Assembly: GCF_009834915.1 (NCBI RefSeq)
Contig: NZ_WVHS01000002.1
Location: 992,001-1,056,000, forward strand
Direction of reading: 5' to 3'
Source of the DNA: Hufsiella ginkgonis
GTDB taxonomy: Bacteria; Bacteroidota; Bacteroidia; Sphingobacteriales; Sphingobacteriaceae
DNA length: 64,000 nucleotides
A model generated the notes under the pieces. It was not told the origin of the DNA. It worked only from the letters and a program-made list of their open reading frames with translations, and searched no databases. Shown here one piece after another: positions 1 to 64,000 of the stretch. How positions within the stretch are numbered: position 1 is the first letter of the stretch; each line of letters begins with the position of its first letter. The translations under genes were made by a program, and so were the position numbers.

Positions 1-986
1 TCGAACAGGCATCTTCCGCATTGACGGCGAAATACAAAAGCAGCTTACTAACAGGCGGCTCGGTGATCGATCTTACCGGCGGCTTTGGCGTCGACTCCTA
101 TTACTTTTCGCTAACCGCGGAACAGGTTATCCACTGCGAGCTAAACCCGGAGCTATCCGCTATTTCCGCACATAATGCCGCGCTATTAGGAGCGGGCAAC
201 ATCAGGTACAAAGCCGAAAACGGCATCTCGCGGATCGCTTCGGCGGAGGCGGAATTCGACACTATCTATGCAGATCCTTCCCGCCGAACGAGTGCCGGGA
301 AAGTGTTCTTCCTGAAAGATTGCGAGCCAGATATAGTGTCCACTCTCCCCCTGCTGCTCCGCAGAGCACCCCGCATCCTGGTAAAAACCGCTCCCCTGCT
401 CGATATCCAATCGGGGTTGAGAGAGCTATCGCACGTAAGTCAAATCCACGTGTTGAGTGTAAAAAACGAATGTAAAGAAGTGCTTTGGCTCATAGAGCGC
501 GATTTCGAAGGCGAACCGCTCATCACCTGCTCCGCGCTGGCAGATACGGAGACCCGGAGCTTTTCATTTAAAGCGTCCGTGGAACGGGAACATACCACGG
601 GCGAATGGTTCCCTCCTGGTAAATACCTATATGAGCCCGATGCCGCCCTGATGAAAGGAGGCGCATTTAAGCTTATCGGCGAACGGTTCGGCATCCAAAA
701 ACTGCATCAGCACTCGCACCTGTACACCGCCGGGTCAGCCCGCGAGGACTTTATCGGGCGTACGTTTACGATCAACGAAGTTTCATCATACAAAGACTTC
801 AGCAAGGGAAGCCAGCTTAAAAAAGCGAATATCATTTCCAGGAACTTCCCTCTCACCGTCGGACAGATCAGGACGAAACACAAGATCGCGGAAGGCGGCG
901 AACAATACCTGTTCTTTACCACCGTTCACCCGGATAAGCTGGTGGTGATAGATGCGGCACCTGTGAGGGGGGGAAATAGAAAATAG
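1..986 (+). CDS. Class I SAM-dependent methyltransferase with THUMP-like C-terminal domain (5' partial)
   Basis: The reading frame is open at the left edge (first whole codon at 3), so the true start lies outside; the TTG at 21 is only an internal candidate. The segment DLTGGFGVDSYYF is a Rossmann SAM-binding glycine loop and YADPSRR resembles the methyltransferase catalytic region; the C-terminal part (FTINEVSSYKDF onward) matches the THUMP-like domain found beside this fold in Bacteroidota. Substrate unknown, probably RNA. Oddity: the last codons and the TAG stop (about 975-986) are made of the GAATAGA-type repeat that follows, so the natural C-terminus may have been altered by the repeat. 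Confidence 0.8.
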   Translation, partial: EQASSALTAKYKSSLLTGGSVIDLTGGFGVDSYYFSLTAEQVIHCELNPELSAISAHNAALLGAGNIRYKAENGISRIASAEAEFDTIYADPSRRTSAGKVFFLKDCEPDIVSTLPLLLRRAPRILVKTAPLLDIQSGLRELSHVSQIHVLSVKNECKEVLWLIERDFEGEPLITCSALADTETRSFSFKASVEREHTTGEWFPPGKYLYEPDAALMKGGAFKLIGERFGIQKLHQHSHLYTAGSAREDFIGRTFTINEVSSYKDFSKGSQLKKANIISRNFPLTVGQIRTKHKIAEGGEQYLFFTTVHPDKLVVIDAAPVRGGNRK

Positions 987-1086
987 AAAATAGTAATTAG
1001 TAAATAGAGAATAGAAAATAGAGAATAGAGAATGGGCGCCTGTATTCTATTCTCTATTTTCTATTCTCTATTCTCTATTCTCCATC
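974..1086. repeat. GAATAGA-type palindromic repeat between convergent genes
   Basis: Left half consists of repeated 6-7 base units of the form GAAAATA/GAGAATA; right half is the reverse complement (TATTCTC units), with a short GGGCGCCTGT centre near 1034-1043. The RNA from either strand would fold into a hairpin of more than 30 bp. It lies exactly between two convergent genes and could act as a bidirectional terminator. A second copy is at 42607-42732. Confidence 0.85.
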
Positions 1087-1099
1087 TTTCTCCATCCCT

Positions 1100-1735
1100 T
1101 CAAATATCCGGCTGAGGCGTAGTACGCAGGTACGGCTTCACCTCTGTATAACCCTTCGGGAATTTAGCGGGAATATCTTCCGTTTTTATGGCCGGTACCA
1201 CCACCACGTCCTCACCATGTTTCCAGTCTGCCGGAGTAGCTACGCTGTAGTTGGCGGTAAGCTGCAGGGAGTCGATCACACGCAGGATCTCCACAAAATT
1301 ACGGCCTGTTGAAGCCGGGTAAGTAATGATCAGCTTGATGGTTTTATCGGGGGCGATAATGAATAAAGACCGCACCGTAGCGGTGAGCGACGCATTCGGG
1401 TGGATCATATCGTAGGCTTCCGCGATCTTGCGGTCTTCATCGCCGATGATGGGAAAATTCACCTCCACGTTTTGGGTCTCGTTAATATCGCTGATCCAGC
1501 CGTGGTGTTTCTCCACAGGGTCAACACTCAATGCGAGCACCTTTACGTTCCGCTTGTCGAACTCGCTTTTTAACGAAGCGGTACGGCCAAGCTCGGTGGT
1601 GCAAACAGGTGTATAATCTGCCGGATGCGAGAACAAAACTACCCAGCTATCGCCGGTATATTCATAAAAGTCAATGTCGCCCTGCGAAGTGTGGGCCTGG
1701 AAATTGGGGGCTTTGTCGCCTAATCTTAAACTCAT
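1100..1735 (-). CDS. 1-Cys peroxiredoxin (Prx6-like)
   Basis: 211 residues, usual length for the Prx6 group. Reduces H2O2 and organic peroxides in the cytoplasm. The peroxidatic motif is P38-ADYTPV-C45 with Thr42, and Cys45 is the only cysteine, so no resolving cysteine exists and an external thiol must recycle the enzyme. The conserved Arg of ATVRSLF is present, and the long C-terminal arm (WKHGEDVVVVPA onward) is typical of Prx6. Transcribed alone; a perfect 15-base palindrome lies 42 bases upstream of the ATG and may be an operator. Family call is secure; physiological reductant is unknown. Confidence 0.95.
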   Translation of the reverse strand: MSLRLGDKAPNFQAHTSQGDIDFYEYTGDSWVVLFSHPADYTPVCTTELGRTASLKSEFDKRNVKVLALSVDPVEKHHGWISDINETQNVEVNFPIIGDEDRKIAEAYDMIHPNASLTATVRSLFIIAPDKTIKLIITYPASTGRNFVEILRVIDSLQLTANYSVATPADWKHGEDVVVVPAIKTEDIPAKFPKGYTEVKPYLRTTPQPDI

Positions 1736-1776
1736 GATAAGTTATATTTTGGGTTAATGCTAATCAGGTTAATTAT

Positions 1777-1791
1777 CTACTAATTTAGTAG
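1777..1791 (-). promoter_or_regulatory. Palindrome upstream of peroxiredoxin, candidate operator
   Basis: CTACTAATTTAGTAG: two perfect 7-base arms (CTACTAA / TTAGTAG) around one central T, 42 bases before the start codon of the peroxiredoxin gene. Position and perfect symmetry fit a repressor/activator site for a peroxide- or redox-responsive regulator; the regulator is not identified. Confidence 0.4.
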
Positions 1792-1872
1792 GTTTTTATC
1801 CAGTAATGCAAGCGGCAGTGTCAGAATAAGGTAGAAAATAAGTTGTGACACTACCGGGTGAATCAGACCGCA

Positions 1873-2787
1873 CTACAGGAGCAGTGGCTCTTTTGCGATA
1901 AACCCGGGGGGCGCCAGGTTAGTTCCCAACCGCTCGTTGAGCTTTTTAATGGTATAATCTGCAAGTATCGGGGTGTCTTTCTCGTCGTGCTGGTGCAGGA
2001 AGAAGCAGATCGACCGCAAGCCGTTGTTTACCCAAACCGCAAGGCGTTCCACCCACTCATCTATCCGGGTAAAATCGGTTGGGTGCAGCCCGTTCCCAAC
2101 AAAGCGAATAAACGCTTCCGCTGTCGGCTGTTCCATATGCACGCAATCCCGGCGACCGCTGGCATCGGTGATTGCGGCGCCTTTGTTAAGCCCGTGAAGC
2201 ATATCGAACAGCTCGTTGCGGACGGAAAGATCGGCGAACCATTCTTTATGACGTACTTCCACGAACATTTTAAAATCGTGGGGAAGTTTTTCGAGATATT
2301 CTTTTAACGTATCAAAATTATTGGGACCGAAGTTGTCGCTTAACTGCAGGAAACAGGGTCCCAGGTATTCGCCAAACTCCGAAATACTTTCCAGGTATTT
2401 CGAGGTTTCCTCGTCGGCGTTCTTTAACCGGCGGATATGACTGATGCTTTGCGTAAACTTGGGGCAAAACTTAAAACCCTTCCTTCCCGCTTCCGCCTTC
2501 TCGCGCCAGGTACGCACCTGCTCCTTTTTAGGCATCCCGTAAAAAACGGCATTCAGCTCGATGCTGTTAAAGTGTTTTACGTATTCATCCAGGAATTTTG
2601 CTTCTTTCGTCTTCGGCGGATAGATCATACCGACCCATTCCTTGCGTCCCCATTTGGCACAACCGACAAAAAGTTCAATTTCGTCTAGCCTTGTACCATT
2701 GAGCACTTGTTGGGTGAGCGCTTTATCAGGGGGCAGCGTAAAATCTACGCTGTTTAGCTCTTCTTGGGGGAGACGACCGAAATCCAT
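1873..2787 (-). CDS. DUF72 (YecE-like) family protein A
   Basis: 304 residues. Family features seen: FVGCAKWGRKEWVG near the N-terminus, the FNSIELNAVFYG strand, KFCPKFTQSISH, and VEVRHKEWF, which together define the TIM-barrel-like DUF72 fold. Biochemical function of the family is not established. It carries about 40 extra N-terminal residues before the domain. A perfect palindrome (2796-2812, arms GATAATT/AATTATC) sits 8 bases before the start. A second, divergent DUF72 protein is at 22849-23604. Confidence 0.85.
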   Translation of the reverse strand: MDFGRLPQEELNSVDFTLPPDKALTQQVLNGTRLDEIELFVGCAKWGRKEWVGMIYPPKTKEAKFLDEYVKHFNSIELNAVFYGMPKKEQVRTWREKAEAGRKGFKFCPKFTQSISHIRRLKNADEETSKYLESISEFGEYLGPCFLQLSDNFGPNNFDTLKEYLEKLPHDFKMFVEVRHKEWFADLSVRNELFDMLHGLNKGAAITDASGRRDCVHMEQPTAEAFIRFVGNGLHPTDFTRIDEWVERLAVWVNNGLRSICFFLHQHDEKDTPILADYTIKKLNERLGTNLAPPGFIAKEPLLL

Positions 2788-3074
2788 AGAACGAAGATAA
2801 TTGATAATTATCTCGTAAGAATATCCATCAAAGAATATTTTCCATTTCCTTTAAAAAGCCTGCTATTCCATATACCATCCATCTTTCGTTCAATGATAGC
2901 TCCCCGGTAATGGAGTAACTACCGCGCAATGCAATGGGTAGTACATGGCATTAGTAATAGTAGGTTGACACGCCAAGCGACCTGGACAGTTCACCGAAGG
3001 GGAGGGAGGAATGAGCTGGGTCGCCCCAAAATATTGCCTGATCAAGAAAGCCCGCTCCAGCACTGCGTCTTAAC
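2788..3074. other. Intergenic region without a convincing gene
   Basis: Between DUF72 protein A and the rplT terminator. Apart from the palindrome at 2796-2812 and a small ACTACC/GGTAGT inverted repeat (about 2926-2944) I see no reading frame with family similarity and no RNA gene. Confidence 0.5.
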
Positions 3075-3108
3075 AAAAAAGGGATAACATTTACGTCATC
3101 CCTCTTTT
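3075..3108 (-). terminator. Rho-independent terminator of thrS-infC-rpmI-rplT
   Basis: On the minus strand GGGATGAC, a 6-base loop, then GTTATCCC (one G-U pair) and a run of six T. It lies just after the rplT stop codon. The other strand also ends in a T-rich run, so it may work both ways. Confidence 0.85.
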
Positions 3109-3129
3109 TATTACCGGAATTAAAATCCC

Positions 3130-3474
3130 TTATTTCACCGCATCGATCACCGCTTTAAAAGCGTCGGGGTTATTCAGCGCCAGGTCAGCCAATACCTTAC
3201 GGTTCAGGCCGATTTCTTTAGCAGCTAATTTACCGATCAATTGTGAGTAAGAGATTCCGTGCTGGCGGGCACCTGCGTTGATACGCTGGATCCAAAGCGC
3301 CCTGAATTCTCTTTTCTTGGTTTTACGGTCGCGGTAAGCATATTGCAAACCTTTCTCCACCGTGTTCTTAGCAACAGTATAAACCTTGCTTCTTGATCCC
3401 CAGTAACCTTTGGCTAGGTCGAGGATTCTCTTTCTTCTTCTTCTTGACGCGACTGCGTTAACCGAACGTGGCAT
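3130..3474 (-). CDS. rplT: 50S ribosomal protein bL20
   Basis: 114 residues, standard length. The N-terminus [18 protein letters not shown] and the segment [16 protein letters not shown] are diagnostic of bL20, an early 23S rRNA-binding assembly protein. Last gene of thrS-infC-rpmI-rplT, 75 bases after rpmI and followed directly by a terminator. In other bacteria bL20 controls its own operon at the rpmI leader; I see no clear copy of such a site here but did not fold the RNA. Confidence 0.99.
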
Positions 3475-3549
3475 GTTTGTTTGTTTTTGGCGGACGGCGC
3501 TCTTGTTACAGAAACTTAATACCGAAAGCCTGGGTTAAAAATTAATTAA

Positions 3550-3750
3550 TTACTTACCGATACCGAGCATCCGTTTTACGTTACCTAAGTCAGCATCCGA
3601 AATCAGGCTGCTGTGGCTTAAGTTACGCTTACGTTTAGTCGACATCTTGGTTAAGATGTGGCTCATGTACGCACTATTGCGCTTGATCTTACCTGTTCCA
3701 GTAAGCTTGAACCGCTTTTTAGCACTGGAATTGGTTTTTACTTTTGGCAT
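3550..3750 (-). CDS. rpmI: 50S ribosomal protein bL35
   Basis: 66 residues, highly basic. [20 protein letters not shown] is the standard bL35 start, and [14 protein letters not shown] the conserved core. Lies between infC and rplT in the conserved initiation-factor operon. The 145-base gap to infC is unusually long for this operon because an ACGT-type palindromic repeat occupies it. Confidence 0.99.
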
Positions 3751-3763
3751 AACACTTTGGGTT

Positions 3764-3895
3764 GGACGTTTGACGTTTTACGTCAGACGTTTTGTTTACT
3801 ACTAACTATTATTATCCTACTCCTGCCCGGGAAAAGCCGGACATCATTTAACTCGTATCAAACGTACAACGTCAAACGTTTCACGTCAAACGTTA
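3764..3895. repeat. ACGT-type palindromic repeat, copy 1 (between infC and rpmI)
   Basis: Left arm (about 3764-3794) and right arm (about 3858-3895) are built from ACGTTTGACGT-like words and are largely reverse complements of each other; the loop of about 60 bases contains CTCCTGCCCGGG. Because it is inside an operon, the transcript carries a long hairpin between two ribosomal-type genes. Confidence 0.8.
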
Positions 3896-4465
3896 CTACT
3901 TCTTCCCGGCCTTCGGGGCAACGGTTAAAAACATCCGTTTTCCTTCCAGCTTTGGCAGTTGCTCTACCTTCCCTACCTCTTCAAGGGCCTGGGCAAACTT
4001 CAGCAACAGGATCTCTCCATGCTCTTTGTACACGATCGCCCTGCCTTTAAAGTGCACATAGGCCCGCACCTTTTCGCCTGCCTCCAGGAAACTGATCGCG
4101 TGTTTCAGTTTAAACTGGAAATCGTGATCGTTGGTATTCGGACCGAAACGTATCTCTTTAATTACCGTTTGCTTAGCGTTGGCCTTGATCTCTTTGAGCT
4201 TCTTCTTTTGCTCATAGATAAACTTGTTATAGTCAACAACCTTACAAACCGGGGGAACCGCATTTGGCGATATTTCGACTAAGTCCAGTTCCTGCTCATG
4301 GGCGATCGCCAATGCATCTTTCAATGAAAATATGCCTTGCTCAACATTATCGCCTACCAGCCGCACTTCAGGCGCTTTGATAAACTGGTTAATGTTGTGC
4401 TCTGCTTCTTTTTTCTTGAACGGAGGACGGGGCCCTCTGTTGAATCCTGGTCTACCTAATGCCAA
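3896..4465 (-). CDS. infC: Translation initiation factor IF-3
   Basis: 189 residues. Contains the IF3 N-domain (VRLVGDNVEQGIF, DLVEISPNAVPPVCKV), the basic linker and C-domain (KEIRFGPNTNDHDF, HFKGRAIVY). IF-3 prevents premature 50S joining and proofreads start codons. Start: the frame has a TAG at 4469-4471 followed only by CAT and TTG, so the start must be the TTG at 4463-4465 unless translation begins well inside the gene. A rare start codon on infC recalls the AUU start of E. coli, where IF-3 represses its own translation. Only 13 bases separate it from thrS. Confidence 0.97.
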   Translation of the reverse strand: MALGRPGFNRGPRPPFKKKEAEHNINQFIKAPEVRLVGDNVEQGIFSLKDALAIAHEQELDLVEISPNAVPPVCKVVDYNKFIYEQKKKLKEIKANAKQTVIKEIRFGPNTNDHDFQFKLKHAISFLEAGEKVRAYVHFKGRAIVYKEHGEILLLKFAQALEEVGKVEQLPKLEGKRMFLTVAPKAGKK

Positions 4466-4478
4466 ATGCTATGTTATA

Positions 4479-6404
4479 TTAAATTGTTATTTCTGTAATT
4501 AACTGATCCTTAAAGCTTCCAACAGGCATGCTTCCTAAATCTCCCTGACCGTGTTTCCGCACGGATACCTGATCATCGTTCATCTCTTTTTCCCCGATGA
4601 TCAGCATATATGGTACCTTCTTCACCTCGGCATCGCGTATTTTGCGACCGATCTTTTCATCCCTCAGGTCAATGGAGCCGCGAATATCGGAATTATTAAG
4701 CGATTCTAAAACTTTTTTTGCATAATCTTCATACTTTTCAGAGATCGGCAGCACGGTGAATTGTACGGGGTTGAGCCATAACGGGAAGTTGCCTGCACAG
4801 TGTTCGATCAATACCGCCACGAAACGCTCCAGGGAGCCGAACGGTGCCCGGTGGATCATCACCGGCCGGTGTTTTTGATTGTCGCTGCCAGTGTATTCCA
4901 GCTCGAATCGCTCGGGGAGGTTGTAATCAACCTGGATTGTGCCGAGCTGCCATTTGCGGCCAAGCGCATCTTTCACCATAAAATCCAGCTTCGGGCCGTA
5001 AAATGCTGCTTCGCCGAGTTCTACGACGGTAGGCAATCCTTTTTCTTCCGCCGCTTCGATAATGGCGCTCTCCGCTAATGCCCAGCTTTCATCGCTGCCG
5101 ATATATTTGGCTTTATTGGCGGGGTCGCGCAGGGAAACCTGTGCGGTATAGTTCTCAAAACCAAGGGCCCCGAACACGTACAGCACCAGGTCGATCACCT
5201 TTTTAAACTCCTCCTTCACCTGGTCGGGGCGACAGAATAAATGCGCATCATCCTGTGTAAACCCGCGTACACGGGTCAATCCATGCAGCTCCCCGCTTTG
5301 TTCGTACCGGTAAACGGTGCCGAACTCCGCATAGCGAACAGGAAGGTCTTTATACGATCTCGGTTTCGACTTATAGATCTCGCAATGGTGCGGGCAATTC
5401 ATCGGTTTCAGGAAGAACTCCTCCCCCTCCTGCGGGGTCCTGATCGGCTGAAAAGAATCCGCGCCGTATTTTTCATAATGTCCTGAAGTAATATACAGGT
5501 TTTTATGACCGATATGCGGCGTGATCACCTGCTCATATCCCGATTTCACCTGTGCCTTCTGCAGGAAATTCACCAGCTTTTCGCGAAGCATCGCGCCCTT
5601 TGGCAGCCACAACGGAAGGCCCATACCTACTTTTTCAGAGAAGGTGAATAGCTCCAGTTCTTTCCCCAGCTTGCGGTGATCGCGTTTCTTGGCTTCCTCG
5701 ATCATGTGGAGGTAGTCGGTCAGCTCGCTTTGCTTTGGAAAGGTTACCCCATAGATCCGGGTCAGCTGCTTGCGGGTCTCGTCGCCACGCCAGTAAGCGC
5801 CTGCTACGTTGGTCAGTTTTACGGCCTTAATAAAGCCGGTATTTGGAATATGCGGTCCGCGACAAAGATCGGTAAACTCGCCCTGTGTGTAAAACGTGAT
5901 CGATCCGTCCGGCAGGTCCCTGATCAGGTCAAGCTTATATTCGTCGCCCTTTTCGGTGAAATAGGCGATAGCATCCTCTTTAGTTACCGGTTTGCGGATA
6001 AATTCAGATTTTGTCCTGGCCAGTTCGAGGATCTTATCCTCGATCTTTTTGAAATCATCGGAAGAAAACTCGCGATCGCCGAAATCGACATCGTAATAAA
6101 ACCCGGTTTCGATGGCAGGGCCGATGCCGAACTTAGTACCGGGGTACAGCGCTTCCAGCGCTTCGGCCATGAGGTGTGCCGACGAATGCCAGAACGTGGA
6201 TTTGCCGGCAAGGTCATTCCAGGTGAGCAACTTTACAGAAGCATCCGCGTCAATCGGGCGTGCTGCGTCCCAAACCTGTCCGTCTACTTCGGCGGCAAGC
6301 ACATTCCTGGCCAGTCCTTCTGAAATTGATTGCGCAATCTGGTACGAAGTGATCCCACTGTCGTACTGACGGACGGATCCGTCGGGAAGTGTAATATTAA
6401 TCAT
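4479..6404 (-). CDS. thrS: Threonine--tRNA ligase
   Basis: 641 residues, full-length. Order: TGS domain (about 1-62), editing domain with [11 protein letters not shown], then class II catalytic core with the zinc ligands in [17 protein letters not shown], motif 2 in [15 protein letters not shown], motif 3 in [17 protein letters not shown], and an anticodon-binding domain ([14 protein letters not shown]). Charges tRNA-Thr and hydrolyses Ser-tRNA-Thr. First gene of the operon with infC, rpmI and rplT. A good promoter lies at 6508-6535 and the roughly 95-base leader can form two hairpins. Confidence 0.99.
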
Positions 6405-6507
6405 CTACAACTATGATCTGGTACTGGCTGTACTTTCGAAAAAGCCAGGAACCGGTTAATAAAATATGTTCTCTGCTATCACTTACGACGTGATATTTTA
6501 TGAGGGG

Positions 6508-6535
6508 CAAAAGTAGGCAAAACTTTCTAATACAA
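6508..6535 (-). promoter_or_regulatory. Promoter of the thrS operon
   Basis: Minus strand TTG (6535-6533), 17 bases, TACTTTTG (6515-6508), the Bacteroidota -33/-7 arrangement. Predicted start near 6500, giving a leader of about 95 bases with hairpins CTGGCT/AGCCAG (6424-6448) and TATCAC/GTGATA (6477-6495). Confidence 0.65.
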
Positions 6536-6547
6536 GATATTTTGCTT

Positions 6548-6677
6548 TAACGTTACGCATGGCGCGGTACGTGCATGATGCCGGTGCGTTTAACTTGCAG
6601 CAACCGATCAAAATAAAAACGTTGCACATCATACCTGCTCTACACCAGCACGTATCACGCACAACGTCGAACGTCTA
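6548..6677. repeat. ACGT-type palindromic repeat, decayed copy
   Basis: Starts TAACGTTACG and ends with CAACGTCGAACGTCTA; inner segments GGTACGTGC and GCACGTATC face each other. Arms match less well than in copy 1, so this is probably an older copy, between thrS and the GLPGLI gene. Confidence 0.55.
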
Positions 6678-6691
6678 CCCTAAAAACCTGT

Positions 6692-7453
6692 TTAGTTCAT
6701 CCTGATCACCCTCCGTTCCCCGTTCGGGCCGACAGAAATCCCGTTGCCCATTTTAGCACGAAACTCTTCCATCTTTTTGGCATATTCTTCCTGGGTAAGG
6801 AGCCTGGCTTTTTTGGGAAGGGTAAATTCGGAATCCTTTACCTTGCGGTACTCAATGCTGGTGGCAAACATCTTCATGCGGTCGTTCTCTATGCCGAGCA
6901 CCACACCTTCTGTCCAGAAAGCAGACAAAGGCGAAGCTTTGAACGCCAGCTCAGGGGTATACCAGATCGTGGTTTTCGCATCGTTCAGGCCGGTGATCAC
7001 CGCCTTTTTGCACGTATAACCGGCAATCATTTTGGTTTCGTCGGTGTTTTCCGCCTTTGCGGAGCCGTAACCAAGCTTATTTTCCATCATCAGGGGCTCA
7101 CCGTCGAGCTCGAAAGATTCGATCACTTTCTCGTCCCTGAAAAACATCTCACGCTCGCTTCCGCCCATGCGCATTACGAGTCCGCCGGTGGCCGGGGCTA
7201 CGTCCTCTATCGTCTTCTGGTATTTCGCTCCTGCCGGGCTGAATTCGATCTCGTAATGGTTGGTTATGCTTTTAGGTAGGGTCACGCTGCCACCGCCGCC
7301 AAAAGCGACTACGCCGCCGCCGGGTTGCCCGTTCGCCATCTTGAGCTCGATCACCTGCTCATAGTAGATCACTCCCGACGTTTTGTCCTGCGCCTGTATG
7401 TTGATAACTGCGGCAGTTACCAGGAGACAAATTGTGTAAAACTTTTTTAACAT
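6692..7453 (-). CDS. GLPGLI family exported protein
   Basis: 253 residues. Cleavable signal peptide (about residues 1-21, ending IQAQ). The body SGVIYYEQVIEL, the internal Gly-rich stretch, and the C-terminal half with IAGYTCKKAVI and TIWYTPELAF match the GLPGLI family, Bacteroidota-specific exported proteins of unknown function whose members usually carry a GxPG(L/V)I-like stretch. Single gene, divergent from truA. Confidence 0.8.
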   Translation of the reverse strand: MLKKFYTICLLVTAAVINIQAQDKTSGVIYYEQVIELKMANGQPGGGVVAFGGGGSVTLPKSITNHYEIEFSPAGAKYQKTIEDVAPATGGLVMRMGGSEREMFFRDEKVIESFELDGEPLMMENKLGYGSAKAENTDETKMIAGYTCKKAVITGLNDAKTTIWYTPELAFKASPLSAFWTEGVVLGIENDRMKMFATSIEYRKVKDSEFTLPKKARLLTQEEYAKKMEEFRAKMGNGISVGPNGERRVIRMN

Positions 7454-7596
7454 ATGCTTGCGTTTTAAGTTGAAATTAATAATTACCGAAATTAAGGCAT
7501 CGCGTAAAGCGGAGTTGTTAAAAAAGGTTAAGAAGTGTTAAAACGGGATCATGGCCAGCCTATGCTTCATTATCCATTGTTTCTTATCTTCGCCCC

Positions 7597-8478
7597 GTGA
7601 ACCGACCCAGCCGCTACTTTCTCGAGATCGCCTACGATGGCAGCAAGTACCATGGCTGGCAGGTGCAACCCAATGCAGCGACCGTGCAGGAGGTGCTTGA
7701 GAAAGCCTTGTCGATTTATTTCCGGCAACCAATAGCCACCGTAGGCTGCGGAAGGACCGATACCGGTGTACATGCCAAACAATTCTATTTACATTTCGAC
7801 CTCGAAGGAAGGGATGAGTTATCAGCTATCAGCCATCAGCAGTCAGCTATCAGCGGTCAGCCGTCAGCTATCAGCCATCAGTCAACAGCTATCAGCAGTC
7901 AGCTATCAGCTATGAGCCAACAGCAGTCAGCTATCAGCCATCAGCACGTCACCAACGGCATTAATGCCCTCCTCCCGTTTGAGATCGCCGTAAAACGGAT
8001 GATCGCGGTTAATGAAGGGGCGCATGCACGTTTCGACGCTACGTTACGGTCTTATGAATACCACGTACATTTTATGAAAGATCCGTTTAAGCACGGCTTT
8101 TCGTGGTTGCTGCGCGATGTTCCTGACGTAGCTGCCATGAACCAGGCTGCTGTACAGCTGGCCGATTTTCGAGACTTTAGTTGTTTCAGCAAATCGAACA
8201 CCCAGGTTTTTACCAATAACTGCACCGTTTCGAAGGCCGAATGGCTATGGCGAGATGACAGCCTGGTATTTTACATCTCTGCCGACCGGTTCCTGCGCAA
8301 TATGGTGCGCGCCGTTGTAGGTACGCTGATGGAGATCGGCAGGGGGAAGATATCGCCCCTTGCCATCCGGGGGATCATTGAAAGCAAAAACAGGTCGAAC
8401 GCCGGCGCTTCGGTTCCAGCCTGCGGACTCTACCTAACAGCGGTGGAGTATCCGTATATTACCCACGTTAACAATTAA
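7597..8478 (+). CDS. truA: tRNA pseudouridine(38-40) synthase TruA, with repeat insertion
   Basis: 293 residues, longer than the usual 245-260. Catalytic Asp55 lies in GCGRTDTGVHA; further motifs ARFDATLRSYEY and RNMVRAVVGTLMEIG are typical. Modifies the tRNA anticodon arm. Residues about 75-117 are a low-complexity run of SAISHQ-like units made by an in-frame TCAGC repeat; they fall in a surface loop between the strand after the catalytic motif and NGINALLP, so activity may survive. Start is GTG at 7597 (no in-frame ATG nearby); TATCTTCG ends 4 bases before it, suggesting a leaderless or nearly leaderless mRNA. The ABC exporter follows after 6 bases. Confidence 0.93.
   Translation: MNRPSRYFLEIAYDGSKYHGWQVQPNAATVQEVLEKALSIYFRQPIATVGCGRTDTGVHAKQFYLHFDLEGRDELSAISHQQSAISGQPSAISHQSTAISSQLSAMSQQQSAISHQHVTNGINALLPFEIAVKRMIAVNEGAHARFDATLRSYEYHVHFMKDPFKHGFSWLLRDVPDVAAMNQAAVQLADFRDFSCFSKSNTQVFTNNCTVSKAEWLWRDDSLVFYISADRFLRNMVRAVVGTLMEIGRGKISPLAIRGIIESKNRSNAGASVPACGLYLTAVEYPYITHVNN
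7819..7947. repeat. In-frame tandem TCAGC(T/C)ATCAGC repeat inside truA
   Basis: 129 bases built almost only from the units TCAGCTATCAGC, CATCAGC and AGTCAGC. Length is exactly 43 codons and contains no stop in the truA frame. Related decayed words occur between other genes (30183-30203, 36577-36665, 53005-53052). Confidence 0.95.
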
Positions 8479-8484
8479 ACGCTC

Positions 8485-10314
8485 ATGTCGCAGGTAACCG
8501 GTAAAGTCATCGACACCAGGCTGCTCGGCCGCTTATTAAAGCTGGCTGCCCCTTACCGGGCTACGTTCATCCTGGCTGCATTTTTCACGATATTCCTGTC
8601 GGCGATTTCGCTGTCGCAGCCGCTGCTGATGGAAAAGGCCATCGACTCATACATCCTGGCAGACGATTTTGAAGGACTCACCTTTATCATCATCCTCATG
8701 ATCGTGCTGCTGCTGGTGCAAACGCTGGTACAATATTTCCAGACCTATTCTACCAATTCCATCGGGCAATCGGTGATCCGGGACCTCCGCATCAAGGTTT
8801 TCAACCACATCACCGCACTCCGGCTCAGTTATTTTGACCGTACACCTATCGGCATGCTTATCACCCGCACCGTTTCTGACCTGGAAACGATCGCCGATAT
8901 TTTTTCCGAAGGCCTCATCTCCATCCTCGGCGACCTGTTGCTGGTGATCGGCATCGTGATCTTTATGGCGGTAAAAGACTGGAAACTTACCCTGGTGGTG
9001 CTCGTACCGCTGCCGCTGCTGATCCTCGCCACGTATATTTTCCAGGAAGCGATCAAATCGTCTTTCCAGGAAGTGCGCACGCAAGTGGCCCGGCTCAATA
9101 CATTCCTGCAGGAACACATTACCGGGATGGCCATCATCCAGTATTTTGCCCGCGAGAAGCAGGAAATGCTCAGGTTTAACGAGGTGAACCAAAAGCATCG
9201 CGATGCGCATATCCGCTCTAACTGGTATTACTCGATCTTTTTCCCGGTAGTGGAGCTGATCTCGGCACTTTCTATGGGGCTACTGGTTTGGTACGGGTCG
9301 GGGCGCATCTTATCCGACCAGCAACTGGCGGAGCTTTCCGTTTCCGCCAAAGGCGTTACCCCCGGACTGGTGATCTCGTTCATTGCGCTCACCAACATGC
9401 TCTTCCGGCCTATCCGCCAGATGGCCGATAAGTTTAACACCCTACAAATGGGGATGGTTGGTGCCGACCGGATCTTCCAGGTATTGGATACTAACGAGTT
9501 CACTTCTTCCGAAGGCCACCTGCAGCCCGCAACGATCCGGGGAGAAATACGTTTTAACGGGGTCTGGTTCGCCTACCCGACAGCACCCAAAGAAGGAGAA
9601 ACGCCTCCCGATACCGATAAATGGGTGCTGAAAGACGTCAATTTCCATATCAGTCCCGGCGAAACACTGGCGCTGGTTGGTGCTACAGGCGCCGGGAAAT
9701 CGTCCGTAATAAATATCCTGAACCGCTTCTATGAGATCGGCCGCGGCCATATTACGCTCGACGGCATCGACATCCGCGAATACGAGCTTAACTTCCTGCG
9801 CTCGCGGATCGGCACCGTGATCCAGGACGTATTCCTCTTTTCCGATACCGTTGCGGGTAACATCAGCCTGAACAACCCGGCCATCTCCCGTGAAAAAATG
9901 ATCGCAGCAGCAAAAGAAGTGGGCGCACACGAATTTATTGAGCGCCTTCCCGGCGGATATGATTATGAAGTGATGGAACGTGGGGCCACGCTTTCTACAG
10001 GGCAGGCACAACTCATTTCCTTTATCCGCGCCCTGGTGAACGACCCGGAAATACTGGTACTCGATGAAGCGACTTCTTCCGTGGACACCGAGACCGAGCT
10101 GCTCATCCGAAATGCCATCAGCAAGCTGCTTACCGGCCGCACCTCGATCGTGATCGCTCACCGCCTGTCGACCATCCAGAACGCGCACCGAATACTGGTG
10201 CTCGATAAAGGAGAGATCAGGGAGGCCGGCACGCACCAGGAACTGCTCCAGATGAACGGCTATTATAAGCGATTATATGACCTCCAGTTTACCACTGCAG
10301 GAATAAACAAGTAA
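8485..10314 (+). CDS. ABC exporter, fused permease/ATPase (MsbA/MdlB-like)
   Basis: 609 residues: six-helix transmembrane domain (about 1-330) followed by an ATPase domain. Walker A GATGAGKS at 399-406, signature LSTGQ at 503-507 (a variant of LSGGQ), Walker B ILVLDE at 523-528, switch His559. Half-transporter that works as a dimer in the inner membrane; substrate cannot be told from sequence, with lipids or drugs usual for the group. Starts 6 bases after truA and is probably co-transcribed with it. Confidence 0.93.
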   Translation: MSQVTGKVIDTRLLGRLLKLAAPYRATFILAAFFTIFLSAISLSQPLLMEKAIDSYILADDFEGLTFIIILMIVLLLVQTLVQYFQTYSTNSIGQSVIRDLRIKVFNHITALRLSYFDRTPIGMLITRTVSDLETIADIFSEGLISILGDLLLVIGIVIFMAVKDWKLTLVVLVPLPLLILATYIFQEAIKSSFQEVRTQVARLNTFLQEHITGMAIIQYFAREKQEMLRFNEVNQKHRDAHIRSNWYYSIFFPVVELISALSMGLLVWYGSGRILSDQQLAELSVSAKGVTPGLVISFIALTNMLFRPIRQMADKFNTLQMGMVGADRIFQVLDTNEFTSSEGHLQPATIRGEIRFNGVWFAYPTAPKEGETPPDTDKWVLKDVNFHISPGETLALVGATGAGKSSVINILNRFYEIGRGHITLDGIDIREYELNFLRSRIGTVIQDVFLFSDTVAGNISLNNPAISREKMIAAAKEVGAHEFIERLPGGYDYEVMERGATLSTGQAQLISFIRALVNDPEILVLDEATSSVDTETELLIRNAISKLLTGRTSIVIAHRLSTIQNAHRILVLDKGEIREAGTHQELLQMNGYYKRLYDLQFTTAGINK

Positions 10315-10355
10315 CTTTCTTTCTTTATATTTATCCGGACTAACTTCACAGCTAC

Positions 10356-11915
10356 ATGTCAATCTTCAGGAGAAACCTAAAAGAAGCCCGCCTGATCCTC
10401 CTTTTCACTTGTCTCAAGCTCGTTATTCATCTTGCCGCAAACAGCAATTTCGGTTTTCACCGGGATGAGCTGCTGTACCTGGCATTGGGCGATCACCTGG
10501 ATTGGGGGTTTAAGGAAGTTCCTCCTTTTATTGCGTTTATTTCCTGGCTGTCGGGGCATCTTTTTGGAGATTCAGTATTCGCCTCCCGGCTGATCCCTTC
10601 TATCGCCGGCGCGTTCATCGTCTATCTTACCGGCCTGATGGTGGTCCATATGGGCGGAAAACGGTTTGCCGTGAGCGCCGCCTGTATCGGCGTGATCTTA
10701 TCGCCCGCGTTTCTTGCCAGCCAATACCTGCTGCAGCCCGTCGTATTCGACCAGCTTTTCTGGACACTTGCGGCCTATTTCATGGTAAAGTATATCCAGA
10801 CGAAAAAGATCACTTACCTGTACTGCCTCGGCGTGGCATGCGGCATCGGGATGCTCAATAAATACACCATGCTCCTGTACGGATTCAGCCTGTTTGTTGG
10901 CCTGCTGATCTCTTCACAACGCAAAATGCTGTTTAACCGGCATGTTATCGGCGCCATGCTGGTGGCCCTCCTGTTGTTCCTGCCTAACCTGCTTTGGCAG
11001 ATCAGCCATGATTTCCCGGTGCTCGCACACATGCGGGAGCTCAAAAAGACCCAGCTGGAATATGTAGATCCTTTCACATTCCTCCTTGAATCGCTTATGA
11101 TCCATGCTACCGGCCTGCTGATCTGGATCCCCGGAATGGTATACCTGTTCGCCAGCCGGGTAAAGAGCAAATTTACCTTCATCTCGTACGCATTCGTTAC
11201 CACGATGGTGGTATTGCTCCTTCTTCATGGAAAGGTGTACTACGGGTTTGGCGCTTACCCCGCCCTGTTCGCGGCCGGCGGACTTGCCTGGGACCGCGTG
11301 ATGACCCGCCTTACTTCCCCCGGGAGATATACCATCCTCGGCGCCTGCCTCGTGCCCGCGCTGTTATTCGTACCTATTGCCATTCCCGTCCTGTCGCTCC
11401 CTGTCACCGTAAAGTTCTTCGCTTTCGCCTCAGAAAAGATGGACATCGACTTCCCGCTGAGATGGGAGGACCAGCAAATGCACGCCACTACACAGGATTA
11501 TGCGGATATGCTCGGATGGAACGAGATAACCGATCACGTGGAAAAAGCATATAGCCTGGTGAGTGCCGCCGACAAAAAATTCGTGACCATTTTTGCGGAA
11601 AATTATGGAATGGCGGGCGCAATAGACCACCTCGGGAAGAAGTACCTGTTGCCCAAAGCCGTTTCCTTTAACAGCAGCTACCTCCTCTGGGCGCCGGCCA
11701 GCATCGAGCCTAAATACCTGATCTATGTGTCGGAAGCACGGGGTGTGCCCAGGGTCAGCGCAGGTTTCAAGTCTTTTCAGAAAGTTGGCGAAGTGCTTAA
11801 TCCTTACGCACGCGAAAAAGGCGCCTCGGTATACCTCCTTTGGAACCCGCTCGACGGCATCCGTAATACGTACGAAGCCAAGCTCAAAGAAGCCCGCTCC
11901 GGCAAAAGCGACTAA
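10356..11915 (+). CDS. ArnT/PMT-like membrane glycosyltransferase (GT39 family)
   Basis: 519 residues with about ten hydrophobic helices. The first periplasmic loop has FGFHRDELLYLALGDHLDWG, the acidic motif expected in dolichyl/undecaprenyl-phosphate-dependent sugar transferases of the PMT/ArnT clan, and the following PPFIAF is also typical. Probably moves a sugar from a polyprenyl carrier to a lipid or protein outside the inner membrane; acceptor unknown. Follows the ABC exporter by 41 bases; its stop codon overlaps that of the convergent cystathionine synthase by 4 bases. Confidence 0.85.
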   Translation: MSIFRRNLKEARLILLFTCLKLVIHLAANSNFGFHRDELLYLALGDHLDWGFKEVPPFIAFISWLSGHLFGDSVFASRLIPSIAGAFIVYLTGLMVVHMGGKRFAVSAACIGVILSPAFLASQYLLQPVVFDQLFWTLAAYFMVKYIQTKKITYLYCLGVACGIGMLNKYTMLLYGFSLFVGLLISSQRKMLFNRHVIGAMLVALLLFLPNLLWQISHDFPVLAHMRELKKTQLEYVDPFTFLLESLMIHATGLLIWIPGMVYLFASRVKSKFTFISYAFVTTMVVLLLLHGKVYYGFGAYPALFAAGGLAWDRVMTRLTSPGRYTILGACLVPALLFVPIAIPVLSLPVTVKFFAFASEKMDIDFPLRWEDQQMHATTQDYADMLGWNEITDHVEKAYSLVSAADKKFVTIFAENYGMAGAIDHLGKKYLLPKAVSFNSSYLLWAPASIEPKYLIYVSEARGVPRVSAGFKSFQKVGEVLNPYAREKGASVYLLWNPLDGIRNTYEAKLKEARSGKSD

Positions 11916-13273
11916 CCGGAAATGGCGCTGATAATATCGTACTGGGTGATGATCTCGATCTTACCCATCTCATCTTCCAGCAGCACCGCGGTGTTCTCCT
12001 TGCTGATCATCGACGAGATCTTATCGATCGACGTATTCAGGTCCACAAAAGGAAATGATTGCGTCATGATCGTTTGCACCTTGCTTGCCTTAAGCGACGG
12101 GTTTTCCAGCAACGCTGAAAGTACGTCGCTCTCCGTGATCTTCCCGATCACCATGCCCTGTTGGGTAACCGGGATCTGGGAAATATTAAGGGTCTTTATC
12201 GTGTTCACCGCTTCCAGGATGGTTTTATCGGCGTCGATGGTCACAATCTCCTGTCGATCACGTTTGGCCAGGATCGACTTCGCCGTTAACTTCTCGTCGT
12301 GCAGGAAGCCGCGTTCGCGCAGCCAGTCGTCGTTATACATCTTACCCATATAACGCGATCCGTGATCGTGAAAAATGATCACCACGACATCCGTCGGTTT
12401 CAGCCGGTCCTTTAGCTGCAGCAATCCGGCCACTGCCGCGCCAGCCGAGTTACCGGCGAAAATGCCTTCTTTACGGGCAATCTCGCGCGTGGTCAACGCC
12501 GCATCCTTATCCGTTACTTTTTCAAACAGGTCGATCACCGAAAAATCCACGTTCTGCGGAAGAAAGTCTTCGCCGATCCCCTCGGTGATATAAGGATAGA
12601 TCTCGTCTTTATCAAAGATCCCCGTTTCCTTATATTTCTTAAAAACGGAGCCGAACGTATCGATACCCCATACCTGGATGCCGGGATTTCGCTCTTTCAG
12701 GTACTTTCCGGCACCGGAGATGGTTCCGCCCGTGCCCACCCCTACTACCAGGTGTGTAATCCTGCCTTCCGTCTGTTCCCAGATCTCGGGGCCTGTTTGC
12801 TCGTAATGGGCCTGGCTGTTTGATAAGTTGTCGTATTGGTTGGGTTTCCAGGCGTTTGGGGTTTCGCGTACTAATCGCGACGACACCGAATAATAGGACC
12901 TTGGATCTTCCGGGTCCACATTCGTGGGACAAACGATCACCTCCGCACCAAATGCCCGCAAGGCGTCGGTTTTTTCCTTCGATTGTTTATCAGTTGTGGT
13001 AAAAATACATTTATAGCCTTTAATCACCGCCGCGATCGCAAGACCCATCCCGGTGTTGCCCGATGTACCTTCTATGATGGTGCCGCCGGGCTTCAATGCA
13101 CCGCTCCGCTCGGCGTCCTCTATCATCTTGATGGCCATCCGGTCTTTGATAGAGTTGCCTGGATTGGTAGTCTCTACTTTAGCCAGTACGGTGGCGCTCA
13201 CATCCCTGGTGATCTTATTTAACCGGACCAGCGGGGTATTCCCGATCGTTTCTAATATATTCTTGTACCACAT
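11912..13273 (-). CDS. Cystathionine beta-synthase with C-terminal CBS pair
   Basis: 453 residues. PLP-dependent fold II enzyme: Schiff-base lysine K43 in NPGNSIKDRM, cofactor loop SGNTG, phosphate loop GTGGTISG. After about residue 335 comes a pair of CBS domains (QIPVTQQGMVIGKITESD, NTAVLLEDEMGKIEIIT), usual regulatory sites for adenosyl ligands. Expected to condense serine (or O-acetylserine) with homocysteine or sulfide, so cysteine synthase activity is an alternative. TACCTTTG ends only 4 bases before the ATG, implying a leaderless mRNA. Confidence 0.9.
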   Translation of the reverse strand: MWYKNILETIGNTPLVRLNKITRDVSATVLAKVETTNPGNSIKDRMAIKMIEDAERSGALKPGGTIIEGTSGNTGMGLAIAAVIKGYKCIFTTTDKQSKEKTDALRAFGAEVIVCPTNVDPEDPRSYYSVSSRLVRETPNAWKPNQYDNLSNSQAHYEQTGPEIWEQTEGRITHLVVGVGTGGTISGAGKYLKERNPGIQVWGIDTFGSVFKKYKETGIFDKDEIYPYITEGIGEDFLPQNVDFSVIDLFEKVTDKDAALTTREIARKEGIFAGNSAGAAVAGLLQLKDRLKPTDVVVIIFHDHGSRYMGKMYNDDWLRERGFLHDEKLTAKSILAKRDRQEIVTIDADKTILEAVNTIKTLNISQIPVTQQGMVIGKITESDVLSALLENPSLKASKVQTIMTQSFPFVDLNTSIDKISSMISKENTAVLLEDEMGKIEIITQYDIISAISG

Positions 13274-13277
13274 CGGG

Positions 13278-13285
13278 CAAAGGTA
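13278..13285 (-). promoter_or_regulatory. -7 box of cystathionine beta-synthase gene
   Basis: TACCTTTG on the minus strand, four bases before the ATG at 13273. Exact match to TAnnTTTG; a TTG occurs only 13 bases upstream, so the -33 element is weak. Confidence 0.5.
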
Positions 13286-13393
13286 GTATTTAGTATATCA
13301 ATTCTATAGAGAATCTAAAGCCCTTTTTGCGGCCTTCGCTTGAAAAGGCGCCTGGTTCCGGCAAAGGGCGCGGCGTAATGGCGATGTCCAGGT

Positions 13394-14257
13394 TTAGAAT
13401 TTCAGGTGACGTACGGTCAGCCCGTTGTTAATCAGCTGTTTCAGCGAATCGATGCCTACTTTCAAGTGTGTTTCCACGTATTTCTCCGTAACGGCAGAAT
13501 CACTTTCCGCGGTCTTCACCCCTTCCGGGATCATCGGCTGGTCAGACACCAGCAGGATCGCCCCGGTAGGGATCTTATTGGCGAATCCCGTAGTAAATAT
13601 CGTGGCGGTCTCCATGTCGATAGCCATCGCACGCAGCGTTTTCAGGTATTTCTTAAACTCTTTGTCGTGCTCCCAAACGCGGCGGTTGGTGGTGTATACC
13701 GTTCCTGTCCAGTAATCGCGTGAATGATCGCGAATGGTGGTCGAGATCGCTTTTTGCAACGCGAAGGAAGGCAGCGCAGGTACTTCTGCCGGGAAATAAT
13801 CGTTGGACGTTCCCTCTCCCCGGATGGCCGCGATGGGCAGGATCAGGTCGCCCAGGTTGTTTTTCTTTTTAAGGCCGCCGCATTTGCCGAGAAATAGCGC
13901 CGCTTTTGGCTTTATCGCGCTCAGCAGGTCCATCATGGTCGCCGCCAGGGGGCTCCCCATTCCGAAATTAATGAGGGTAATGCCTTCCGCGGAAACGCTC
14001 TGCATCGGCTTGTCAAGGCCCATGATCGGTGCATTGTCATGCCACTCCGAAAAGAGCTGCAGGTATTTCGAGAAATTGGTGAGGAGGATAAAGCTGGTGA
14101 ACTGGTCGAGTCGCCTGCCGGTGTACCGCGGCAGCCAGTTGTTCACAATTTCTTCTTTAGATTTCAGGCCCTTTTTTACCGGGCTTTCCACTTCCCGGAT
14201 CTTTTCGGCCTGCGCCACGATCCCGGGATCTTTTTTAATGTCTTTTTCTTCGTTCAT
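13394..14257 (-). CDS. amn: AMP nucleosidase
   Basis: 287 residues from the ATG at 14255-14257. Nucleoside phosphorylase fold: GMGSPLAATMMDLL, FLGKCGGL, and DMETATIFTTGFA with the ribose-binding Met-Glu. Hydrolyses AMP to adenine and ribose 5-phosphate. The frame stays open 14 codons further upstream, but that part is just translated ACGT repeat, so I reject the longer start. Convergent with nothing; 100 bases after clpX stop on the same strand lies a repeat copy, so it is downstream of clpX in orientation but likely has its own promoter. Confidence 0.88.
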   Translation of the reverse strand: MNEEKDIKKDPGIVAQAEKIREVESPVKKGLKSKEEIVNNWLPRYTGRRLDQFTSFILLTNFSKYLQLFSEWHDNAPIMGLDKPMQSVSAEGITLINFGMGSPLAATMMDLLSAIKPKAALFLGKCGGLKKKNNLGDLILPIAAIRGEGTSNDYFPAEVPALPSFALQKAISTTIRDHSRDYWTGTVYTTNRRVWEHDKEFKKYLKTLRAMAIDMETATIFTTGFANKIPTGAILLVSDQPMIPEGVKTAESDSAVTEKYVETHLKVGIDSLKQLINNGLTVRHLKF

Positions 14258-14357
14258 ATACGTTGTACGTAATACGTCGGACGCTCCTGCCTGGGGCATT
14301 ACACGTACAACGTATTACGGATCTACGTACAACGTTTAACGTATTACGTCCAACGTT
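14258..14357. repeat. ACGT-type palindromic repeat between clpX and AMP nucleosidase genes
   Basis: ATACGTTGTACGTAATACGT on the left; ACGTACAACGTATTACG and ACGTACAACGTTTAACG on the right; the centre CTCCTGCCTGGGG resembles the loop of the copy at 3764-3895. It fills the whole space between the two genes and touches the clpX stop codon. Confidence 0.85.
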
Positions 14358-15599
14358 CTAAGCTACTTTTAATTTCTTAATATCCGATTTCGAAAATTTC
14401 TCCTCCGCATAATCCAGGGTGATGTACAGGTCCTTGGGATTATTCTTTGCGGAAGGAACTTCGAACATGGCGTCGATCATAATGGCTTCGCAAATAGAGC
14501 GCAGCCCCCTCGCGCCAAGCTTGAACTCCATAGCCTTATCTACGATGAATTCGAATACCTCCTGGTCGAAATCGAGGCTAATGTTCTCATAGTCGAACAG
14601 CTTTTTATACTGTTTGATCAGCGAATTCCTCGGCTCGGTAAGGATGTTCAGCAGGGCTGAGCGGTCCAGCGGGTTCAGGTGCGTGATCACCGGGAGCCTT
14701 CCGATCAATTCCGGGATCAACCCGAATGCGCGTAGATCCTGCGGAGTAATGTACTTATACAGGTTCTTGAGGTCGATCGAGAGCTCATCGCGGCTCACTT
14801 TGTAACCGACGGTTTGGGTACGCAGGCGATTGGCGATCTTTTTTTCTATGCCGTCAAATGCGCCGCCGCAGATAAACAGGATATTGTTGGTGTTCACCGC
14901 GATCATTTTCTGGTCGGGGTGCTTTCGCCCGCCCTGTGGCGGAACATTCACCATCGTACCTTCCAGGATCTTAAGCAATGCCTGCTGCACGCCTTCTCCG
15001 GACACATCGCGGGTGATGGAAGGGTTATCGCTCTTGCGGGCGATCTTGTCCACTTCGTCGATATACACGATGCCTCTTTCGGCAGCCGCCACGTCATAAT
15101 CGGCGGCCTGCAGCAGGCGGGTGAGAATACTCTCCACGTCTTCGCCTACATAGCCGGCCTCCGTTAACACGGTGGCATCGCAAATACAGAACGGAACATT
15201 CAGGATCTTGGCAACGGTCTTCGCCAGCAGGGTTTTGCCGGTACCGGTTTCACCTACCATGATGATGTTCGATTTCTCGATCTCGATCTCGTCTTTGTCG
15301 ATCTTCTGGTTAAGGCGTTTGTAATGGTTATAAACGGCCACACATAACACCTTCTTGGCATCGTCCTGCCCGATCACGTACTGGTCCATGTGCGTCTTGA
15401 TCTCCTGCGGCTTCAGCAGCGTGAGGTGGGACTGCGTGGATTTATATTTGCGGGTTACCAATTCCTCCGAAAGGATCTGGTTAGCCTGGGCTACACACTT
15501 ATCGCAGATATGGGCATCGAGGCCCGCGATCAGCATCAGCGTGTCCTGTTTGCCGGAACCACAAAAAGAGCACTTGATATCCTTATTGCTTTTACTCAT
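14358..15599 (-). CDS. clpX: ATP-dependent Clp protease ATP-binding subunit ClpX
   Basis: 413 residues from the ATG at 15597-15599, one base after the clpP stop; a start 10 codons further up would overlap clpP. N-terminal zinc domain CSFCG...HICDKC, Walker A GETGTGKT, Walker [11 protein letters not shown], sensor 2 region [10 protein letters not shown]. Hexameric unfoldase feeding ClpP. Second gene of clpP-clpX. Confidence 0.98.
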
Positions 15600-15600
15600 T

Positions 15601-16290
15601 TTATTTAGGGCTTGGGGCAAGGACCTCATCGATCATGCCATATTCTTTCGCTTCAGATGCGATCATCCAGTAATCGCGGTCGGATGCTTTCTCTACCCAC
15701 TCGTAGCTTTGGCCGGAGTGTTTTGAAAGGATATCGTATAATTCTTTTTTCAGCTTCAACATTTCGCGCAGGTTGATCTCCATATCCGAAGCCACGCCCT
15801 GCGCGCCTCCCGACGGCTGGTGGATCATCACACGGGAATGCGGCAGCGCCGCCCTTTTCCCGGCTGCGCCGGCACATAACAATACCGCTCCCATCGATGC
15901 GGCCATACCGGTACAGATGGTTGCCACATCGGGCGAAATATACTGCATCGTATCATAGATCCCCAGGCCGGCGTAAACCGAACCTCCCGGTGAATTGATA
16001 TAGATCTGGATATCGCGCTTGGTATCTGCAGATTGCAGGAACAATAGCTGCGCCTGGATAATGTTGGCGTTCGAATCGTAGATGGCATCGCCCAGGAAAA
16101 TGATCCTATCCATCATCAGCCGCGAAAACACGTCCATCTGGGCCACATTTAACTGACGTTCCTCTATGATGTAAGGCGTCATTCCTTTCGGGAAATTATT
16201 CTCCACGCGGCCGATAAAACTATCTACGTGCTGACTTCCTATGCGGTGGTGTTTAACCGCGTAGTTGCGAAATTCTTTTTTATCAATCAT
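15601..16290 (-). CDS. clpP: ATP-dependent Clp protease proteolytic subunit ClpP
   Basis: 229 residues. Nucleophile Ser132 in GMAASMGA and His157 in MIHQPSGG are intact. The third catalytic residue normally lies eight residues after the Q of (T/S)GQ as in HTGQSLEQIERD of E. coli; here [11 protein letters not shown] gives Ala202. The DNA reads GAG AAA GCA TCC, so this is not a translation slip. A neighbouring acidic residue (Asp204 or Asp206) may substitute. About 25 extra N-terminal residues precede the core. Co-transcribed with clpX. Confidence 0.97.
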
Positions 16291-16398
16291 AATTTAAAGT
16301 TATACAGTTTTTAAAGTGTAAAGTTTAAGATAAATACAAATGACAATGTGCTAACAATTTTTCCGACCCTCTACACTCACACAACAGACAACTTTCCG

Positions 16399-17745
16399 TT
16401 ATGCCAACTCGAGGAATTTATTGTACCCGATCGTCTCTTTATTTATCGTGATCACGTCTTTCAGGTATTCGAAAACTTTCAGAGATTTCACTTCTTCGAA
16501 GATCTTGTTCGCATTCTCTTTGTTCTGGAGGAACTGTACGGTGTACTGCGCCAGCTGCTCCTCGGGGATCGGCTGCGGGCTATACATCCTGAACTGTGCG
16601 TCAAGGCGCGCTTTTGCTGTTTTAAACACATCTTCGTACTTAATCTCGATCCCGTTGTCTTTCACGATCTTATTGCCGATCAGTGTCCACTTCAGGTTAG
16701 CGGCGAAATCGTCGTACCCCTCTTCCAGTTCCTGGTCGGTAAGCTTCTCGTTCGTCGCCTTCAGCCAGCGTTTCAGGAACTCGTCTGGCAGCTCGAAGTT
16801 CACCTGCCTTGTAACGAACTTGTGAAGATCATTCTGCAGCTTTTGCTCGGAGTTTTGTTCCATCATCGACTCCAGCTCCGCCGTCACGTTGGCTTTGAAA
16901 GCCTCCTCCGTGGTTACGGTACCCGGTGTAAATACCTTATCAAAGAACTCCTGGTCAAGGTCCGACTCGCTTAAACGGTTCACATTTTTAACCGTAAGCC
17001 GGAAGTCAGACCTCAGGTCCTGTGCATCTTCTTCGGAGATGTTCAGCACTTTGGCGATGATCGTCGCGTTTCCATGGAACGCTTTACGAATATCGAAAGT
17101 AACCACGTCATCTTTTTTCAAGCCGGTAAGTGATCTCAAAATTTCCCCGTCTTCTACCTGGTCAAGACGTACGGATGCGGTGCTGGTAATTCCTTCTTCA
17201 AAAACAGCACCATCCGACGAAAGCTGTTTTAATTCCCCATAAAGCACGTCACCTTCTGCCGATACGTCAGGATTTGACATTTTGCCATAACTTTTGCGCA
17301 GGTTCTTGATCCTCGATGCCAGGGTTTCTTCGTCGATCCGGATTTCGTATGAGGTTAATGCATCTTTCGACGAAAAGTTAAGGTCGAATTCCGGGGCCAG
17401 TCCCAGTTCATAATCGAATTCAAACTCGTCGTTATAATCCCAGTTGAACGCTTTCCCGGTATCCATTTTCGGCAATGGCTGACCGAGCACGTCGATTTTG
17501 TTGTCGGTGATGTAATTGTTGATCGAATCGCTGAGCAGGTTATTCACTTCATCCACCAGGATGCTCCTGCCATACATCTTTTTGATGTGTGCGGGCGGCA
17601 CCATGCCCGGGCGAAATCCGGGAAGCTTCGCTTTTTTTGCCTGGTCCTTGATCGCTTTTTCAACACGTGCCTGGTAATCTTCAGGTTTGATGACAACTTT
17701 AACAACTGCATTCAGGTTATCAATTTTCTCCTGGGTAATATTCAT
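16399..17745 (-). CDS. tig: Trigger factor
   Basis: 448 residues. N-terminal ribosome-binding domain with GFRPGMVPPAHIKK signature loop, a weakly conserved middle (PPIase-like) domain, and a long helical C-terminal domain. Ribosome-bound chaperone for nascent chains. Upstream of clpP-clpX on the same strand, the classic tig-clpP-clpX order, with a 108-base gap. Confidence 0.95.
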   Translation of the reverse strand: MNITQEKIDNLNAVVKVVIKPEDYQARVEKAIKDQAKKAKLPGFRPGMVPPAHIKKMYGRSILVDEVNNLLSDSINNYITDNKIDVLGQPLPKMDTGKAFNWDYNDEFEFDYELGLAPEFDLNFSSKDALTSYEIRIDEETLASRIKNLRKSYGKMSNPDVSAEGDVLYGELKQLSSDGAVFEEGITSTASVRLDQVEDGEILRSLTGLKKDDVVTFDIRKAFHGNATIIAKVLNISEEDAQDLRSDFRLTVKNVNRLSESDLDQEFFDKVFTPGTVTTEEAFKANVTAELESMMEQNSEQKLQNDLHKFVTRQVNFELPDEFLKRWLKATNEKLTDQELEEGYDDFAANLKWTLIGNKIVKDNGIEIKYEDVFKTAKARLDAQFRMYSPQPIPEEQLAQYTVQFLQNKENANKIFEEVKSLKVFEYLKDVITINKETIGYNKFLELA

Positions 17746-17922
17746 AGTTTATTCGTTTTGTACGTTTTTACTTAAATTTGACTTCACGTTACCCGCCTTT
17801 TTAGCGACTACTTAAGGGGCGCGAAATTAAGATTTTTTAACGGGTTTTGCATAACAAATGTTATGCCGGGGGAAGCCATGGCAGGGAAGATACCACGCGG
17901 GAGCGCCCCAGCGCTTGATTAA

Positions 17923-19074
17923 TTAACGCGCTTTGGGCCTGGCCGTACGGGCACGTGTAAGCAGCAAATACCCGCAAGTGCCGGCGACGGCAGACGTAAC
18001 GAGGATCGCAAATTTCGCCGTTGCCTGCTGGCCTGCATCGTTAAACGAGAGCAGTGCGATAAACACTGACATCGTAAACCCGATACCCGCGAGTAAACCG
18101 GTACCGGCCATGTGTATCCATCCTGCCCGGTGGGGAAGCGCACCCAGTTTTAGTTTAACCGCCAGCCATGAGAAGCACACGATCCCGACCGGCTTGCCGA
18201 GCAGTAAACCGGCCATGATCCCCAGTCCCAAAGGCGAGGACAAACCCGCAAACATTCCCGGTTCATACCGGATATTGGTATTGGCGAGCGCAAAAAGCGG
18301 CATGATGATAAAGCCGACAGGCTTATTGAGAATATGCTCCAGCCTAACGAGCGGCGATGTTCCCTGCGAACCGTGTGCAGGTATGACCAGCGCCAGCAAC
18401 ACCCCGGCAATGGTGGCATGGATCCCCGAATGGTGAATGAGATACCAGAGTAAAATTCCCGGGAGGAGGTAAAAATACAGCCTCTTCACTTTCAGCAGGT
18501 TGAAAATGATCAATACCAGTAATATGGCTGCCGCATATAACAGGTGATCGGCATGCAGTCCGTCGGTGTAAAACACGGCGATCACGATAATGGCTCCCAG
18601 GTCGTCGGCAATAGCCAGCGCTGCCAGGAACACCTTTAGCGATGCCGGCACCCGTTTGCCCAACAACCCGATCACTGCCAGCGCAAACGCGATATCGGTG
18701 GCCATCGGGATCCCCCAGCCTGCACGCGAAGGCGCCCCCTGGTTAATAAATGCAAAAACGGCGGCCGGGAACAACATCCCTCCAAGTGCGGCGAGAACAG
18801 GCATGGCGGCCTTTTGTGGAGTAGAAAGTTCCCCGGTACGCATTTCACGTTTAATCTCCAGGCCAACCAGCAAGAAAAAAACGGCCATCAGCCCGTCATT
18901 GATCCAGGAAAGTACGGGGTAATAAAGCCGGCAGGAGAGCAGACCGGCAAAAGCATCGCCAAAAGGCGAGTTCGCAATGCCCAGCGAAAGGATCACACAA
19001 AAGAACAGGATCAAACCGCCGGTTTGTTCCGAACGAAAGAAATCCCTGAAAGCATGGGCTACCTGTTTCCGCAT
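17923..19074 (-). CDS. nhaA: Na+/H+ antiporter NhaA
   Basis: 383 residues with about twelve transmembrane helices. N-terminal RSEQTGGLILFF, helix IV region PMATDIAFALAVIGLLG and the ion-binding Asp pair in LAIADDLGAIIVI are characteristic. Exports sodium in exchange for protons, important at alkaline pH and high salt. Single gene, 177 bases before tig. Confidence 0.96.
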   Translation of the reverse strand: MRKQVAHAFRDFFRSEQTGGLILFFCVILSLGIANSPFGDAFAGLLSCRLYYPVLSWINDGLMAVFFLLVGLEIKREMRTGELSTPQKAAMPVLAALGGMLFPAAVFAFINQGAPSRAGWGIPMATDIAFALAVIGLLGKRVPASLKVFLAALAIADDLGAIIVIAVFYTDGLHADHLLYAAAILLVLIIFNLLKVKRLYFYLLPGILLWYLIHHSGIHATIAGVLLALVIPAHGSQGTSPLVRLEHILNKPVGFIIMPLFALANTNIRYEPGMFAGLSSPLGLGIMAGLLLGKPVGIVCFSWLAVKLKLGALPHRAGWIHMAGTGLLAGIGFTMSVFIALLSFNDAGQQATAKFAILVTSAVAGTCGYLLLTRARTARPKAR

Positions 19075-19100
19075 CCGGCTAAGATACTGGAATTTGCTCT

Positions 19101-19721
19101 CTACAGGTAATCTTCCAGGTTACCCTTACCCTCGCGAACGATCCCGAACTCACCGGAGGTGCAATCGATCACGGTTGAAGGGATATTCTCGCCGTAACCT
19201 CCATCGATCACCATGTCTACGCGGTCCTCGTATTTTTCATGGATCAGCTCCGGGTCGGTGGAGTATTCTACGATGTCGTCTTCGTCGTGGATAGAAGTGG
19301 AGATGATCGGGTTACCAAGCATCTTCACGATGCATCGGGCGATATTATTGTCGGGTACACGGATACCTACCGTTTTTTTATTGGAGCTTAACAACTTGGG
19401 TACCTGGTTATTGGCGTTAAATATAAAAGTGAACGGCCCGGGAAGCGCTTTTTTCAATACGCGGAACACGGTGGTGTCGATCGGCTTTATATAGTCGGAA
19501 ATATGGCTCAGGTCGTAACAGATGAAGGAGAAGTTCGCCTTATCCGGTTTAATTCCTCGGATCTGGCAGATCTTTTCAATGGCGCGTTGGTTAGTAATGT
19601 CGCAGCCAAGCCCGTATACCGTGTCGGTGGGATAAATAACAAGACCGCCTTTTTTCAGCACATCAACCACCTGCTGGATGGATTTCTCGTTGGGGTTCTC
19701 TTTATAAATACGGATTAGCAT
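19101..19721 (-). CDS. YciO/Sua5-type L-threonylcarbamoyladenylate synthase-like protein
   Basis: 206 residues from the ATG at 19719-19721; the frame runs 43 codons further up without family similarity. YrdC fold: KGGLVIYPTDTVYGLGCD, ICQIRGIKPDKANFSF, LPGPFTFIF, KTVGIRVPDNNIA, ISTS. It resembles E. coli YciO throughout. May make the t6A37 precursor together with TsaB (57107-57796) or have the less defined YciO role. Only 26 bases from nhaA, on the same strand. Confidence 0.88.
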   Translation of the reverse strand: MLIRIYKENPNEKSIQQVVDVLKKGGLVIYPTDTVYGLGCDITNQRAIEKICQIRGIKPDKANFSFICYDLSHISDYIKPIDTTVFRVLKKALPGPFTFIFNANNQVPKLLSSNKKTVGIRVPDNNIARCIVKMLGNPIISTSIHDEDDIVEYSTDPELIHEKYEDRVDMVIDGGYGENIPSTVIDCTSGEFGIVREGKGNLEDYL

Positions 19722-19853
19722 GATAGGGTAAAGTACAATTTCGGGAGCCAATAGTTTTACAACCGTTGTTACCGCTCCGGGACCATGCGCCCAGGCGGTG
19801 TTTATCCCGGCGGGCGGGTACTCCCACCGGCGCCTTGCAGGCACATACAATGT

Positions 19854-20894
19854 CTAACGTACGTCAAACGTTATCCACACGTTTTCGCTCACCGGGTGCC
19901 CCGTACAGGTTAATATCCAACCCTCGGCCAGGTCCTGGTTGGTAAGCACCTCGTTAACGGTCATTTCCACTTTTCCACGGGTACATCTGGCCGCGCAGGT
20001 GGAGCAGACGCCGCCTTCACAGCTGTAGGGAAGCGGTATATGGTGTGCCATCGCCGCGCGTAATATCGTTTCATCGTGCCTAACGGGCAAGCGGTAACTG
20101 GTGCCGTTAAACTCTAGGGTAACGGTATGATCTTCGAAATGATGGGCCGTTCCCGGGCTGCTGCGCATGATCTCCGGGAGGAAGTTTTCCCGGCGGATCC
20201 GGTCTTCCTCAACGTGCATAAAGATCAGGGTGATCCTTGCCATCCGCATAAAGGTGAACGGTCCGCAGATCATGAAAACGGCCTGCCCGGGCGCAAACCG
20301 CATTTTCTCTCTCACCATGATCTCGAGGATCCCGTTGTTAAGCCGCCGCTGCGGGAACGAACGGCTGGCGGGATCGCTGAAAAACCAGTAAACCTGCAGT
20401 TGGGGATGACTACGTTGCAACGCCGTTAACCGTTCCATAAACAGCGTGTCCTGCTCCGAATGATTGCTGTAAAAAAGGTGAATAGCGCTTTGCGGCTCGG
20501 CGACCAATAGACGCCTCAACTGCGGAAGTACCGGGGTGATCCCGCTTCCGGCGACGATGAAGAAAATATCGCGCTGCACCAGCTTTTGAGGGGTAAGCAC
20601 GAACCTGCCTGCCGGGGCGAGCGCCGCAATCTCCTGTCCTTCTTTCAAATGGATAAGCGCATACCTGGAAGCGGCCCCGTTTTCTACCTTCTTGATGGTA
20701 ACCTGCAGCGGCTCACCCGGGAGCGAAACGATGGAATACGACCGGCGCAATTCCTTGCCGTCGATCCCGAATATAAAGGTAAGGAACTGCCCGGGTTCCC
20801 ATGAAACCTGGTCTGCCCCGACCTGCTCAAGCGTATAGGTCTTCGCCTGGGAAGTTTCCTGTACAATCGAAACAATGCGGAATCTGAGCGGCAT
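19854..20894 (-). CDS. FAD-binding oxidoreductase with C-terminal 2Fe-2S ferredoxin domain (PaaE-like)
   Basis: 346 residues from the ATG at 20892-20894 (a TTG precedes it). FAD-binding barrel with RRSYSIVS, NAD(P) domain with VAGSGITPVLPQLR, MICGPFTFM, then a plant-type ferredoxin domain: SCEGGVCSTCAARC plus LTCTGHP supply the four cysteines. Passes electrons from NAD(P)H via FAD to an unknown partner, often a monooxygenase or desaturase. The last residues ITFDVR and the stop are encoded by an ACGTTTGACGTACGTTAG word of the ACGT repeat family, so the natural C-terminus was probably reshaped. Confidence 0.88.
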   Translation of the reverse strand: MPLRFRIVSIVQETSQAKTYTLEQVGADQVSWEPGQFLTFIFGIDGKELRRSYSIVSLPGEPLQVTIKKVENGAASRYALIHLKEGQEIAALAPAGRFVLTPQKLVQRDIFFIVAGSGITPVLPQLRRLLVAEPQSAIHLFYSNHSEQDTLFMERLTALQRSHPQLQVYWFFSDPASRSFPQRRLNNGILEIMVREKMRFAPGQAVFMICGPFTFMRMARITLIFMHVEEDRIRRENFLPEIMRSSPGTAHHFEDHTVTLEFNGTSYRLPVRHDETILRAAMAHHIPLPYSCEGGVCSTCAARCTRGKVEMTVNEVLTNQDLAEGWILTCTGHPVSENVWITFDVR

Positions 20895-20910
20895 CAATGT
20901 GGATTTTGTG

Positions 20911-21012
20911 GTAACGTAATACGTTTACGTGTACGTTTGCCCGGAATCATCTATAGGTTTATTCCTCCATTCCTGATCTGTTGCGCGGCGCGTTAACGTC
21001 CACGTCAAACGC
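20911..21012. repeat. ACGT-type palindromic repeat between asnS and the oxidoreductase gene
   Basis: Left arm GTAACGTAATACGTTTACGT plus GTACGTTTG, right arm GCGTTAACGTCCACGTCAAA; the right arm reversed (GCGTTTGACGTGGACGTTAA) matches the left arm in part. The loop carries ATTCCTCCATTCCTG. Confidence 0.75.
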
Positions 21013-21020
21013 TCCGACCC

Positions 21021-22469
21021 CTAAAATTCCGCATTCTTCGGCGTTCTCGGGAAAGGGATCACATCGCGGATATTGGTCATGCCGGTAACGAACAGCACCA
21101 GTCGTTCAAATCCCAGTCCGAAACCTGAATGCGGCACCGAGCCGAAGCGCCGGGTATCCAGGTACCAGTCCATCTCGTGCCTGGGAATTCCAATTTCATC
21201 CATGCGGCCTACCAGGTGATCGTAGCGTTCTTCGCGTTGCGAGCCGCCAACGATCTCCCCGATGCCGGGAAAGAGGATGTCCATGGCGCGTACCGTTCTC
21301 CTGCCCTGCGCATCCGGGTCGTTCAGGCGCATGTAAAAAGATTTGATGTCTGCGGGGTAATCCGTCAGGATCACCGGCTTCTTATAGTGTTTTTCTACGA
21401 GGTAGCGCTCATGTTCCGATTGCAGGTCGGCGCCCCAGCCTTCGATGGGGTATTTGAACTGTTTCTTCTGGTTAGGTTTCGAGTTCCTTAACACTTCAAC
21501 GGCTTCCGTATAAGTGAGGCGTTCAAATTCATTTTCCAGGCAGAAATTAAGTTTGGCGATCAGGTCGAGGTCCGAGCGCTCATTCTGGGGTTTCGATTTC
21601 TCTTCTTCCAGTAAGCGGTTCCGTAAAAACTCCAGTTCATCTGGGCAATTTTCCAATGCCGTTTTGATCACATATTTCAGCAATTCTTCGGCGAGGTCCA
21701 TGTTGTCGCGGATATCGTAGAAAGCCATTTCCGGCTCAATCATCCAGAACTCGGCAAGGTGACGGGTAGTGTTCGAATTTTCCGCCCTGAAGGTAGGTCC
21801 GAACGTATAAATATCGCTGAACGCCATCGCGGCCAGCTCGCCTTCAAGCTGACCTGACACCGTAAGGTTGGTCGGTTTTCCAAAGAAATCGGCTGTATAA
21901 TCTACCGTGCCGTCTTCGTTACGCGGAATGTTATCGAAATCGATCGTCGATACGCGGAACATTTCGCCGGCGCCTTCGGCATCAGACCCCGTGATCACAG
22001 GCGTGTGCATGTACACGAACCCCTTGCTGTAGAAGAACTGGTGTACCGCAAACGCGAGATGATGCCTGATCTTAAAAACCGCGTTAAATGTGTTGGTGCG
22101 GAACCGCAGGTGTGCAATTTCCCGTAAAAATTCGAGGCTGTGTTTTTTGGGCTGCAGCGGAAACTTCTCGGCATCACTGTCGCCCAGTATTTCGAGTTCC
22201 GTAACCTTTACCTCCACACGCTGCCCTTTCCCCAGCGATTCCACCAGCTCGCCGGTCACAGAAACTGCCGCTCCGGTGGTTAAACGTTTCAATAGCGCTT
22301 CGCCGGTATGCTCAAAATCAACTACCGCCTGGATATTATTCAGGGTCGAACCATCGTTGATAGCGATAAACCGGTCATTCCTGAAAGTTTTTACCCAGCC
22401 CTTTACTACCACCTGGCGGCCGAATTCTGTTGACGATAAGAGATCTTTAATCTTAGTGCGCTTCATCAT
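21021..22469 (-). CDS. asnS: Asparagine--tRNA ligase
   Basis: 482 residues from the first ATG of the pair at 22464-22469. OB-fold anticodon domain ([12 protein letters not shown]), then class II core with [15 protein letters not shown] (motif 2) and [14 protein letters not shown] (motif 3). The frame stays open upstream to 22742, but that extension is antisense to tRNA-Leu and the repeat, so it is not real. A TATTTTTG (22534-22527) is a candidate -7 box giving a leader of about 50 bases. Confidence 0.97.
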
Positions 22470-22472
22470 GAG

Positions 22473-22585
22473 TGTACGTTTGACGTAATACATTGTATGT
22501 TTACGTGACTTGTCTTGTGTTCCCCGCAAAAATACAAATAGGGGCGGCATTAGGAAATACGTTTGACGTTGTACGCTATACGTTA
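22473..22585. repeat. ACGT-type repeat upstream of asnS
   Basis: GTACGTTTGACGTAATAC near 22473-22490 and ATACGTTTGACGTTGTACG near 22557-22575, with further TACGT words. It spans the asnS promoter/leader region, so it is transcribed in part. Confidence 0.75.
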
Positions 22586-22592
22586 AAAAAGA

Positions 22593-22623
22593 TTTGTGTT
22601 CCTGCGACGATTTCTTACCTTTG
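22593..22623 (+). promoter_or_regulatory. Promoter of tRNA-Leu
   Basis: TTTG (22593-22596), 19 bases, TACCTTTG (22616-22623): a full match to the Bacteroidota promoter consensus, ending 12 bases before the tRNA. Confidence 0.85.
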
Positions 22624-22635
22624 CACTTCCTAACT

Positions 22636-22717
22636 GCGGAAGTGGCGTAATTGGTAGCCGCACCAGACTTAGGATCTGGCGCTTCACGGCGTGGGGGTTC
22701 GAGTCCCTTCTTCCGCA
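22636..22717 (+). tRNA. tRNA-Leu (anticodon UAG)
   Basis: Acceptor stem GCGGAAG/CTTCCGC with discriminator A, D-arm with TAATTGGTAG, anticodon stem CCAGA/TCTGG around loop CTTAGGA (anticodon TAG), long variable arm typical of class II tRNA-Leu, T-loop GGTTCGAGTCC. CCA is not encoded. Reads CUA and other CUN codons. Confidence 0.97.
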
Positions 22718-22721
22718 CACT

Positions 22722-22762
22722 AAGGGACACTTCCAATTTCAAAGGCAGCTGTCCCTTTTTTT
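22722..22762 (+). terminator. Rho-independent terminator after tRNA-Leu
   Basis: AAGGGACA (22722-22729) and TGTCCCTT (22750-22757) form a perfect 8-bp stem followed by a T run. Confidence 0.85.
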
Positions 22763-22848
22763 ATGCGTAAAAAAGAGATCGGGCGATATTTTAGGGGACA
22801 TCGATTGTATCCGATCAAGCAACAAATCCGGAGGAGTAGATCCGGGAA

Positions 22849-23604
22849 TTAATCCTTCTCCGCCTCTGGCGCCTTTAGCTGCGCTACGATTTCCTGCATT
22901 TGCCCGGCGTTCGTCACTGCATATCCATGTATGTCGTTGTTGAAGAAAATGTAAGCATCTTCGACTGACTTTACGCCAGCGATGTGGTGGGCGGCCTCCC
23001 GCAAAATGTCGGGGCTATATAACGATGCATAGAGCTGTTCGTCGCCGTGGAACCGGTAATATACGAACCTGGTGTTCGTCACGATCTCTTTAGGCAGCCC
23101 GGGGTGACTCATGCCGCAAAAGGTTATATTTCTTTCTGCGAGGCGCTGGTAAACTTCAGCCTGCCACCAACTGGCATGCCGGAACTCCACCACATTTTGA
23201 AAAGCCGGATCCAGGCTATCCCAAATTCGCTGGAGAAATTTTTCAGAATAGGGCACATTAGGGGGGAATTGGAAAAGTACACAGCCTAGTTTTTCCTGTA
23301 ATCCTTCGCGAACCGCACCGTAATAGTCGTTTAACATACCGGTTGTCCCGATCAGCTTTTTAAAATGCGTGATCGCCCGCGGAACCTTGGACGCAAAGCG
23401 GAAATCTTCAGGGCTTCGTTCGTGCCAACTTTTCAAAAACAACACTTTTGGGAAGCGATAAAACGTTACATTAAGCTCCAGCGTGCGGAAGTGCCTGCAG
23501 TAATGTTCGAACCACAAGCGTTGCGGCAAGCCATCAGGATAAAAAACGCCTTTCCAATGCTTATAATGAAAGCCTGAACAGCCGGTGTGCCAGTGTAATT
23601 TCAT
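22849..23604 (-). CDS. DUF72 (YecE-like) family protein B
   Basis: 251 residues from the ATG at 23602-23604, which places HTGCSGFHYKHWKG at the N-terminus as expected; a start at 23661 would add 19 polar residues. Other family motifs: YCRHFRTLELNVTFYRFP, RFASKVPRAITH, VEFRHASWW, YYRFHG, YIFFNNDIHGYA. Function of the family unknown. Closer to the standard YecE architecture than protein A at 1873-2787. Confidence 0.88.
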   Translation of the reverse strand: MKLHWHTGCSGFHYKHWKGVFYPDGLPQRLWFEHYCRHFRTLELNVTFYRFPKVLFLKSWHERSPEDFRFASKVPRAITHFKKLIGTTGMLNDYYGAVREGLQEKLGCVLFQFPPNVPYSEKFLQRIWDSLDPAFQNVVEFRHASWWQAEVYQRLAERNITFCGMSHPGLPKEIVTNTRFVYYRFHGDEQLYASLYSPDILREAAHHIAGVKSVEDAYIFFNNDIHGYAVTNAGQMQEIVAQLKAPEAEKD

Positions 23605-23734
23605 ATGGTCGCTCCTGGAAACGTAAACGTCCGCATCTTGTTTTGCCTTGTTATTACGCATTTAATGCCGGAAATACCTTTTTCTTTTAACCAGGCGCTA
23701 AATAGCAGGCAGGTTTAAAAAACTGTCGATTCAG

Positions 23735-23959
23735 TTATTCCCCATTCTCAACGGTCGTGTCCGGGGGAGAACCGGTATTTTCATTTTCACCGGGCGTTAC
23801 CTCCGCGTCAGGGTGCAGCCGTTGTAGCTGGTCGTCCTGCTGGGCACCTTTAACGATTTCGTCATCATTTGTTTCGCGCGTTCCCCCGGGCGCGCCGGGA
23901 TTAGAGCCGGTTGAGCCAGGTTTATTATTTGAATTTTGCTCTTGCTGATCGGGATACAT
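23735..23959 (-). CDS. Small disordered acidic/polar protein, unknown function
   Basis: 74 residues rich in Asn, Gly, Pro, Asp, Glu and Gln, no hydrophobic stretch, no cysteine; predicted disordered. A polar tract with a DDEIVKG stretch in the middle. No recognised family. It is supported only by its isolated position and consistent composition, so it could be chance. Confidence 0.5.
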   Translation of the reverse strand: MYPDQQEQNSNNKPGSTGSNPGAPGGTRETNDDEIVKGAQQDDQLQRLHPDAEVTPGENENTGSPPDTTVENGE

Positions 23960-24103
23960 AATGTCGTGTTTTAATAATTAGATAAATAACACCATGCCCG
24001 TTGCTGTGTTCTTGTTAGAAGTACTCGTTATGTCCGGAAAAATTACGCATTTATAAAGACCGTAACAACACTCACTTCAACAAAGAAAACACGTGGATGC
24101 CGG

Positions 24104-24322
24104 TCAGGGGCGACATCTTTTTGCGTTACTGATCCGCAATACGTATATCCGGTCGCTGCCGGAATCATTCGCGAAAAGAAACCGGTTACCGGGAGAGATG
24201 GCCGCACGGTGTAAGTGCGCAAGTCCCTTCCGGGCTAGCGCAGGGCCTTCTCCTTCGAAGGAGATATAATGCACCGAACCCCGGCCAGCCGTAAACTCGC
24301 TTACGGAATCATCCGCCCCATC
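24104..24322 (-). pseudogene. Probable remnant of a lactonase/beta-propeller gene
   Basis: A minus-strand frame open for 73 codons without a start (in-frame stops at 24323-24325 and 24104-24106). It encodes a blade-like segment, GRGSVHYISFEGEG then HRAAISPGNRFLFANDSG followed by SDRIYVLRI, like the SPDGRFLFVADLGTDRIYVYR repeats of 6-phosphogluconolactonase-type propellers. No intact flanking frame is found, so I read it as a decayed gene. Similarity is from memory of the family, not from a search. Confidence 0.45.
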
Positions 24323-24610
24323 TTAGAAACAGCCGTGTGCGCAACGTGCCGGCCACCCATCTGCAGCTCCTCACAGACAACCGGCTGATGCCGGCATATA
24401 ATTGTACGGCAACCGTATCCGGCATCGGGCGCGAGAAGCGTTAAAACAGCCGGTGAACCAAACCGAACGGATGATTGCCGTTCCCCCAAACGGCATCACG
24501 TAGGTTTTCTTGAGAGCGGATACCGGATCTCCGTATTAACCTTGACGAGCATTAACCATTAATCATTGGCCCTGGCAAAGCTTATGCTGTTGATACCGGG
24601 GATAATTCCC
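24323..24610. other. Non-coding or decayed region before trpA
   Basis: No complete reading frame of convincing composition. It may hold more of the decayed gene at 24104-24322 in shifted frames. A small GGGGA/TCCCC hairpin (24597-24611) lies just after the trpA stop without a T run, so it is at best a weak terminator. Confidence 0.35.
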
Positions 24611-25384
24611 CTACCCTTCTTTAATCGACCTAATAAACGCGGGAATGTTTGCAAGGTAGTCCGACGCGCCCAGGATCTTCACAAAGGCGCTTCCCACGAT
24701 GGCGCCGCGGGTGTATTGTGCCGCTTTCTGAAAGCTGCGGTGATCTGAGATCCCGAAGCCGATCATGGCCGGATTTTTTAGTTCCATATCGCGGATACGA
24801 GAGAAATAACTTTCCGTTGTAACAGAAACATCGAGGTTTTTCCCCGTGGTCGCCGACGACGACAGCAGGTAAATGAACCCGTTCGTCAGCTCATCGATCT
24901 TGCGGATCCTTGCCTCCGCTGTTTGCGGCGTAACAAGAAACACGTTGCTTAAGCCATGTTTCCCGAAACAATCGCGGTACAGCTCCTCGTATTCGTACAT
25001 AGGCAGGTCTGGTACGATCACGCCATCGACACCCGCTTCCGCGGCAGCGGCACAAAACCGCTCCACGCCATACTGGAGCACAGGATTTACATAGCCCATC
25101 AGCAGTACCGGGATAGAAACGCGTTTTCGCAGGTCTTTCAGCTGGTCGAAAAGCACGTTGAGCGTCATGCCATTATTGAGTGCCCGTTGGGAGCTTTCCT
25201 GGATAACGGGACCATCGGCTACGGGATCAGAGTACGGAAAGCCAATTTCGAGGAAATCGGCGCCAGCCTTTTCCAGGGCTTCCGCAATATCGAGCGTGGC
25301 GTTCAGCTCCGGGTAACCGGCAGTAAAATAGATGGAAAGTATGGGTTCTTTTTTGGTGTCGAAAAGTTGATTGAGTCTGTTCAT
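24611..25384 (-). CDS. trpA: Tryptophan synthase alpha chain
   Basis: 257 residues. Catalytic Glu and Asp lie in FLEIGFPYSDPVADGPVIQ; phosphate site GFGISDHRSF. Cleaves indole-3-glycerol phosphate to indole, which is channelled to TrpB. Last gene of trpD-F-B-A, 11 bases after trpB. Confidence 0.98.
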   Translation of the reverse strand: MNRLNQLFDTKKEPILSIYFTAGYPELNATLDIAEALEKAGADFLEIGFPYSDPVADGPVIQESSQRALNNGMTLNVLFDQLKDLRKRVSIPVLLMGYVNPVLQYGVERFCAAAAEAGVDGVIVPDLPMYEYEELYRDCFGKHGLSNVFLVTPQTAEARIRKIDELTNGFIYLLSSSATTGKNLDVSVTTESYFSRIRDMELKNPAMIGFGISDHRSFQKAAQYTRGAIVGSAFVKILGASDYLANIPAFIRSIKEG

Positions 25385-25395
25385 GACGGTACGGG

Positions 25396-26577
25396 CTATA
25401 AACCAAAGAATTTCATGTACGTTGCCAGGTCCTTATCCCCCCTGCCGGAGAGGCAAACAACTACGGTCTCGTTGCCGGTAAAGGTCATCCTGTCGAGGTG
25501 CGCCAGCGCATGTGCGCTCTCAATGGCAGGTATAATGCCTTCCAGGCGCGCCAGCAGCAGGCCGGCCCTCATGGCATCGTCGTCTGTGGCGCTCACATAT
25601 TCGGCTCTTTTAACCTTAAAGAGGTGTGCGTGCTGCGGACCGATACCCGGATAATCCAGGCCCGCCGATATGGAGTAAGGCTCTACCACCTGTCCGTCTT
25701 CCGTTTGCATGAGGATAGAACGGCTGCCATGAAGCACCCCTTCTTTGCCAAGCGCCGTAGTGGCTGCCGATTCGCCGGAGTGAACTCCCTTACCGGCGGC
25801 TTCCACCGCAACCAGTTTTGCTTTCGGATCGTCGAGGAAATGGTAGAACATGCCCGCGGCGTTACTTCCGCCGCCTACGCAGGCCAGTACATAGTCCGGG
25901 CTTTCGCTGCCGGTTTTCTCTTTAAGCTGCCAGCGGGTCTCCTCCGAGATCACCGACTGGAACCGCGCCACCATATCCGGGTAGGGATGCGGGCCTACAA
26001 CGGACCCGATAATGTAATGGGTATTTTCCGGGTTATTGATCCAGTCGCGCATCGCCTCGTTAGTGGCGTCCTTCAGCGTTTTGCTGCCTGATGTGGCCGG
26101 GATCACCGTGGCGCCCATCATTTTCATGCGGGCTACGTTGGGCGCCTGCCGCTCAATGTCGACCTCACCCATGTATACCACGCATTCCAGTCCCTTTAAC
26201 GCGCATACGGTAGCGGTGGCCACCCCATGCTGACCGGCGCCTGTTTCGGCGATGATGCGCTTCTTGCCAAGCCGTTCGGCCACCAGGATCTGCCCGATGG
26301 TATTGTTGATCTTGTGCGCGCCGGTATGGTTCAGGTCTTCCCGTTTAAGGTAGATTGCCGCGCCATATTTTTCAGACAACCTTCCCGCCAGGAACAGCGG
26401 AGAGGGCCTCCCTACATAATCCCTTAATAACGCTTCGAACTCGGCGGTGAAACCCGGCTCTCGGATGATCTCCAGGTATTTCGACCGCAGTTCTTCTACG
26501 TTCGGGTACAGCATTTCCGGGATATAGGCGCCGCCAAAGTCGCCATAATAGCCTTTTTCGTTTACGTGATAGCTCAT
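25396..26577 (-). CDS. trpB: Tryptophan synthase beta chain
   Basis: 393 residues. PLP lysine in [14 protein letters not shown], catalytic Glu in AETGAGQHG, and [10 protein letters not shown] phosphate loop. Joins indole and serine to give tryptophan. Its ATG overlaps the trpF stop by one base (TAATG), so coupling is likely. Confidence 0.99.
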
Positions 26578-27218
26578 TATTTCTCCTGCCCTCTTACCGG
26601 GCTTCTTAGTTGTTTAAATACGTTTCTTAGTTTTTCCACATCTTTCAGGCCGGGGGAAACCTCGAAGCGGCTGTTCAGGTCGACGGCATAAAACCGGTGA
26701 TCGTAGTTCGCTTTCAGGTCGTCCACTGCATCCGGGCCAATCCCCCCGCTGAGGAAATAAGGCACATCCAGCAGGTAATTCTCCAGCAGCGCCCAGTTGA
26801 AGGAAGCACCGGAGCCGCCGTGCCCGGGTGTTTTGGTATCGAACAGGAAGTAGTCCGCATATTCAGAAAAAGGCTCCGTGGTATCGAAATCGAATTGCTC
26901 GTTTACGCCGAAGGCCTTGATCACCTGCAATCCATCCGCATAGAGTTTTCCACATAATTCGGGGGTCTCGCTGCCGTGAAGCTGTACCGCCTGTAACCGG
27001 AACTTTTCCACATTTGCGATAATTTCGTCGTAACCGGAATCCACAAACACACCGGTAGTAATAATATCTTCCGGCAGCGACCAGATCGCCTTTGGCGGAA
27101 GGCCGGCGACAAAACGTTCCGACCCGGGATAGAAAATAAACCCCATATAATCCGGCGACAGTGCTGCAACCGCTTTGATGTTCTCCGGGTCGCGCATCCC
27201 GCATACTTTTATCTTCAT
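26577..27218 (-). CDS. trpF: Phosphoribosylanthranilate isomerase
   Basis: 213 residues. [11 protein letters not shown] has the catalytic Cys7-equivalent, and FLSGGIGPD plus [16 protein letters not shown] are the phosphate-binding and catalytic-Asp regions. Its ATG overlaps the trpD stop (ATGA). trpC, usually next to trpF, is not in the window. Confidence 0.98.
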
Positions 27219-28201
27219 GCTACCAGTTTTTTAAAGCTCTTCATGGCTTTGCCGCTTAACAACGATTCTTCTGCCTTGTAGAAACAATCGGCGAAAGAGC
27301 GCTCGCTGTGAATGGTTTTGATCGCCATCGCCGCATTTACCAGCACCACGTTCGTTTGTTCGGTAGTGCCTTCATTATTCAGTACCGAAAGGAAGATCTC
27401 TGCAGATTCCTTTACGGTGCTTCCGCCGCCGATACTGGCGGCTTCGATCTTTTCGAAACCCAGGTCGGCAATGCGGTGGATCTGTTCCCCTGCATTTGAA
27501 AACGTTTTAAAGTCGCAGGTCAGCGATACCTCGTCATAACCTTCGAGGGCATGCAGTATTGTATAGTTCTTGCCCGATTTCTGGTAAAGATACGCGTATA
27601 ACCGTGCAAGTTCCAGGTTAAATACGCCTACCAGCTGGTTTGCCGGTTTTGCGGGGTTCACCATCGGACCGAGCATGTTAAAAAAGGTTTTCACGCCCAG
27701 TTCACGGCGGATGGGCGCTACCGTTTTCATGGCCGGGTGAAAAAGCGGGGCATGCAGGAAGCAGATGCCCGCTTCGTCGAGGTTACGTTTTAAGATACCG
27801 GGGTCGCTGGTGAACCGGTGGCCGAGGTGTTCCATTACGTTTGAAGAGCCGCAGCCCGACGAAACGCCGTAATTGCCGTGTTTTGCCACTAAATGGCCAG
27901 CTCCTGCCACTACGAACGAAGCCAGTGTAGAGATGTTGAACGTATCTCTCCCGTCGCCGCCCGTGCCGCAAAGGTCAACCAGCTCATAATCCTGTAGTTT
28001 CGGGTCCAGGCAAAGGCTGATCATGCCGTCCCTGAATCCCGCCAGTTCCTCTACCGTGATACTGCGCATACAATATACCGCCATAAAAGCGGCCATCTGC
28101 GAAGGGTTATACTTTCCGGTGGCAATATGGGTAAGGATCTCCATCGCTTCCGGGCGGCTAAATGTTTTATGCTCGAAAAGGTGGTTCAGTATCTGTTTCA
28201 T
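27215..28201 (-). CDS. trpD: Anthranilate phosphoribosyltransferase
   Basis: 328 residues. Diagnostic DLCGTGGDGRDTFNIST and KHGNYGVSS motifs. Transfers phosphoribose from PRPP to anthranilate. First structural gene of this operon; trpE, trpG and trpC are not seen here. Preceded by a 245-base leader region with a Trp-rich leader peptide and an attenuator. Confidence 0.98.
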   Translation of the reverse strand: MKQILNHLFEHKTFSRPEAMEILTHIATGKYNPSQMAAFMAVYCMRSITVEELAGFRDGMISLCLDPKLQDYELVDLCGTGGDGRDTFNISTLASFVVAGAGHLVAKHGNYGVSSGCGSSNVMEHLGHRFTSDPGILKRNLDEAGICFLHAPLFHPAMKTVAPIRRELGVKTFFNMLGPMVNPAKPANQLVGVFNLELARLYAYLYQKSGKNYTILHALEGYDEVSLTCDFKTFSNAGEQIHRIADLGFEKIEAASIGGGSTVKESAEIFLSVLNNEGTTEQTNVVLVNAAMAIKTIHSERSFADCFYKAEESLLSGKAMKSFKKLVA

Positions 28202-28221
28202 GGTTGATGCACGGTTTGTAA

Positions 28222-28253
28222 AAAGAAAAAGGGCTGCCTGTTAAGCAACCCTT
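28222..28253 (-). terminator. trp attenuator (terminator in the trpD leader)
   Basis: Minus strand: GGGUUGC (28251-28245), loop CUUAACAG-like, GCAGCCC (28237-28231), then a T-rich run. Ends about 20 bases before the trpD ATG. The 5' arm can instead pair with AGCAGCC at 28308-28302 beside the leader-peptide stop, forming an antiterminator. No other minus-strand gene lies upstream for it to serve. Confidence 0.8.
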
Positions 28254-28306
28254 CCCAATATCTTTAGTTCAAATTTAGTTCAAAATTGAATACATGCGGA
28301 TGGCTG

Positions 28307-28357
28307 CTATCCTCTTTCGGGAAGCCACCAACTGTTGTATCTGGTATTGTTCATCAT
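28307..28357 (-). CDS. trpL: trp operon leader peptide
   Basis: A 16-residue peptide, MMNNTRYNSWWLPERG, with tandem Trp codons (28330-28325) and stop at 28307-28309. The next ATG (28354) is an equally good start. The segment across the Trp codons (GGUGGCU, 28329-28323) can pair with AGCAGCC (28308-28302), the protector hairpin expected when the ribosome does not stall. Too short to be found by ordinary gene prediction. Tandem Trp codons upstream of trp genes with a downstream terminator make this a strong call. Confidence 0.8.
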   Translation of the reverse strand: MMNNTRYNSWWLPERG

Positions 28358-28367
28358 CGTTCCGCGA

Positions 28368-28398
28368 CAAATATGGCTATTCTTTTTATCTGCTGCAA
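28368..28398 (-). promoter_or_regulatory. Candidate promoter of the trp leader
   Basis: Minus strand TTG (28398-28396), 20 bases, CATATTTG (28375-28368), one mismatch from TAnnTTTG. Predicted start about 28362, so the leader peptide would begin within a few bases of the 5' end. Confidence 0.55.
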
Positions 28399-28446
28399 GA
28401 GTTAGCCCATTATTTTGGGGCACCATTTTTTTTACTATCTTACGGG

Positions 28447-29334
28447 ATGAAGATCAATAAATGGCATAGACGATACAAACACTTTCAACAGGATTTCACC
28501 AAAGGGCTGTTCATTATGATCGGCGTACTGCTTGCTTCGTTCGGGCTAAAGGGGTTTATCATTCCCAACGATTTTATCGACGGAGGGGTAACCGGCCTCT
28601 CCCTGCTGGCGGCACATGTTACGCATATACGGGTTTCGGTTTGGCTGGTAATTTTCAACATCCCCTTTATCATCATCGGTGCGAAACAGATCGGTAAGCG
28701 ATTCGCCCTCACCACTTTACTTGCCATTTTGGTATTGGCAACGGTGATCTTTTTTATCGACTTCCCCGTGATCACCCATGATAAATTATTAACGTCCATC
28801 TTCGGCGGATTTTTCGTGGGTGCGGGGATCGGCCTTACCATGAGAGGCGGCAGCGTACTTGACGGCACCGAGATCATGGCGGTTTATATTAACCGGAAAA
28901 GTGTATTCAGCATCGGCGACATCATCCTGCTGATCAACGTGCTGATCTTCGTGATCGCCGCATTCGTACTTACGCTCGAAACCGCGCTATACTCCATCCT
29001 TACCTACCTCGCAGCGGCAAAAACGGTGGATTTTATCATCCAGGGCATCGAGGAATACACAGGGGTTACCATCGTATCCCCCAAAAGCGACGAGATCAGG
29101 GAAGCGATCATCAATCACCTTGGCCGTGGAGTAACCATCTACAAAGGGGAACGCGGCTTTGGAAGCACTGGCGTACGAAATAAAGACATCAACATTATTT
29201 TCACGGTGATCACCCGGCTGGAAGTCTCTAAATTAAAGGAAGTAGTGCTGGGAATCGACCGCAAGGCGTTTATGGTGATGAATGTGATCACCGATACCAA
29301 GGGCGGGATCGTTAAACGCAGGCCGCTGCATTAG
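28447..29334 (+). CDS. YitT family membrane protein
   Basis: 295 residues from the ATG at 28447 (MKINKWHRRYKHFQQDF); a longer frame to 28294 lies over the trp leader and is rejected. Five to six transmembrane helices, GGVTGLSLL and GGSVLDGTEI motifs, then a C-terminal DUF2179 domain (TGVTIVSPKSDEIREAI, EVVLGIDRKAFM). Function not established; proposed transporter or regulator. Divergent from the trp operon. Confidence 0.85.
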   Translation: MKINKWHRRYKHFQQDFTKGLFIMIGVLLASFGLKGFIIPNDFIDGGVTGLSLLAAHVTHIRVSVWLVIFNIPFIIIGAKQIGKRFALTTLLAILVLATVIFFIDFPVITHDKLLTSIFGGFFVGAGIGLTMRGGSVLDGTEIMAVYINRKSVFSIGDIILLINVLIFVIAAFVLTLETALYSILTYLAAAKTVDFIIQGIEEYTGVTIVSPKSDEIREAIINHLGRGVTIYKGERGFGSTGVRNKDINIIFTVITRLEVSKLKEVVLGIDRKAFMVMNVITDTKGGIVKRRPLH

Positions 29335-29348
29335 CCCGGAGGACCAGC

Positions 29349-30161
29349 CTAGATCAGGGGATCTTTTTCGCCTTTAAAATGCTTGAACACCAGCTTGTCG
29401 AGCACGGCAGGCACTACCTTGTTGAGAAACACCGATAGTTTCCCCTGGCTTGTCATCACCAGGTTCCGTTTGCGGTTGATCACGCCATTCACGATAATGC
29501 CGGCAACCTCTTCCGGGGTCATCATTTTACCTTCGTCCATGCTGCTTTCCCCCTGTGAGGCACCCCGCTTATTAAGTGCCGCCTTGCGGATGTTGGAGGA
29601 GGTGAAACCCGGCGAGGCCACCATCACGTGAAGCCCGGTTTGCAGGCTCTCGATCCTCAGCGCCTCCAGGAATCCCTTCAGTGCGAACTTCGAAGCCGAA
29701 TAACCCGTCCTTCCCGGGAGGCCATAGTAACCTGCGAGCGAACTTACTCCCACTACCGAGCCCCTGTTCTTCAGCAACTCCGGCAGGGCGAATTTAGTAC
29801 AGTAAACGCTCCCCCAGAAATTTACGTCCATCAGGTTCCGGATCACCACCAGGTCGAGATCTTTAAACAAGGCACGCATGCTGATCCCCGCGTTATTTAC
29901 CAGGATGTCAATTCGCCCGAAGGTGGCGATGGCCTGCTTTATCAAATGATCACAATCATCCTCATGGGCTACATCGCATTGTACGGCCAGCGCCCTCACC
30001 CTGAACTCTTTTTCTATCGCCTGCGCGATTTCGCAAAGCGTTACATATTGCCTGGCGGCGAGCACGATATTTGCCCCCTGGCGCGCGAACTCCCCGGCAC
30101 AGGCTTTACCGATCCCGGACGAAGCACCGGTAATAATTACTACTTTATTGTTCAGGGACAT
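29349..30161 (-). CDS. Short-chain dehydrogenase/reductase (SDR)
   Basis: 270 residues. Classical SDR: cofactor motif TGASSGIGKA, NNAG, catalytic Ser in VSSLAG and YSASK (YxxxK). The Arg in VLAARQ favours NADP. Substrate unknown; resembles the DltE/YqjQ-like SDRs of Bacteroidota. Downstream of recR on the same strand. Confidence 0.9.
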   Translation of the reverse strand: MSLNNKVVIITGASSGIGKACAGEFARQGANIVLAARQYVTLCEIAQAIEKEFRVRALAVQCDVAHEDDCDHLIKQAIATFGRIDILVNNAGISMRALFKDLDLVVIRNLMDVNFWGSVYCTKFALPELLKNRGSVVGVSSLAGYYGLPGRTGYSASKFALKGFLEALRIESLQTGLHVMVASPGFTSSNIRKAALNKRGASQGESSMDEGKMMTPEEVAGIIVNGVINRKRNLVMTSQGKLSVFLNKVVPAVLDKLVFKHFKGEKDPLI

Positions 30162-30212
30162 AGTGGTTTCTTTATTTTTATAGCTGGCTGATAGCTGATA
30201 ACCCGGATCCTG

Positions 30213-30830
30213 TTATTTCATTAAGGTGCTTTCATAAGGCACGCGCGTGGCGATGGAGCGGCCTAAGGTAATCTCGTCTACATACTCCAGCTCGCCGCCA
30301 AAGGCGATTCCGCGGGCGATAGCAGAGATGCGTACCGGCAGATCTTTCAGTTTCTTATAAATGTAAAAAATGGTGGTATCGCCTTCCATGGTGGCCGACA
30401 GGGCAAGAATTACCTCTTTAATTTCGCCGGCCTGTACACGTTCTACCAGCGTGGCGATATTCAGGTCTGACGGGCCGATGCCGTCCATGGGCGAAATAAC
30501 GCCTCCCAATACATGGTAAACGCCCTGGTATTGGTTGGTATTTTCAATTGCCATCACATCGCGGATATCCTCCACGATACAAACCAGCGAACGGTCGCGC
30601 CGGGTCGCCGTACATATCCCGCAAACAAGCTGGTCCGAGATGTTATGACATACTTTACAAAAGCGGATCCCGCTGCGAAGGCTGGTCATCGACAAGCTGA
30701 ACCGTTCCACCTCTGCCTCCGGCCTGTTTAACAAGTGAAGCACGAGGCGCAGCGCGGTTTTTCGTCCCACACCGGGCAGTCTGGCAAATTCATCAACAGC
30801 AGATTCGAGCAGGCGCGAAGAGAAATTCAT
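30213..30830 (-). CDS. recR: Recombination protein RecR
   Basis: 205 residues from the ATG at 30828-30830 (a GTG two codons upstream is less likely). Helix-hairpin-helix [13 protein letters not shown], zinc finger [16 protein letters not shown], Toprim domain [14 protein letters not shown]. Works with RecF/RecO in gap repair. TACCTTTG ends 5 bases before the ATG. Confidence 0.97.
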
Positions 30831-30835
30831 GTACA

Positions 30836-30876
30836 CAAAGGTAAGATTTGCTTTTCAATCTTAATTACTACATTTA
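30836..30876. promoter_or_regulatory. Back-to-back promoters of recR and the sodium symporter
   Basis: For recR (minus) TACCTTTG at 30843-30836, five bases before the ATG. For the symporter (plus) TTTG at 30847-30850, 18 bases, TACATTTA at 30869-30876 (one mismatch). The two share about 40 bases and could interfere with each other. Confidence 0.5.
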
Positions 30877-30897
30877 GCGCCTCAACAAAAATTCCAC

Positions 30898-32406
30898 ATG
30901 GCGCCGTCTATCCTTTTATCGTTTATTATCGGGTATTTTTTGCTGCTGATCGCGGTCTCTTATTTTACGTCGCGGAATAATTCAGATAACTCTTCGTTCT
31001 TTATCGCCAACAGGAATTCAAAATGGTACCTGGTCGCGTTCGGTATGATTGGCACGGCTTTGTCGGGGGTCACCTTTATTTCCGTGCCCGGCGAAGTAGG
31101 GAACGCGGCGGGTAAAGAGTTTGCCTACTTCCAGTTTGTGCTGGGCAACGCCATCGGGTTCGTAATCATCGCTACCGTGCTGCTTCCGCTTTACTACCGG
31201 ATGAAACTCACTTCGATCTACGGGTACATCGAACAGCGCCTGGGCACTTACAGCTATAAAACGGCCGCATCCATTTTTTTACTAAGCCGCACCATCGGAT
31301 CGTCGTTCAGGCTTTACCTGGTAGTGATCGTACTGCAGCGATTCATCTTCGACTCTTACCATATTCCCTTCTGGGCGACGGTGCTCATCTCGCTGGTGCT
31401 CATCTGGTCGTACACGTTTAAAGGCGGTTTAAAAACGATCATCATCACCGATACCCTGCAAACGGTTTTCCTGGTTTCTTCGGTGTTCCTTACCATTTAC
31501 TTCATCTGCAGCAGTTTGGGCCTCAACATCGCAGAAGCGTTCGAAACGGTAAAGAACAGCGGTTACGCAAAGATCGTGTTCGTGGAGGATTTTGCCGCCA
31601 GTAAATTTCACGTAAGCAAACAGCTGATCGGGGGAATTTTTGTCACCATCGCCATGACCGGCCTAGACCAGGACCTGATGCAAAAGAACCTGAGCTGTAA
31701 GAACATCGGCGAAGCACAAAAGAACATGTTCACGTTTACGTCGATTTTCGTGGTGATCAACCTGTTCTTCCTCAGCGTAGGCGCCCTGTTGTACGTATAC
31801 GCCGGTAAAAACGGCATCGCCATGCCGGTGGATGCACATACAGGCGTCGTGCGTACCGACTTTCTTTTCCCGGAGATCGCGTTAAATCACCTGTCGATCC
31901 TGCCAGGGATCATTTTCATGATGGGACTTACCGCGGCTACCTTCGCCACTACTGATTCTGCGCTGACCGCCCTAACCACTTCTTTCTGCGTGGATTTCCT
32001 GGGAATGGACAAAACAGAGAACAAACAGAAAAAAGGGAGTGAAGGTCTTCGCCATTGGGTACATGTGGCTTTCTCGCTGCTTATCTTCCTGGTGATATTG
32101 TTATTTAATTCGGTAAATGACAAGTCGGTGGTAAGCGCCATATTCACGGTGGCCTCTTACACTTACGGCCCGTTGCTCGGGTTGTACGGCTTCGGCCTGT
32201 TTATGAAGGGCCGTACAGTGCACGACAAGCTGGTGCCGCTCATCTGCCTGCTCTCCCCCGTTGTATGCTATTTCCTTAATTTAAATTCGAAAACAATCCT
32301 GGGCGGATACGTATTTGACAATGAGCTGATCCTCGTAAACGGGCTTATTACGTTCGCCGGGCTGATGGCGATCAGCAAACCTACGGCCGGAAAAACTCAG
32401 TATTAG
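30898..32406 (+). CDS. Sodium:solute symporter (SLC5/SSS family)
   Basis: 502 residues, about 13 transmembrane helices. Family signatures: FGMIGTALSGVTFISVPG near the N-terminus, TGLDQDLMQKNLSCKN, and AATFATTDSALTALTTSF. Imports an organic solute with sodium; substrate not determinable. Starts 21 bases after its -7 box. Confidence 0.92.
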   Translation: MAPSILLSFIIGYFLLLIAVSYFTSRNNSDNSSFFIANRNSKWYLVAFGMIGTALSGVTFISVPGEVGNAAGKEFAYFQFVLGNAIGFVIIATVLLPLYYRMKLTSIYGYIEQRLGTYSYKTAASIFLLSRTIGSSFRLYLVVIVLQRFIFDSYHIPFWATVLISLVLIWSYTFKGGLKTIIITDTLQTVFLVSSVFLTIYFICSSLGLNIAEAFETVKNSGYAKIVFVEDFAASKFHVSKQLIGGIFVTIAMTGLDQDLMQKNLSCKNIGEAQKNMFTFTSIFVVINLFFLSVGALLYVYAGKNGIAMPVDAHTGVVRTDFLFPEIALNHLSILPGIIFMMGLTAATFATTDSALTALTTSFCVDFLGMDKTENKQKKGSEGLRHWVHVAFSLLIFLVILLFNSVNDKSVVSAIFTVASYTYGPLLGLYGFGLFMKGRTVHDKLVPLICLLSPVVCYFLNLNSKTILGGYVFDNELILVNGLITFAGLMAISKPTAGKTQY

Positions 32407-32435
32407 TAATAATTTAACGTTGTAATTTTAGTGAA

Positions 32436-33140
32436 ATGAATAGTGATGATAAAATAAGAAACGCGTTCGCGAACCGTAACTGGCAGGAAATCAAGGTGAC
32501 AGACTCCTGGCAGATCTTTAAGATCATGGCCGAGTTCGTAGATGGGTTTGAGAAAATGGCCAGGATCGGTCCTTGTGTATCCATATTCGGTTCCGCACGT
32601 ACCGCAAATACCAGCAAATATTACCAGATGGCCGTAGATACGGCGCGGCTGCTTTCTGAACGCGGGTACGGGGTGATCTCCGGCGGCGGCCCCGGGATCA
32701 TGGAAGCTGCCAACAAAGGCGCTTATGAAGCCGGCGGCAAATCGGTGGGATTGAATATCGAGCTTCCTTTCGAGCAGTTCCACAATAAATACATCGATCG
32801 CGACAAGCTGATGGAGTTCGATTACTTCTTTGTGCGTAAGGTGATGTTCATGAAATATTCACAAGGCTTTATCGTCCTCCCGGGAGGGTTCGGCACCATG
32901 GACGAGATGTTCGAAGCCATCACGCTCATCCAGACCGGTAAGATCGCCCGTTTCCCCATCGTACTGGTGGGATCGGATTACTGGGGCGGATTGCTGGAAT
33001 GGGTAAAAACACGGATGATCGAAGCCGGAAATATCAGCGCCGAAGACATGAACCTCTACCGGCTGGTAGATACCGCTGAAGACGCCGTAGAACACATCTT
33101 CAGGTTCTATGACAAATATGTGCTGAAGCCGAATTTTTAA
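32436..33140 (+). CDS. LOG family protein (TIGR00730), putative nucleotide 5'-monophosphate phosphoribohydrolase
   Basis: 234 residues. The diagnostic pair GGGPGIMEAANKGA and PGGFGTMDEMFE of lysine-decarboxylase-like/LOG proteins is present. Members hydrolyse the glycosidic bond of (cytokinin) ribonucleotide monophosphates; in bacteria the usual substrate is often AMP-like. Follows the symporter after 29 bases, may be co-transcribed. Confidence 0.9.
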   Translation: MNSDDKIRNAFANRNWQEIKVTDSWQIFKIMAEFVDGFEKMARIGPCVSIFGSARTANTSKYYQMAVDTARLLSERGYGVISGGGPGIMEAANKGAYEAGGKSVGLNIELPFEQFHNKYIDRDKLMEFDYFFVRKVMFMKYSQGFIVLPGGFGTMDEMFEAITLIQTGKIARFPIVLVGSDYWGGLLEWVKTRMIEAGNISAEDMNLYRLVDTAEDAVEHIFRFYDKYVLKPNF

Positions 33141-33186
33141 GGAAATCCCCTTCCAAACCTTTCCCCTCCCAAACCGTTTTCGTTAT

Positions 33187-33714
33187 ATGGAACCTGCTAA
33201 ATTAACCGTAGTTAAAGGAGATATTACGAAAATCGCGGCAGATGCAATCGTGAATGCGGCCAATAGTTCACTGATGGGCGGCGGTGGCGTAGATGGGGCG
33301 ATACACCGTAAGGGCGGACCAAAGATCCTGGACGAATGCCGTGATATTGTGGCCCGGCAAGGCGGATTGGCTACCGGCGAAGCCGTGATCACCACCGCAG
33401 GCAAACTACCGGCGAAATACGTGATCCATACCGTGGGGCCGGTTTGGCGGGGCGGGAACGACGGTGAACCGGGGCTCTTAAGGAATTGCTACCTGAATTC
33501 CCTCGACCTGGCCAACAAGTACCAGGTTGTGTCTGTCGCATTTCCGGGGATCAGTACCGGGATATACGGCTACCCCAAAGCAGACGCCGCGAAGGTAGCG
33601 GTGGAAACCGTGACGGAACACCTGCACAAACTAACCGGGATCCGGGAAGTGCTGTTCGTATGTTTTGACGAGGAAAGCGAACGGATCTACCGGGAGCTTA
33701 TTCCAGGCCGCTAA
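33187..33714 (+). CDS. Macrodomain protein, O-acetyl-ADP-ribose deacetylase-like
   Basis: 175 residues, a bare macrodomain: VVKGDITKIAADAIVNAAN, GGGGVDGAIH, and the distal loop PGISTGIYGYP. These match the MacroD/YmdB type that hydrolyses ADP-ribose esters on O-acetyl-ADP-ribose or acidic protein side chains. Its last 17 bases overlap the end of the convergent DUF502 gene. Confidence 0.92.
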   Translation: MEPAKLTVVKGDITKIAADAIVNAANSSLMGGGGVDGAIHRKGGPKILDECRDIVARQGGLATGEAVITTAGKLPAKYVIHTVGPVWRGGNDGEPGLLRNCYLNSLDLANKYQVVSVAFPGISTGIYGYPKADAAKVAVETVTEHLHKLTGIREVLFVCFDEESERIYRELIPGR

Positions 33715-34294
33715 CGCCGCCGGAAACCACAAACTTCATGGCATCGGTACCGTTCATCTTAACGGGATGAACTTTGTCTTTCCGAACGATGCATAACTGC
33801 CCGGCAAACGAGTACGAATAAGGGAAATATACCGCCACGTCGCCAGGAAGATCCAGCGCGGAGAGATCTTTTTGCGTAAGGAAACCAATTTTCCGGAGGC
33901 CGGACTCGTTCACTTCCACCAGTACGGGCTCGTTGAACTTCTTCTCATCGCCTACAAAAGCTTCGGTGAGGTCTTTGATCGAAGAATACAGGAAATTAAA
34001 CAGCGGCAGCCTGTTCAGCCAACGGCCGATCCATTGCTTGATCGGGTCGGTAATAAAATTGGTGACGATGATCCCCGCCAGCAGGATAAGCACCAGTACG
34101 GTTACGATGCCCAGGCCCGGAATGTAGACCGGTTGGCCGGTTTCACTGTTCATCGGAAGGAGGTCGCTTACGTTCAGCCGGGCGTCTACAGACGATACGA
34201 TCCAGTAAACCAGGAAAATAGCGGCGCCCAACGGCACCACCACGAGAATTCCTTTAATGAAATATTTTAAAAGCGCAGTTAACAACCTGTTCAT
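33698..34294 (-). CDS. DUF502 family membrane protein
   Basis: 198 residues, two transmembrane helices (about 12-32 and 62-82) and a soluble C-terminal domain. KGILVVVPLGAAIFLVYW and PLFNFLYSSIKDLTEAF are characteristic. Function unknown. Convergent overlap of 17 bases with the macrodomain gene. Confidence 0.85.
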   Translation of the reverse strand: MNRLLTALLKYFIKGILVVVPLGAAIFLVYWIVSSVDARLNVSDLLPMNSETGQPVYIPGLGIVTVLVLILLAGIIVTNFITDPIKQWIGRWLNRLPLFNFLYSSIKDLTEAFVGDEKKFNEPVLVEVNESGLRKIGFLTQKDLSALDLPGDVAVYFPYSYSFAGQLCIVRKDKVHPVKMNGTDAMKFVVSGGVSGLE

Positions 34295-34312
34295 TACGCA
34301 AAAGTAAACAAA

Positions 34313-34717
34313 TTATACGGAGCGTTCCTGGCATAGCTCCACCAACACGCCGCCGGTAGTGCGCGGGTGCACAAAACACACCCATTTATTGTCGGCGCCG
34401 GGCAGCGGCTCTTCGCTCAGCAGGATAAAGCCTTCTTCGCGGAGACGCGCCATTTCTGCTGCGATGTCGTCCACCTCGAAGGCGATATGGTGGATCCCTT
34501 CTCCTTTCCGCTCGATGAACCGGGCGATGGTACTGTCGGGCGAGGTAGCTTCCAACAGTTCGATCTTGTTGCCGCCCACGTTAAAAAATTGCGTAGAAAC
34601 TTTTTCCGGCTCCACCGTTTCCGTTTTGTACGGCTCCGTGCCGAGCAGCTTCCTGTATAACAGCCCGGCGGTTTCCAGGCTCTTTACCGCAATGCCGATA
34701 TGTTCTATCCGTTCCAT
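34313..34717 (-). CDS. mce: Methylmalonyl-CoA epimerase
   Basis: 134 residues, vicinal-oxygen-chelate fold of two repeats: RIEHIGIAVKS (metal His6), GIHHIAFEVDDI (second His), GGVLVELCQE (Glu). Interconverts the methylmalonyl-CoA epimers in the propionate/succinyl-CoA pathway. Same strand as DUF502, 18 bases upstream of it. Mutase genes are not in the window. Confidence 0.92.
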   Translation of the reverse strand: MERIEHIGIAVKSLETAGLLYRKLLGTEPYKTETVEPEKVSTQFFNVGGNKIELLEATSPDSTIARFIERKGEGIHHIAFEVDDIAAEMARLREEGFILLSEEPLPGADNKWVCFVHPRTTGGVLVELCQERSV

Positions 34718-34836
34718 CCTGCTGTGCTGATCTTCCGCAGATCACCATTGATCCCCGGACAGATTGTGGCATAAAAATGACCATTTTAAACCATATCCGC
34801 GCCATAGCTATTGATAACTACTCATAAAGTTTTTCG

Positions 34837-34844
34837 TATCTTTG
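34837..34844 (+). promoter_or_regulatory. -7 box of iscS
   Basis: TATCTTTG, with TTG at 34811-34813 giving a 23-base spacer. Predicted transcript start near 34850, which rules out the upstream start at 34842 and supports the ATG at 34875. Confidence 0.6.
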
Positions 34845-34874
34845 TCTCTCACTAGGAATTATACGGATCAAATC

Positions 34875-36086
34875 ATGAATCTCCCTATATATTTAGACAA
34901 CAACGCAACTACTCCAATGGATCCACGGGTACTGGATGCCATGCTTCCTTATTTTAACAGCAAGTTCGGTAACGCGGCTAGCCGCAACCATCCTTTTGGC
35001 TGGGTGGCTGAAGAAGCCGTGGACTACGCCCGTGAGCAGGTAGCAAAATTGATAGGTGCAAACGAAAAAGAGATCATCTTTACCTCCGGCGCCACCGAGT
35101 CAGACAACCTCGCGATCAAAGGCGTATTCGAGATGTACAAAGACAAAGGTAACCACATTATCACCTGTACCACAGAACATAAAGCGGTGCTCGATACCTG
35201 CAAGCACCTGGAGAAACTGGGCGCGCGCGTAACTTACCTGCAGGTGCAGGAAGACGGGCTGATCGATCTTAAGCTGCTGGAAGCATCCATTACCAGCGAA
35301 ACCATCCTTGTGACCATCATGTACGGCAACAACGAGATCGGCGTAATCCAGCCGGTACGTGCCATCGCAGACCTTGCCCATAAGCATGGCGCCCTGTTCT
35401 TTACAGACGCTACCCAGGCGGTTGGTAAGATCCCGGTGAACGTGATTAATGACGGTATAGACCTGATGGCTTTCAGCGCACATAAAATGTACGGTCCTAA
35501 AGGTGTTGGCGCGCTGTATGTTCGCCGTAAAAACCCAAGGGTGAAGGTAACTGCTCAAATGGATGGCGGTGGTCACGAACGCGGCATGCGCTCAGGCACG
35601 CTGAATGTGCCCGGCATTGTAGGCTTTGGTAAGGCCTGCGAGCTTTGCCGCCTTGAAATGGACGAAGAGGCAACCCGTTTGTCCGCGCTGCGCGACAAGC
35701 TCCAGGCATCGCTGCTGCAGCTTGAAGAAAGCTACGTGAACGGTAACCCGGCACATCGCCTGCCACATGTAGCGAACATCTCTTTCAAATACGTGGAAGG
35801 GGAAGGCCTCATGATGGCAATGAAAGACCTGGCCGTATCTTCAGGCTCTGCCTGTACTTCCGCCTCTTTAGAGCCGTCTTATGTATTAAAAAGTCTTGGC
35901 CTGTCCGACGACCTGGCACACTCTTCGATACGTTTTGGGCTGGGCCGTTTTACGACAGAAGAGGAAGTCGATTTCGCGATAGCGCAAACCAAACAAGCGG
36001 TAACCCACCTGCGCGACCTTTCCCCGTTATGGGAAATGTTTAAAGAAGGCATCGACCTGGATAAGGTGGAATGGGTAGAGCACTAA
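34875..36086 (+). CDS. iscS: Cysteine desulfurase IscS
   Basis: 403 residues from the ATG at 34875. PLP lysine K204 in [10 protein letters not shown], catalytic Cys327 on the mobile loop [11 protein letters not shown]-terminal [12 protein letters not shown]. Supplies sulfur to IscU. First gene of iscS-iscU-iscA; no IscR or HscBA in the window. The region before iscU holds an ACGT-type hairpin. Confidence 0.96.
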
Positions 36087-36102
36087 CAAAAAACAATCAA
36101 AC

Positions 36103-36134
36103 CGGCACGTACCACGTTCAGTGTGAAACGTGCC
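36103..36134 (+). repeat. ACGT-type hairpin between iscS and iscU
   Basis: GGCACGT (36104-36110) and ACGTGCC (36128-36134) can pair, with nested ACGTTC/GAAACGT inside. Short member of the ACGT palindrome family, inside the isc transcript. Confidence 0.6.
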
Positions 36135-36162
36135 ATCATATGAAACTATAAACAACAAAGCT

Positions 36163-36576
36163 ATGGCTTATTCAGATAAAGTAATCGATCATTATACCCA
36201 TCCGCGCAACGTAGGCACACTGGACAAAAGCAAATCCAATGTGGGCACGGGCCTGGTAGGCGCTCCGGAATGCGGCGACGTAATGCGCCTCCAGATCGAG
36301 GTAGATGCAAACAACGTGATCACCGATGCGAAGTTCAAAACCTTCGGCTGCGGATCCGCAATTGCCTCTTCTTCACTGGCCACCGAATGGCTGAAAGGCA
36401 AAAACATCGACGATGCCATGAAAATCGACAACATGGACATCGTGGAAGAACTTTCTCTACCACCGGTGAAAATTCACTGCTCTGTACTCGCGGAGGACGC
36501 AATCAAAGCAGCGATTAACGACTATCGCGTAAAAAACGGCATGGAAGTGCTGGAGGTGGCGAAGGTACATCATTAA
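36163..36576 (+). CDS. iscU: Iron-sulfur cluster scaffold IscU
   Basis: 137 residues from the ATG at 36163 (MAYSDKVIDHYTHPRN), 11 codons inside the longer frame. The three cluster cysteines are in GAPECGDV (with the assembly Asp), FKTFGCGSAIASSS, and KIHCSVLAEDA. Receives sulfur from IscS. Confidence 0.96.
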   Translation: MAYSDKVIDHYTHPRNVGTLDKSKSNVGTGLVGAPECGDVMRLQIEVDANNVITDAKFKTFGCGSAIASSSLATEWLKGKNIDDAMKIDNMDIVEELSLPPVKIHCSVLAEDAIKAAINDYRVKNGMEVLEVAKVHH

Positions 36577-36665
36577 TGAGTGATCAGTGATCGGTTGCCA
36601 GTTATCAGGCCCGCCAGGGCGCTAAAAGATACTGGCTATTGATCGCTGGTTACTGAAACTATAAG
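36577..36665. repeat. TCAGC/ATCAGC-type palindromic repeat between iscU and iscA
   Basis: GATCAGTGATCGGTTGCCAGT on the left and ACTGGCTATTGATCGCTGGT on the right are imperfect inverted copies around a GCCCGCCAGGGCGC centre. It is transcribed within the isc operon and is related to the words inserted in truA. Confidence 0.65.
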
Positions 36666-36669
36666 ATTC

Positions 36670-36996
36670 ATGGTAACAGTAACCGATAAGGCAAAAAGCA
36701 AGATAGAAGACCTGGTCCGTACTTCCGGACTGGATAGCTCTTACTTTTTGCGCGTATCTGTTCAGGGCGGAGGATGTTCAGGATTGTCCTACAACCTGGA
36801 TTTTGATAACGAAGAGAAAAAAGGCGACCAGTTTTTTGAAGACAAAGGCATAAGGATGGCGCTCGATATGAAGTCGTTCCTATACCTGGCCGGCACAGAA
36901 CTGGACTTTACCGATGGGCTGAACGGGAAAGGATTTAATTTCCATAACCCTAATGCATCGCGCACCTGCGGATGCGGGGAGAGTTTTTCAGTGTAA
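36670..36996 (+). CDS. A-type iron-sulfur carrier protein (IscA/HesB family)
   Basis: 108 residues. Cys in QGGGCSGLSY and the CGCG pair in SRTCGCGESF are the metal/cluster ligands. Delivers clusters from IscU to apoproteins. It may correspond to IscA, ErpA or SufA in function; operon position after iscU favours IscA. Confidence 0.93.
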   Translation: MVTVTDKAKSKIEDLVRTSGLDSSYFLRVSVQGGGCSGLSYNLDFDNEEKKGDQFFEDKGIRMALDMKSFLYLAGTELDFTDGLNGKGFNFHNPNASRTCGCGESFSV

Positions 36997-37075
36997 GCAG
37001 TAGCGATCAGCTAACGGCTTTCTTTCAATTTCACGCTAAATTCGTATACTTGTTTTCCACAACCAGTTTATTCGA

Positions 37076-38989
37076 ATGAGCCTGATAACGGATAAAAACA
37101 CTGTTCCTTCATTACTCCGCAACGTAGTAGCCAATATCCATCCCGAAGACCAAACGTTCCTGATCAGGAAGTCGGGGGCCGTATGGGAGGAGATCTCTTA
37201 CAAAAAAACGCTGGATACGGCGGATGCAATCGCCGCTTATTTCCTGGAAATGGGCATCCAAAAAGGCGACCGCCTTGCCTTGCTGATCGAAAACTCGCCC
37301 GAATACGTTTTTTATGACCAGGCATTGCAGCAGATCGGCTGCGTGAACGTCTCCGTATACCCTACCTTGTCTGAACAGGAACTGGAATATATCTTAAACG
37401 ACTCCGGCGCAAGAACCATTCTTGCCGGCAATCCCTTCCTTTTCCGGAAAGTGCTGAAGATAGCCAACCACTGTAAGGAACTGCGACGGATCATCCCCGT
37501 ATTTACGGATTATGAGAAATTTACCGCGAAACTCTCACTGGAAGCAGGTGTGATCGGCTTAGGCCCGCTGATCGAAGAAGGAAAGCAAGTTCTGGCTGCA
37601 CATGCACCTGCCATCAAAAGCTTACGCGAATCGATCCTCCCTTCTGACCTGTCCTCATTAATCTATACCTCCGGCACTACCGGGATCCCCAAGGGGGTGA
37701 TGTTAACACATTCAAATTTTGTAGAGAACGTAAAGGTTTGCCTCGAGCAGATCCCCATGATCGACAAAGACGATCTTTTCCTGTCGTTTTTACCATTATC
37801 GCATGTTTTTGAGCGCACAGCTACCTATCATGTTTGTTGTGCAAAGGGGTGTAAGATCGCATTCGCCCAGAGCCTCGAGCTGCTGGCAAAAAACATGGGC
37901 GAGATCCGGCCCACGGTTATGAATGCCGTGCCGAGACTGTTGGAAAAGATCCACGACAAAGCAATGAAAGCTGGCACGGCTCCCGGCGGAATTAAAGCAG
38001 GCATATTTCTCTGGGCGCTTAATGTGGGTAAAACCTACCGGGAAATCAAAGAAGCAGGCAAGGAGCCCGGAATCTTTTTAAGCATACGCCAAAAACTTGC
38101 CGACAAGCTGGTATTTAGCAAGATCCGAGAAAAAACCGGGGGCCGCCTTAAATTCATGCTTTCAGGAGGCGCCGCATTACCTAAAAATGTCGGGGAGTTT
38201 TTTGGGAACCTGGGAGTCAAGATCCTGGAAGGATTTGGCCTTACGGAAACATCACCGGTGATGTCTGTTACCGAGTACCACCGGCAGGTATATGGTACCG
38301 TTGGCCGCGTGATCCCAGGCATCGAAGTTGGCATCCAGGATGTAGACACCAAGGCTTTCGTTACCGTACAAACGCACCATACTTTTAAGGAGACGTTCGA
38401 ATCCGCCGAAGGCGAAATCGTGGTGAGGGGCCATTGCGTAATGAAGGGTTACTGGAAAAAGCCGGATGAAACCGGTTCCGTAATAGATCCCGATGGCTGG
38501 TTCCACACAGGCGATATCGGTCGTTTCTACAGAGGCAACCTTCAGATCACCGACCGTATCAAAAACATGCTTGTAAATGCCTATGGGAAAAACATCTACC
38601 CGACGCCGGTAGAAAACACCTACCTGAAAAGCCAGAAGATCGAACAGATCTTCCTGGTAGGGGATAAACGGGAATATATCACTGCCATCGTGGTACCGTC
38701 GAAAGAAACCCTGCAAGAGGTATTTGGACTGAAAGAAGACTTCTTCCAGCAACCGGATCAGTTCATCCAGGATGAGCACATTATTGATTGGGTTGGCCAG
38801 GATATCCGAAAGCTTTCGGGAGAACTGGCGAAATTTGAGCGGATCAAGAATTTCAAGGTCAAAAGGCTGCCTTTTAGCATCGAGGAAGGTGAGATCACCC
38901 CCACGCTAAAAGCCAAGCGAAAAGTGATCGAAAAAAAGTACGCCGAAACGATCGAAGAGATGTATGCCGGCGAGGTCGAAGCCGAATAA
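37076..38989 (+). CDS. Long-chain fatty acid--CoA ligase (AMP-dependent synthetase)
   Basis: 637 residues. AMP-binding P-loop YTSGTTGIPKGVMLTHSN, HVFERTA motif, adenylate motif GLTETSPVMS and WFHTGDIG. The architecture with an N-terminal SGAVWEEISYK and a short C-terminal lid resembles FadD15-like ligases. Activates long-chain acids for degradation or lipid synthesis. Downstream of iscA by 79 bases, which carry decayed TCAGC repeat words. Confidence 0.93.
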   Translation: MSLITDKNTVPSLLRNVVANIHPEDQTFLIRKSGAVWEEISYKKTLDTADAIAAYFLEMGIQKGDRLALLIENSPEYVFYDQALQQIGCVNVSVYPTLSEQELEYILNDSGARTILAGNPFLFRKVLKIANHCKELRRIIPVFTDYEKFTAKLSLEAGVIGLGPLIEEGKQVLAAHAPAIKSLRESILPSDLSSLIYTSGTTGIPKGVMLTHSNFVENVKVCLEQIPMIDKDDLFLSFLPLSHVFERTATYHVCCAKGCKIAFAQSLELLAKNMGEIRPTVMNAVPRLLEKIHDKAMKAGTAPGGIKAGIFLWALNVGKTYREIKEAGKEPGIFLSIRQKLADKLVFSKIREKTGGRLKFMLSGGAALPKNVGEFFGNLGVKILEGFGLTETSPVMSVTEYHRQVYGTVGRVIPGIEVGIQDVDTKAFVTVQTHHTFKETFESAEGEIVVRGHCVMKGYWKKPDETGSVIDPDGWFHTGDIGRFYRGNLQITDRIKNMLVNAYGKNIYPTPVENTYLKSQKIEQIFLVGDKREYITAIVVPSKETLQEVFGLKEDFFQQPDQFIQDEHIIDWVGQDIRKLSGELAKFERIKNFKVKRLPFSIEEGEITPTLKAKRKVIEKKYAETIEEMYAGEVEAE

Positions 38990-39245
38990 CCATCCATCGT
39001 TACGCATTCGCTAACACGTAAAGCTCCGGATCGCTCTTTTCCGGGGCTACTTCTACGTTAAAAAACCAGAGGAACGACCTATTATAACGTGAGCAGGTGA
39101 CCAAATCTCAGAACCACCTGGAAGCTCCGGTTTTACTCATGCACAAAACTATATTTTATCTTTCTCCCGGGCGGGAGCCACGGGTGAATCGCACAAATTA
39201 CTTTAATATCGGGCGTAAAAACGTAATTTCGCAAAAAATTTAAAC

Positions 39246-40982
39246 ATGAGCATCGGATTATCCGAACAGGAAATATTACGCCGCGGGGCGTTGCAGGACC
39301 TCCGCAATCTTGGCATCAACCCCTACCCTGCCGGGTCGTTTGACGTTAGTGCCACGGCAGAAGAAATAAAACAGCATTACCCGGCTAATACGGAATTATA
39401 CCAGGATATCAGCTTCGCAGGCCGGATCATGAGCCGCCGGATCATGGGCAGCGTATCTTTCGTGGAGCTCCAGGATTCCACGGGTCGTATCCAGGTCTAT
39501 GTAAAGCGCGACGATATTTCGCCGGGCGAAGACAAAACGTTCTACAACACCGTTTTTAAAAAGCTGCTCGACCTGGGTGACTTTATCGGCGTAAAAGGTT
39601 TCGTGTTCATTACCCAAACTGGCGAGACCTCCATCCATGCAAAAGAGCTCACCATACTTTCGAAGTCCGTGAAACCGCTGCCGGTGGTGCGCCGCGACGA
39701 GGAAGGCAATATTTTTGACGCGTTCACCGATCCCGAGCTGCGGTACCGCCAGCGCTACGTGGACCTTACGGTAAACCCCGATTTTAAACAGATCTTCATC
39801 AAGCGATCGAAGGTGATCAACACCATGCGGAATTATTTTGATGAACAGGGATGGATGGAAGTAGAGACACCGATCCTGCAGCCAGTACATGGCGGTGCGG
39901 CGGCACGTCCGTTTAAAACGCATCATAACACGCTCGATATGCCGCTCTTCCTGCGCATCGCGAACGAGCTGTACCTTAAAAGACTGATCGTAGCCGGGTT
40001 CGACGGTGTGTACGAGTTTGGTAAAATGTTCAGGAATGAAGGCATGGACCGCACCCATAACCCTGAATTTACCTCGATGGAGATCTATGTAGCTTACAAA
40101 GACTATATCTGGATGATGAAGATGGTAGAGGACTGCCTGGAAAAAGTGGCCCTCGCAGTACATGGAACCACGAAAATACCGGTAGGCACGCACGAGATTA
40201 ATTTCGCGGGGCCATACGAGCGCATGTCGATGTACGAATCGATCGGGAAATATACAGGCACTGACGTTACCGACATGGACGAAACCGCTCTTCGCCAGTT
40301 CTGCCAGGAACTTGCTATCGAAGTAGACGGCACCATGGGCCGCGGAAAGCTGATCGACGAGATCTTTAGTGAAAAAGTGGAAGCCAACCTCATCCAGCCC
40401 ACCTATATCACCGATTACCCGATCGAGATGACCCCGCTGGCCAAAAAACACCGGAGCAAAGAAGGCCTGGTAGAGCGTTTTGAACTTTTTATAAACGGGA
40501 AAGAAATTGCAAACGCCTATTCAGAGCTGAATGACCCGATCGATCAGCGCGAACGGCTTGAAGAACAACTGCTGCTGGCCGATCGCGGCGATGAGGAAGC
40601 CATGGCAATGGACGACGACTTCCTTCGCGCACTTGAATACGGCATGCCGCCTACCTCCGGCCTCGGTATCGGTATCGACCGGCTGGTGATGCTGATGACC
40701 GGTCAAAGCACCATCCAGGAAGTGTTGTTCTTTCCGCAGATGCGTCCCGAGAAAAAAGCACGCGTTATTACCGCAAATGATTTCTTAAAAATTGGCGTAC
40801 CTGCGGAATGGGTTCCTGTTCTGCACAAAATGGGCTTTAACACCCCTGAAGAGCTGCAGGCAGCCAACCCAAACAAGGTATTTAACGACCTGGGAAGCAT
40901 GCGGAAGAAATTAAAACTTGCTATTGCCTTGCCCACCAAAGAAGAGGCTATGACCTGGTTCTCAACTACAGGTGAGGGTTAG
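39246..40982 (+). CDS. lysS: Lysine--tRNA ligase (class II) with C-terminal extension
   Basis: 578 residues, about 75 longer than E. coli LysS. OB-fold (GRIMSRRIMGSVSFVELQD), motif 2 EFGKMFRNEGMDRTHNPEF, motif 3 GLGIGIDRLVML. After FFPQMRPEKK a helical extension (about 510-578) includes GFNTPEELQAANPNKVFND, like helix-hairpin-helix elements and seen in Bacteroidota LysS. The 256-base gap before it holds a GCTCCGGA/TTCCGGGGC inverted repeat (about 39025-39048) and TAATTTCG (39224-39231), a poor -7 box. Confidence 0.97.
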   Translation: MSIGLSEQEILRRGALQDLRNLGINPYPAGSFDVSATAEEIKQHYPANTELYQDISFAGRIMSRRIMGSVSFVELQDSTGRIQVYVKRDDISPGEDKTFYNTVFKKLLDLGDFIGVKGFVFITQTGETSIHAKELTILSKSVKPLPVVRRDEEGNIFDAFTDPELRYRQRYVDLTVNPDFKQIFIKRSKVINTMRNYFDEQGWMEVETPILQPVHGGAAARPFKTHHNTLDMPLFLRIANELYLKRLIVAGFDGVYEFGKMFRNEGMDRTHNPEFTSMEIYVAYKDYIWMMKMVEDCLEKVALAVHGTTKIPVGTHEINFAGPYERMSMYESIGKYTGTDVTDMDETALRQFCQELAIEVDGTMGRGKLIDEIFSEKVEANLIQPTYITDYPIEMTPLAKKHRSKEGLVERFELFINGKEIANAYSELNDPIDQRERLEEQLLLADRGDEEAMAMDDDFLRALEYGMPPTSGLGIGIDRLVMLMTGQSTIQEVLFFPQMRPEKKARVITANDFLKIGVPAEWVPVLHKMGFNTPEELQAANPNKVFNDLGSMRKKLKLAIALPTKEEAMTWFSTTGEG

Positions 40983-41076
40983 GTAATCCTTACCTTAAAA
41001 CCGGGATTAACACAATCTTAAAGGTTTATAAACAACACGTTTATAAGCCTTTTCTATTTTTATAATCCCAAGATAT

Positions 41077-41301
41077 ATGGAGATTATGAGAACATCAAGC
41101 TTAGAGATCACCGGGCAGGAATACCTGATCAGGTTGAATAAAGATGACTTTGACCTTTCGTTTATTAACCAGCTACTGAAAAGGATCCAGTCTGAACAAT
41201 CGTTTTTTAGCCGTAACGCGTTTATGGAAATGGAAGAAGACATTATCAGCCGCAACGCGGAGGCGGATACTCCGTGGCATGATAATCTTGATGATAAATA
41301 A
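41077..41301 (+). CDS. Small hypothetical protein
   Basis: 74 residues; an alternative start at 41086 removes three residues. Charged, no signal or membrane segment; LEITGQEYLIRLNKDDF then a helical stretch and an acidic C-terminus. No recognised family. It stands alone, convergent with the next gene 7 bases away. Plausible gene because of its dense coding and compact placement. Confidence 0.65.
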   Translation: MEIMRTSSLEITGQEYLIRLNKDDFDLSFINQLLKRIQSEQSFFSRNAFMEMEEDIISRNAEADTPWHDNLDDK

Positions 41302-41308
41302 CTGGTAA

Positions 41309-41851
41309 TTAACGGTACCCGCCCTTCACTACCTGGCGGTCCATCATCCCCATCTGGTCTTTCATCATCTTGATCTGCTCGGCAAGCAGTTTGTTTTTGT
41401 CGGCCTTCCTGGCTTCCTGGAGGTACATAGTGGCCTCGCGTTTATTGCGCTTCGACATAGCGATACCTGCCAGGCTTAATTTGGCCAGCGCTACGTTATG
41501 GTCCATCGTCATACCCAGGGAAAGGGCGCGTTTAAAGTATTTCTCCGACTGCATCGGCGCCTTACGCGATTCGATGAGCCCGATCAGTAAGTTGTAATAA
41601 CCGTGCTGGGCACGGATCAGCTGTTTCTCATAGTTGGTAATCCGGTTGAGCCACTGGCTTGCCTTGTCCATGTTCTCTTTACGCATGTAGAACTGGGCGA
41701 CCAGCATGTTCTCATTAAAAAAGAAGGTTACTGCAACCAGTATCGCAAGGAAAATTCCCAAAATCCCCCACCCCCAAAAACCGAATACAAACAGGGTAAC
41801 CGCCGACCCAAGGAATGCAAATGCGATAATTAATCTGATAAAATTAGGCAT
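41309..41851 (-). CDS. Membrane protein with TPR-like soluble domain, unknown function
   Basis: 180 residues. One long or two close transmembrane helices at about 4-46, then helices with TPR character (MDKASQWLNRIT, YYNLLIGLIESRKAP, SEKYFKRALSLGM, EATMYLQEARKADKN). Ends in a Met-rich MMKDQMGMMDRQ. No recognised family. It is convergent with the 74-residue gene and divergent from ung. Confidence 0.7.
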   Translation of the reverse strand: MPNFIRLIIAFAFLGSAVTLFVFGFWGWGILGIFLAILVAVTFFFNENMLVAQFYMRKENMDKASQWLNRITNYEKQLIRAQHGYYNLLIGLIESRKAPMQSEKYFKRALSLGMTMDHNVALAKLSLAGIAMSKRNKREATMYLQEARKADKNKLLAEQIKMMKDQMGMMDRQVVKGGYR

Positions 41852-41930
41852 ATTTCTAGTTCAATCTTCTAAATTCGTGATTGCAAATATCTGTTTATTT
41901 GCGCGTTTAACCAATAGCTGCCCGATAATT

Positions 41931-42608
41931 ATGAGCGTCCAACTCGAGCCTTCCTGGAAAGAAGAACTGCAGGATGAATTTGAAAAACCGTATATGAAAA
42001 CCCTGAAAGCGTTCCTGCAGGAGGAAAAAGCCACGGGCCAAACGGTATATCCCCCTGGAAACCTCATTTTTAACGCGTTTAACCATACACCGTTCGACAA
42101 AGTAAAGGTAGTAATTATCGGCCAGGACCCTTATCACGGCAAAAACCAGGCACACGGTCTGTCATTTTCTGTGCAAAAAGGAGTTACCATTCCCCCGTCA
42201 CTGCGAAGTATCTACAAAGAACTGCAGGACGACATTCCGGGCTTTACCTATCCGCCGCACGGCGAGCTAACCAAATGGGCCGACCAGGGCGTACTGTTGC
42301 TGAACGCCACGCTTACCGTGCGCGCAGGCCAGCCGGCCTCACACCAGAAGAAAGGATGGGAGGAGTTCACCGACAATGCAATTCAACGCCTTTCGGCGAA
42401 ACGCGAGGGGATCATCTTCCTTCTATGGGGGAAATTTGCACAATCCAAGGCGCTGCTGATCGATTCGGCCAGGCACACGGTGCTTAAAGCCGCACACCCC
42501 TCCCCGTATTCTGCTAACGACGGCTTTTTTGGCTGTAAACATTTCTCGAAAACGAATGCGATCCTCGAAGAAAACGGCAAAACGGGGATTGATTGGCAGA
42601 TCGTGTAG
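41931..42608 (+). CDS. ung: Uracil-DNA glycosylase
   Basis: 225 residues from the ATG at 41931 (MSVQLEPSWKEELQDEF); an open frame further upstream to 41706 is antisense to the preceding gene and rejected. Motif A GQDPYHGKNQAHGLSFSV with the catalytic Asp, motif B HPSPYSAN with the catalytic His. Removes uracil from DNA. Confidence 0.98.
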   Translation: MSVQLEPSWKEELQDEFEKPYMKTLKAFLQEEKATGQTVYPPGNLIFNAFNHTPFDKVKVVIIGQDPYHGKNQAHGLSFSVQKGVTIPPSLRSIYKELQDDIPGFTYPPHGELTKWADQGVLLLNATLTVRAGQPASHQKKGWEEFTDNAIQRLSAKREGIIFLLWGKFAQSKALLIDSARHTVLKAAHPSPYSANDGFFGCKHFSKTNAILEENGKTGIDWQIV

Positions 42609-42732
42609 GAGAATGGGGAATAGAGAATAGAGAATGGAGAATAGGGACTTTGCGCCGCCTATTCTCCATTCTCCATTTTCTATTCTCTATTCTCTATTTT
42701 CCATTCCCAATTTCCCGTTCCCTGTTCCCCCT
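42607..42732. repeat. GAATAGA-type palindromic repeat between ung and Lrp gene
   Basis: Left half of GGAATAGAGAATAGAGAATG units, a short centre ACTTTGCGCCG, right half of TATTCTC/CATTCTCC units: an inverted repeat of about 45 bp per arm. Same family as 974-1086 and again exactly between two convergent stop codons. Confidence 0.85.
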
Positions 42733-42733
42733 C

Positions 42734-43204
42734 CTAATATTCCAGCGGAACTGCCGGCTCCTTTTTGCTGGTGGACATGATCATCATCGTTTGGAAGGTT
42801 TTCACTACGGTGATTTTGCTGATCTTATCCATGATCAGTCTTTCGTATGCCTTGATGTCCTTTACATACACCTTCAGCAGGAAATCGCATTGGCCAGTTA
42901 CGTGGTGGCATTCCGTAATCTCCTTGATGAGACGGATCTCGTCTACAAACGTCTGGATAGTATTGTTCTTATGGAAGTCCAGCTGGACCTGGATAAAGGT
43001 TTTAATACCAAGACCCAACAGTTCTTCGTCTACCAGGGCATGGTAACTTTTAATATACCCTGCGTTCTCGAGTTTCCTTACCCGTTCGAGGGTTGGAGCC
43101 GGCGAAAGACCGATCTCATTCGAAAGCTGAAGGTTGGTGATCCTGCCGTTCTCCTGCAAAATCCTTAGTATCTGAAAATCAATTTTATCTGCTTCTAGTG
43201 CCAT
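42734..43204 (-). CDS. Lrp/AsnC family transcriptional regulator
   Basis: 156 residues. N-terminal winged helix with KIDFQILRILQENGRITN and EIGLSPAPTLERVRKLE, then a RAM ligand domain (FIQVQLDFHKNN, ECHHVTGQCDFLLKVYVKD). Amino-acid-responsive regulator, target unknown. TATTTTTG ends 8 bases before its ATG. Divergent from the mntR operon, sharing a 124-base region. Confidence 0.93.
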   Translation of the reverse strand: MALEADKIDFQILRILQENGRITNLQLSNEIGLSPAPTLERVRKLENAGYIKSYHALVDEELLGLGIKTFIQVQLDFHKNNTIQTFVDEIRLIKEITECHHVTGQCDFLLKVYVKDIKAYERLIMDKISKITVVKTFQTMMIMSTSKKEPAVPLEY

Positions 43205-43280
43205 AAGTAGTACAAAAATAACTTTTTATTCGATGTACAGAATTTAATTCTCTCAATAGCACTAAAATTTAATAATAATT

Positions 43281-43312
43281 TTTAGATAAATCTAAATTTA
43301 TACTTAGGTTTG
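43281..43312 (+). promoter_or_regulatory. Operator palindrome and -7 box of the mntR operon
   Basis: TTTAGATAAATCTAAA (43281-43296): perfect 7-base arms TTTAGAT/ATCTAAA around AA, and TAGGTTTG (43305-43312), an exact TAnnTTTG. The palindrome covers the position of the -33 element. It resembles the general form of DtxR/MntR-family boxes, so metal-dependent self-repression is likely. Confidence 0.6.
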
Positions 43313-43328
43313 CAAAAACAATTTTTTC

Positions 43329-43985
43329 GTGAACTCGTTAACTGAAGAGAATTATCTCAAGGCCATTTATCACTTGAGCAAAGAAGGAAACGCCCTGGTG
43401 ACTACCAATAACATTGCGGATTCGGTGAGCACCAAGGCATCGTCTGTAACGGACATGCTTAAAAAGCTGGCCGATAAGAACCTGATCCACTATGTAAAGT
43501 ACCAGGGGGTGAGCCTTACCGGCGAAGGTCTGCAGGCCGCACTCGGCATTATCCGGAAACACCGTTTATGGGAAGTTTTCCTCGTGGAGAAGCTGAACTT
43601 TAAGTGGGATGAGGTGCACGATATTGCCGAGGAGCTGGAGCACATCCGTTCTGAGGAGTTGGTGGACCGGTTACAGGAGTTTCTCGGGAACCCGAAATCA
43701 GATCCGCATGGCGACCTGATCCCCGACAAACATGGAAAGTTCCACAAAAAAGAGCTGATCCGTTTATCGAAGATGAAGGTGGGCGATTCAGGAAGCATTT
43801 CGGGGGTGAACGAGCACTCTGCGGGCTTTCTCCGTTACCTGGAAAAAACCGGCCTGGTGCTTGGTAAAAAGGTGGTCATCTACGAAATAATAGAATTCGA
43901 CAGTTCGGTAACCCTGCTGGTAGACAACCAGGAGATCACCGTCAGTCGCGACGTAGCAAAAAACATCCTGGTATATGAGCAATAA
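43329..43985 (+). CDS. mntR: DtxR/MntR family metal-dependent regulator
   Basis: 218 residues. N-terminal HTH (NYLKAIYHLSKEGN, IADSVSTKASSVTDMLKKL), metal-binding dimer domain (EEVHDIAEELEHIRSEELVD-like) and C-terminal FeoA/SH3-like domain (about 150-218). Starts with GTG at 43329, 16 bases after the -7 box. Its end overlaps the start of the Nramp gene by 11 bases. Manganese or iron is the likely co-repressor; the linked Nramp favours manganese. Confidence 0.85.
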   Translation: MNSLTEENYLKAIYHLSKEGNALVTTNNIADSVSTKASSVTDMLKKLADKNLIHYVKYQGVSLTGEGLQAALGIIRKHRLWEVFLVEKLNFKWDEVHDIAEELEHIRSEELVDRLQEFLGNPKSDPHGDLIPDKHGKFHKKELIRLSKMKVGDSGSISGVNEHSAGFLRYLEKTGLVLGKKVVIYEIIEFDSSVTLLVDNQEITVSRDVAKNILVYEQ

Positions 43986-45846
43986 AAATTCTGAATCTTT
44001 AAGCGAAGTCCACTCCTCCGTAAACACCGCCGGGAAGACCGGTTTCAGGAAACTGCTTGCTTTTATCGGGCCGGCTTACCTCGTAAGCGTCGGTTATATG
44101 GACCCCGGGAACTGGGCTACCGACATCGCCGGGGGCAGCCAGTTCGGGTATAAGCTGATCTGGATCCTGCTCATGTCGAACCTCATCGCGCTGCTGCTGC
44201 AATCGCTCAGCGCACGGCTTGGGATCGTAAAAGGCCTTGACCTCGCACAGGCATCCCGCAATGCGTATCCCAAAATGGTTAATCTGCCGCTGTTCGTGCT
44301 GGCGCAAACCGCGATCATTGCCTGCGATCTTGCGGAGATCATCGGGATGGCCATCGGGTTAAACCTGCTATTCGGGCTGCCGCTTATCTGGGGCGTTTCG
44401 GTTACTATCCTCGACACGTTCCTGCTCCTGTTCCTGCTGAATAAAGGCATGCGTATGATGGAAACATTCATCGTGTCGATGGTATTTATCGTTGGCGTCT
44501 CATTTTTAACGGAGATGTTTATCGTTAAACCTAACATTGTCGAAATTGCGTCGGGGTTTAAGCCATCTATTTTAAGCGGCAGCGCGCTATATATCGCCAT
44601 CGGGATCATTGGCGCCACCGTGATGCCGCATAACCTTTACCTGCACTCTTCGCTGGTACAAACAAGAAAGATCAACCGGACGTCCGAAGGCATCCGCGAA
44701 TCGCTGCGATTTAACTTTTTCGATACCGCGATTGCCTTAAACCTGGCATTCTTCGTAAACGCCGCGATCCTGATCCTGGCTGCCACCGCTTTCTTTAAAA
44801 ATGGCTTGCATGAAGTAGCTGAGATCCAGGATGCGCATAAATTGCTCGACAACATTTTCGGTTCGCTTGCCCCCACCCTGTTTGCCGTTGCTTTGATCGC
44901 CTCCGGGCAAAGTTCTACGATCACGGGAACACTGGCCGGCCAGATTATTATGGAGGGACATCTAAAATTGCGCATTCAACCCTGGATGCGCCGGCTGCTT
45001 ACGCGGTTGCTCGCCATCCTTCCGGCCATTTTCACTATCCTGTACTTTGGTGAAGAAGCCCTCGGGGACCTGCTCGTCATGAGCCAGGTGGTACTGAGCC
45101 TCCAATTGGGATTTGCCATTATCCCATTGATCCATTTCACCTCAGATAAAGTGCAAATGAAAGAATTCGCTATCAAGACCTGGACGAAGGTACTTGCATG
45201 GCTGAGTGCATGCATTATCGTGGGACTAAACATTAAGCTCGTTTTTGAGGAGATCGCAGGCTGGTTAAACACGGCAGACAACCCCGTACTCATCTACCTG
45301 CTGGTGATCCCGCTTACCCTGGTTGTTTTCAGCCTGTTAGTCTATGTTTTCCTGAAACCTTTTTTCAGGAAAAACGGCATCTCCAATTCCAACATCCCGC
45401 ACGGGCAGGCGCTGCAGATCACAGAAATTGAAAAAGTGAATTACCTGCATATCGGCATCCCGGTCGATTTCTCAAAAAACGACCTGCAAACTATCCGCCA
45501 TGCGCTGATGCAGGGCGGAAAACAGGCCGATTATCACCTCATTCACATCGTGGAAACCGCCGCCGCGCGATACCATGGCGAAAAAGTAATGGATCACGAA
45601 ACACAAAGCGACCTGGTAAATCTCGAAAAGTATAAAGAAGACCTGGGCAACCTTGGATATAGTGCGGCTACGCATATCGGGTATGGAAACGTGTCTAAAG
45701 CGATCTCGGCCCTTGCCCAAACCTACCACATGGACCTCCTGGTGATGGGCGCGCATGGCCATAAAGGGCTGAAGGACCTGATTTTCGGCACTACGCTCGA
45801 TTCCGTACGCCACCAGGTAAAGATCCCGGTAATGATCATCCGGTAG
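43975..45846 (+). CDS. mntH: Nramp divalent metal transporter fused to a universal stress protein domain
   Basis: 623 residues. Residues about 20-455 are an eleven-helix Nramp transporter with both metal-site motifs, MDPGNWATDIAGG in helix 1 and VMPHNLYLHSS in helix 6. Residues about 475-623 are a UspA domain ending in the nucleotide motif MGAHGHKGLKDLIFGTT. Imports Mn(II) or Fe(II) with protons; the Usp part may sense ATP or stress on the cytoplasmic side. Fusion is the odd feature. Overlaps the regulator by 11 bases. Confidence 0.92.
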   Translation: MSNKNSESLSEVHSSVNTAGKTGFRKLLAFIGPAYLVSVGYMDPGNWATDIAGGSQFGYKLIWILLMSNLIALLLQSLSARLGIVKGLDLAQASRNAYPKMVNLPLFVLAQTAIIACDLAEIIGMAIGLNLLFGLPLIWGVSVTILDTFLLLFLLNKGMRMMETFIVSMVFIVGVSFLTEMFIVKPNIVEIASGFKPSILSGSALYIAIGIIGATVMPHNLYLHSSLVQTRKINRTSEGIRESLRFNFFDTAIALNLAFFVNAAILILAATAFFKNGLHEVAEIQDAHKLLDNIFGSLAPTLFAVALIASGQSSTITGTLAGQIIMEGHLKLRIQPWMRRLLTRLLAILPAIFTILYFGEEALGDLLVMSQVVLSLQLGFAIIPLIHFTSDKVQMKEFAIKTWTKVLAWLSACIIVGLNIKLVFEEIAGWLNTADNPVLIYLLVIPLTLVVFSLLVYVFLKPFFRKNGISNSNIPHGQALQITEIEKVNYLHIGIPVDFSKNDLQTIRHALMQGGKQADYHLIHIVETAAARYHGEKVMDHETQSDLVNLEKYKEDLGNLGYSAATHIGYGNVSKAISALAQTYHMDLLVMGAHGHKGLKDLIFGTTLDSVRHQVKIPVMIIR

Positions 45847-45858
45847 CGGCATCTCCCT

Positions 45859-47064
45859 ATGAATAAAAAACACCTGCTCCTGCTGTGCGCGATCTTCTCC
45901 TTAATTGTTGTCATGGCATCGTGTGAGAAGATCTTTCCGCCTGCGCCCGCAGACGACAGACTGCTGGACGGCCCTGTAGCAGACCTGACGGGCGGGCAAA
46001 ACAGGCAATTTCTTAATGGCGACATTGCGTTTAATGACGAAGTATTTACGACGGAAACCGGCCTGGGACCGGTATTCGTAGCGACTTCTTGCGGAAGTTG
46101 CCACGCAGGCGATGGAAAGGGCCATCCCTTTTCGACACTGATCCGGTTCACCGCTGCTAAAGACAGTACCGGCAATACCGTGCTCGATCAGGGCCCTACC
46201 CAACTGCAGAACCGGGCCATCCCGGGGTTCCTGCCGGAGCAGCTTCCCAGGAACGTGCCTTTTTCGAAATTCACGCCACCGGCCAATACCGGCCTGGGCT
46301 TTATCGATCTCGTTCCTGATGCCGACCTGCTGGCGATGGCCGATCCCGACGATCTTAACGGGGACGGCATTTCGGGCGCGGTTAACTGGAACAAGATCCC
46401 GCCTTACGTAACCATAAGAAAGAATACGGTGGTTAAAAACGGTCTCTACATCTGCCGTTTCGGCAAAAAAGGAAGTGTGTACGACCTGCTGCAGCAAACC
46501 GCCACGGCGTATAACCAGGATATGGGCATCACATCGTCTTTCGAGCCTGTGGATACTTATAGCGGGTTGGAGATAGACCCCGAGGTGTCCGATAAAACGG
46601 TAAACGACGTGGTATTTTACCTGAAAACGCTCAAAGCGCCTATTCAGCGCATGCCCGGCGACCCGGAAGTAGTGAAGGGAAAGGCGGTTTTTATCCGCAT
46701 TGGGTGCGAAAGCTGTCATAAACAGACGCTAACAACCGGAACGTCCACCATCGCAGCCCTCAGCAACCGACAGTTTTACCCTTATACAGACCTTTTGCTG
46801 CATGATATGGGCAATGCGCTGGATGATGGCTTCACCGAAGGAAGCGCAAAAACGTCCGAATGGAAAACGCCTGCATTATGGGGGCTTGGGCTGTCGAAAA
46901 ACTCCCAGGGAGGCCGCTATTTCCTGCTGCATGACGGGCGGGCCAGGTCTATTGAAGAAGCCATCCTGTTTCATGGTGGCGAGGGACTGAAAAGCAAGAC
47001 CAGTTTCCAGGGCCTGGGCGCCGAAGAGAAAAGCAGTTTGATACACTTCCTGGAATCGTTATGA
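45859..47064 (+). CDS. Di-heme oxidoreductase (DHOR/DUF1111 family) lipoprotein
   Basis: 401 residues. Lipobox VVMASC with Cys22 as the lipidated residue. Two heme c sites: CGSCH (78-82) and CESCH (283-287). The stretch DADLLAMADPDDLNGDGISG is diagnostic of the DHOR family, a diverged relative of di-heme peroxidases. Probably anchored in the outer or inner membrane facing the periplasm. Starts 12 bases after the Nramp gene. Homologues in other bacteria sit in iron-acquisition clusters with imelysin-like proteins; reaction not established. Confidence 0.88.
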   Translation: MNKKHLLLLCAIFSLIVVMASCEKIFPPAPADDRLLDGPVADLTGGQNRQFLNGDIAFNDEVFTTETGLGPVFVATSCGSCHAGDGKGHPFSTLIRFTAAKDSTGNTVLDQGPTQLQNRAIPGFLPEQLPRNVPFSKFTPPANTGLGFIDLVPDADLLAMADPDDLNGDGISGAVNWNKIPPYVTIRKNTVVKNGLYICRFGKKGSVYDLLQQTATAYNQDMGITSSFEPVDTYSGLEIDPEVSDKTVNDVVFYLKTLKAPIQRMPGDPEVVKGKAVFIRIGCESCHKQTLTTGTSTIAALSNRQFYPYTDLLLHDMGNALDDGFTEGSAKTSEWKTPALWGLGLSKNSQGGRYFLLHDGRARSIEEAILFHGGEGLKSKTSFQGLGAEEKSSLIHFLESL

Positions 47065-47519
47065 TCATGAACAGAAGAGATTTTATCACCAAAACCTGTA
47101 CTGCCTGTATTGCTGCCGGATTCCTGGGCGGAATTATTTCGTCGTGCAATACATCCCGTTATATCGCCGGGTTGCTGGTTAAAGACGGCCTGGTGGTTGA
47201 TCCGGCCAATTTCAGGAACGGGAAAAAAGGCGGGGACCACTTCCATCCCTACCTCGTGGTCCGCAACAGTGCGTTGAAATTCCCGATCTGCCTCTACCGT
47301 TTTTCCCGCACACAGTACGTGGCGCTATGGATGCAATGCACGCACCAGGGCGCTGAACTACAGGTATTCGGCGATTCGCTGCAATGCCCGGCGCATGGCA
47401 GTGAATTCGATAACCGCGGCAGCGTGAGTTCGGGACCGGCAAACAGGCAGCTATTAAATTTTCCCGTAATTGTGCAGGACGACGCCCAGCTATTCATCGA
47501 TCTAAGAAAAAAAGCATGA
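47061..47519 (+). CDS. Exported Rieske 2Fe-2S protein
   Basis: 152 residues. N-terminal NRRDF resembles a twin-arginine signal, followed by a hydrophobic stretch and SSC (possible lipobox). Rieske ligands C93-T-H95 (CTHQG) and C109-PA-H112 (CPAHGSEF). Electron carrier, periplasmic. Overlaps the di-heme gene by 4 bases (ATGA) and the porin gene by 4 bases, so the three are translationally coupled; likely electron partner of the di-heme protein. Confidence 0.9.
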   Translation: MIMNRRDFITKTCTACIAAGFLGGIISSCNTSRYIAGLLVKDGLVVDPANFRNGKKGGDHFHPYLVVRNSALKFPICLYRFSRTQYVALWMQCTHQGAELQVFGDSLQCPAHGSEFDNRGSVSSGPANRQLLNFPVIVQDDAQLFIDLRKKA

Positions 47520-48742
47520 AAGGAAATTTGATCTTTATATTGCTTTCGGCGGCCGGGCTCTGCTGCCGGGCGCAGATTAATCCTGATCTCCTGAAGAAAC
47601 CCGCTGGCGATACAACGGGCCTGCAGCTTAATATGGACGCGGTATACAAACGGCCTTTCATGAATCTTGGCAAAACACCGGTCGCCGTTGGCGGATATGT
47701 GGAAGCAAACTACCAATACTTAAATGAAGACGGGATCAGTGAAGGTCACCAGTTCCAGATGCGCCGGTTTACTTTTTTCCTGTCATCGGCCGTGAACAAA
47801 CGGATCAGGTTTTTGTCGGAGCTCGAATTTGAAGACGGCACCCGGGAGATCAGCCTCGAGTTCGCTTCCGTCGACTTTGAGCTCGCTTCCCTCCTGAATA
47901 TCCGTGGCGGTATTATCATGAACCCGATCGGGGCTTTCAACCAAAACCACGACGGCCCTAAATGGGAATTTGTAGACCGGCCGATCTCCGCCACCCGGTT
48001 GCTGCCTGCGACCTGGAGCAATGCCGGCTTTGGCATTTTCGGGAAGCAATACACAGGAAACTGGGTGTATGCCTATGAAGCTTACCTTACCAACGGGTTC
48101 GACGATAAGATCATCAGCAATAGCGGGAACCGCACTTCGCTGCCCGCCACCAAAGAAAATCGTGAACGGTTCGAAGAAAGCTTTAACGGGATTCCGTTGT
48201 TCACGGGGAAAGTAGCATTAAGGCACAAGAAACTGGGGGAACTGGGCTTATCATATATGGGCGGGATCTACAACAAGTTTGAGGAAGATGGCCTCACGTT
48301 AGACAAAAAACGCAGCGTACGGACTTTTGCGTTAGATCTTAACACAACCTTAGCTAAAACCGGTACGTTCATCAATGGCGAGTGGGCGTGGCTTGCCGTC
48401 GACGTTCCGGAAACTTATACCGAGCAATTCGGCAGGAAACAGGCAGGCGGTTTCGTAGATATCGTGCAGCCCCTGTTAAAAAGAAGGATGCTCGACTTTC
48501 CCGACGCAGTACTAAACGCCGCCCTGCGACTGGAATATGCCGATTTTAACCAGGGCACGTTTTCTTCTACCGGCACCAATATAGCCGATCATGTCTACAG
48601 CATCGTACCTGCCGTTAGCTGGCGCCCTTCTGCGCAAACGGTGCTGAGGCTAAACTACCGGTACCAGTGGAAAACCGATTTGCTGGGCAATCCCCCGGCG
48701 CGGACGGCGGGCTTCCAGGCCGGGTTCTCCACTTATTTTTAG
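47516..48742 (+). CDS. Outer-membrane porin (OprP/phosphate-selective porin-like)
   Basis: 408 residues. Signal peptide (about 1-19, ending CCRAQ). Body of alternating strands, VAVGGYVEANYQYL, FQMRRFTFFLSSAVNKRIRF, and a terminal aromatic residue (GFSTYF) as in beta-barrels. Resembles OprO/OprP-like porins of Bacteroidota. Last gene of the metal operon, presumably the outer-membrane entry for the substrate. Specificity is not read from the sequence. Confidence 0.82.
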   Translation: MKGNLIFILLSAAGLCCRAQINPDLLKKPAGDTTGLQLNMDAVYKRPFMNLGKTPVAVGGYVEANYQYLNEDGISEGHQFQMRRFTFFLSSAVNKRIRFLSELEFEDGTREISLEFASVDFELASLLNIRGGIIMNPIGAFNQNHDGPKWEFVDRPISATRLLPATWSNAGFGIFGKQYTGNWVYAYEAYLTNGFDDKIISNSGNRTSLPATKENRERFEESFNGIPLFTGKVALRHKKLGELGLSYMGGIYNKFEEDGLTLDKKRSVRTFALDLNTTLAKTGTFINGEWAWLAVDVPETYTEQFGRKQAGGFVDIVQPLLKRRMLDFPDAVLNAALRLEYADFNQGTFSSTGTNIADHVYSIVPAVSWRPSAQTVLRLNYRYQWKTDLLGNPPARTAGFQAGFSTYF

Positions 48743-48877
48743 GGCAGCTACGGGCTTAAGTGATTGTTGCACGACCATGCGCATGCCGGCCCTGCCGGAT
48801 GATCCGTCGACCGGAGATGGAAATAGTCCAGGGATTATTCTCCAGTCCTGCAGCCGCCACTTAAGTTGCAGGTTTAG

Positions 48878-48885
48878 TATATTTG
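48878..48885 (+). promoter_or_regulatory. -7 box of smpB
   Basis: TATATTTG, exact TAnnTTTG, ending 5 bases before the smpB ATG. Suggests a leaderless message; no clear -33 element. Confidence 0.5.
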
Positions 48886-48890
48886 CAGTT

Positions 48891-49340
48891 ATGGGAAGTG
48901 ATCTGAACATCAGGAATAAAAAAGCATATTTCGAATACCATATCCTCGAGAAATACCAGGCAGGTATTAAGCTGCTTGGCACGGAGATCAAATCCATCCG
49001 CGAAGGCAAGGCGAATGTGAACGATGCTTTCTGTACGTTCATGAACGAGGGGCTGTACGTACGGAATATGCACATCGCCGAATATTCGCACGGGTCTTTT
49101 TACAACCATGAGTCGAAGCGCGACCGGTTACTCCTGCTCACGAGGAAAGAGTTAAAAAAATTAAGGGAAAAAGGCGAAGAAAAGGGGCTCACCATTATTC
49201 CTCTTTCATTATATATCAGCGACCGCGGGTTTGCCAAGCTCGAGATCGGCCTTGCACAGGGAAAGAAAACGTTCGACAAACGCGAAACCATGAAGGAGCG
49301 CGATTCAAAGATCGAAATGGAACGGGCGCTGAAAGGGTGA
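48891..49340 (+). CDS. smpB: SsrA-binding protein SmpB
   Basis: 149 residues from the ATG at 48891 (NIRNKKAYFEYHILEKYQAG). Conserved: LGTEIKSIREGKANVNDAF, the C-terminal helix KKTFDKRETMKERDSK. Brings tmRNA to stalled ribosomes. A longer frame from 48777 begins in the intergenic region and lies across the -7 box, so it is rejected. Confidence 0.97.
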   Translation: MGSDLNIRNKKAYFEYHILEKYQAGIKLLGTEIKSIREGKANVNDAFCTFMNEGLYVRNMHIAEYSHGSFYNHESKRDRLLLLTRKELKKLREKGEEKGLTIIPLSLYISDRGFAKLEIGLAQGKKTFDKRETMKERDSKIEMERALKG

Positions 49341-49366
49341 GTCGTCAGTAACCAGGTGTCACTACC

Positions 49367-50023
49367 CTACCATGCCTGGTCGCCTACCAGTGGCACAAAC
49401 CGGAAGGTATCCAGTACGATCCGGTCATATTCCGTTTCGCTTACACGGAGAACCGTGATCATTTTCTGTTCCTTTTCGTCACCTACCGGGATCACCAGGG
49501 TGCCGCCCACCTTAAGCTGTTTTAGCAGCAGCCCGGGGACAAACGGTGCGCCGGCGGTTACCAGGATCTTGTCATAAGGAGCATGTTCCGGGATTCCCTT
49601 CGAGCCGTCACCGCAAAAGAATGCCGGCCGGTACCCGATATTCGGGAGCACGTACTCAGTCCTTTTAAAGAGTTTCTCCTGTCGCTCGATGGTAAAAACC
49701 TTAGCGCCGAGGTCCAGCAGTACGCACGTTTGGTAACCCGAGCCGGTGCCGATTTCGAGTACTTTATCCCCTTTTTTGATCTGCAGCAGCTGGGTCTGGT
49801 AGGCCACGGTATATGGTTGCGAGATAGTTTGTCCATCCCCTATCGGGAAAGCGATGTCTTTATAGGCCTGCACCCAGAATGTTTCATCAAAAAAGAAATG
49901 CCGGGGCACGCGTCCGATCGCGGCAAGTACACGCTCGTCGTCTATCCCGTTTTCGCGCAATTTATTTACGAGACGTTTTCTTGCTCCTTTTTCACGGTAA
50001 TTATCAACGAATTTATAGGCCAT
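49367..50023 (-). CDS. pcm: Protein-L-isoaspartate O-methyltransferase
   Basis: 218 residues. VLEIGTGSGYQTCVLLD is the SAM motif; ITAPFVPG-like and DGQTISQPYTVAYQTQLL are family motifs around the active site. Repairs isoaspartyl residues in aged proteins. Convergent with smpB. Confidence 0.96.
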   Translation of the reverse strand: MAYKFVDNYREKGARKRLVNKLRENGIDDERVLAAIGRVPRHFFFDETFWVQAYKDIAFPIGDGQTISQPYTVAYQTQLLQIKKGDKVLEIGTGSGYQTCVLLDLGAKVFTIERQEKLFKRTEYVLPNIGYRPAFFCGDGSKGIPEHAPYDKILVTAGAPFVPGLLLKQLKVGGTLVIPVGDEKEQKMITVLRVSETEYDRIVLDTFRFVPLVGDQAW

Positions 50024-50100
50024 CCGGGTACTAAAATACGGCTCGCGTGCTTAAAATGTATGAGATATTTATTGATCGCTGGCTGTCAAAGGCAAACGCA

Positions 50101-52581
50101 TCAAAACGGATCGACGTCTACCCTTAGCAGGATGCCCTTATTCGCTTTATCCGCTTCAAACTTCAGTAGGATCGCGGCAAGCGCCTGCTTTATTTTCTGG
50201 ATGGAATCGCCTGCACGTTCACACTTGATCAGGATCGTTTGGATATAGAAGTTGCGCACGCGGGCGATCAGCGGCGGCTGCGGCCCCAGGATCCGGTCGC
50301 CGAAGGTTACCTTCAGTTCAGCGGCCATCCGGGTGGCCACCATCTCTGCTTTCTGCTGGTCTTTATGTTTAATGTCCAGCCGGATGAGCCGGTAAAATGG
50401 CGGGTAAGCGAAGTTTTTCCGTTCGGCAAGCTCCGTTTTATAAAGCGCATGATAATCATTGCTGATCACCTGGTGCAGCACGCGATGCTGGGTATCATAA
50501 GCCTGGATCACTACTTTCCCGGTTTTCTCACGTCTTCCGGCACGACCGGCCACCTGCGATAGCAGCTGGAAGCTTTTTTCGTACGCCCGGAAATCGGGGT
50601 AATTGAGGAGACTATCCGCATTGATGATGCCTATAAGCGTAATATGGTCGAAATCAAGGCCTTTGGTGATCATTTGCGTGCCTACCAGGATGTCCGTCTT
50701 GCGTTCTTCAAAATCGGCCAGGATCTTCTGGAAGCTGTATTTTGTGCGTGTGGCGTCGAGGTCCATCCGCGCGATCACGGCCCCGGGGAAGATCATCGCC
50801 AGCTCATCCTCCACTTTTTCGGTACCGAATCCCTTTTGCTCGATGTGGGTAGATCCGCATGCCGGGCAAACCGACACGGTTTCCTGTTTATACCCGCAAT
50901 AATGGCAATGCAGCTTTTGTGTGCTTTTATGGTAGGTTAAGCTTACGTCGCAGTTAATGCACTTTGGGGTGAATCCGCAGGTGCGGCAAAGCAAAAAGGA
51001 AGTATACCCGCGCCTGTTCTGGAAAAGGATCACTTGTTCTTTGCGGCTCAAAGCGTCCCCGATTTCGGTAATGAGCACGGAAGTGAAGTGCGAAACCATC
51101 GTTTTACGCTTCGTCTCCTCGGCAATGCTTACCACCCGGATCTCGGGGAGGCGCGAGTTACCGAACCGGCCGGAAATGGTGGCGAGGCCATATTTACCGG
51201 CTTCGGCGTTGTAATAGCTTTCGAGCGAGGGCGTCGCAGATCCCAGCAGTACTTTGGCGCGATGCACGTGGGCGAGGTAGATCGCCGTATCGCGCGCATG
51301 GTAGCGAGGTGAGGGGTCAAATTGTTTATACGAGGTTTCGTGCTCTTCGTCAACGATGATCAGTCCGAGGTCTGCAAACGGCAGCAGTACCGCAGACCGC
51401 GCACCCAACACGAGCCTGTACTGCCCCTTAAGCACCTGCGTCCAGGTTTCTGCGCGTTCGTTGTCGCTGAACTTCGAATGGTAAACCCCGATCTGGTTAC
51501 CGAAATATTGCTTTAACCGCTCGATCACCTGCGTGGTAAGCGCAATTTCGGGAAGAAGGAACAGCGCCTGCCTGCCGGACGTGATCACCTCTTCTATTAA
51601 CCTGATATAGATCAGCGTTTTACCTGACGAAGTAATGCCGTGCAACAGTACAACCTCTTTCGAGTCGAATTGTTGCCTGATGGATTGTAAAGCCTGTTCC
51701 TGCGTTACGGTCAGGGTAAAGTTGGTATAGGTTTCGGCTTCGTCCGTCGAAAGCCTGCTTACGATCCGCTCTTCCTGGATAAAGATCCCTTTCTCTACCA
51801 GTGCTTTTATGGCGGCCTCCCCGCAGTTAGCGGCCTCTAACAGTTCTTTTTTCGAGATCTGCGGTCCTTGCCTTCTTAACTTAATATAACCCATCAACGC
51901 TTCCAGCTGTTTTGGCGCTCTTTCCAGTACGGTGAACAACGCGCGCAGGTTCTCCTGGTCGGCATAATCGGTGTGGAGCTCGAAAAACGCCTTTCTCTTT
52001 GGCTTATATCGCTGGATCACTTCTTCCGAAATGTGGATAACGCCCTTTCCAAAAAGCGATTTTAACACCGGGTAAACCGTTTTTTGGCCAAGCAATTTCG
52101 TCACTTCGCTGATCTTCAGCTCCGGCTGGATGCTCAACGCCTCTACGATGAGGTATTCCTTATCATTTAAGGTAGCTTTATCGGTCTCGTGATCCTCCAT
52201 GAGGATGATCCTGGTTTCGCTGGCGAGCTTAAGGGCGGCAGGCAACGCGGCCTGCATTACTTCTCCAAGGCTGCAGAAATAATAAGCCGCTATCCATTCC
52301 CACAGCCTTAATTGCTGGGCATTGACCACGGGCTCTTCATCCAGCACATCGAGAATGTATTTGGCCTCGTATAGCTCCGGGGCCGTTTCAGACACCGAAT
52401 AAATAATCGCCGTATAGATCTTGCTCTTACCGAACTGTACGATGACGCGCGAGCCGATCCTGATCCCATCGTTCATGGAAAGCGGAACCCGGTAAGTATA
52501 GTTCCTGGAAATAGCCAACGGCAGGATCACTTCCACAAAAAGCGTAGTCCGGCCCGCCTGTTCCTGGTTCAGCTCAAGCAT
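50101..52581 (-). CDS. priA: Primosomal protein N' (replication restart helicase PriA)
   Basis: 826 residues. N-terminal DNA-binding domain, helicase with Walker A HGITSSGKT, DEEH box IIVDEEHETSYKQ, paired zinc sites CRTCGFTPKCINC and CHYCGYKQETVSVCPAC, and QVAGRAGRREKTG. Loads the replisome at stalled forks. Overlaps the DUF423 gene by one base (TAATG). Confidence 0.98.
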   Translation of the reverse strand: MLELNQEQAGRTTLFVEVILPLAISRNYTYRVPLSMNDGIRIGSRVIVQFGKSKIYTAIIYSVSETAPELYEAKYILDVLDEEPVVNAQQLRLWEWIAAYYFCSLGEVMQAALPAALKLASETRIILMEDHETDKATLNDKEYLIVEALSIQPELKISEVTKLLGQKTVYPVLKSLFGKGVIHISEEVIQRYKPKRKAFFELHTDYADQENLRALFTVLERAPKQLEALMGYIKLRRQGPQISKKELLEAANCGEAAIKALVEKGIFIQEERIVSRLSTDEAETYTNFTLTVTQEQALQSIRQQFDSKEVVLLHGITSSGKTLIYIRLIEEVITSGRQALFLLPEIALTTQVIERLKQYFGNQIGVYHSKFSDNERAETWTQVLKGQYRLVLGARSAVLLPFADLGLIIVDEEHETSYKQFDPSPRYHARDTAIYLAHVHRAKVLLGSATPSLESYYNAEAGKYGLATISGRFGNSRLPEIRVVSIAEETKRKTMVSHFTSVLITEIGDALSRKEQVILFQNRRGYTSFLLCRTCGFTPKCINCDVSLTYHKSTQKLHCHYCGYKQETVSVCPACGSTHIEQKGFGTEKVEDELAMIFPGAVIARMDLDATRTKYSFQKILADFEERKTDILVGTQMITKGLDFDHITLIGIINADSLLNYPDFRAYEKSFQLLSQVAGRAGRREKTGKVVIQAYDTQHRVLHQVISNDYHALYKTELAERKNFAYPPFYRLIRLDIKHKDQQKAEMVATRMAAELKVTFGDRILGPQPPLIARVRNFYIQTILIKCERAGDSIQKIKQALAAILLKFEADKANKGILLRVDVDPF

Positions 52582-52970
52582 TACTTGCCTTTAAGTGCAG
52601 AGACTAAGAGGAACGCCCACCCGAGAACGAATGCCAAGCCACCCACCGGCGTAACAGGGCCGAGGATTCTGGTCGCCGTAATACCGGTCAGCGACCGCGT
52701 GGAAAGCAGGTATAACGACCCTGAAAAAAAAAGTATGCCAACTACGAAGCAAATAAACGAGTAATTAACCCAGCCCTTATCCATATCGCCGGAAAGGCTC
52801 GCCAGGAACAGGATCGCCAGGGTGTGGTAGAATTGATAGCTCACACCGGTTTTCCAGTTCTCCAGCTGATCGGCGGCTAGCTTATCTTTTAGCCCGTGGG
52901 CGCCAAAAGCACCGAGCACCACGGCAATGAGGCCAAAAACACATGCGGTAATAACAAAGGATTGTTTCAT
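52581..52970 (-). CDS. DUF423 family membrane protein (YgdD-like)
   Basis: 129 residues, four transmembrane helices. LGAFGAHGLKDKL near the N-terminus and GRILGPVTPVGG-like (ATRILGPVTPVGGLAF) loop identify DUF423. Function unknown. Upstream of and overlapping priA by one base. Confidence 0.9.
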   Translation of the reverse strand: MKQSFVITACVFGLIAVVLGAFGAHGLKDKLAADQLENWKTGVSYQFYHTLAILFLASLSGDMDKGWVNYSFICFVVGILFFSGSLYLLSTRSLTGITATRILGPVTPVGGLAFVLGWAFLLVSALKGK

Positions 52971-53004
52971 TTAGCAGATTTTGATCGTATCAGTGAGAAA
53001 CTGC

Positions 53005-53052
53005 CGGTAATCGAGCGCCGGCCAGCGGCAAACAGCTACCGATCAGCTAAAT
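53005..53052. repeat. Decayed TCAGC/ATCAGC-type repeat
   Basis: Words ATCGAGCGCCGGCCAGCGGC and AACAGCTACCGATCAGCTAA resemble the family inserted in truA and found at 36577-36665. Weak on its own. Confidence 0.4.
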
Positions 53053-53101
53053 TACTCCCCATTCTTCAACTTAAAAAATTAATTTTGTACAGGGGCTCCC
53101 G

Positions 53102-55747
53102 ATGAGGAAAATTCTTATTCTTATTTCATTACTGACCGTAACCACTATCGCTGTGGCCGTACTGTACTTTTCGACGCTGGGGATCTCCACCCGTAGTAAC
53201 GATAAGGCGCTGGCATTCATACCCGGCGATGCCGCGATGGTTGCCGGATTCAGGAATGAGAAAGCTTTTTACGACATTTTCCGCGACTACCAGTTGTTCA
53301 GCGCGGTGCTCGGAACGGTACATACGGAAGAACTGCGGCAGCTTCAGCAATTGCTGCTGTTACGTCCGGGCATCATGGAAGCTGCCGAAGGACAGAACAT
53401 TTTTCTAAGCTTTCATACCGAAAAGCAGGATGGCATTTCCTTGCTGCTGCTGATGACCCTTAGTGATAAGGCCGACAAAAACGACCTTGTGGATATACTG
53501 CTGCAGCCGGATGAAACCTTTAACGCTATCAAAATCACCCTTTCGGGGAAGACGGTGATGCAGGTTACACTTACCGCCTTGAAAAAAAGCTTCTACCTTT
53601 TCGTAGGAGATGGCATGGCGATCGGCAGTTTTTCCAGGTCGGTATTGCAGCGTTCGCTGGAGAGGCCGCCACAGTCCAGGATCGGCAAAGAGTTTATCCG
53701 CGAGATCAGCGCAGGAAGCCGGCAAACGGAAGCCTCCCCCGTGAACCTGTTTATTAACCACCATGCGGCAGCCTCCTTCCTAACCCTGTTGGTGAAGGGG
53801 AAGTTAAACGGTAATTTTGGTTTACTCGGCGGGATGTCGGGGCAGACCACGTTAAACCTGAATTATAAAAGTGATGCGCTGATGTTTAGCGGCATCAGTA
53901 AACCCGATACGGCTTCACATAGTTACCTTGACCTGTTTCTCAGGCAAACACCGGTGCCGTTAACCCTGCAGCAAACATTCCCGGCAGCTACCGCCAATTA
54001 CGTGGCCTTCGGGACTTCCTCCTACAACGAATTTTACCAGGCGCTGCATCAGCTGCTCGCCCGCCGGGGTGAACTAGCCAGGCTCGAAACGCAATATAAG
54101 CTGCTGCGAAACAGTACGGGATTCGACGTCGAACAGCAGCTTAAACCACTCATCGGTAATGAATTCGCTATGATCCAGCTCGCCGACCAGCAGAAGATCG
54201 GCATCGTTAAGATCCAGAATACGCAGGCGTTGTCTGCCGCACTCGCGCAGGTAAGCTCACCGGTAACGGAAAACCTCTTCCAGTTAAAAAATGCCAATAT
54301 TCCGTATTACTTTTTTGGCGATCCCTTCCGGGCTTTCGCGCGACCTTACTACACCATTACAGACAGCTACCTGGTAATTGCCAACGCCGCTTCTACGGTT
54401 AACCGGTTCATGAGCGACTATTCGTCGGCAAAGCTGCTTACAAGGTCTGCCGATTTTACCAGTTTCAACCAGTTTGTGGCGGCACAATCCAATGTGTCGA
54501 TGTTTTTTCACACGGCGAATTCGAAATCGATCGTACGGTCGGACTTAAAACTGCCTTACGCAGACGCCTTTTCCGACCAGGCGTACGGGCTGAAGAATTT
54601 CTTCGGGTGGCAATGGCAATGGAGCGGCGACGGCGATCACTTCTTTACCAACCTGTATGCCGGGTACGCCGATACCGCCAGCTCGCCCATGCAGCTTGCG
54701 TGGAAATATCGCCTGAATGCACAAATCGCAAACACGCCGCAGGTTTTTAGTGACGAACAGGGCTCCCCCTTCCTGGTGGTACAGGATAAAGTGAATAACC
54801 TGTATGCCTTATCGCCCGAAGGGAAAAAACGCTGGGCCTTACAGCTAACCGGTCGCCTTACCGGGCCGATCACCCAGCTAACCGACCGTTCGCTGGTATG
54901 TACCACGGCGGATTACCTATACCGCCTGAATACCGGCGGAAGTATGATGGCCGGATTTCCGCGTAAACTCGCCTTAAGGGCTTCGGCAGGCGCCACGTTC
55001 AGCAGCATTGACCCGGCGGCGGCAATTATTTTTATCCCTTGCGGCGACATGATCGCCGCTGTTGACGCCTCTGGACACGACGTACCCGGATGGAACAAAA
55101 ATACGGGCGGACAACTTGTGCAAGAACTTAAGATCGCCACCGTAAACGAAACCAGCTACGTGACCGCCTGCACAGAAAATGGAAAATTCACCGTATTTGA
55201 TCTTAGCGGGAAAATAGTTACCCGGGCAGCCGATCCCACACCAACGCCGCAATACCGGAATCCCGTAACTATTCAAAACGGCGCGGACTTAAAAAGCACC
55301 TTTATGGTAACCACTAACCAGGCCGGGCAACTGGTAACCGTAAACCTGGAAGGCAGAATGAACGTTAAAAATATGGGAAGCTGGTCCGCCGGGCATTTCT
55401 TCGATACGTACAACATAGCCAATGACGAGTCGAAGGAGCTGATCTATCTCGACAACAACCAATTATATGTTTTCGGCGCCGACAGTAATCTCGTATTTAA
55501 TTATGAGTTTGGACACAATATTCTGAGCCGCCCGGAGTTTTTCTCGATGGAGTCTCAATCTTACCAGCTGGGTGTGGCGTCCGCAAGCGATCAGCTGGTA
55601 TATCTTTTTAATGACGATGGAAGTATTTTGAAAGGTTTCCCTTTCCATTGCCTGCCGGATTTTTATACCGGCACGTTGGATAAAGGCCGCGCCAGGTACT
55701 TTATATGTGGGAAAACCGATAATTATCTGTATGTGTATAAACTTTAG
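53102..55747 (+). CDS. Large membrane-anchored DUF3352/propeller-like protein, unknown function
   Basis: 881 residues. N-terminal membrane anchor or signal (about 1-24). Residues about 35-560 resemble DUF3352 proteins (LAFIPGDAAMVAGFRN, LFINHH, YSSAKLLTRSADFTSFNQF). Residues about 575-880 carry repeated short blades such as LVVQDKVNNLYALSPEGKKRW and VYLFNDDGSILKGFPF, as in PQQ-like beta-propellers. No enzymatic motif. Probably periplasmic or surface-exposed. TAATTTTG (53080-53087) is a candidate -7 box. Overlaps the next gene by 17 bases. Confidence 0.7.
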   Translation: MRKILILISLLTVTTIAVAVLYFSTLGISTRSNDKALAFIPGDAAMVAGFRNEKAFYDIFRDYQLFSAVLGTVHTEELRQLQQLLLLRPGIMEAAEGQNIFLSFHTEKQDGISLLLLMTLSDKADKNDLVDILLQPDETFNAIKITLSGKTVMQVTLTALKKSFYLFVGDGMAIGSFSRSVLQRSLERPPQSRIGKEFIREISAGSRQTEASPVNLFINHHAAASFLTLLVKGKLNGNFGLLGGMSGQTTLNLNYKSDALMFSGISKPDTASHSYLDLFLRQTPVPLTLQQTFPAATANYVAFGTSSYNEFYQALHQLLARRGELARLETQYKLLRNSTGFDVEQQLKPLIGNEFAMIQLADQQKIGIVKIQNTQALSAALAQVSSPVTENLFQLKNANIPYYFFGDPFRAFARPYYTITDSYLVIANAASTVNRFMSDYSSAKLLTRSADFTSFNQFVAAQSNVSMFFHTANSKSIVRSDLKLPYADAFSDQAYGLKNFFGWQWQWSGDGDHFFTNLYAGYADTASSPMQLAWKYRLNAQIANTPQVFSDEQGSPFLVVQDKVNNLYALSPEGKKRWALQLTGRLTGPITQLTDRSLVCTTADYLYRLNTGGSMMAGFPRKLALRASAGATFSSIDPAAAIIFIPCGDMIAAVDASGHDVPGWNKNTGGQLVQELKIATVNETSYVTACTENGKFTVFDLSGKIVTRAADPTPTPQYRNPVTIQNGADLKSTFMVTTNQAGQLVTVNLEGRMNVKNMGSWSAGHFFDTYNIANDESKELIYLDNNQLYVFGADSNLVFNYEFGHNILSRPEFFSMESQSYQLGVASASDQLVYLFNDDGSILKGFPFHCLPDFYTGTLDKGRARYFICGKTDNYLYVYKL

Positions 55748-57110
55748 ACTAAAAAGCCTGCTGCTGTTGCTGGCGTTCACTTATGCGGGCCAGTTATCGG
55801 CACAGCAATACGCGCTTTATAATACGAAAACGCTCTTCGATGCATTCGAAAACCCCGAACGCAAAGTGTACACACAGGATACGAGCCGGAAATTTTCCTT
55901 CAACTTCTTCTTCCCAAACATGGGGACCAATGCGATCGCTGCCGGCAATGCCGAACCTATCCTGCGGAGAATGATCGGTGAAGGCGTCTTTTCCGGAACG
56001 GGCGTTACCATTGGGAAGAAAAATTTTAACAATCTCATTATCAATAATAATACTTACCTGGCGATGCTTCGTGTTTACCACGATGTGTTAAGACACAGCG
56101 AATTCGGCTTTGCCTGGCAGCTGAGATCGGATACGTATGTTCGCGCATCTGACGAAACGATCGCCATTCTCGACAATTACCGGCTGTTTACCGATCCCAA
56201 TTATACAGATCCGTTCAATAATTTCGCGGTTAGCCAAAACTACCACCAGTTTAGCTTCAGTTACCGAGAAAACTACGACAAACGCCTTGGTGTGGGCTTT
56301 AAATTGAGTTACCTGAGCGGCATCGTTTACCAGAAAATAAACGTCAGGCAGTCCTCTCTTTTTGTAAACCCGCAGCTCAGGACGTATAACCTTAAAATGG
56401 ACGGCGTATATCGTTCAAGTTTCGCGTTTGATGGCGCCGACAGTATCGTTTCGGCATCCGCCGTTCCGGGATTCACCAACCCGGGCGCAGCGGTTACCGT
56501 AGGCGCGACCTATAAATTGCGGTACAACTGGAATATTTCGGGACATTTAAAAGATATAGGTTTTATCCGCTGGAACAATAACTCGCCGAAATACTCGCTA
56601 AAGCAAACCATTACGGTGGAGAACGCACAGAGTAAGAACGCTTCCTCACGCCTGGGAAACAAGCTCGACAGCGCCATTAACGAGAGCTATAAAACCGAAA
56701 GCTTTATCGGGCTGCTCAATGGAAAGGCAGAAATGCTGCTCACCAAAACTTACGAACATTACGAACCGTCGCTGCTGCTTTCAAAAAACACCTTTTTCAG
56801 GGGCGGCGACATCGGCCTGATCCAGCAAATAAAGTACGGTAGCTGGAATCTTGGCGTATCTACCGTATACAATACCTCGAAAGCGTTTATGGCGGGCGGC
56901 TCGCTCCTTTATAAAACGCCTGGTTTCGAGGTGTTCCTGGGATGCGACCAGGTGTTTAAAACCTACTCCATGATACGGGGCGCGATTAACGGCGATAAAG
57001 AATTCGGCTCCGGGCATGTGGGCGCCTCTGTTTATTGGGGGATGGCTTTCAATTTTGGGCGGGTGGTCGAACATCCCATGAACACGAACCGGATCCCCGG
57101 CACTTATTAG
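55731..57110 (+). CDS. DUF5723-like outer-membrane beta-barrel protein
   Basis: 459 residues from the ATG at 55731, which gives a good signal peptide (about 1-24, ending LSAQQ); a start at 55707 would precede it. The body has the many alternating strands and Tyr/Asn/Phe-rich loops of Bacteroidota outer-membrane proteins. The domain name is my recollection of the pattern, not a search result. Starts inside the end of the DUF3352-like gene, so the pair is coupled. Ends overlap tsaB by 4 bases. Confidence 0.65.
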   Translation: MCINFRLKSLLLLLAFTYAGQLSAQQYALYNTKTLFDAFENPERKVYTQDTSRKFSFNFFFPNMGTNAIAAGNAEPILRRMIGEGVFSGTGVTIGKKNFNNLIINNNTYLAMLRVYHDVLRHSEFGFAWQLRSDTYVRASDETIAILDNYRLFTDPNYTDPFNNFAVSQNYHQFSFSYRENYDKRLGVGFKLSYLSGIVYQKINVRQSSLFVNPQLRTYNLKMDGVYRSSFAFDGADSIVSASAVPGFTNPGAAVTVGATYKLRYNWNISGHLKDIGFIRWNNNSPKYSLKQTITVENAQSKNASSRLGNKLDSAINESYKTESFIGLLNGKAEMLLTKTYEHYEPSLLLSKNTFFRGGDIGLIQQIKYGSWNLGVSTVYNTSKAFMAGGSLLYKTPGFEVFLGCDQVFKTYSMIRGAINGDKEFGSGHVGASVYWGMAFNFGRVVEHPMNTNRIPGTY

Positions 57111-57796
57111 GGGTTTATGGCCGGCTTTCCGGCGATGAAATCTTTCAGGTAGAACGGCTCGAAATAGGCGGCGTCTACAAAATCGCCGGCGTTAAATTTT
57201 GCAAAAGCAGGCGCCGAAAGATCCGCCGCGGAATTCACGAAAGTTTCGGCGACGACCGCGTTGGCATGGTCAAGTACCTGTTTACATTTTGAAGCGCCAT
57301 CTCCAAAGAAATATACCTGTTTATTTTCCAGGAAAGGTGCAAACGCCTGCCCGTCTACGATCATCGCCTGCACCGGAAGCACTTCCCGTACCGGCGATTC
57401 AAAAAGCGCGGTATATACTTCCATCCTGCGGGCATCTATCATCGGGCAAAAAAGGCTTCCTGGCGCGGTGGGATTACTTCCGGCGAAGCCGTAAACCATC
57501 GATTGAAGGGTATTGATGGCGATCAGCGGCTTATCAAGGGCGAAACACAGTCCTTTGGCGGTAGATACGCCGATCCGCAGGCCGGTATAAGAGCCCGGGC
57601 CCATGCTTACCGCCACCGCGTCGAGCTCATGCAGCGATCTCCCGGCTGCTTCCACCACTTCTTTGATGAATAACGTAATGTGGCTTGCGTGAACATTCCT
57701 TTCTGCCAGCTCTTTGCGCGCGATACATTCGCCGTCAGCGGCCAGCGCTACCGAACAGGCAACCGTTGCGGTTTCTATTTGTAAGATAAGTGCCAT
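57107..57796 (-). CDS. tsaB: tRNA t6A biosynthesis protein TsaB
   Basis: 229 residues from the ATG at 57794-57796 (MALILQIETATVACSVAL). ASKHA-fold: VSMGPGSYTGLRIGVSTAKG is diagnostic. Works with TsaC and TsaD to modify A37 in ANN-decoding tRNAs. The open frame further upstream is antisense to the yidD region and rejected. First gene upstream of nothing on this strand: yidD lies 11 bases before it, so it ends the rpmH-rnpA-yidD-tsaB run. Confidence 0.95.
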   Translation of the reverse strand: MALILQIETATVACSVALAADGECIARKELAERNVHASHITLFIKEVVEAAGRSLHELDAVAVSMGPGSYTGLRIGVSTAKGLCFALDKPLIAINTLQSMVYGFAGSNPTAPGSLFCPMIDARRMEVYTALFESPVREVLPVQAMIVDGQAFAPFLENKQVYFFGDGASKCKQVLDHANAVVAETFVNSAADLSAPAFAKFNAGDFVDAAYFEPFYLKDFIAGKPAINP

Positions 57797-57807
57797 ACTG
57801 TAATTGA

Positions 57808-58050
57808 TCAGGGTACAGGATCGTGCCCGTGTTTTCCCCATGGATGGCATCGGCCGATGCGTTTCAGCGTAAGCCAACCGCCACGAAAAGGTCCATATTT
57901 TTTTATCGCCTCCACCCCGTAAGCCGAGCATGTGGGCGTAAAGCGGCAGGAAGGGCCCAGCAACGGCGAGATGGTATACTGGTAAAACCTGATAATGAGC
58001 AGGAACAAGAATCCGATAACTCTTGCGATGGCATCACCCGGCTGCTTCAT
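57808..58050 (-). CDS. yidD: Membrane protein insertion efficiency factor YidD
   Basis: 80 residues. Full YidD pattern: [22 protein letters not shown] and [20 protein letters not shown], with the conserved cysteines. Assists YidC-dependent membrane insertion. Overlaps rnpA by 17 bases. YidC itself is not in the window. Confidence 0.97.
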
Positions 58051-58426
58051 TACAACTTGTTTTAAGTTTTTCCAGCATCGCCTTCATTCTCCTCTCGATA
58101 AAATCATACCCGATGACCTCCTTGCCGATAAAAGTAATCCCCAATAACAACTGGAGCTGGTGATCGCGGAGGAAAGCGTACAGCAGCTCTTCCTTATGGA
58201 GACGGTAAGCCTCGCGAATGCGCCGTTTTAACAGGTTGCGGTCCACGGACCGTTTAAACCGGCGTTTGGGTGCGCTGATCACGATCTTTGCCGGGAACAT
58301 CATGGCTTCCGTTTCCTTAAGCCACATCACCTTAAAAGGATATAAAACAAAAGAAGAACCGCTATGGAAAAGCTTGCTAACCAGCTTCTCTCCGCATAAC
58401 CGTTCTTCTTTACTAAAAGTGTACAT
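58034..58426 (-). CDS. rnpA: Ribonuclease P protein component
   Basis: 130 residues from the ATG at 58424-58426. The basic RNR motif region [18 protein letters not shown] is diagnostic; N-terminus [14 protein letters not shown] is the usual rnpA start. Protein cofactor of RNase P. Between rpmH and yidD, overlapping yidD by 17 bases. A start 14 codons further up lacks family similarity. Confidence 0.97.
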
Positions 58427-58474
58427 TTTGATTGAATAAGCCCTGATGCAGATCAGAAAGGCCTGCAATCAAAA

Positions 58475-58633
58475 TTATGCTTTATGACGACTCTCGTCAG
58501 ATACGCTCAGTTTTTTTCTGCCTTTAGCTCTCCTGGAAGCCAGCACCCTTCTGCCATTTGCAGTGCTCATGCGCTCTCTGAAACCGTGCTTGTTTCTCCT
58601 TTTTCTCTGGGAAGGTTGGAATGTTCTTTTCAT
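58475..58633 (-). CDS. rpmH: 50S ribosomal protein bL34
   Basis: 52 residues, too short for many gene lists but unmistakable: [20 protein letters not shown], then [20 protein letters not shown], the universal bL34 sequence, with a short serine-rich tail. First gene of rpmH-rnpA-yidD, 48 bases before rnpA, with a full promoter upstream. Confidence 0.99.
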
Positions 58634-58668
58634 GACGTTTTTTTACTATGCTCTAAAAAACAAGAGCG

Positions 58669-58699
58669 CAAATATAGGAGAATGATTTCAAAAATGCAA
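58669..58699 (-). promoter_or_regulatory. Promoter of rpmH-rnpA-yidD
   Basis: Minus strand TTG (58699-58697), 20 bases, TATATTTG (58676-58669), ending 35 bases before the rpmH ATG. Both elements and spacing fit the Bacteroidota consensus. Confidence 0.75.
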
Positions 58700-58787
58700 G
58701 AAATGTTTTATCCTTTGACGGAGGTCCGGGCGGTTATGACCGGCGTGCCGGGCATCGAATATACGCGTGAATTGTTAACTTGCGGAG

Positions 58788-59666
58788 ATGAAAAGAATGC
58801 TTTTTTTATTCACCATGCTTATGCCGTTTACCGGTTTCTCACAGGCGAACATGGAAGCGCACTACCGCGTCTATGATGCGGCTCAGAAAAAGGTGATCAC
58901 CATCGACGAGCTTGTTAAAAACGTAAAGAATGCCGACGTGGTATTTTTCGGGGAAGAGCATAACGACTCGATCGGGCACTACCTGGAAAACCGGATCTTT
59001 GAGAAGCTATATGACAACTATGGCGAAAAAATGGCCCTTTCCATGGAGATGTTCGAAAACGACGTGCAGATCGTGGTAGACGAATACCTTAAAGGGCTGA
59101 TCCGCGAGAAGAACTTCATCAAAGATGCACGTGCCTGGTCTAATTACAAAGACTACCGTACCATGATAGAATTCGCCAAAAGCAAGCACCTGCCCGTGAT
59201 CGCTGCAAACGCGCCCGCACGCTATACGAATATGGTCACCCGCGGCGGTCTGCCCGCTCTTAACGGCCTGGGGAAAGCAGCGAAAGCCTATCTTGCGCCG
59301 CTCCCGATCGACACCGCAACCGGTGCTTACTACGAGAAGTTCGTGACAACTATGGGAGGCCACAGCGCGATGGGCGGCATGAAGATCTACCAATCGCAAA
59401 ACCTCTGGGATGCCACCATGGCTTCCAGCATTCTTCGTTACCTGAAGAAAAATAAGGATGCGAAAGTTTTCCAGGTGAACGGGCGCTTCCATAGCGACCA
59501 GAAATTCGGCGCCGCCGCACAACTGGCCCGGTATGCCCCTAAACTGGAAATTGTGAATATATCAAGCTTTTCCGACAAGGGCTTTCCAAACCCCTCCTGG
59601 GATGAGCTGGCCTCGCTGGGAGACTTCATAATCATCACCGACCCGGGCGTGAAACGGAGCTATTGA
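58788..59666 (+). CDS. ChaN-like heme-binding uptake protein
   Basis: 292 residues with a signal peptide (about 1-19, ending FSQA). VVFFGEEHNDSIGHYLE and MEMFENDVQIVVDEYL are signature segments of the ChaN/haem-binding uptake family, with a C-terminal FQVNGRFHSDQKFG. Binds heme or acts in iron homeostasis in related bacteria; could instead be a peptidase-like relative. No metal cofactor genes beside it. Convergent with mscL (3 bases). Confidence 0.88.
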   Translation: MKRMLFLFTMLMPFTGFSQANMEAHYRVYDAAQKKVITIDELVKNVKNADVVFFGEEHNDSIGHYLENRIFEKLYDNYGEKMALSMEMFENDVQIVVDEYLKGLIREKNFIKDARAWSNYKDYRTMIEFAKSKHLPVIAANAPARYTNMVTRGGLPALNGLGKAAKAYLAPLPIDTATGAYYEKFVTTMGGHSAMGGMKIYQSQNLWDATMASSILRYLKKNKDAKVFQVNGRFHSDQKFGAAAQLARYAPKLEIVNISSFSDKGFPNPSWDELASLGDFIIITDPGVKRSY

Positions 59667-59669
59667 ACA

Positions 59670-60083
59670 TTAAAGGTTTTTCTCTTTCAGCAGGTCGCGG
59701 ATCTCCGTTAACAGTACTTCTTCTTTTGCAGGCGCAGGTGGAGCGGACGGGGCAGCTTCTTCCTTTCTTTTCAGGGAATTGATCAGCTTCACCATCAGGA
59801 ACACACAGAAGGCAACGATAAGAAACTGGATAGCGGTGTTGATAAAATTCCCGTACTTGATGGCCACTTCGCTTACCTTATTGGCTTCATCGGCTTTAAC
59901 CAGCACATACTTCATCTCCTTAAAATCTATCCCATTCGAGATGTAGCCGATCGGCGGCATAATAATATCGTCAACAATCGAAGTAACGATCTTGCCGAAT
60001 GCCGCGCCGATGATCACACCTACCGCCAGGTCGATCACGTTTCCTTTTATCGCAAACGTTTTGAATTCTTTGAGAAGGCCCAT
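59670..60083 (-). CDS. mscL: Large-conductance mechanosensitive channel MscL
   Basis: 137 residues. [26 protein letters not shown] and [14 protein letters not shown] are the MscL pore helix signature, followed by the second helix and a Glu/Lys-rich C-terminal helix with a PSAPPAPA linker. Releases solutes under hypo-osmotic shock. Confidence 0.97.
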
Positions 60084-60109
60084 AGTAATCTTTTAGGGTT
60101 TTGGAATAG

Positions 60110-60178
60110 TACGTTCGACGTTATACGTTCTGTCACGGCTATAAATAAGCGCGCAGCCGTGCCTGGTGCCGGAACGTA
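60110..60178. repeat. ACGT-type repeat and hairpin upstream of rpoN
   Basis: TACGTTCGACGTTATACGTT (60110-60129), then CACGGCT (60134-60140) and AGCCGTG (60155-60161) forming a perfect 7-bp stem, and GGAACGTAAA. A shorter, diverged member of the ACGT family, between mscL and rpoN. Confidence 0.6.
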
Positions 60179-60270
60179 AAACCCCGAAAGTCAAACTCCA
60201 AACCGAAGTTCTTATTTTTCGTTTACACTTCCAAATCACTTGCCGGCCGCCGAACATTTCCCCTAAAACC

Positions 60271-60304
60271 TTGTTCCGCTAATCAATATATTAATGTAAT
60301 TTTG
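60271..60304 (+). promoter_or_regulatory. Candidate promoter of rpoN
   Basis: TTG (60271-60273), 23 bases, TAATTTTG (60297-60304), 16 bases before the rpoN ATG at 60321. Confidence 0.55.
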
Positions 60305-60320
60305 GTTTTCTACACACAAC

Positions 60321-61793
60321 ATGCTAAGACAAAATCTTCAACAGAAATTATTACAGAAGCTTTCGCCGCAGCAGATCCAGTTCATCAAGCTTTTACAGGT
60401 ACCTACGCTTGCGCTGGATACGCGAATCAAGGAGGAGCTCGAGGATAATCCCGCATTGGAGGACCTGAGCCTGGCAAACATGAACGAGCCCGTTGAAGAA
60501 TACCCGGACAAAGACCCGGACGACAACTTCGATAAGGACGACAGCTCTGACGAATTCAACGAGTTTAACGTGGAGGAATACCTCCAGGAAGATAATATCA
60601 ACGATTACGGTTCCAAGTATGATCAGAACAACGACGACGACGAGGAACGCAAAGAGATCCCGATAGCGATCCAGAACTCTTTTTTCGAGAACCTCGAACA
60701 ACAACTTAACCTGGTGCCGCTATCGGATAAAGATTTCCAGATCGGCATGCAGATCATAGGCAGCCTTGACGACGACGGCTACCTGCGGCGCGCGGTTACT
60801 TCGCTGGTAGACGACCTGGCATTTTCACAGAACGTTTTCGCGGAAGACGAGGAAGTGGAGGAAATGCTGAAAGTGATCCAGTCCTTTGACCCGCCGGGAG
60901 TCGGCGCCCGCGATCTGCAGGAATGCCTGCTCATCCAGCTTCGAAAAAAGGACGCTTACAGCCCGGTGATCCAGAAGGCGATCCGCGTGGTGGAAGATTA
61001 CCTGGACGAATTTACCCGGAAACACTACGACAAGCTGGAACGCATCCTGAATATGGATTCCGACGAGCTGAAAGAGGTAGTGAACGAGATCATAAAATTA
61101 AATCCTAAACCGGGCGATACCGGCGAAGCGACCACCAAACAGCTACAGGTGATCCCCGACTTCCACATCGCCAATAACGACGGGATCCTGATCCTGACCC
61201 TGAACGCGAAGAATGCGCCGGAGTTGAAGGTAAGCCGCTCTTACCAGGACATGTTCCAGCATTACGACAAAGCATCGCAGAAAGATAAGAAACTGAAGGA
61301 AGCCGTTCAGTTTGTTAAGCAAAAACTTGATTCGGCTAAGTGGTTTATCGACGCCATTAAGCAACGCCAGCAAACACTGCTGAAAACGATGAACGCCATC
61401 ATGAACTACCAGTACGACTATTTCCTCACCGGTGATGAGCGTAACCTGCGTCCCATGATACTCAAAGATATTGCCGACCGGATCGGGATGGATATCTCCA
61501 CGGTTTCGCGTGTTGCCAACTCAAAATATGTGCAAACGGAATTCGGTACGTTCCTTCTCAAATCTTTCTTTTCTGAGGCTATCCAAACCGATAGCGGCGA
61601 AGAGGTATCGAACAAAGAGGTGAAGAAGATCCTGGAGGAATGCATCGGCGGAGAAGATAAACGCCGCCCGCTCGCCGACGAACGCCTTACCGAGATCCTT
61701 AAGGAGAAGGGCTACAACATCGCCAGGAGAACGGTCGCAAAATATCGCGAAGCGATGAATATACCGGTGGCCAGGCTGAGGAAGGAGCTTTAA
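60321..61793 (+). CDS. rpoN: RNA polymerase sigma-54 factor
   Basis: 490 residues. Q-rich region I (MLRQNLQQKLLQKLSPQQIQ), acidic linker (about 55-115), core-binding region, HTH in GMDISTVSRVANSKY, and the RpoN box ARRTVAKYRE near the C-terminus. Directs transcription from -24/-12 promoters and needs an activator ATPase. End overlaps the PorP/SprF gene by 4 bases. Confidence 0.98.
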   Translation: MLRQNLQQKLLQKLSPQQIQFIKLLQVPTLALDTRIKEELEDNPALEDLSLANMNEPVEEYPDKDPDDNFDKDDSSDEFNEFNVEEYLQEDNINDYGSKYDQNNDDDEERKEIPIAIQNSFFENLEQQLNLVPLSDKDFQIGMQIIGSLDDDGYLRRAVTSLVDDLAFSQNVFAEDEEVEEMLKVIQSFDPPGVGARDLQECLLIQLRKKDAYSPVIQKAIRVVEDYLDEFTRKHYDKLERILNMDSDELKEVVNEIIKLNPKPGDTGEATTKQLQVIPDFHIANNDGILILTLNAKNAPELKVSRSYQDMFQHYDKASQKDKKLKEAVQFVKQKLDSAKWFIDAIKQRQQTLLKTMNAIMNYQYDYFLTGDERNLRPMILKDIADRIGMDISTVSRVANSKYVQTEFGTFLLKSFFSEAIQTDSGEEVSNKEVKKILEECIGGEDKRRPLADERLTEILKEKGYNIARRTVAKYREAMNIPVARLRKEL

Positions 61794-62800
61794 AACGTTT
61801 TCTGCGGACACGTTACCTTATACCTGTTATTCAGCAAGATTCCCAGTACAAATTCGTGCGAGCCGTTGCTTACGGTGCGGAGATCCGAGGTAGTAAAATC
61901 GTACGAATAGCTCAGGTTAAACAGGTAACTGATATTAAACCCGGCGAGCGCCGAAAACGAATCGTTCTTGCGGTAGCTGCCGCCGAGCCAGAACTTATCG
62001 CGGAAAGCGACTTTCATGTTCACATCCACCGAGGTAGGCGCCGGGGATACGTATTTTACCATTACGGATGGAATGGCTGCAATATCTTCGTTCAGAAAGA
62101 ACTTATACCCCGCAGTGCCAAAAAAGTGCGGAACCTGTTTACCCTGCGTATAGGTATCGTCGTTGGTAAAGTTTATGCGGCGGCTTAATAGCTGCTGCGC
62201 CGAAAGTCCCACAAAATAGCGGGCGCCGTATACATAAATACCCGCGCCCATATCAGGCTTTACGCGGTTATTCTCATCTTCTACGATAGCGGGATCTACC
62301 GCATTTTCCAGGCTGATCTTATCCAGGTCGAGACTAATGCGCGAAAAACCGGCAGACACGCCCAAAGAAACATTTACGGTGTTGCTTACGCCGATGTGGT
62401 AAGCATAGGTACCGTTCACGTCAGTACGCCTGATGGGGCCGGCCTTATCCACCACTGCGTGGAAACCGATGCCATGATGCGGTTCAGAAGCGGCGTAGTT
62501 TTGTACGTAACTACGGTTCATCGGGTTGTCACCCTGGCCGCCGAACGAATTAGCGGAGCTCCATAAAAAGTTCTTGCCAAGCGGGGCATGAATAGAAATA
62601 TAAGAGGTCACAGGCGCACCATCCAGGCCGCTCCACTGGTTGCGGTAACCTGCTTTCACGTCAATGTAGTTTTCAATTCCTGTAATGGCCGGGTTAAGCA
62701 GGTAGCTGTTAAAAATGTACTGGGTATACTGCGGCCGCTGCTGGGCAAAGGTCAACGTAGCACTGCATAACAACAACATCCCGGGTAGCCATTTCTTCAT
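61790..62800 (-). CDS. PorP/SprF family type IX secretion membrane protein
   Basis: 336 residues. Signal peptide (about 1-19, ending TFAQ), then PQYTQYIFNSYLLNPAITG, the diagnostic PorP/SprF start, and repeated beta strands. Outer-membrane partner for type B C-terminal-domain proteins of the type IX secretion and gliding system. Upstream lies the protein at 62900-64000, whose gliding-type C-terminus it probably serves. Confidence 0.92.
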   Translation of the reverse strand: MKKWLPGMLLLCSATLTFAQQRPQYTQYIFNSYLLNPAITGIENYIDVKAGYRNQWSGLDGAPVTSYISIHAPLGKNFLWSSANSFGGQGDNPMNRSYVQNYAASEPHHGIGFHAVVDKAGPIRRTDVNGTYAYHIGVSNTVNVSLGVSAGFSRISLDLDKISLENAVDPAIVEDENNRVKPDMGAGIYVYGARYFVGLSAQQLLSRRINFTNDDTYTQGKQVPHFFGTAGYKFFLNEDIAAIPSVMVKYVSPAPTSVDVNMKVAFRDKFWLGGSYRKNDSFSALAGFNISYLFNLSYSYDFTTSDLRTVSNGSHEFVLGILLNNRYKVTCPQKTF

Positions 62801-62899
62801 AAGCGTTACAAATCGTGCATAAATATAATTAAACGGGTATATCCCCCATAAATTATCTCAGAACAAATGCATTAGGAATATTTCTTTCGGATGACAGAT

Positions 62900-64000
62900 C
62901 TACCTCACCACGGCAACATACCCCGAATGCGGCTTCCTGTCGCGGGCCTGTATCACGTAATAGTAGGTCCCCACCGGCACGGGGTTTCCATTGGAGGTGC
63001 CATCCCATGGCTGGGTATATCCGACAGACATAAATACCCGGATGCCGTACCGGTTAAACACCGTAACCAGCACGTCGGGATAGCTATCGAGGTAATTGAT
63101 CGTCCAATGATCGTTGATCCCGTCGTTATTGGGGGTAAAAGTATTGGGAACTTTAAAATCAGGGATCACGCGCACCTCCAGCTGGTCGGTCCGGGTGCAG
63201 TTCTCCCCGGTAGTGATGGTGACCGAGTAAATGGTGGTTTCTTTTGGCGACGCTACGGGATTTTTGATATCATCGCGGCTCAGGCCTGCGGACGGCGTCC
63301 ATTTATAACGAATGTTGTTGCCATCTGCGAAGATGTTCATTTTCTTTTCACCGTCTACCAGTATGACCATGTCAGGACCGGCTTCGAGGGAGGGCGCGAA
63401 TGCGTTTACTACACGCACGGCGGGTTCGCTGGTACACCCAAGCGAATTGGTTACGCGGAGCGCTACCGGGTAATTGCCCACCTTAGCGAAGGTGTGATTA
63501 AAAGAGCCTCCGGATATCCGTTCCACGGTAGTACCGTCGCCAAAGTCCCAACTCCATTTAACGATCGTCCCTTCGGCAGGCTGCGATGAACCGGTGAAGG
63601 TGAATGTGTTGTTCTCGCAGGTTCCGTCGGTATTGGCAAAAACGGCGACCGGCAGCGGTCGTACCGTCACCGTATGTTCGGCTACGTTACTGGTACAACC
63701 GGTGCCGCTGGCCACGCTGAGCTTAACGATATACGTTCCTGGTCGTGCGTAGCTATGTACCGGGTTTTGCTCCGAAGAAATTTCGCCATCGCCAAAATCC
63801 CAGGTCCAGGTACTTATCTCCTTAACCTTGTCGGTGCTCTTATCCGTAAAAGAGATCCCCGTTTTAGCGCAGGCCGCCGTCGCCGCGGAGAAGTCGGCCG
63901 TCGGCGGATCGTACACATCGAAAATAAATTCGATGTCCTGGAAAGCCAGGTTACAGCTTCCTACGCCGGCATATTGGGCAGTGACTTCCACATTCCGTTG
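62900..64000 (-). CDS. PKD-domain protein with gliding-motility type B C-terminal domain (5' partial)
   Basis: At least 366 residues; the frame is open to the right edge, so the start is outside. Two PKD domains with WTWDFGDGEISSEQNP and WSWDFGDGTTVER, an SLEAGPDMVILVDG stretch (Ig-like), and a C-terminal CHU_C-type domain from PNTFTPNNDGINDHW to KPHSGYVAVVR. Such proteins are sent to the surface by the type IX system and anchored by SprF-type partners; the PorP/SprF gene is immediately downstream on the same strand. Confidence 0.92.
   Translation of the reverse strand, partial: QRNVEVTAQYAGVGSCNLAFQDIEFIFDVYDPPTADFSAATAACAKTGISFTDKSTDKVKEISTWTWDFGDGEISSEQNPVHSYARPGTYIVKLSVASGTGCTSNVAEHTVTVRPLPVAVFANTDGTCENNTFTFTGSSQPAEGTIVKWSWDFGDGTTVERISGGSFNHTFAKVGNYPVALRVTNSLGCTSEPAVRVVNAFAPSLEAGPDMVILVDGEKKMNIFADGNNIRYKWTPSAGLSRDDIKNPVASPKETTIYSVTITTGENCTRTDQLEVRVIPDFKVPNTFTPNNDGINDHWTINYLDSYPDVLVTVFNRYGIRVFMSVGYTQPWDGTSNGNPVPVGTYYYVIQARDRKPHSGYVAVVR

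Follow-up and report, generated by a model that had tools for sequence, protein, structure and literature searches.

A probable ribosome-mediated transcription attenuator upstream of trpDFBA in Hufsiella ginkgonis and its kinship with Bacteroid-trp leaders

The trpDFBA operon of Hufsiella ginkgonis is preceded by a leader that very probably acts as a ribosome-mediated transcription attenuator. We put the probability of this reading at about 0.93, on the strength of the leader's sequence and of its preservation in relatives. The leader encodes a short peptide with two consecutive Trp codons, ends in an intrinsic terminator just before trpD, and contains four segments that can pair in alternative ways. 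It lies in a 64,000-nucleotide stretch of DNA, referred to here as the window, whose positions are used throughout unless another locus is named. The parts of the leader and the genes behind it are as follows.

28396-28398, minus strand: TTG of the leader promoter, -33-like, read in the sequence
28368-28375, minus strand: -7-like box CATATTTG, TAnnTTTG with one mismatch, 20 nt after the TTG
28307-28357 including the stop codon, minus strand: leader peptide ORF MMNNTRYNSWWLPERG, 16 codons, ATG at 28357, TAG at 28309-28307
28325-28330, minus strand: tandem Trp codons UGG UGG, read in the sequence
28323-28329, minus strand: segment 1, GGUGGCU, with 28305-28299 as its partner in the predicted fold
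28299-28308, minus strand: segment 2, in which AGCAGCC (28308-28302) faces segment 3 and AGCCAUC (28305-28299) faces segment 1
28244-28250, minus strand: segment 3, GGUUGCU, in the 5' arm of the terminator
28231-28237, minus strand: segment 4, GCAGCCC, in the 3' arm of the terminator
28226-28254, minus strand: intrinsic terminator, a 12-bp hairpin (28254-28228) with a U-run (28230-28226)
28223-28357, minus strand: whole putative attenuator, as matched by covariance model R2 (57.9 bits, E 1.1e-8)
27215-28201, minus strand: trpD, ATG at 28201 (TIGR01245, 298 bits, cut-off 199)
26577-27218, minus strand: trpF, best models phosphoribosylanthranilate isomerase, under the curated NCBIfam cut-offs
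25396-26577, minus strand: trpB (TIGR00263, 583 bits, cut-off 392)
24611-25384, minus strand: trpA (TIGR00262, 233 bits, cut-off 102)

The original prediction, made from the letters of the sequence, had described a promoter (TTG, a 20-nt gap and CATATTTG), a 16-residue leader peptide with UGG UGG, and a terminator hairpin shortly before trpD. All three are present, with the promoter elements at 28398-28396 and 28375-28368, the Trp codons at 28330-28325, and the U-run at 28230-28226 ahead of the trpD ATG at 28201. A second ATG occurs inside the leader ORF at 28354. The four segments also lie where they had been placed, but the pairing drawn between segments 1 and 2 does not hold because the two segment strings meet in a G-A mismatch. 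In the predicted, corrected register, GGUGGCU (28329-28323) pairs with AGCCAUC (28305-28299), and this predicted 1:2 helix shares bases with segment 2 as used in the antiterminator, AGCCAUC overlapping AGCAGCC. The naming of the operon is secure for trpD, trpB and trpA, which pass NCBIfam cut-offs; for trpF the best models are of the expected enzyme, with scores below the cut-offs. Two observations concern neighboring DNA. A divergent YitT-like ORF (28294-29334, plus strand; NCBIfam match weak only) has its first listed ATG inside the leader on the opposite strand, and the real start codon probably lies deeper in the ORF, around 28450. A tRNA gene with an Rfam match (22636-22717, plus strand) is antisense to the first codons of a TTG-started ORF (21021-22742, minus strand), which for that reason probably starts further downstream.

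How unusual is this arrangement? A scan for ATG-started ORFs of at most 40 codons that contain UGGUGG and have a U-tailed hairpin with an energy of -10 kcal/mol or lower in the 150 nt downstream returned one instance in the window, the focal leader, and none in 40 dinucleotide-shuffled windows. The folding energy of the leader by itself stands out only slightly (z -2.07; 9 of 200 shuffles equally good), so conservation is the stronger evidence. Among 201 family genomes searched for trpD, 185 had the gene; the best 30 of these 185, together with 80 named loci, make up loci L001-L110. In L001-L077, trpD is at least ~68% identical to the focal gene, and these loci are of Sphingobacteriaceae type, as judged from names (for example Pedobacter, Mucilaginibacter, Pelobium) or from relatedness to the genome that contains the window. 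Removal of four that duplicated others across their final 300 nt left 73 distinct loci. Upstream of trpD, 72 of the 73 have a leader ORF containing two or more Trp codons, which in three cases came to light only further upstream; at the 73rd locus (L066), the contig begins inside the leader. Thus, the check for a conserved Trp leader in relatives, proposed with the original prediction, turns out in its favor, since none of the 72 leaders examined has fewer than two Trp codons. The pattern is WWW in 65 leaders, WW in three, WRW in two and WCW in two, and the Trp run begins at codon 10 in 65 of the 72. The focal leader, with WW, is thus a variant within a family in which WWW prevails.

Because these 73 loci are the closest matches, 20 more distant family loci, hand-picked from the lower part of the trpD match list, were added. 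A Trp leader precedes trpD in 17 of them, and the scan returned no leader at the other three (L183, L188 and L191). Nor was a leader found upstream at L081, a metagenome-assembled genome labelled Sphingobacteriaceae whose trpD is more distant. Further away are loci L078-L110, which comprise other families plus L081; within the DNA examined (5 kb, less in four loci), 26 of these 33 have a WWW leader and a terminator upstream of trpD.

The stems were examined in 46 leaders, those left of the 72 after dropping any more than 93% alike. Terminator 3:4 is paired in 97.8% of cells, its covariation is matched by 0 of 500 shuffles, and five of its pairs are altered on both sides (1 of 500 shuffles). 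At loci L020-L022, the terminator contains a mismatch. Stem 1:2 (columns 39-44 / 50-55) is paired in 70.8% of cells, with a covariation of 0.357 against a shuffled mean of 0.129 that no shuffle in 500 equalled; it also has five pairs with two-sided change, a number that is not above shuffles (337/500), whereas the number of cells and the score are. Antiterminator 2:3 is paired in 92.0% of cells, compared with at most 51.1% in slid registers. It shows no covariation in the 46 leaders: all changes are one-sided, and its paired fraction is reached by 323 of 500 shuffles. This is understandable given that segment 3 must pair with both segment 2 and segment 4 and hardly varies. The expectation that segments 2, 3 and 4 would covary was therefore borne out for 3:4, while 2:3 is register-specific but does not covary and is the weakest link of the model.

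How would such a leader control trpDFBA? Transcription would start a few bases before the leader ATG, and a ribosome would trail RNA polymerase through the 16-codon leader. With ample charged tRNA-Trp, the ribosome would reach the stop codon (28309-28307) and mask segment 2, hairpin 3:4 would form, and transcription would terminate before trpD. With scarce charged tRNA-Trp, the ribosome would stall at UGG UGG, masking segment 1 and leaving segment 2 free to pair with segment 3 as it emerges; this would forestall the terminator, and trpDFBA would be transcribed. If the leader were not translated, 1:2 and 3:4 would form and transcription would stop. This is the classic four-segment, E. coli-like scheme of the original prediction, and it is supported by the conserved Trp codons near codon 10, the terminator, the covarying 1:2 stem and the register-specific 2:3 pairing. 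The leader has the hallmarks of a classic attenuator: a Trp leader ORF before trp genes, a terminator before the first structural gene and, judged by complementarity and position, an exclusive 2:3 pairing placed for a ribosome stalled at Trp. Two further points count in favor of an attenuator. The controlled genes are Trp genes, and the trpEGC genes of the same genome have a WWW leader and terminator of their own.

Computed energies are consistent with this scheme. The focal segment 2 x segment 3 duplex has an energy of -15.3 kcal/mol, which 3 of 200 shuffles equalled. Folds for given ribosome positions assumed a footprint of 12 nt downstream of the codon; the energies for E. coli were unchanged at 9 nt. 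When transcription has got as far as segment 3 and the ribosome stands on the second Trp codon, the RNA outside the ribosome adopts 2:3 at -16.3 kcal/mol; for the same transcript, still lacking segment 4, a ribosome on the stop codon leaves a fold of only -5.1 kcal/mol. For trpL of E. coli K-12 (NC_000913), the same ribosome positions give -15.6 and -2.4 kcal/mol. At equilibrium, the full-length stalled focal RNA favors the terminator (-22.2 versus -17.5 with 2:3 forced), and the complete stalled E. coli trpL RNA likewise favors it (-20.3). Hence, the switch would have to be kinetic, depending on timing, as in E. coli trpL.

Could the same DNA be read differently? An ordinary terminator or insulator, with the Trp-rich ORF incidental, would suit both the position of the leader, between trpD and the divergent YitT-like gene, and the strength of a terminator so close to trpD. 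However, 72 of the 73 closest distinct loci retain both the leader and its Trp codons, many of them with no yitT match in the DNA examined beside trpD, and a second Trp leader precedes trpE, so we consider an insulator very improbable. We give the same slight weight to the idea that Trp is sensed without a translating ribosome, by a T-box-like or TRAP-like leader, with the Trp codons kept only as RNA (the GGUGG in segment 1). The UGG run does double as the 5' strand of a portion of stem 1:2. Against this idea, Rfam matches at E up to 10 include no T-box or other plausible sensor, and in the WRW (2 of 72) and WCW (2 of 72) leaders two in-frame Trp codons survive a change in the middle; in these variants, an open ATG precedes the Trp codons and a stop follows closely.

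If the leader is a ribosome-mediated attenuator, is it a known one? Rfam, searched at the gathering cut-off and at E up to 10, has nothing relevant at the focal leader. Neither the T-box covariance model nor the enteric-type Trp leader model (presumably the Rfam family named Trp_leader) is among the focal matches at E up to 10. Bacteroid-trp (RF01692; gathering cut-off 49 bits) has no match in the window or the focal genome. A 2010 study of attenuation in many bacteria by Lopatovskaya et al. may already cover Bacteroidetes. The original prediction knew of no description in this lineage, a view that does not survive at phylum level: RF01692 was published for Bacteroidetes by Weinberg et al. (2010; PMC2864571), where the entry reads "y" under RNA and under cis-regulation. 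In a paper of 2019 on Flavobacterium psychrophilum, the Bacteroid-trp structure is likened to the E. coli Trp leader, and a 2021 transcriptome of the same species is reported to give strong hints of attenuation by leader peptides ahead of amino-acid operons. No description of leader-peptide attenuation in Pedobacter was found in the literature searched.

Covariance models built from the family's trpD leaders connect them to RF01692. Under strict filters, RF01692 itself matches 12 of 101 genomes in the family at E up to 0.001, four of them over the cut-off, and in 11 of the 12 the match precedes the best trpD by no more than ~130 nt; in a phylum sample, it matches 29 of 296 genomes, 27 over the cut-off. 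Model R1, made from family leaders including the focal sequence, finds 15 of 15 tested RF01692 loci (of the 29 phylum-sample loci; E up to 0.0012) and three of three from the family. Model R2, made from 45 leaders with the focal sequence left out, finds seven of seven tested RF01692 loci as well as the focal leader. Judged by these sequence matches, the focal leader is an orthologue of RF01692 members missed by the Rfam model. It is not new in kind, being orthologous to RF01692 trpD leaders. The two share their phylum, their place before trp genes, a WWW leader ORF and a U-tailed hairpin. They differ in that the focal antiterminator is built with the terminator's 5' arm, whereas in ten RF01692 leaders it reaches the loop and 3' arm too. 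In these ten (L115-L124, of 28 distinct RF01692 leaders), the leader-stop region pairs with the 5' arm and with the loop plus 3' arm, for example as GUCGUGA / UCACGAC. In a plain swap test of segments 2 and 3, the 28 RF01692 leaders did not favor their own partner on average.

At two loci outside the family, a single trp operon is preceded by a serial pair of complete Trp attenuators: L083, a Flammeovirgaceae metagenome-assembled genome (at ~2568 and ~2793), and L091, Fulvivirga marina (at ~2646 and ~2794). Each attenuator has a WWW leader and a U-tailed hairpin, and no TTTG box was found within 30 nt before the ATG of the second leader at either locus. Among the matches listed in a literature search that covered few subscription journals, there was no paper on Sphingobacteriaceae trp leaders or on serial Trp attenuators. 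These serial double attenuators, a second, divergent Trp leader and a short distance from box to ATG in one clade are what the present analysis adds.

Comparison with better-known systems brings out likenesses and differences. E. coli trpL has tandem Trp codons, segments 1-4 and similar energies for the ribosome positions; its sequence kinship with the focal leader was compared through Rfam alone, with no match. Unlike E. coli trpL, the focal leader has a Bacteroidota-type promoter near its ATG, is followed by trpD rather than trpE, and belongs to a split regulon with two leaders. The trpL of Sinorhizobium meliloti (rnTrpL), whose RNA is reported to start at the leader ATG (PMC7298713), also belongs to an attenuated operon in a split trp set, and the short distance from box to ATG looks alike. 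In S. meliloti, however, one of three trp operons is attenuated, whereas both halves have leaders in the focal genome. For the focal leader, moreover, the start site is inferred.

The second leader of the focal genome lies at a separate locus, L146, with the trpE, trpG and trpC genes. Its features are given in the positions of that locus.

L146 (G000:C1:577500-583000), minus strand: trpE leader, with box at 3507-3500, ATG at 3493, and hairpin plus U-run at 3390-3362
L146, 1826-3229, minus strand: trpE

The leader peptide is MTNALHTSNIWWWPAQLRREIVVL, which contains WWW, and a 9-bp U-tailed hairpin follows. NCBIfam cut-offs are exceeded by the trpC protein and the trpG-type protein, whereas trpE exceeds a Pfam cut-off and scores below the NCBIfam cut-offs for trpE. 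A search of the focal genome with R1 did not return the trpE leader at E up to 1, and scored directly by the trpD-leader models, it reaches only 22 bits; for this reason, we do not claim it as a member of the same RNA family. A trpE match was obtained in 97 of the 101 genomes of the family, in some through paralogues only. Scanning the best 30 trpE loci gave an ATG-started leader containing two or more Trp codons in 28, and the remaining two (L148 and L170) have, by eye, a GTG-started leader with WWW and WW, respectively. In 20 trpE leaders, the terminators are paired in 95.6% of cells and their covariation is matched by 0 of 500 shuffles. Pairing 2:3 is found in 80.9% of cells (45.5% in the next slid register), with no covariation above shuffles (109/500). 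The pairing sequence in these leaders, CGCCGGG with CCCGACG, is unlike that of the trpD leaders. Indeed, when segments 3 were swapped between the two types, trpD leaders preferred their own to the mean trpE segment 3 in 68 of 68 cases and to every one in 45 of 68 (mean -9.48 versus -4.37 kcal/mol). For trpE leaders the result is less clear: their own was preferred over the mean in 15 of 19 and over every one in five of 19 (mean -9.61 versus -6.89 kcal/mol).

Where does transcription of these leaders begin? The Bacteroidota -7 consensus is TAnnTTTG, as cited in PMC7366714. Of 72 orthologous trpD leaders, 57 have a [TC]AnnTTTG box no more than 26 nt from the ATG, and many relatives (uncounted) have a similar TTG or TTTGCA ~20 nt before the -7 box. 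Of 71 close trpD leaders with a box, 68 have the last TTTG at most 13 nt before the ATG; the median is 8 and the focal value 10. The same holds for 20 of 20 trpE leaders, where the median is 5. Both counts lean short because the choice of leaders favored (trpD) or demanded (trpE) an ATG within 25-26 nt behind a TTTG. Distances of 5-12 nt are usual near the focal genome. One exception is L075 (Pedobacter antarcticus), where a -7-like box lies ~55 nt before the ATG, compared with 2-18 nt in the other 71. For RF01692 leaders elsewhere in the phylum, whose start codon is less certain, the median is 17 and the distance is at most 13 nt in eight of 28. In the 17 more distant family leaders, it is 9-17 nt, and at most 13 nt in six of the 16 with a box; several of the more distant members (L179-L190) have boxes 15-17 nt before the ATG, like RF01692 loci. 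The distance thus seems to have changed within the family. A near-leaderless reading for the whole family was dropped on account of these more distant loci, and the short distance is a trait of the clade near the focal genome.

If transcription starts about four bases after the box, as is usual for a -7 element, distances of 4-12 nt would give a 5' UTR of ~1-9 nt, and mRNAs near the focal genome may thus be almost leaderless. Transcript maps of the phylum call short 5' UTRs rare (PMC7366714, PMC9723704): they report a 5' UTR below 10 nt in about 3.7% for Bacteroides thetaiotaomicron (PMC7366714) and 5.5% leaderless for F. psychrophilum (PMC9723704). A wider proposal is that the clade near the focal genome has a split trp set, trpEGC and trpDFBA, with two Trp attenuators, the trpE type falling outside the listed RNA families, and that both leader mRNAs are near-leaderless. 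Attenuation would then proceed with no real 5' untranslated region or Shine-Dalgarno loading, and ribosomes would follow close behind RNA polymerase. We hold this proposal tentatively, at a little under even odds, having lowered its probability because of the 9-17 nt distances in the more distant family loci.

What are the implications of these leaders for the biology of the family? As far as the literature searched goes, RF01692 is a catalogued and hardly tested family; it is extended here to leaders that the Rfam model mostly misses. The model assigns a putative mechanism to the parts of Bacteroid-trp-type leaders. It also predicts that the split trp genes form a co-regulated regulon. Finally, for the clade near the focal genome, it suggests that peptide-sensing attenuation may operate from almost leaderless RNAs.
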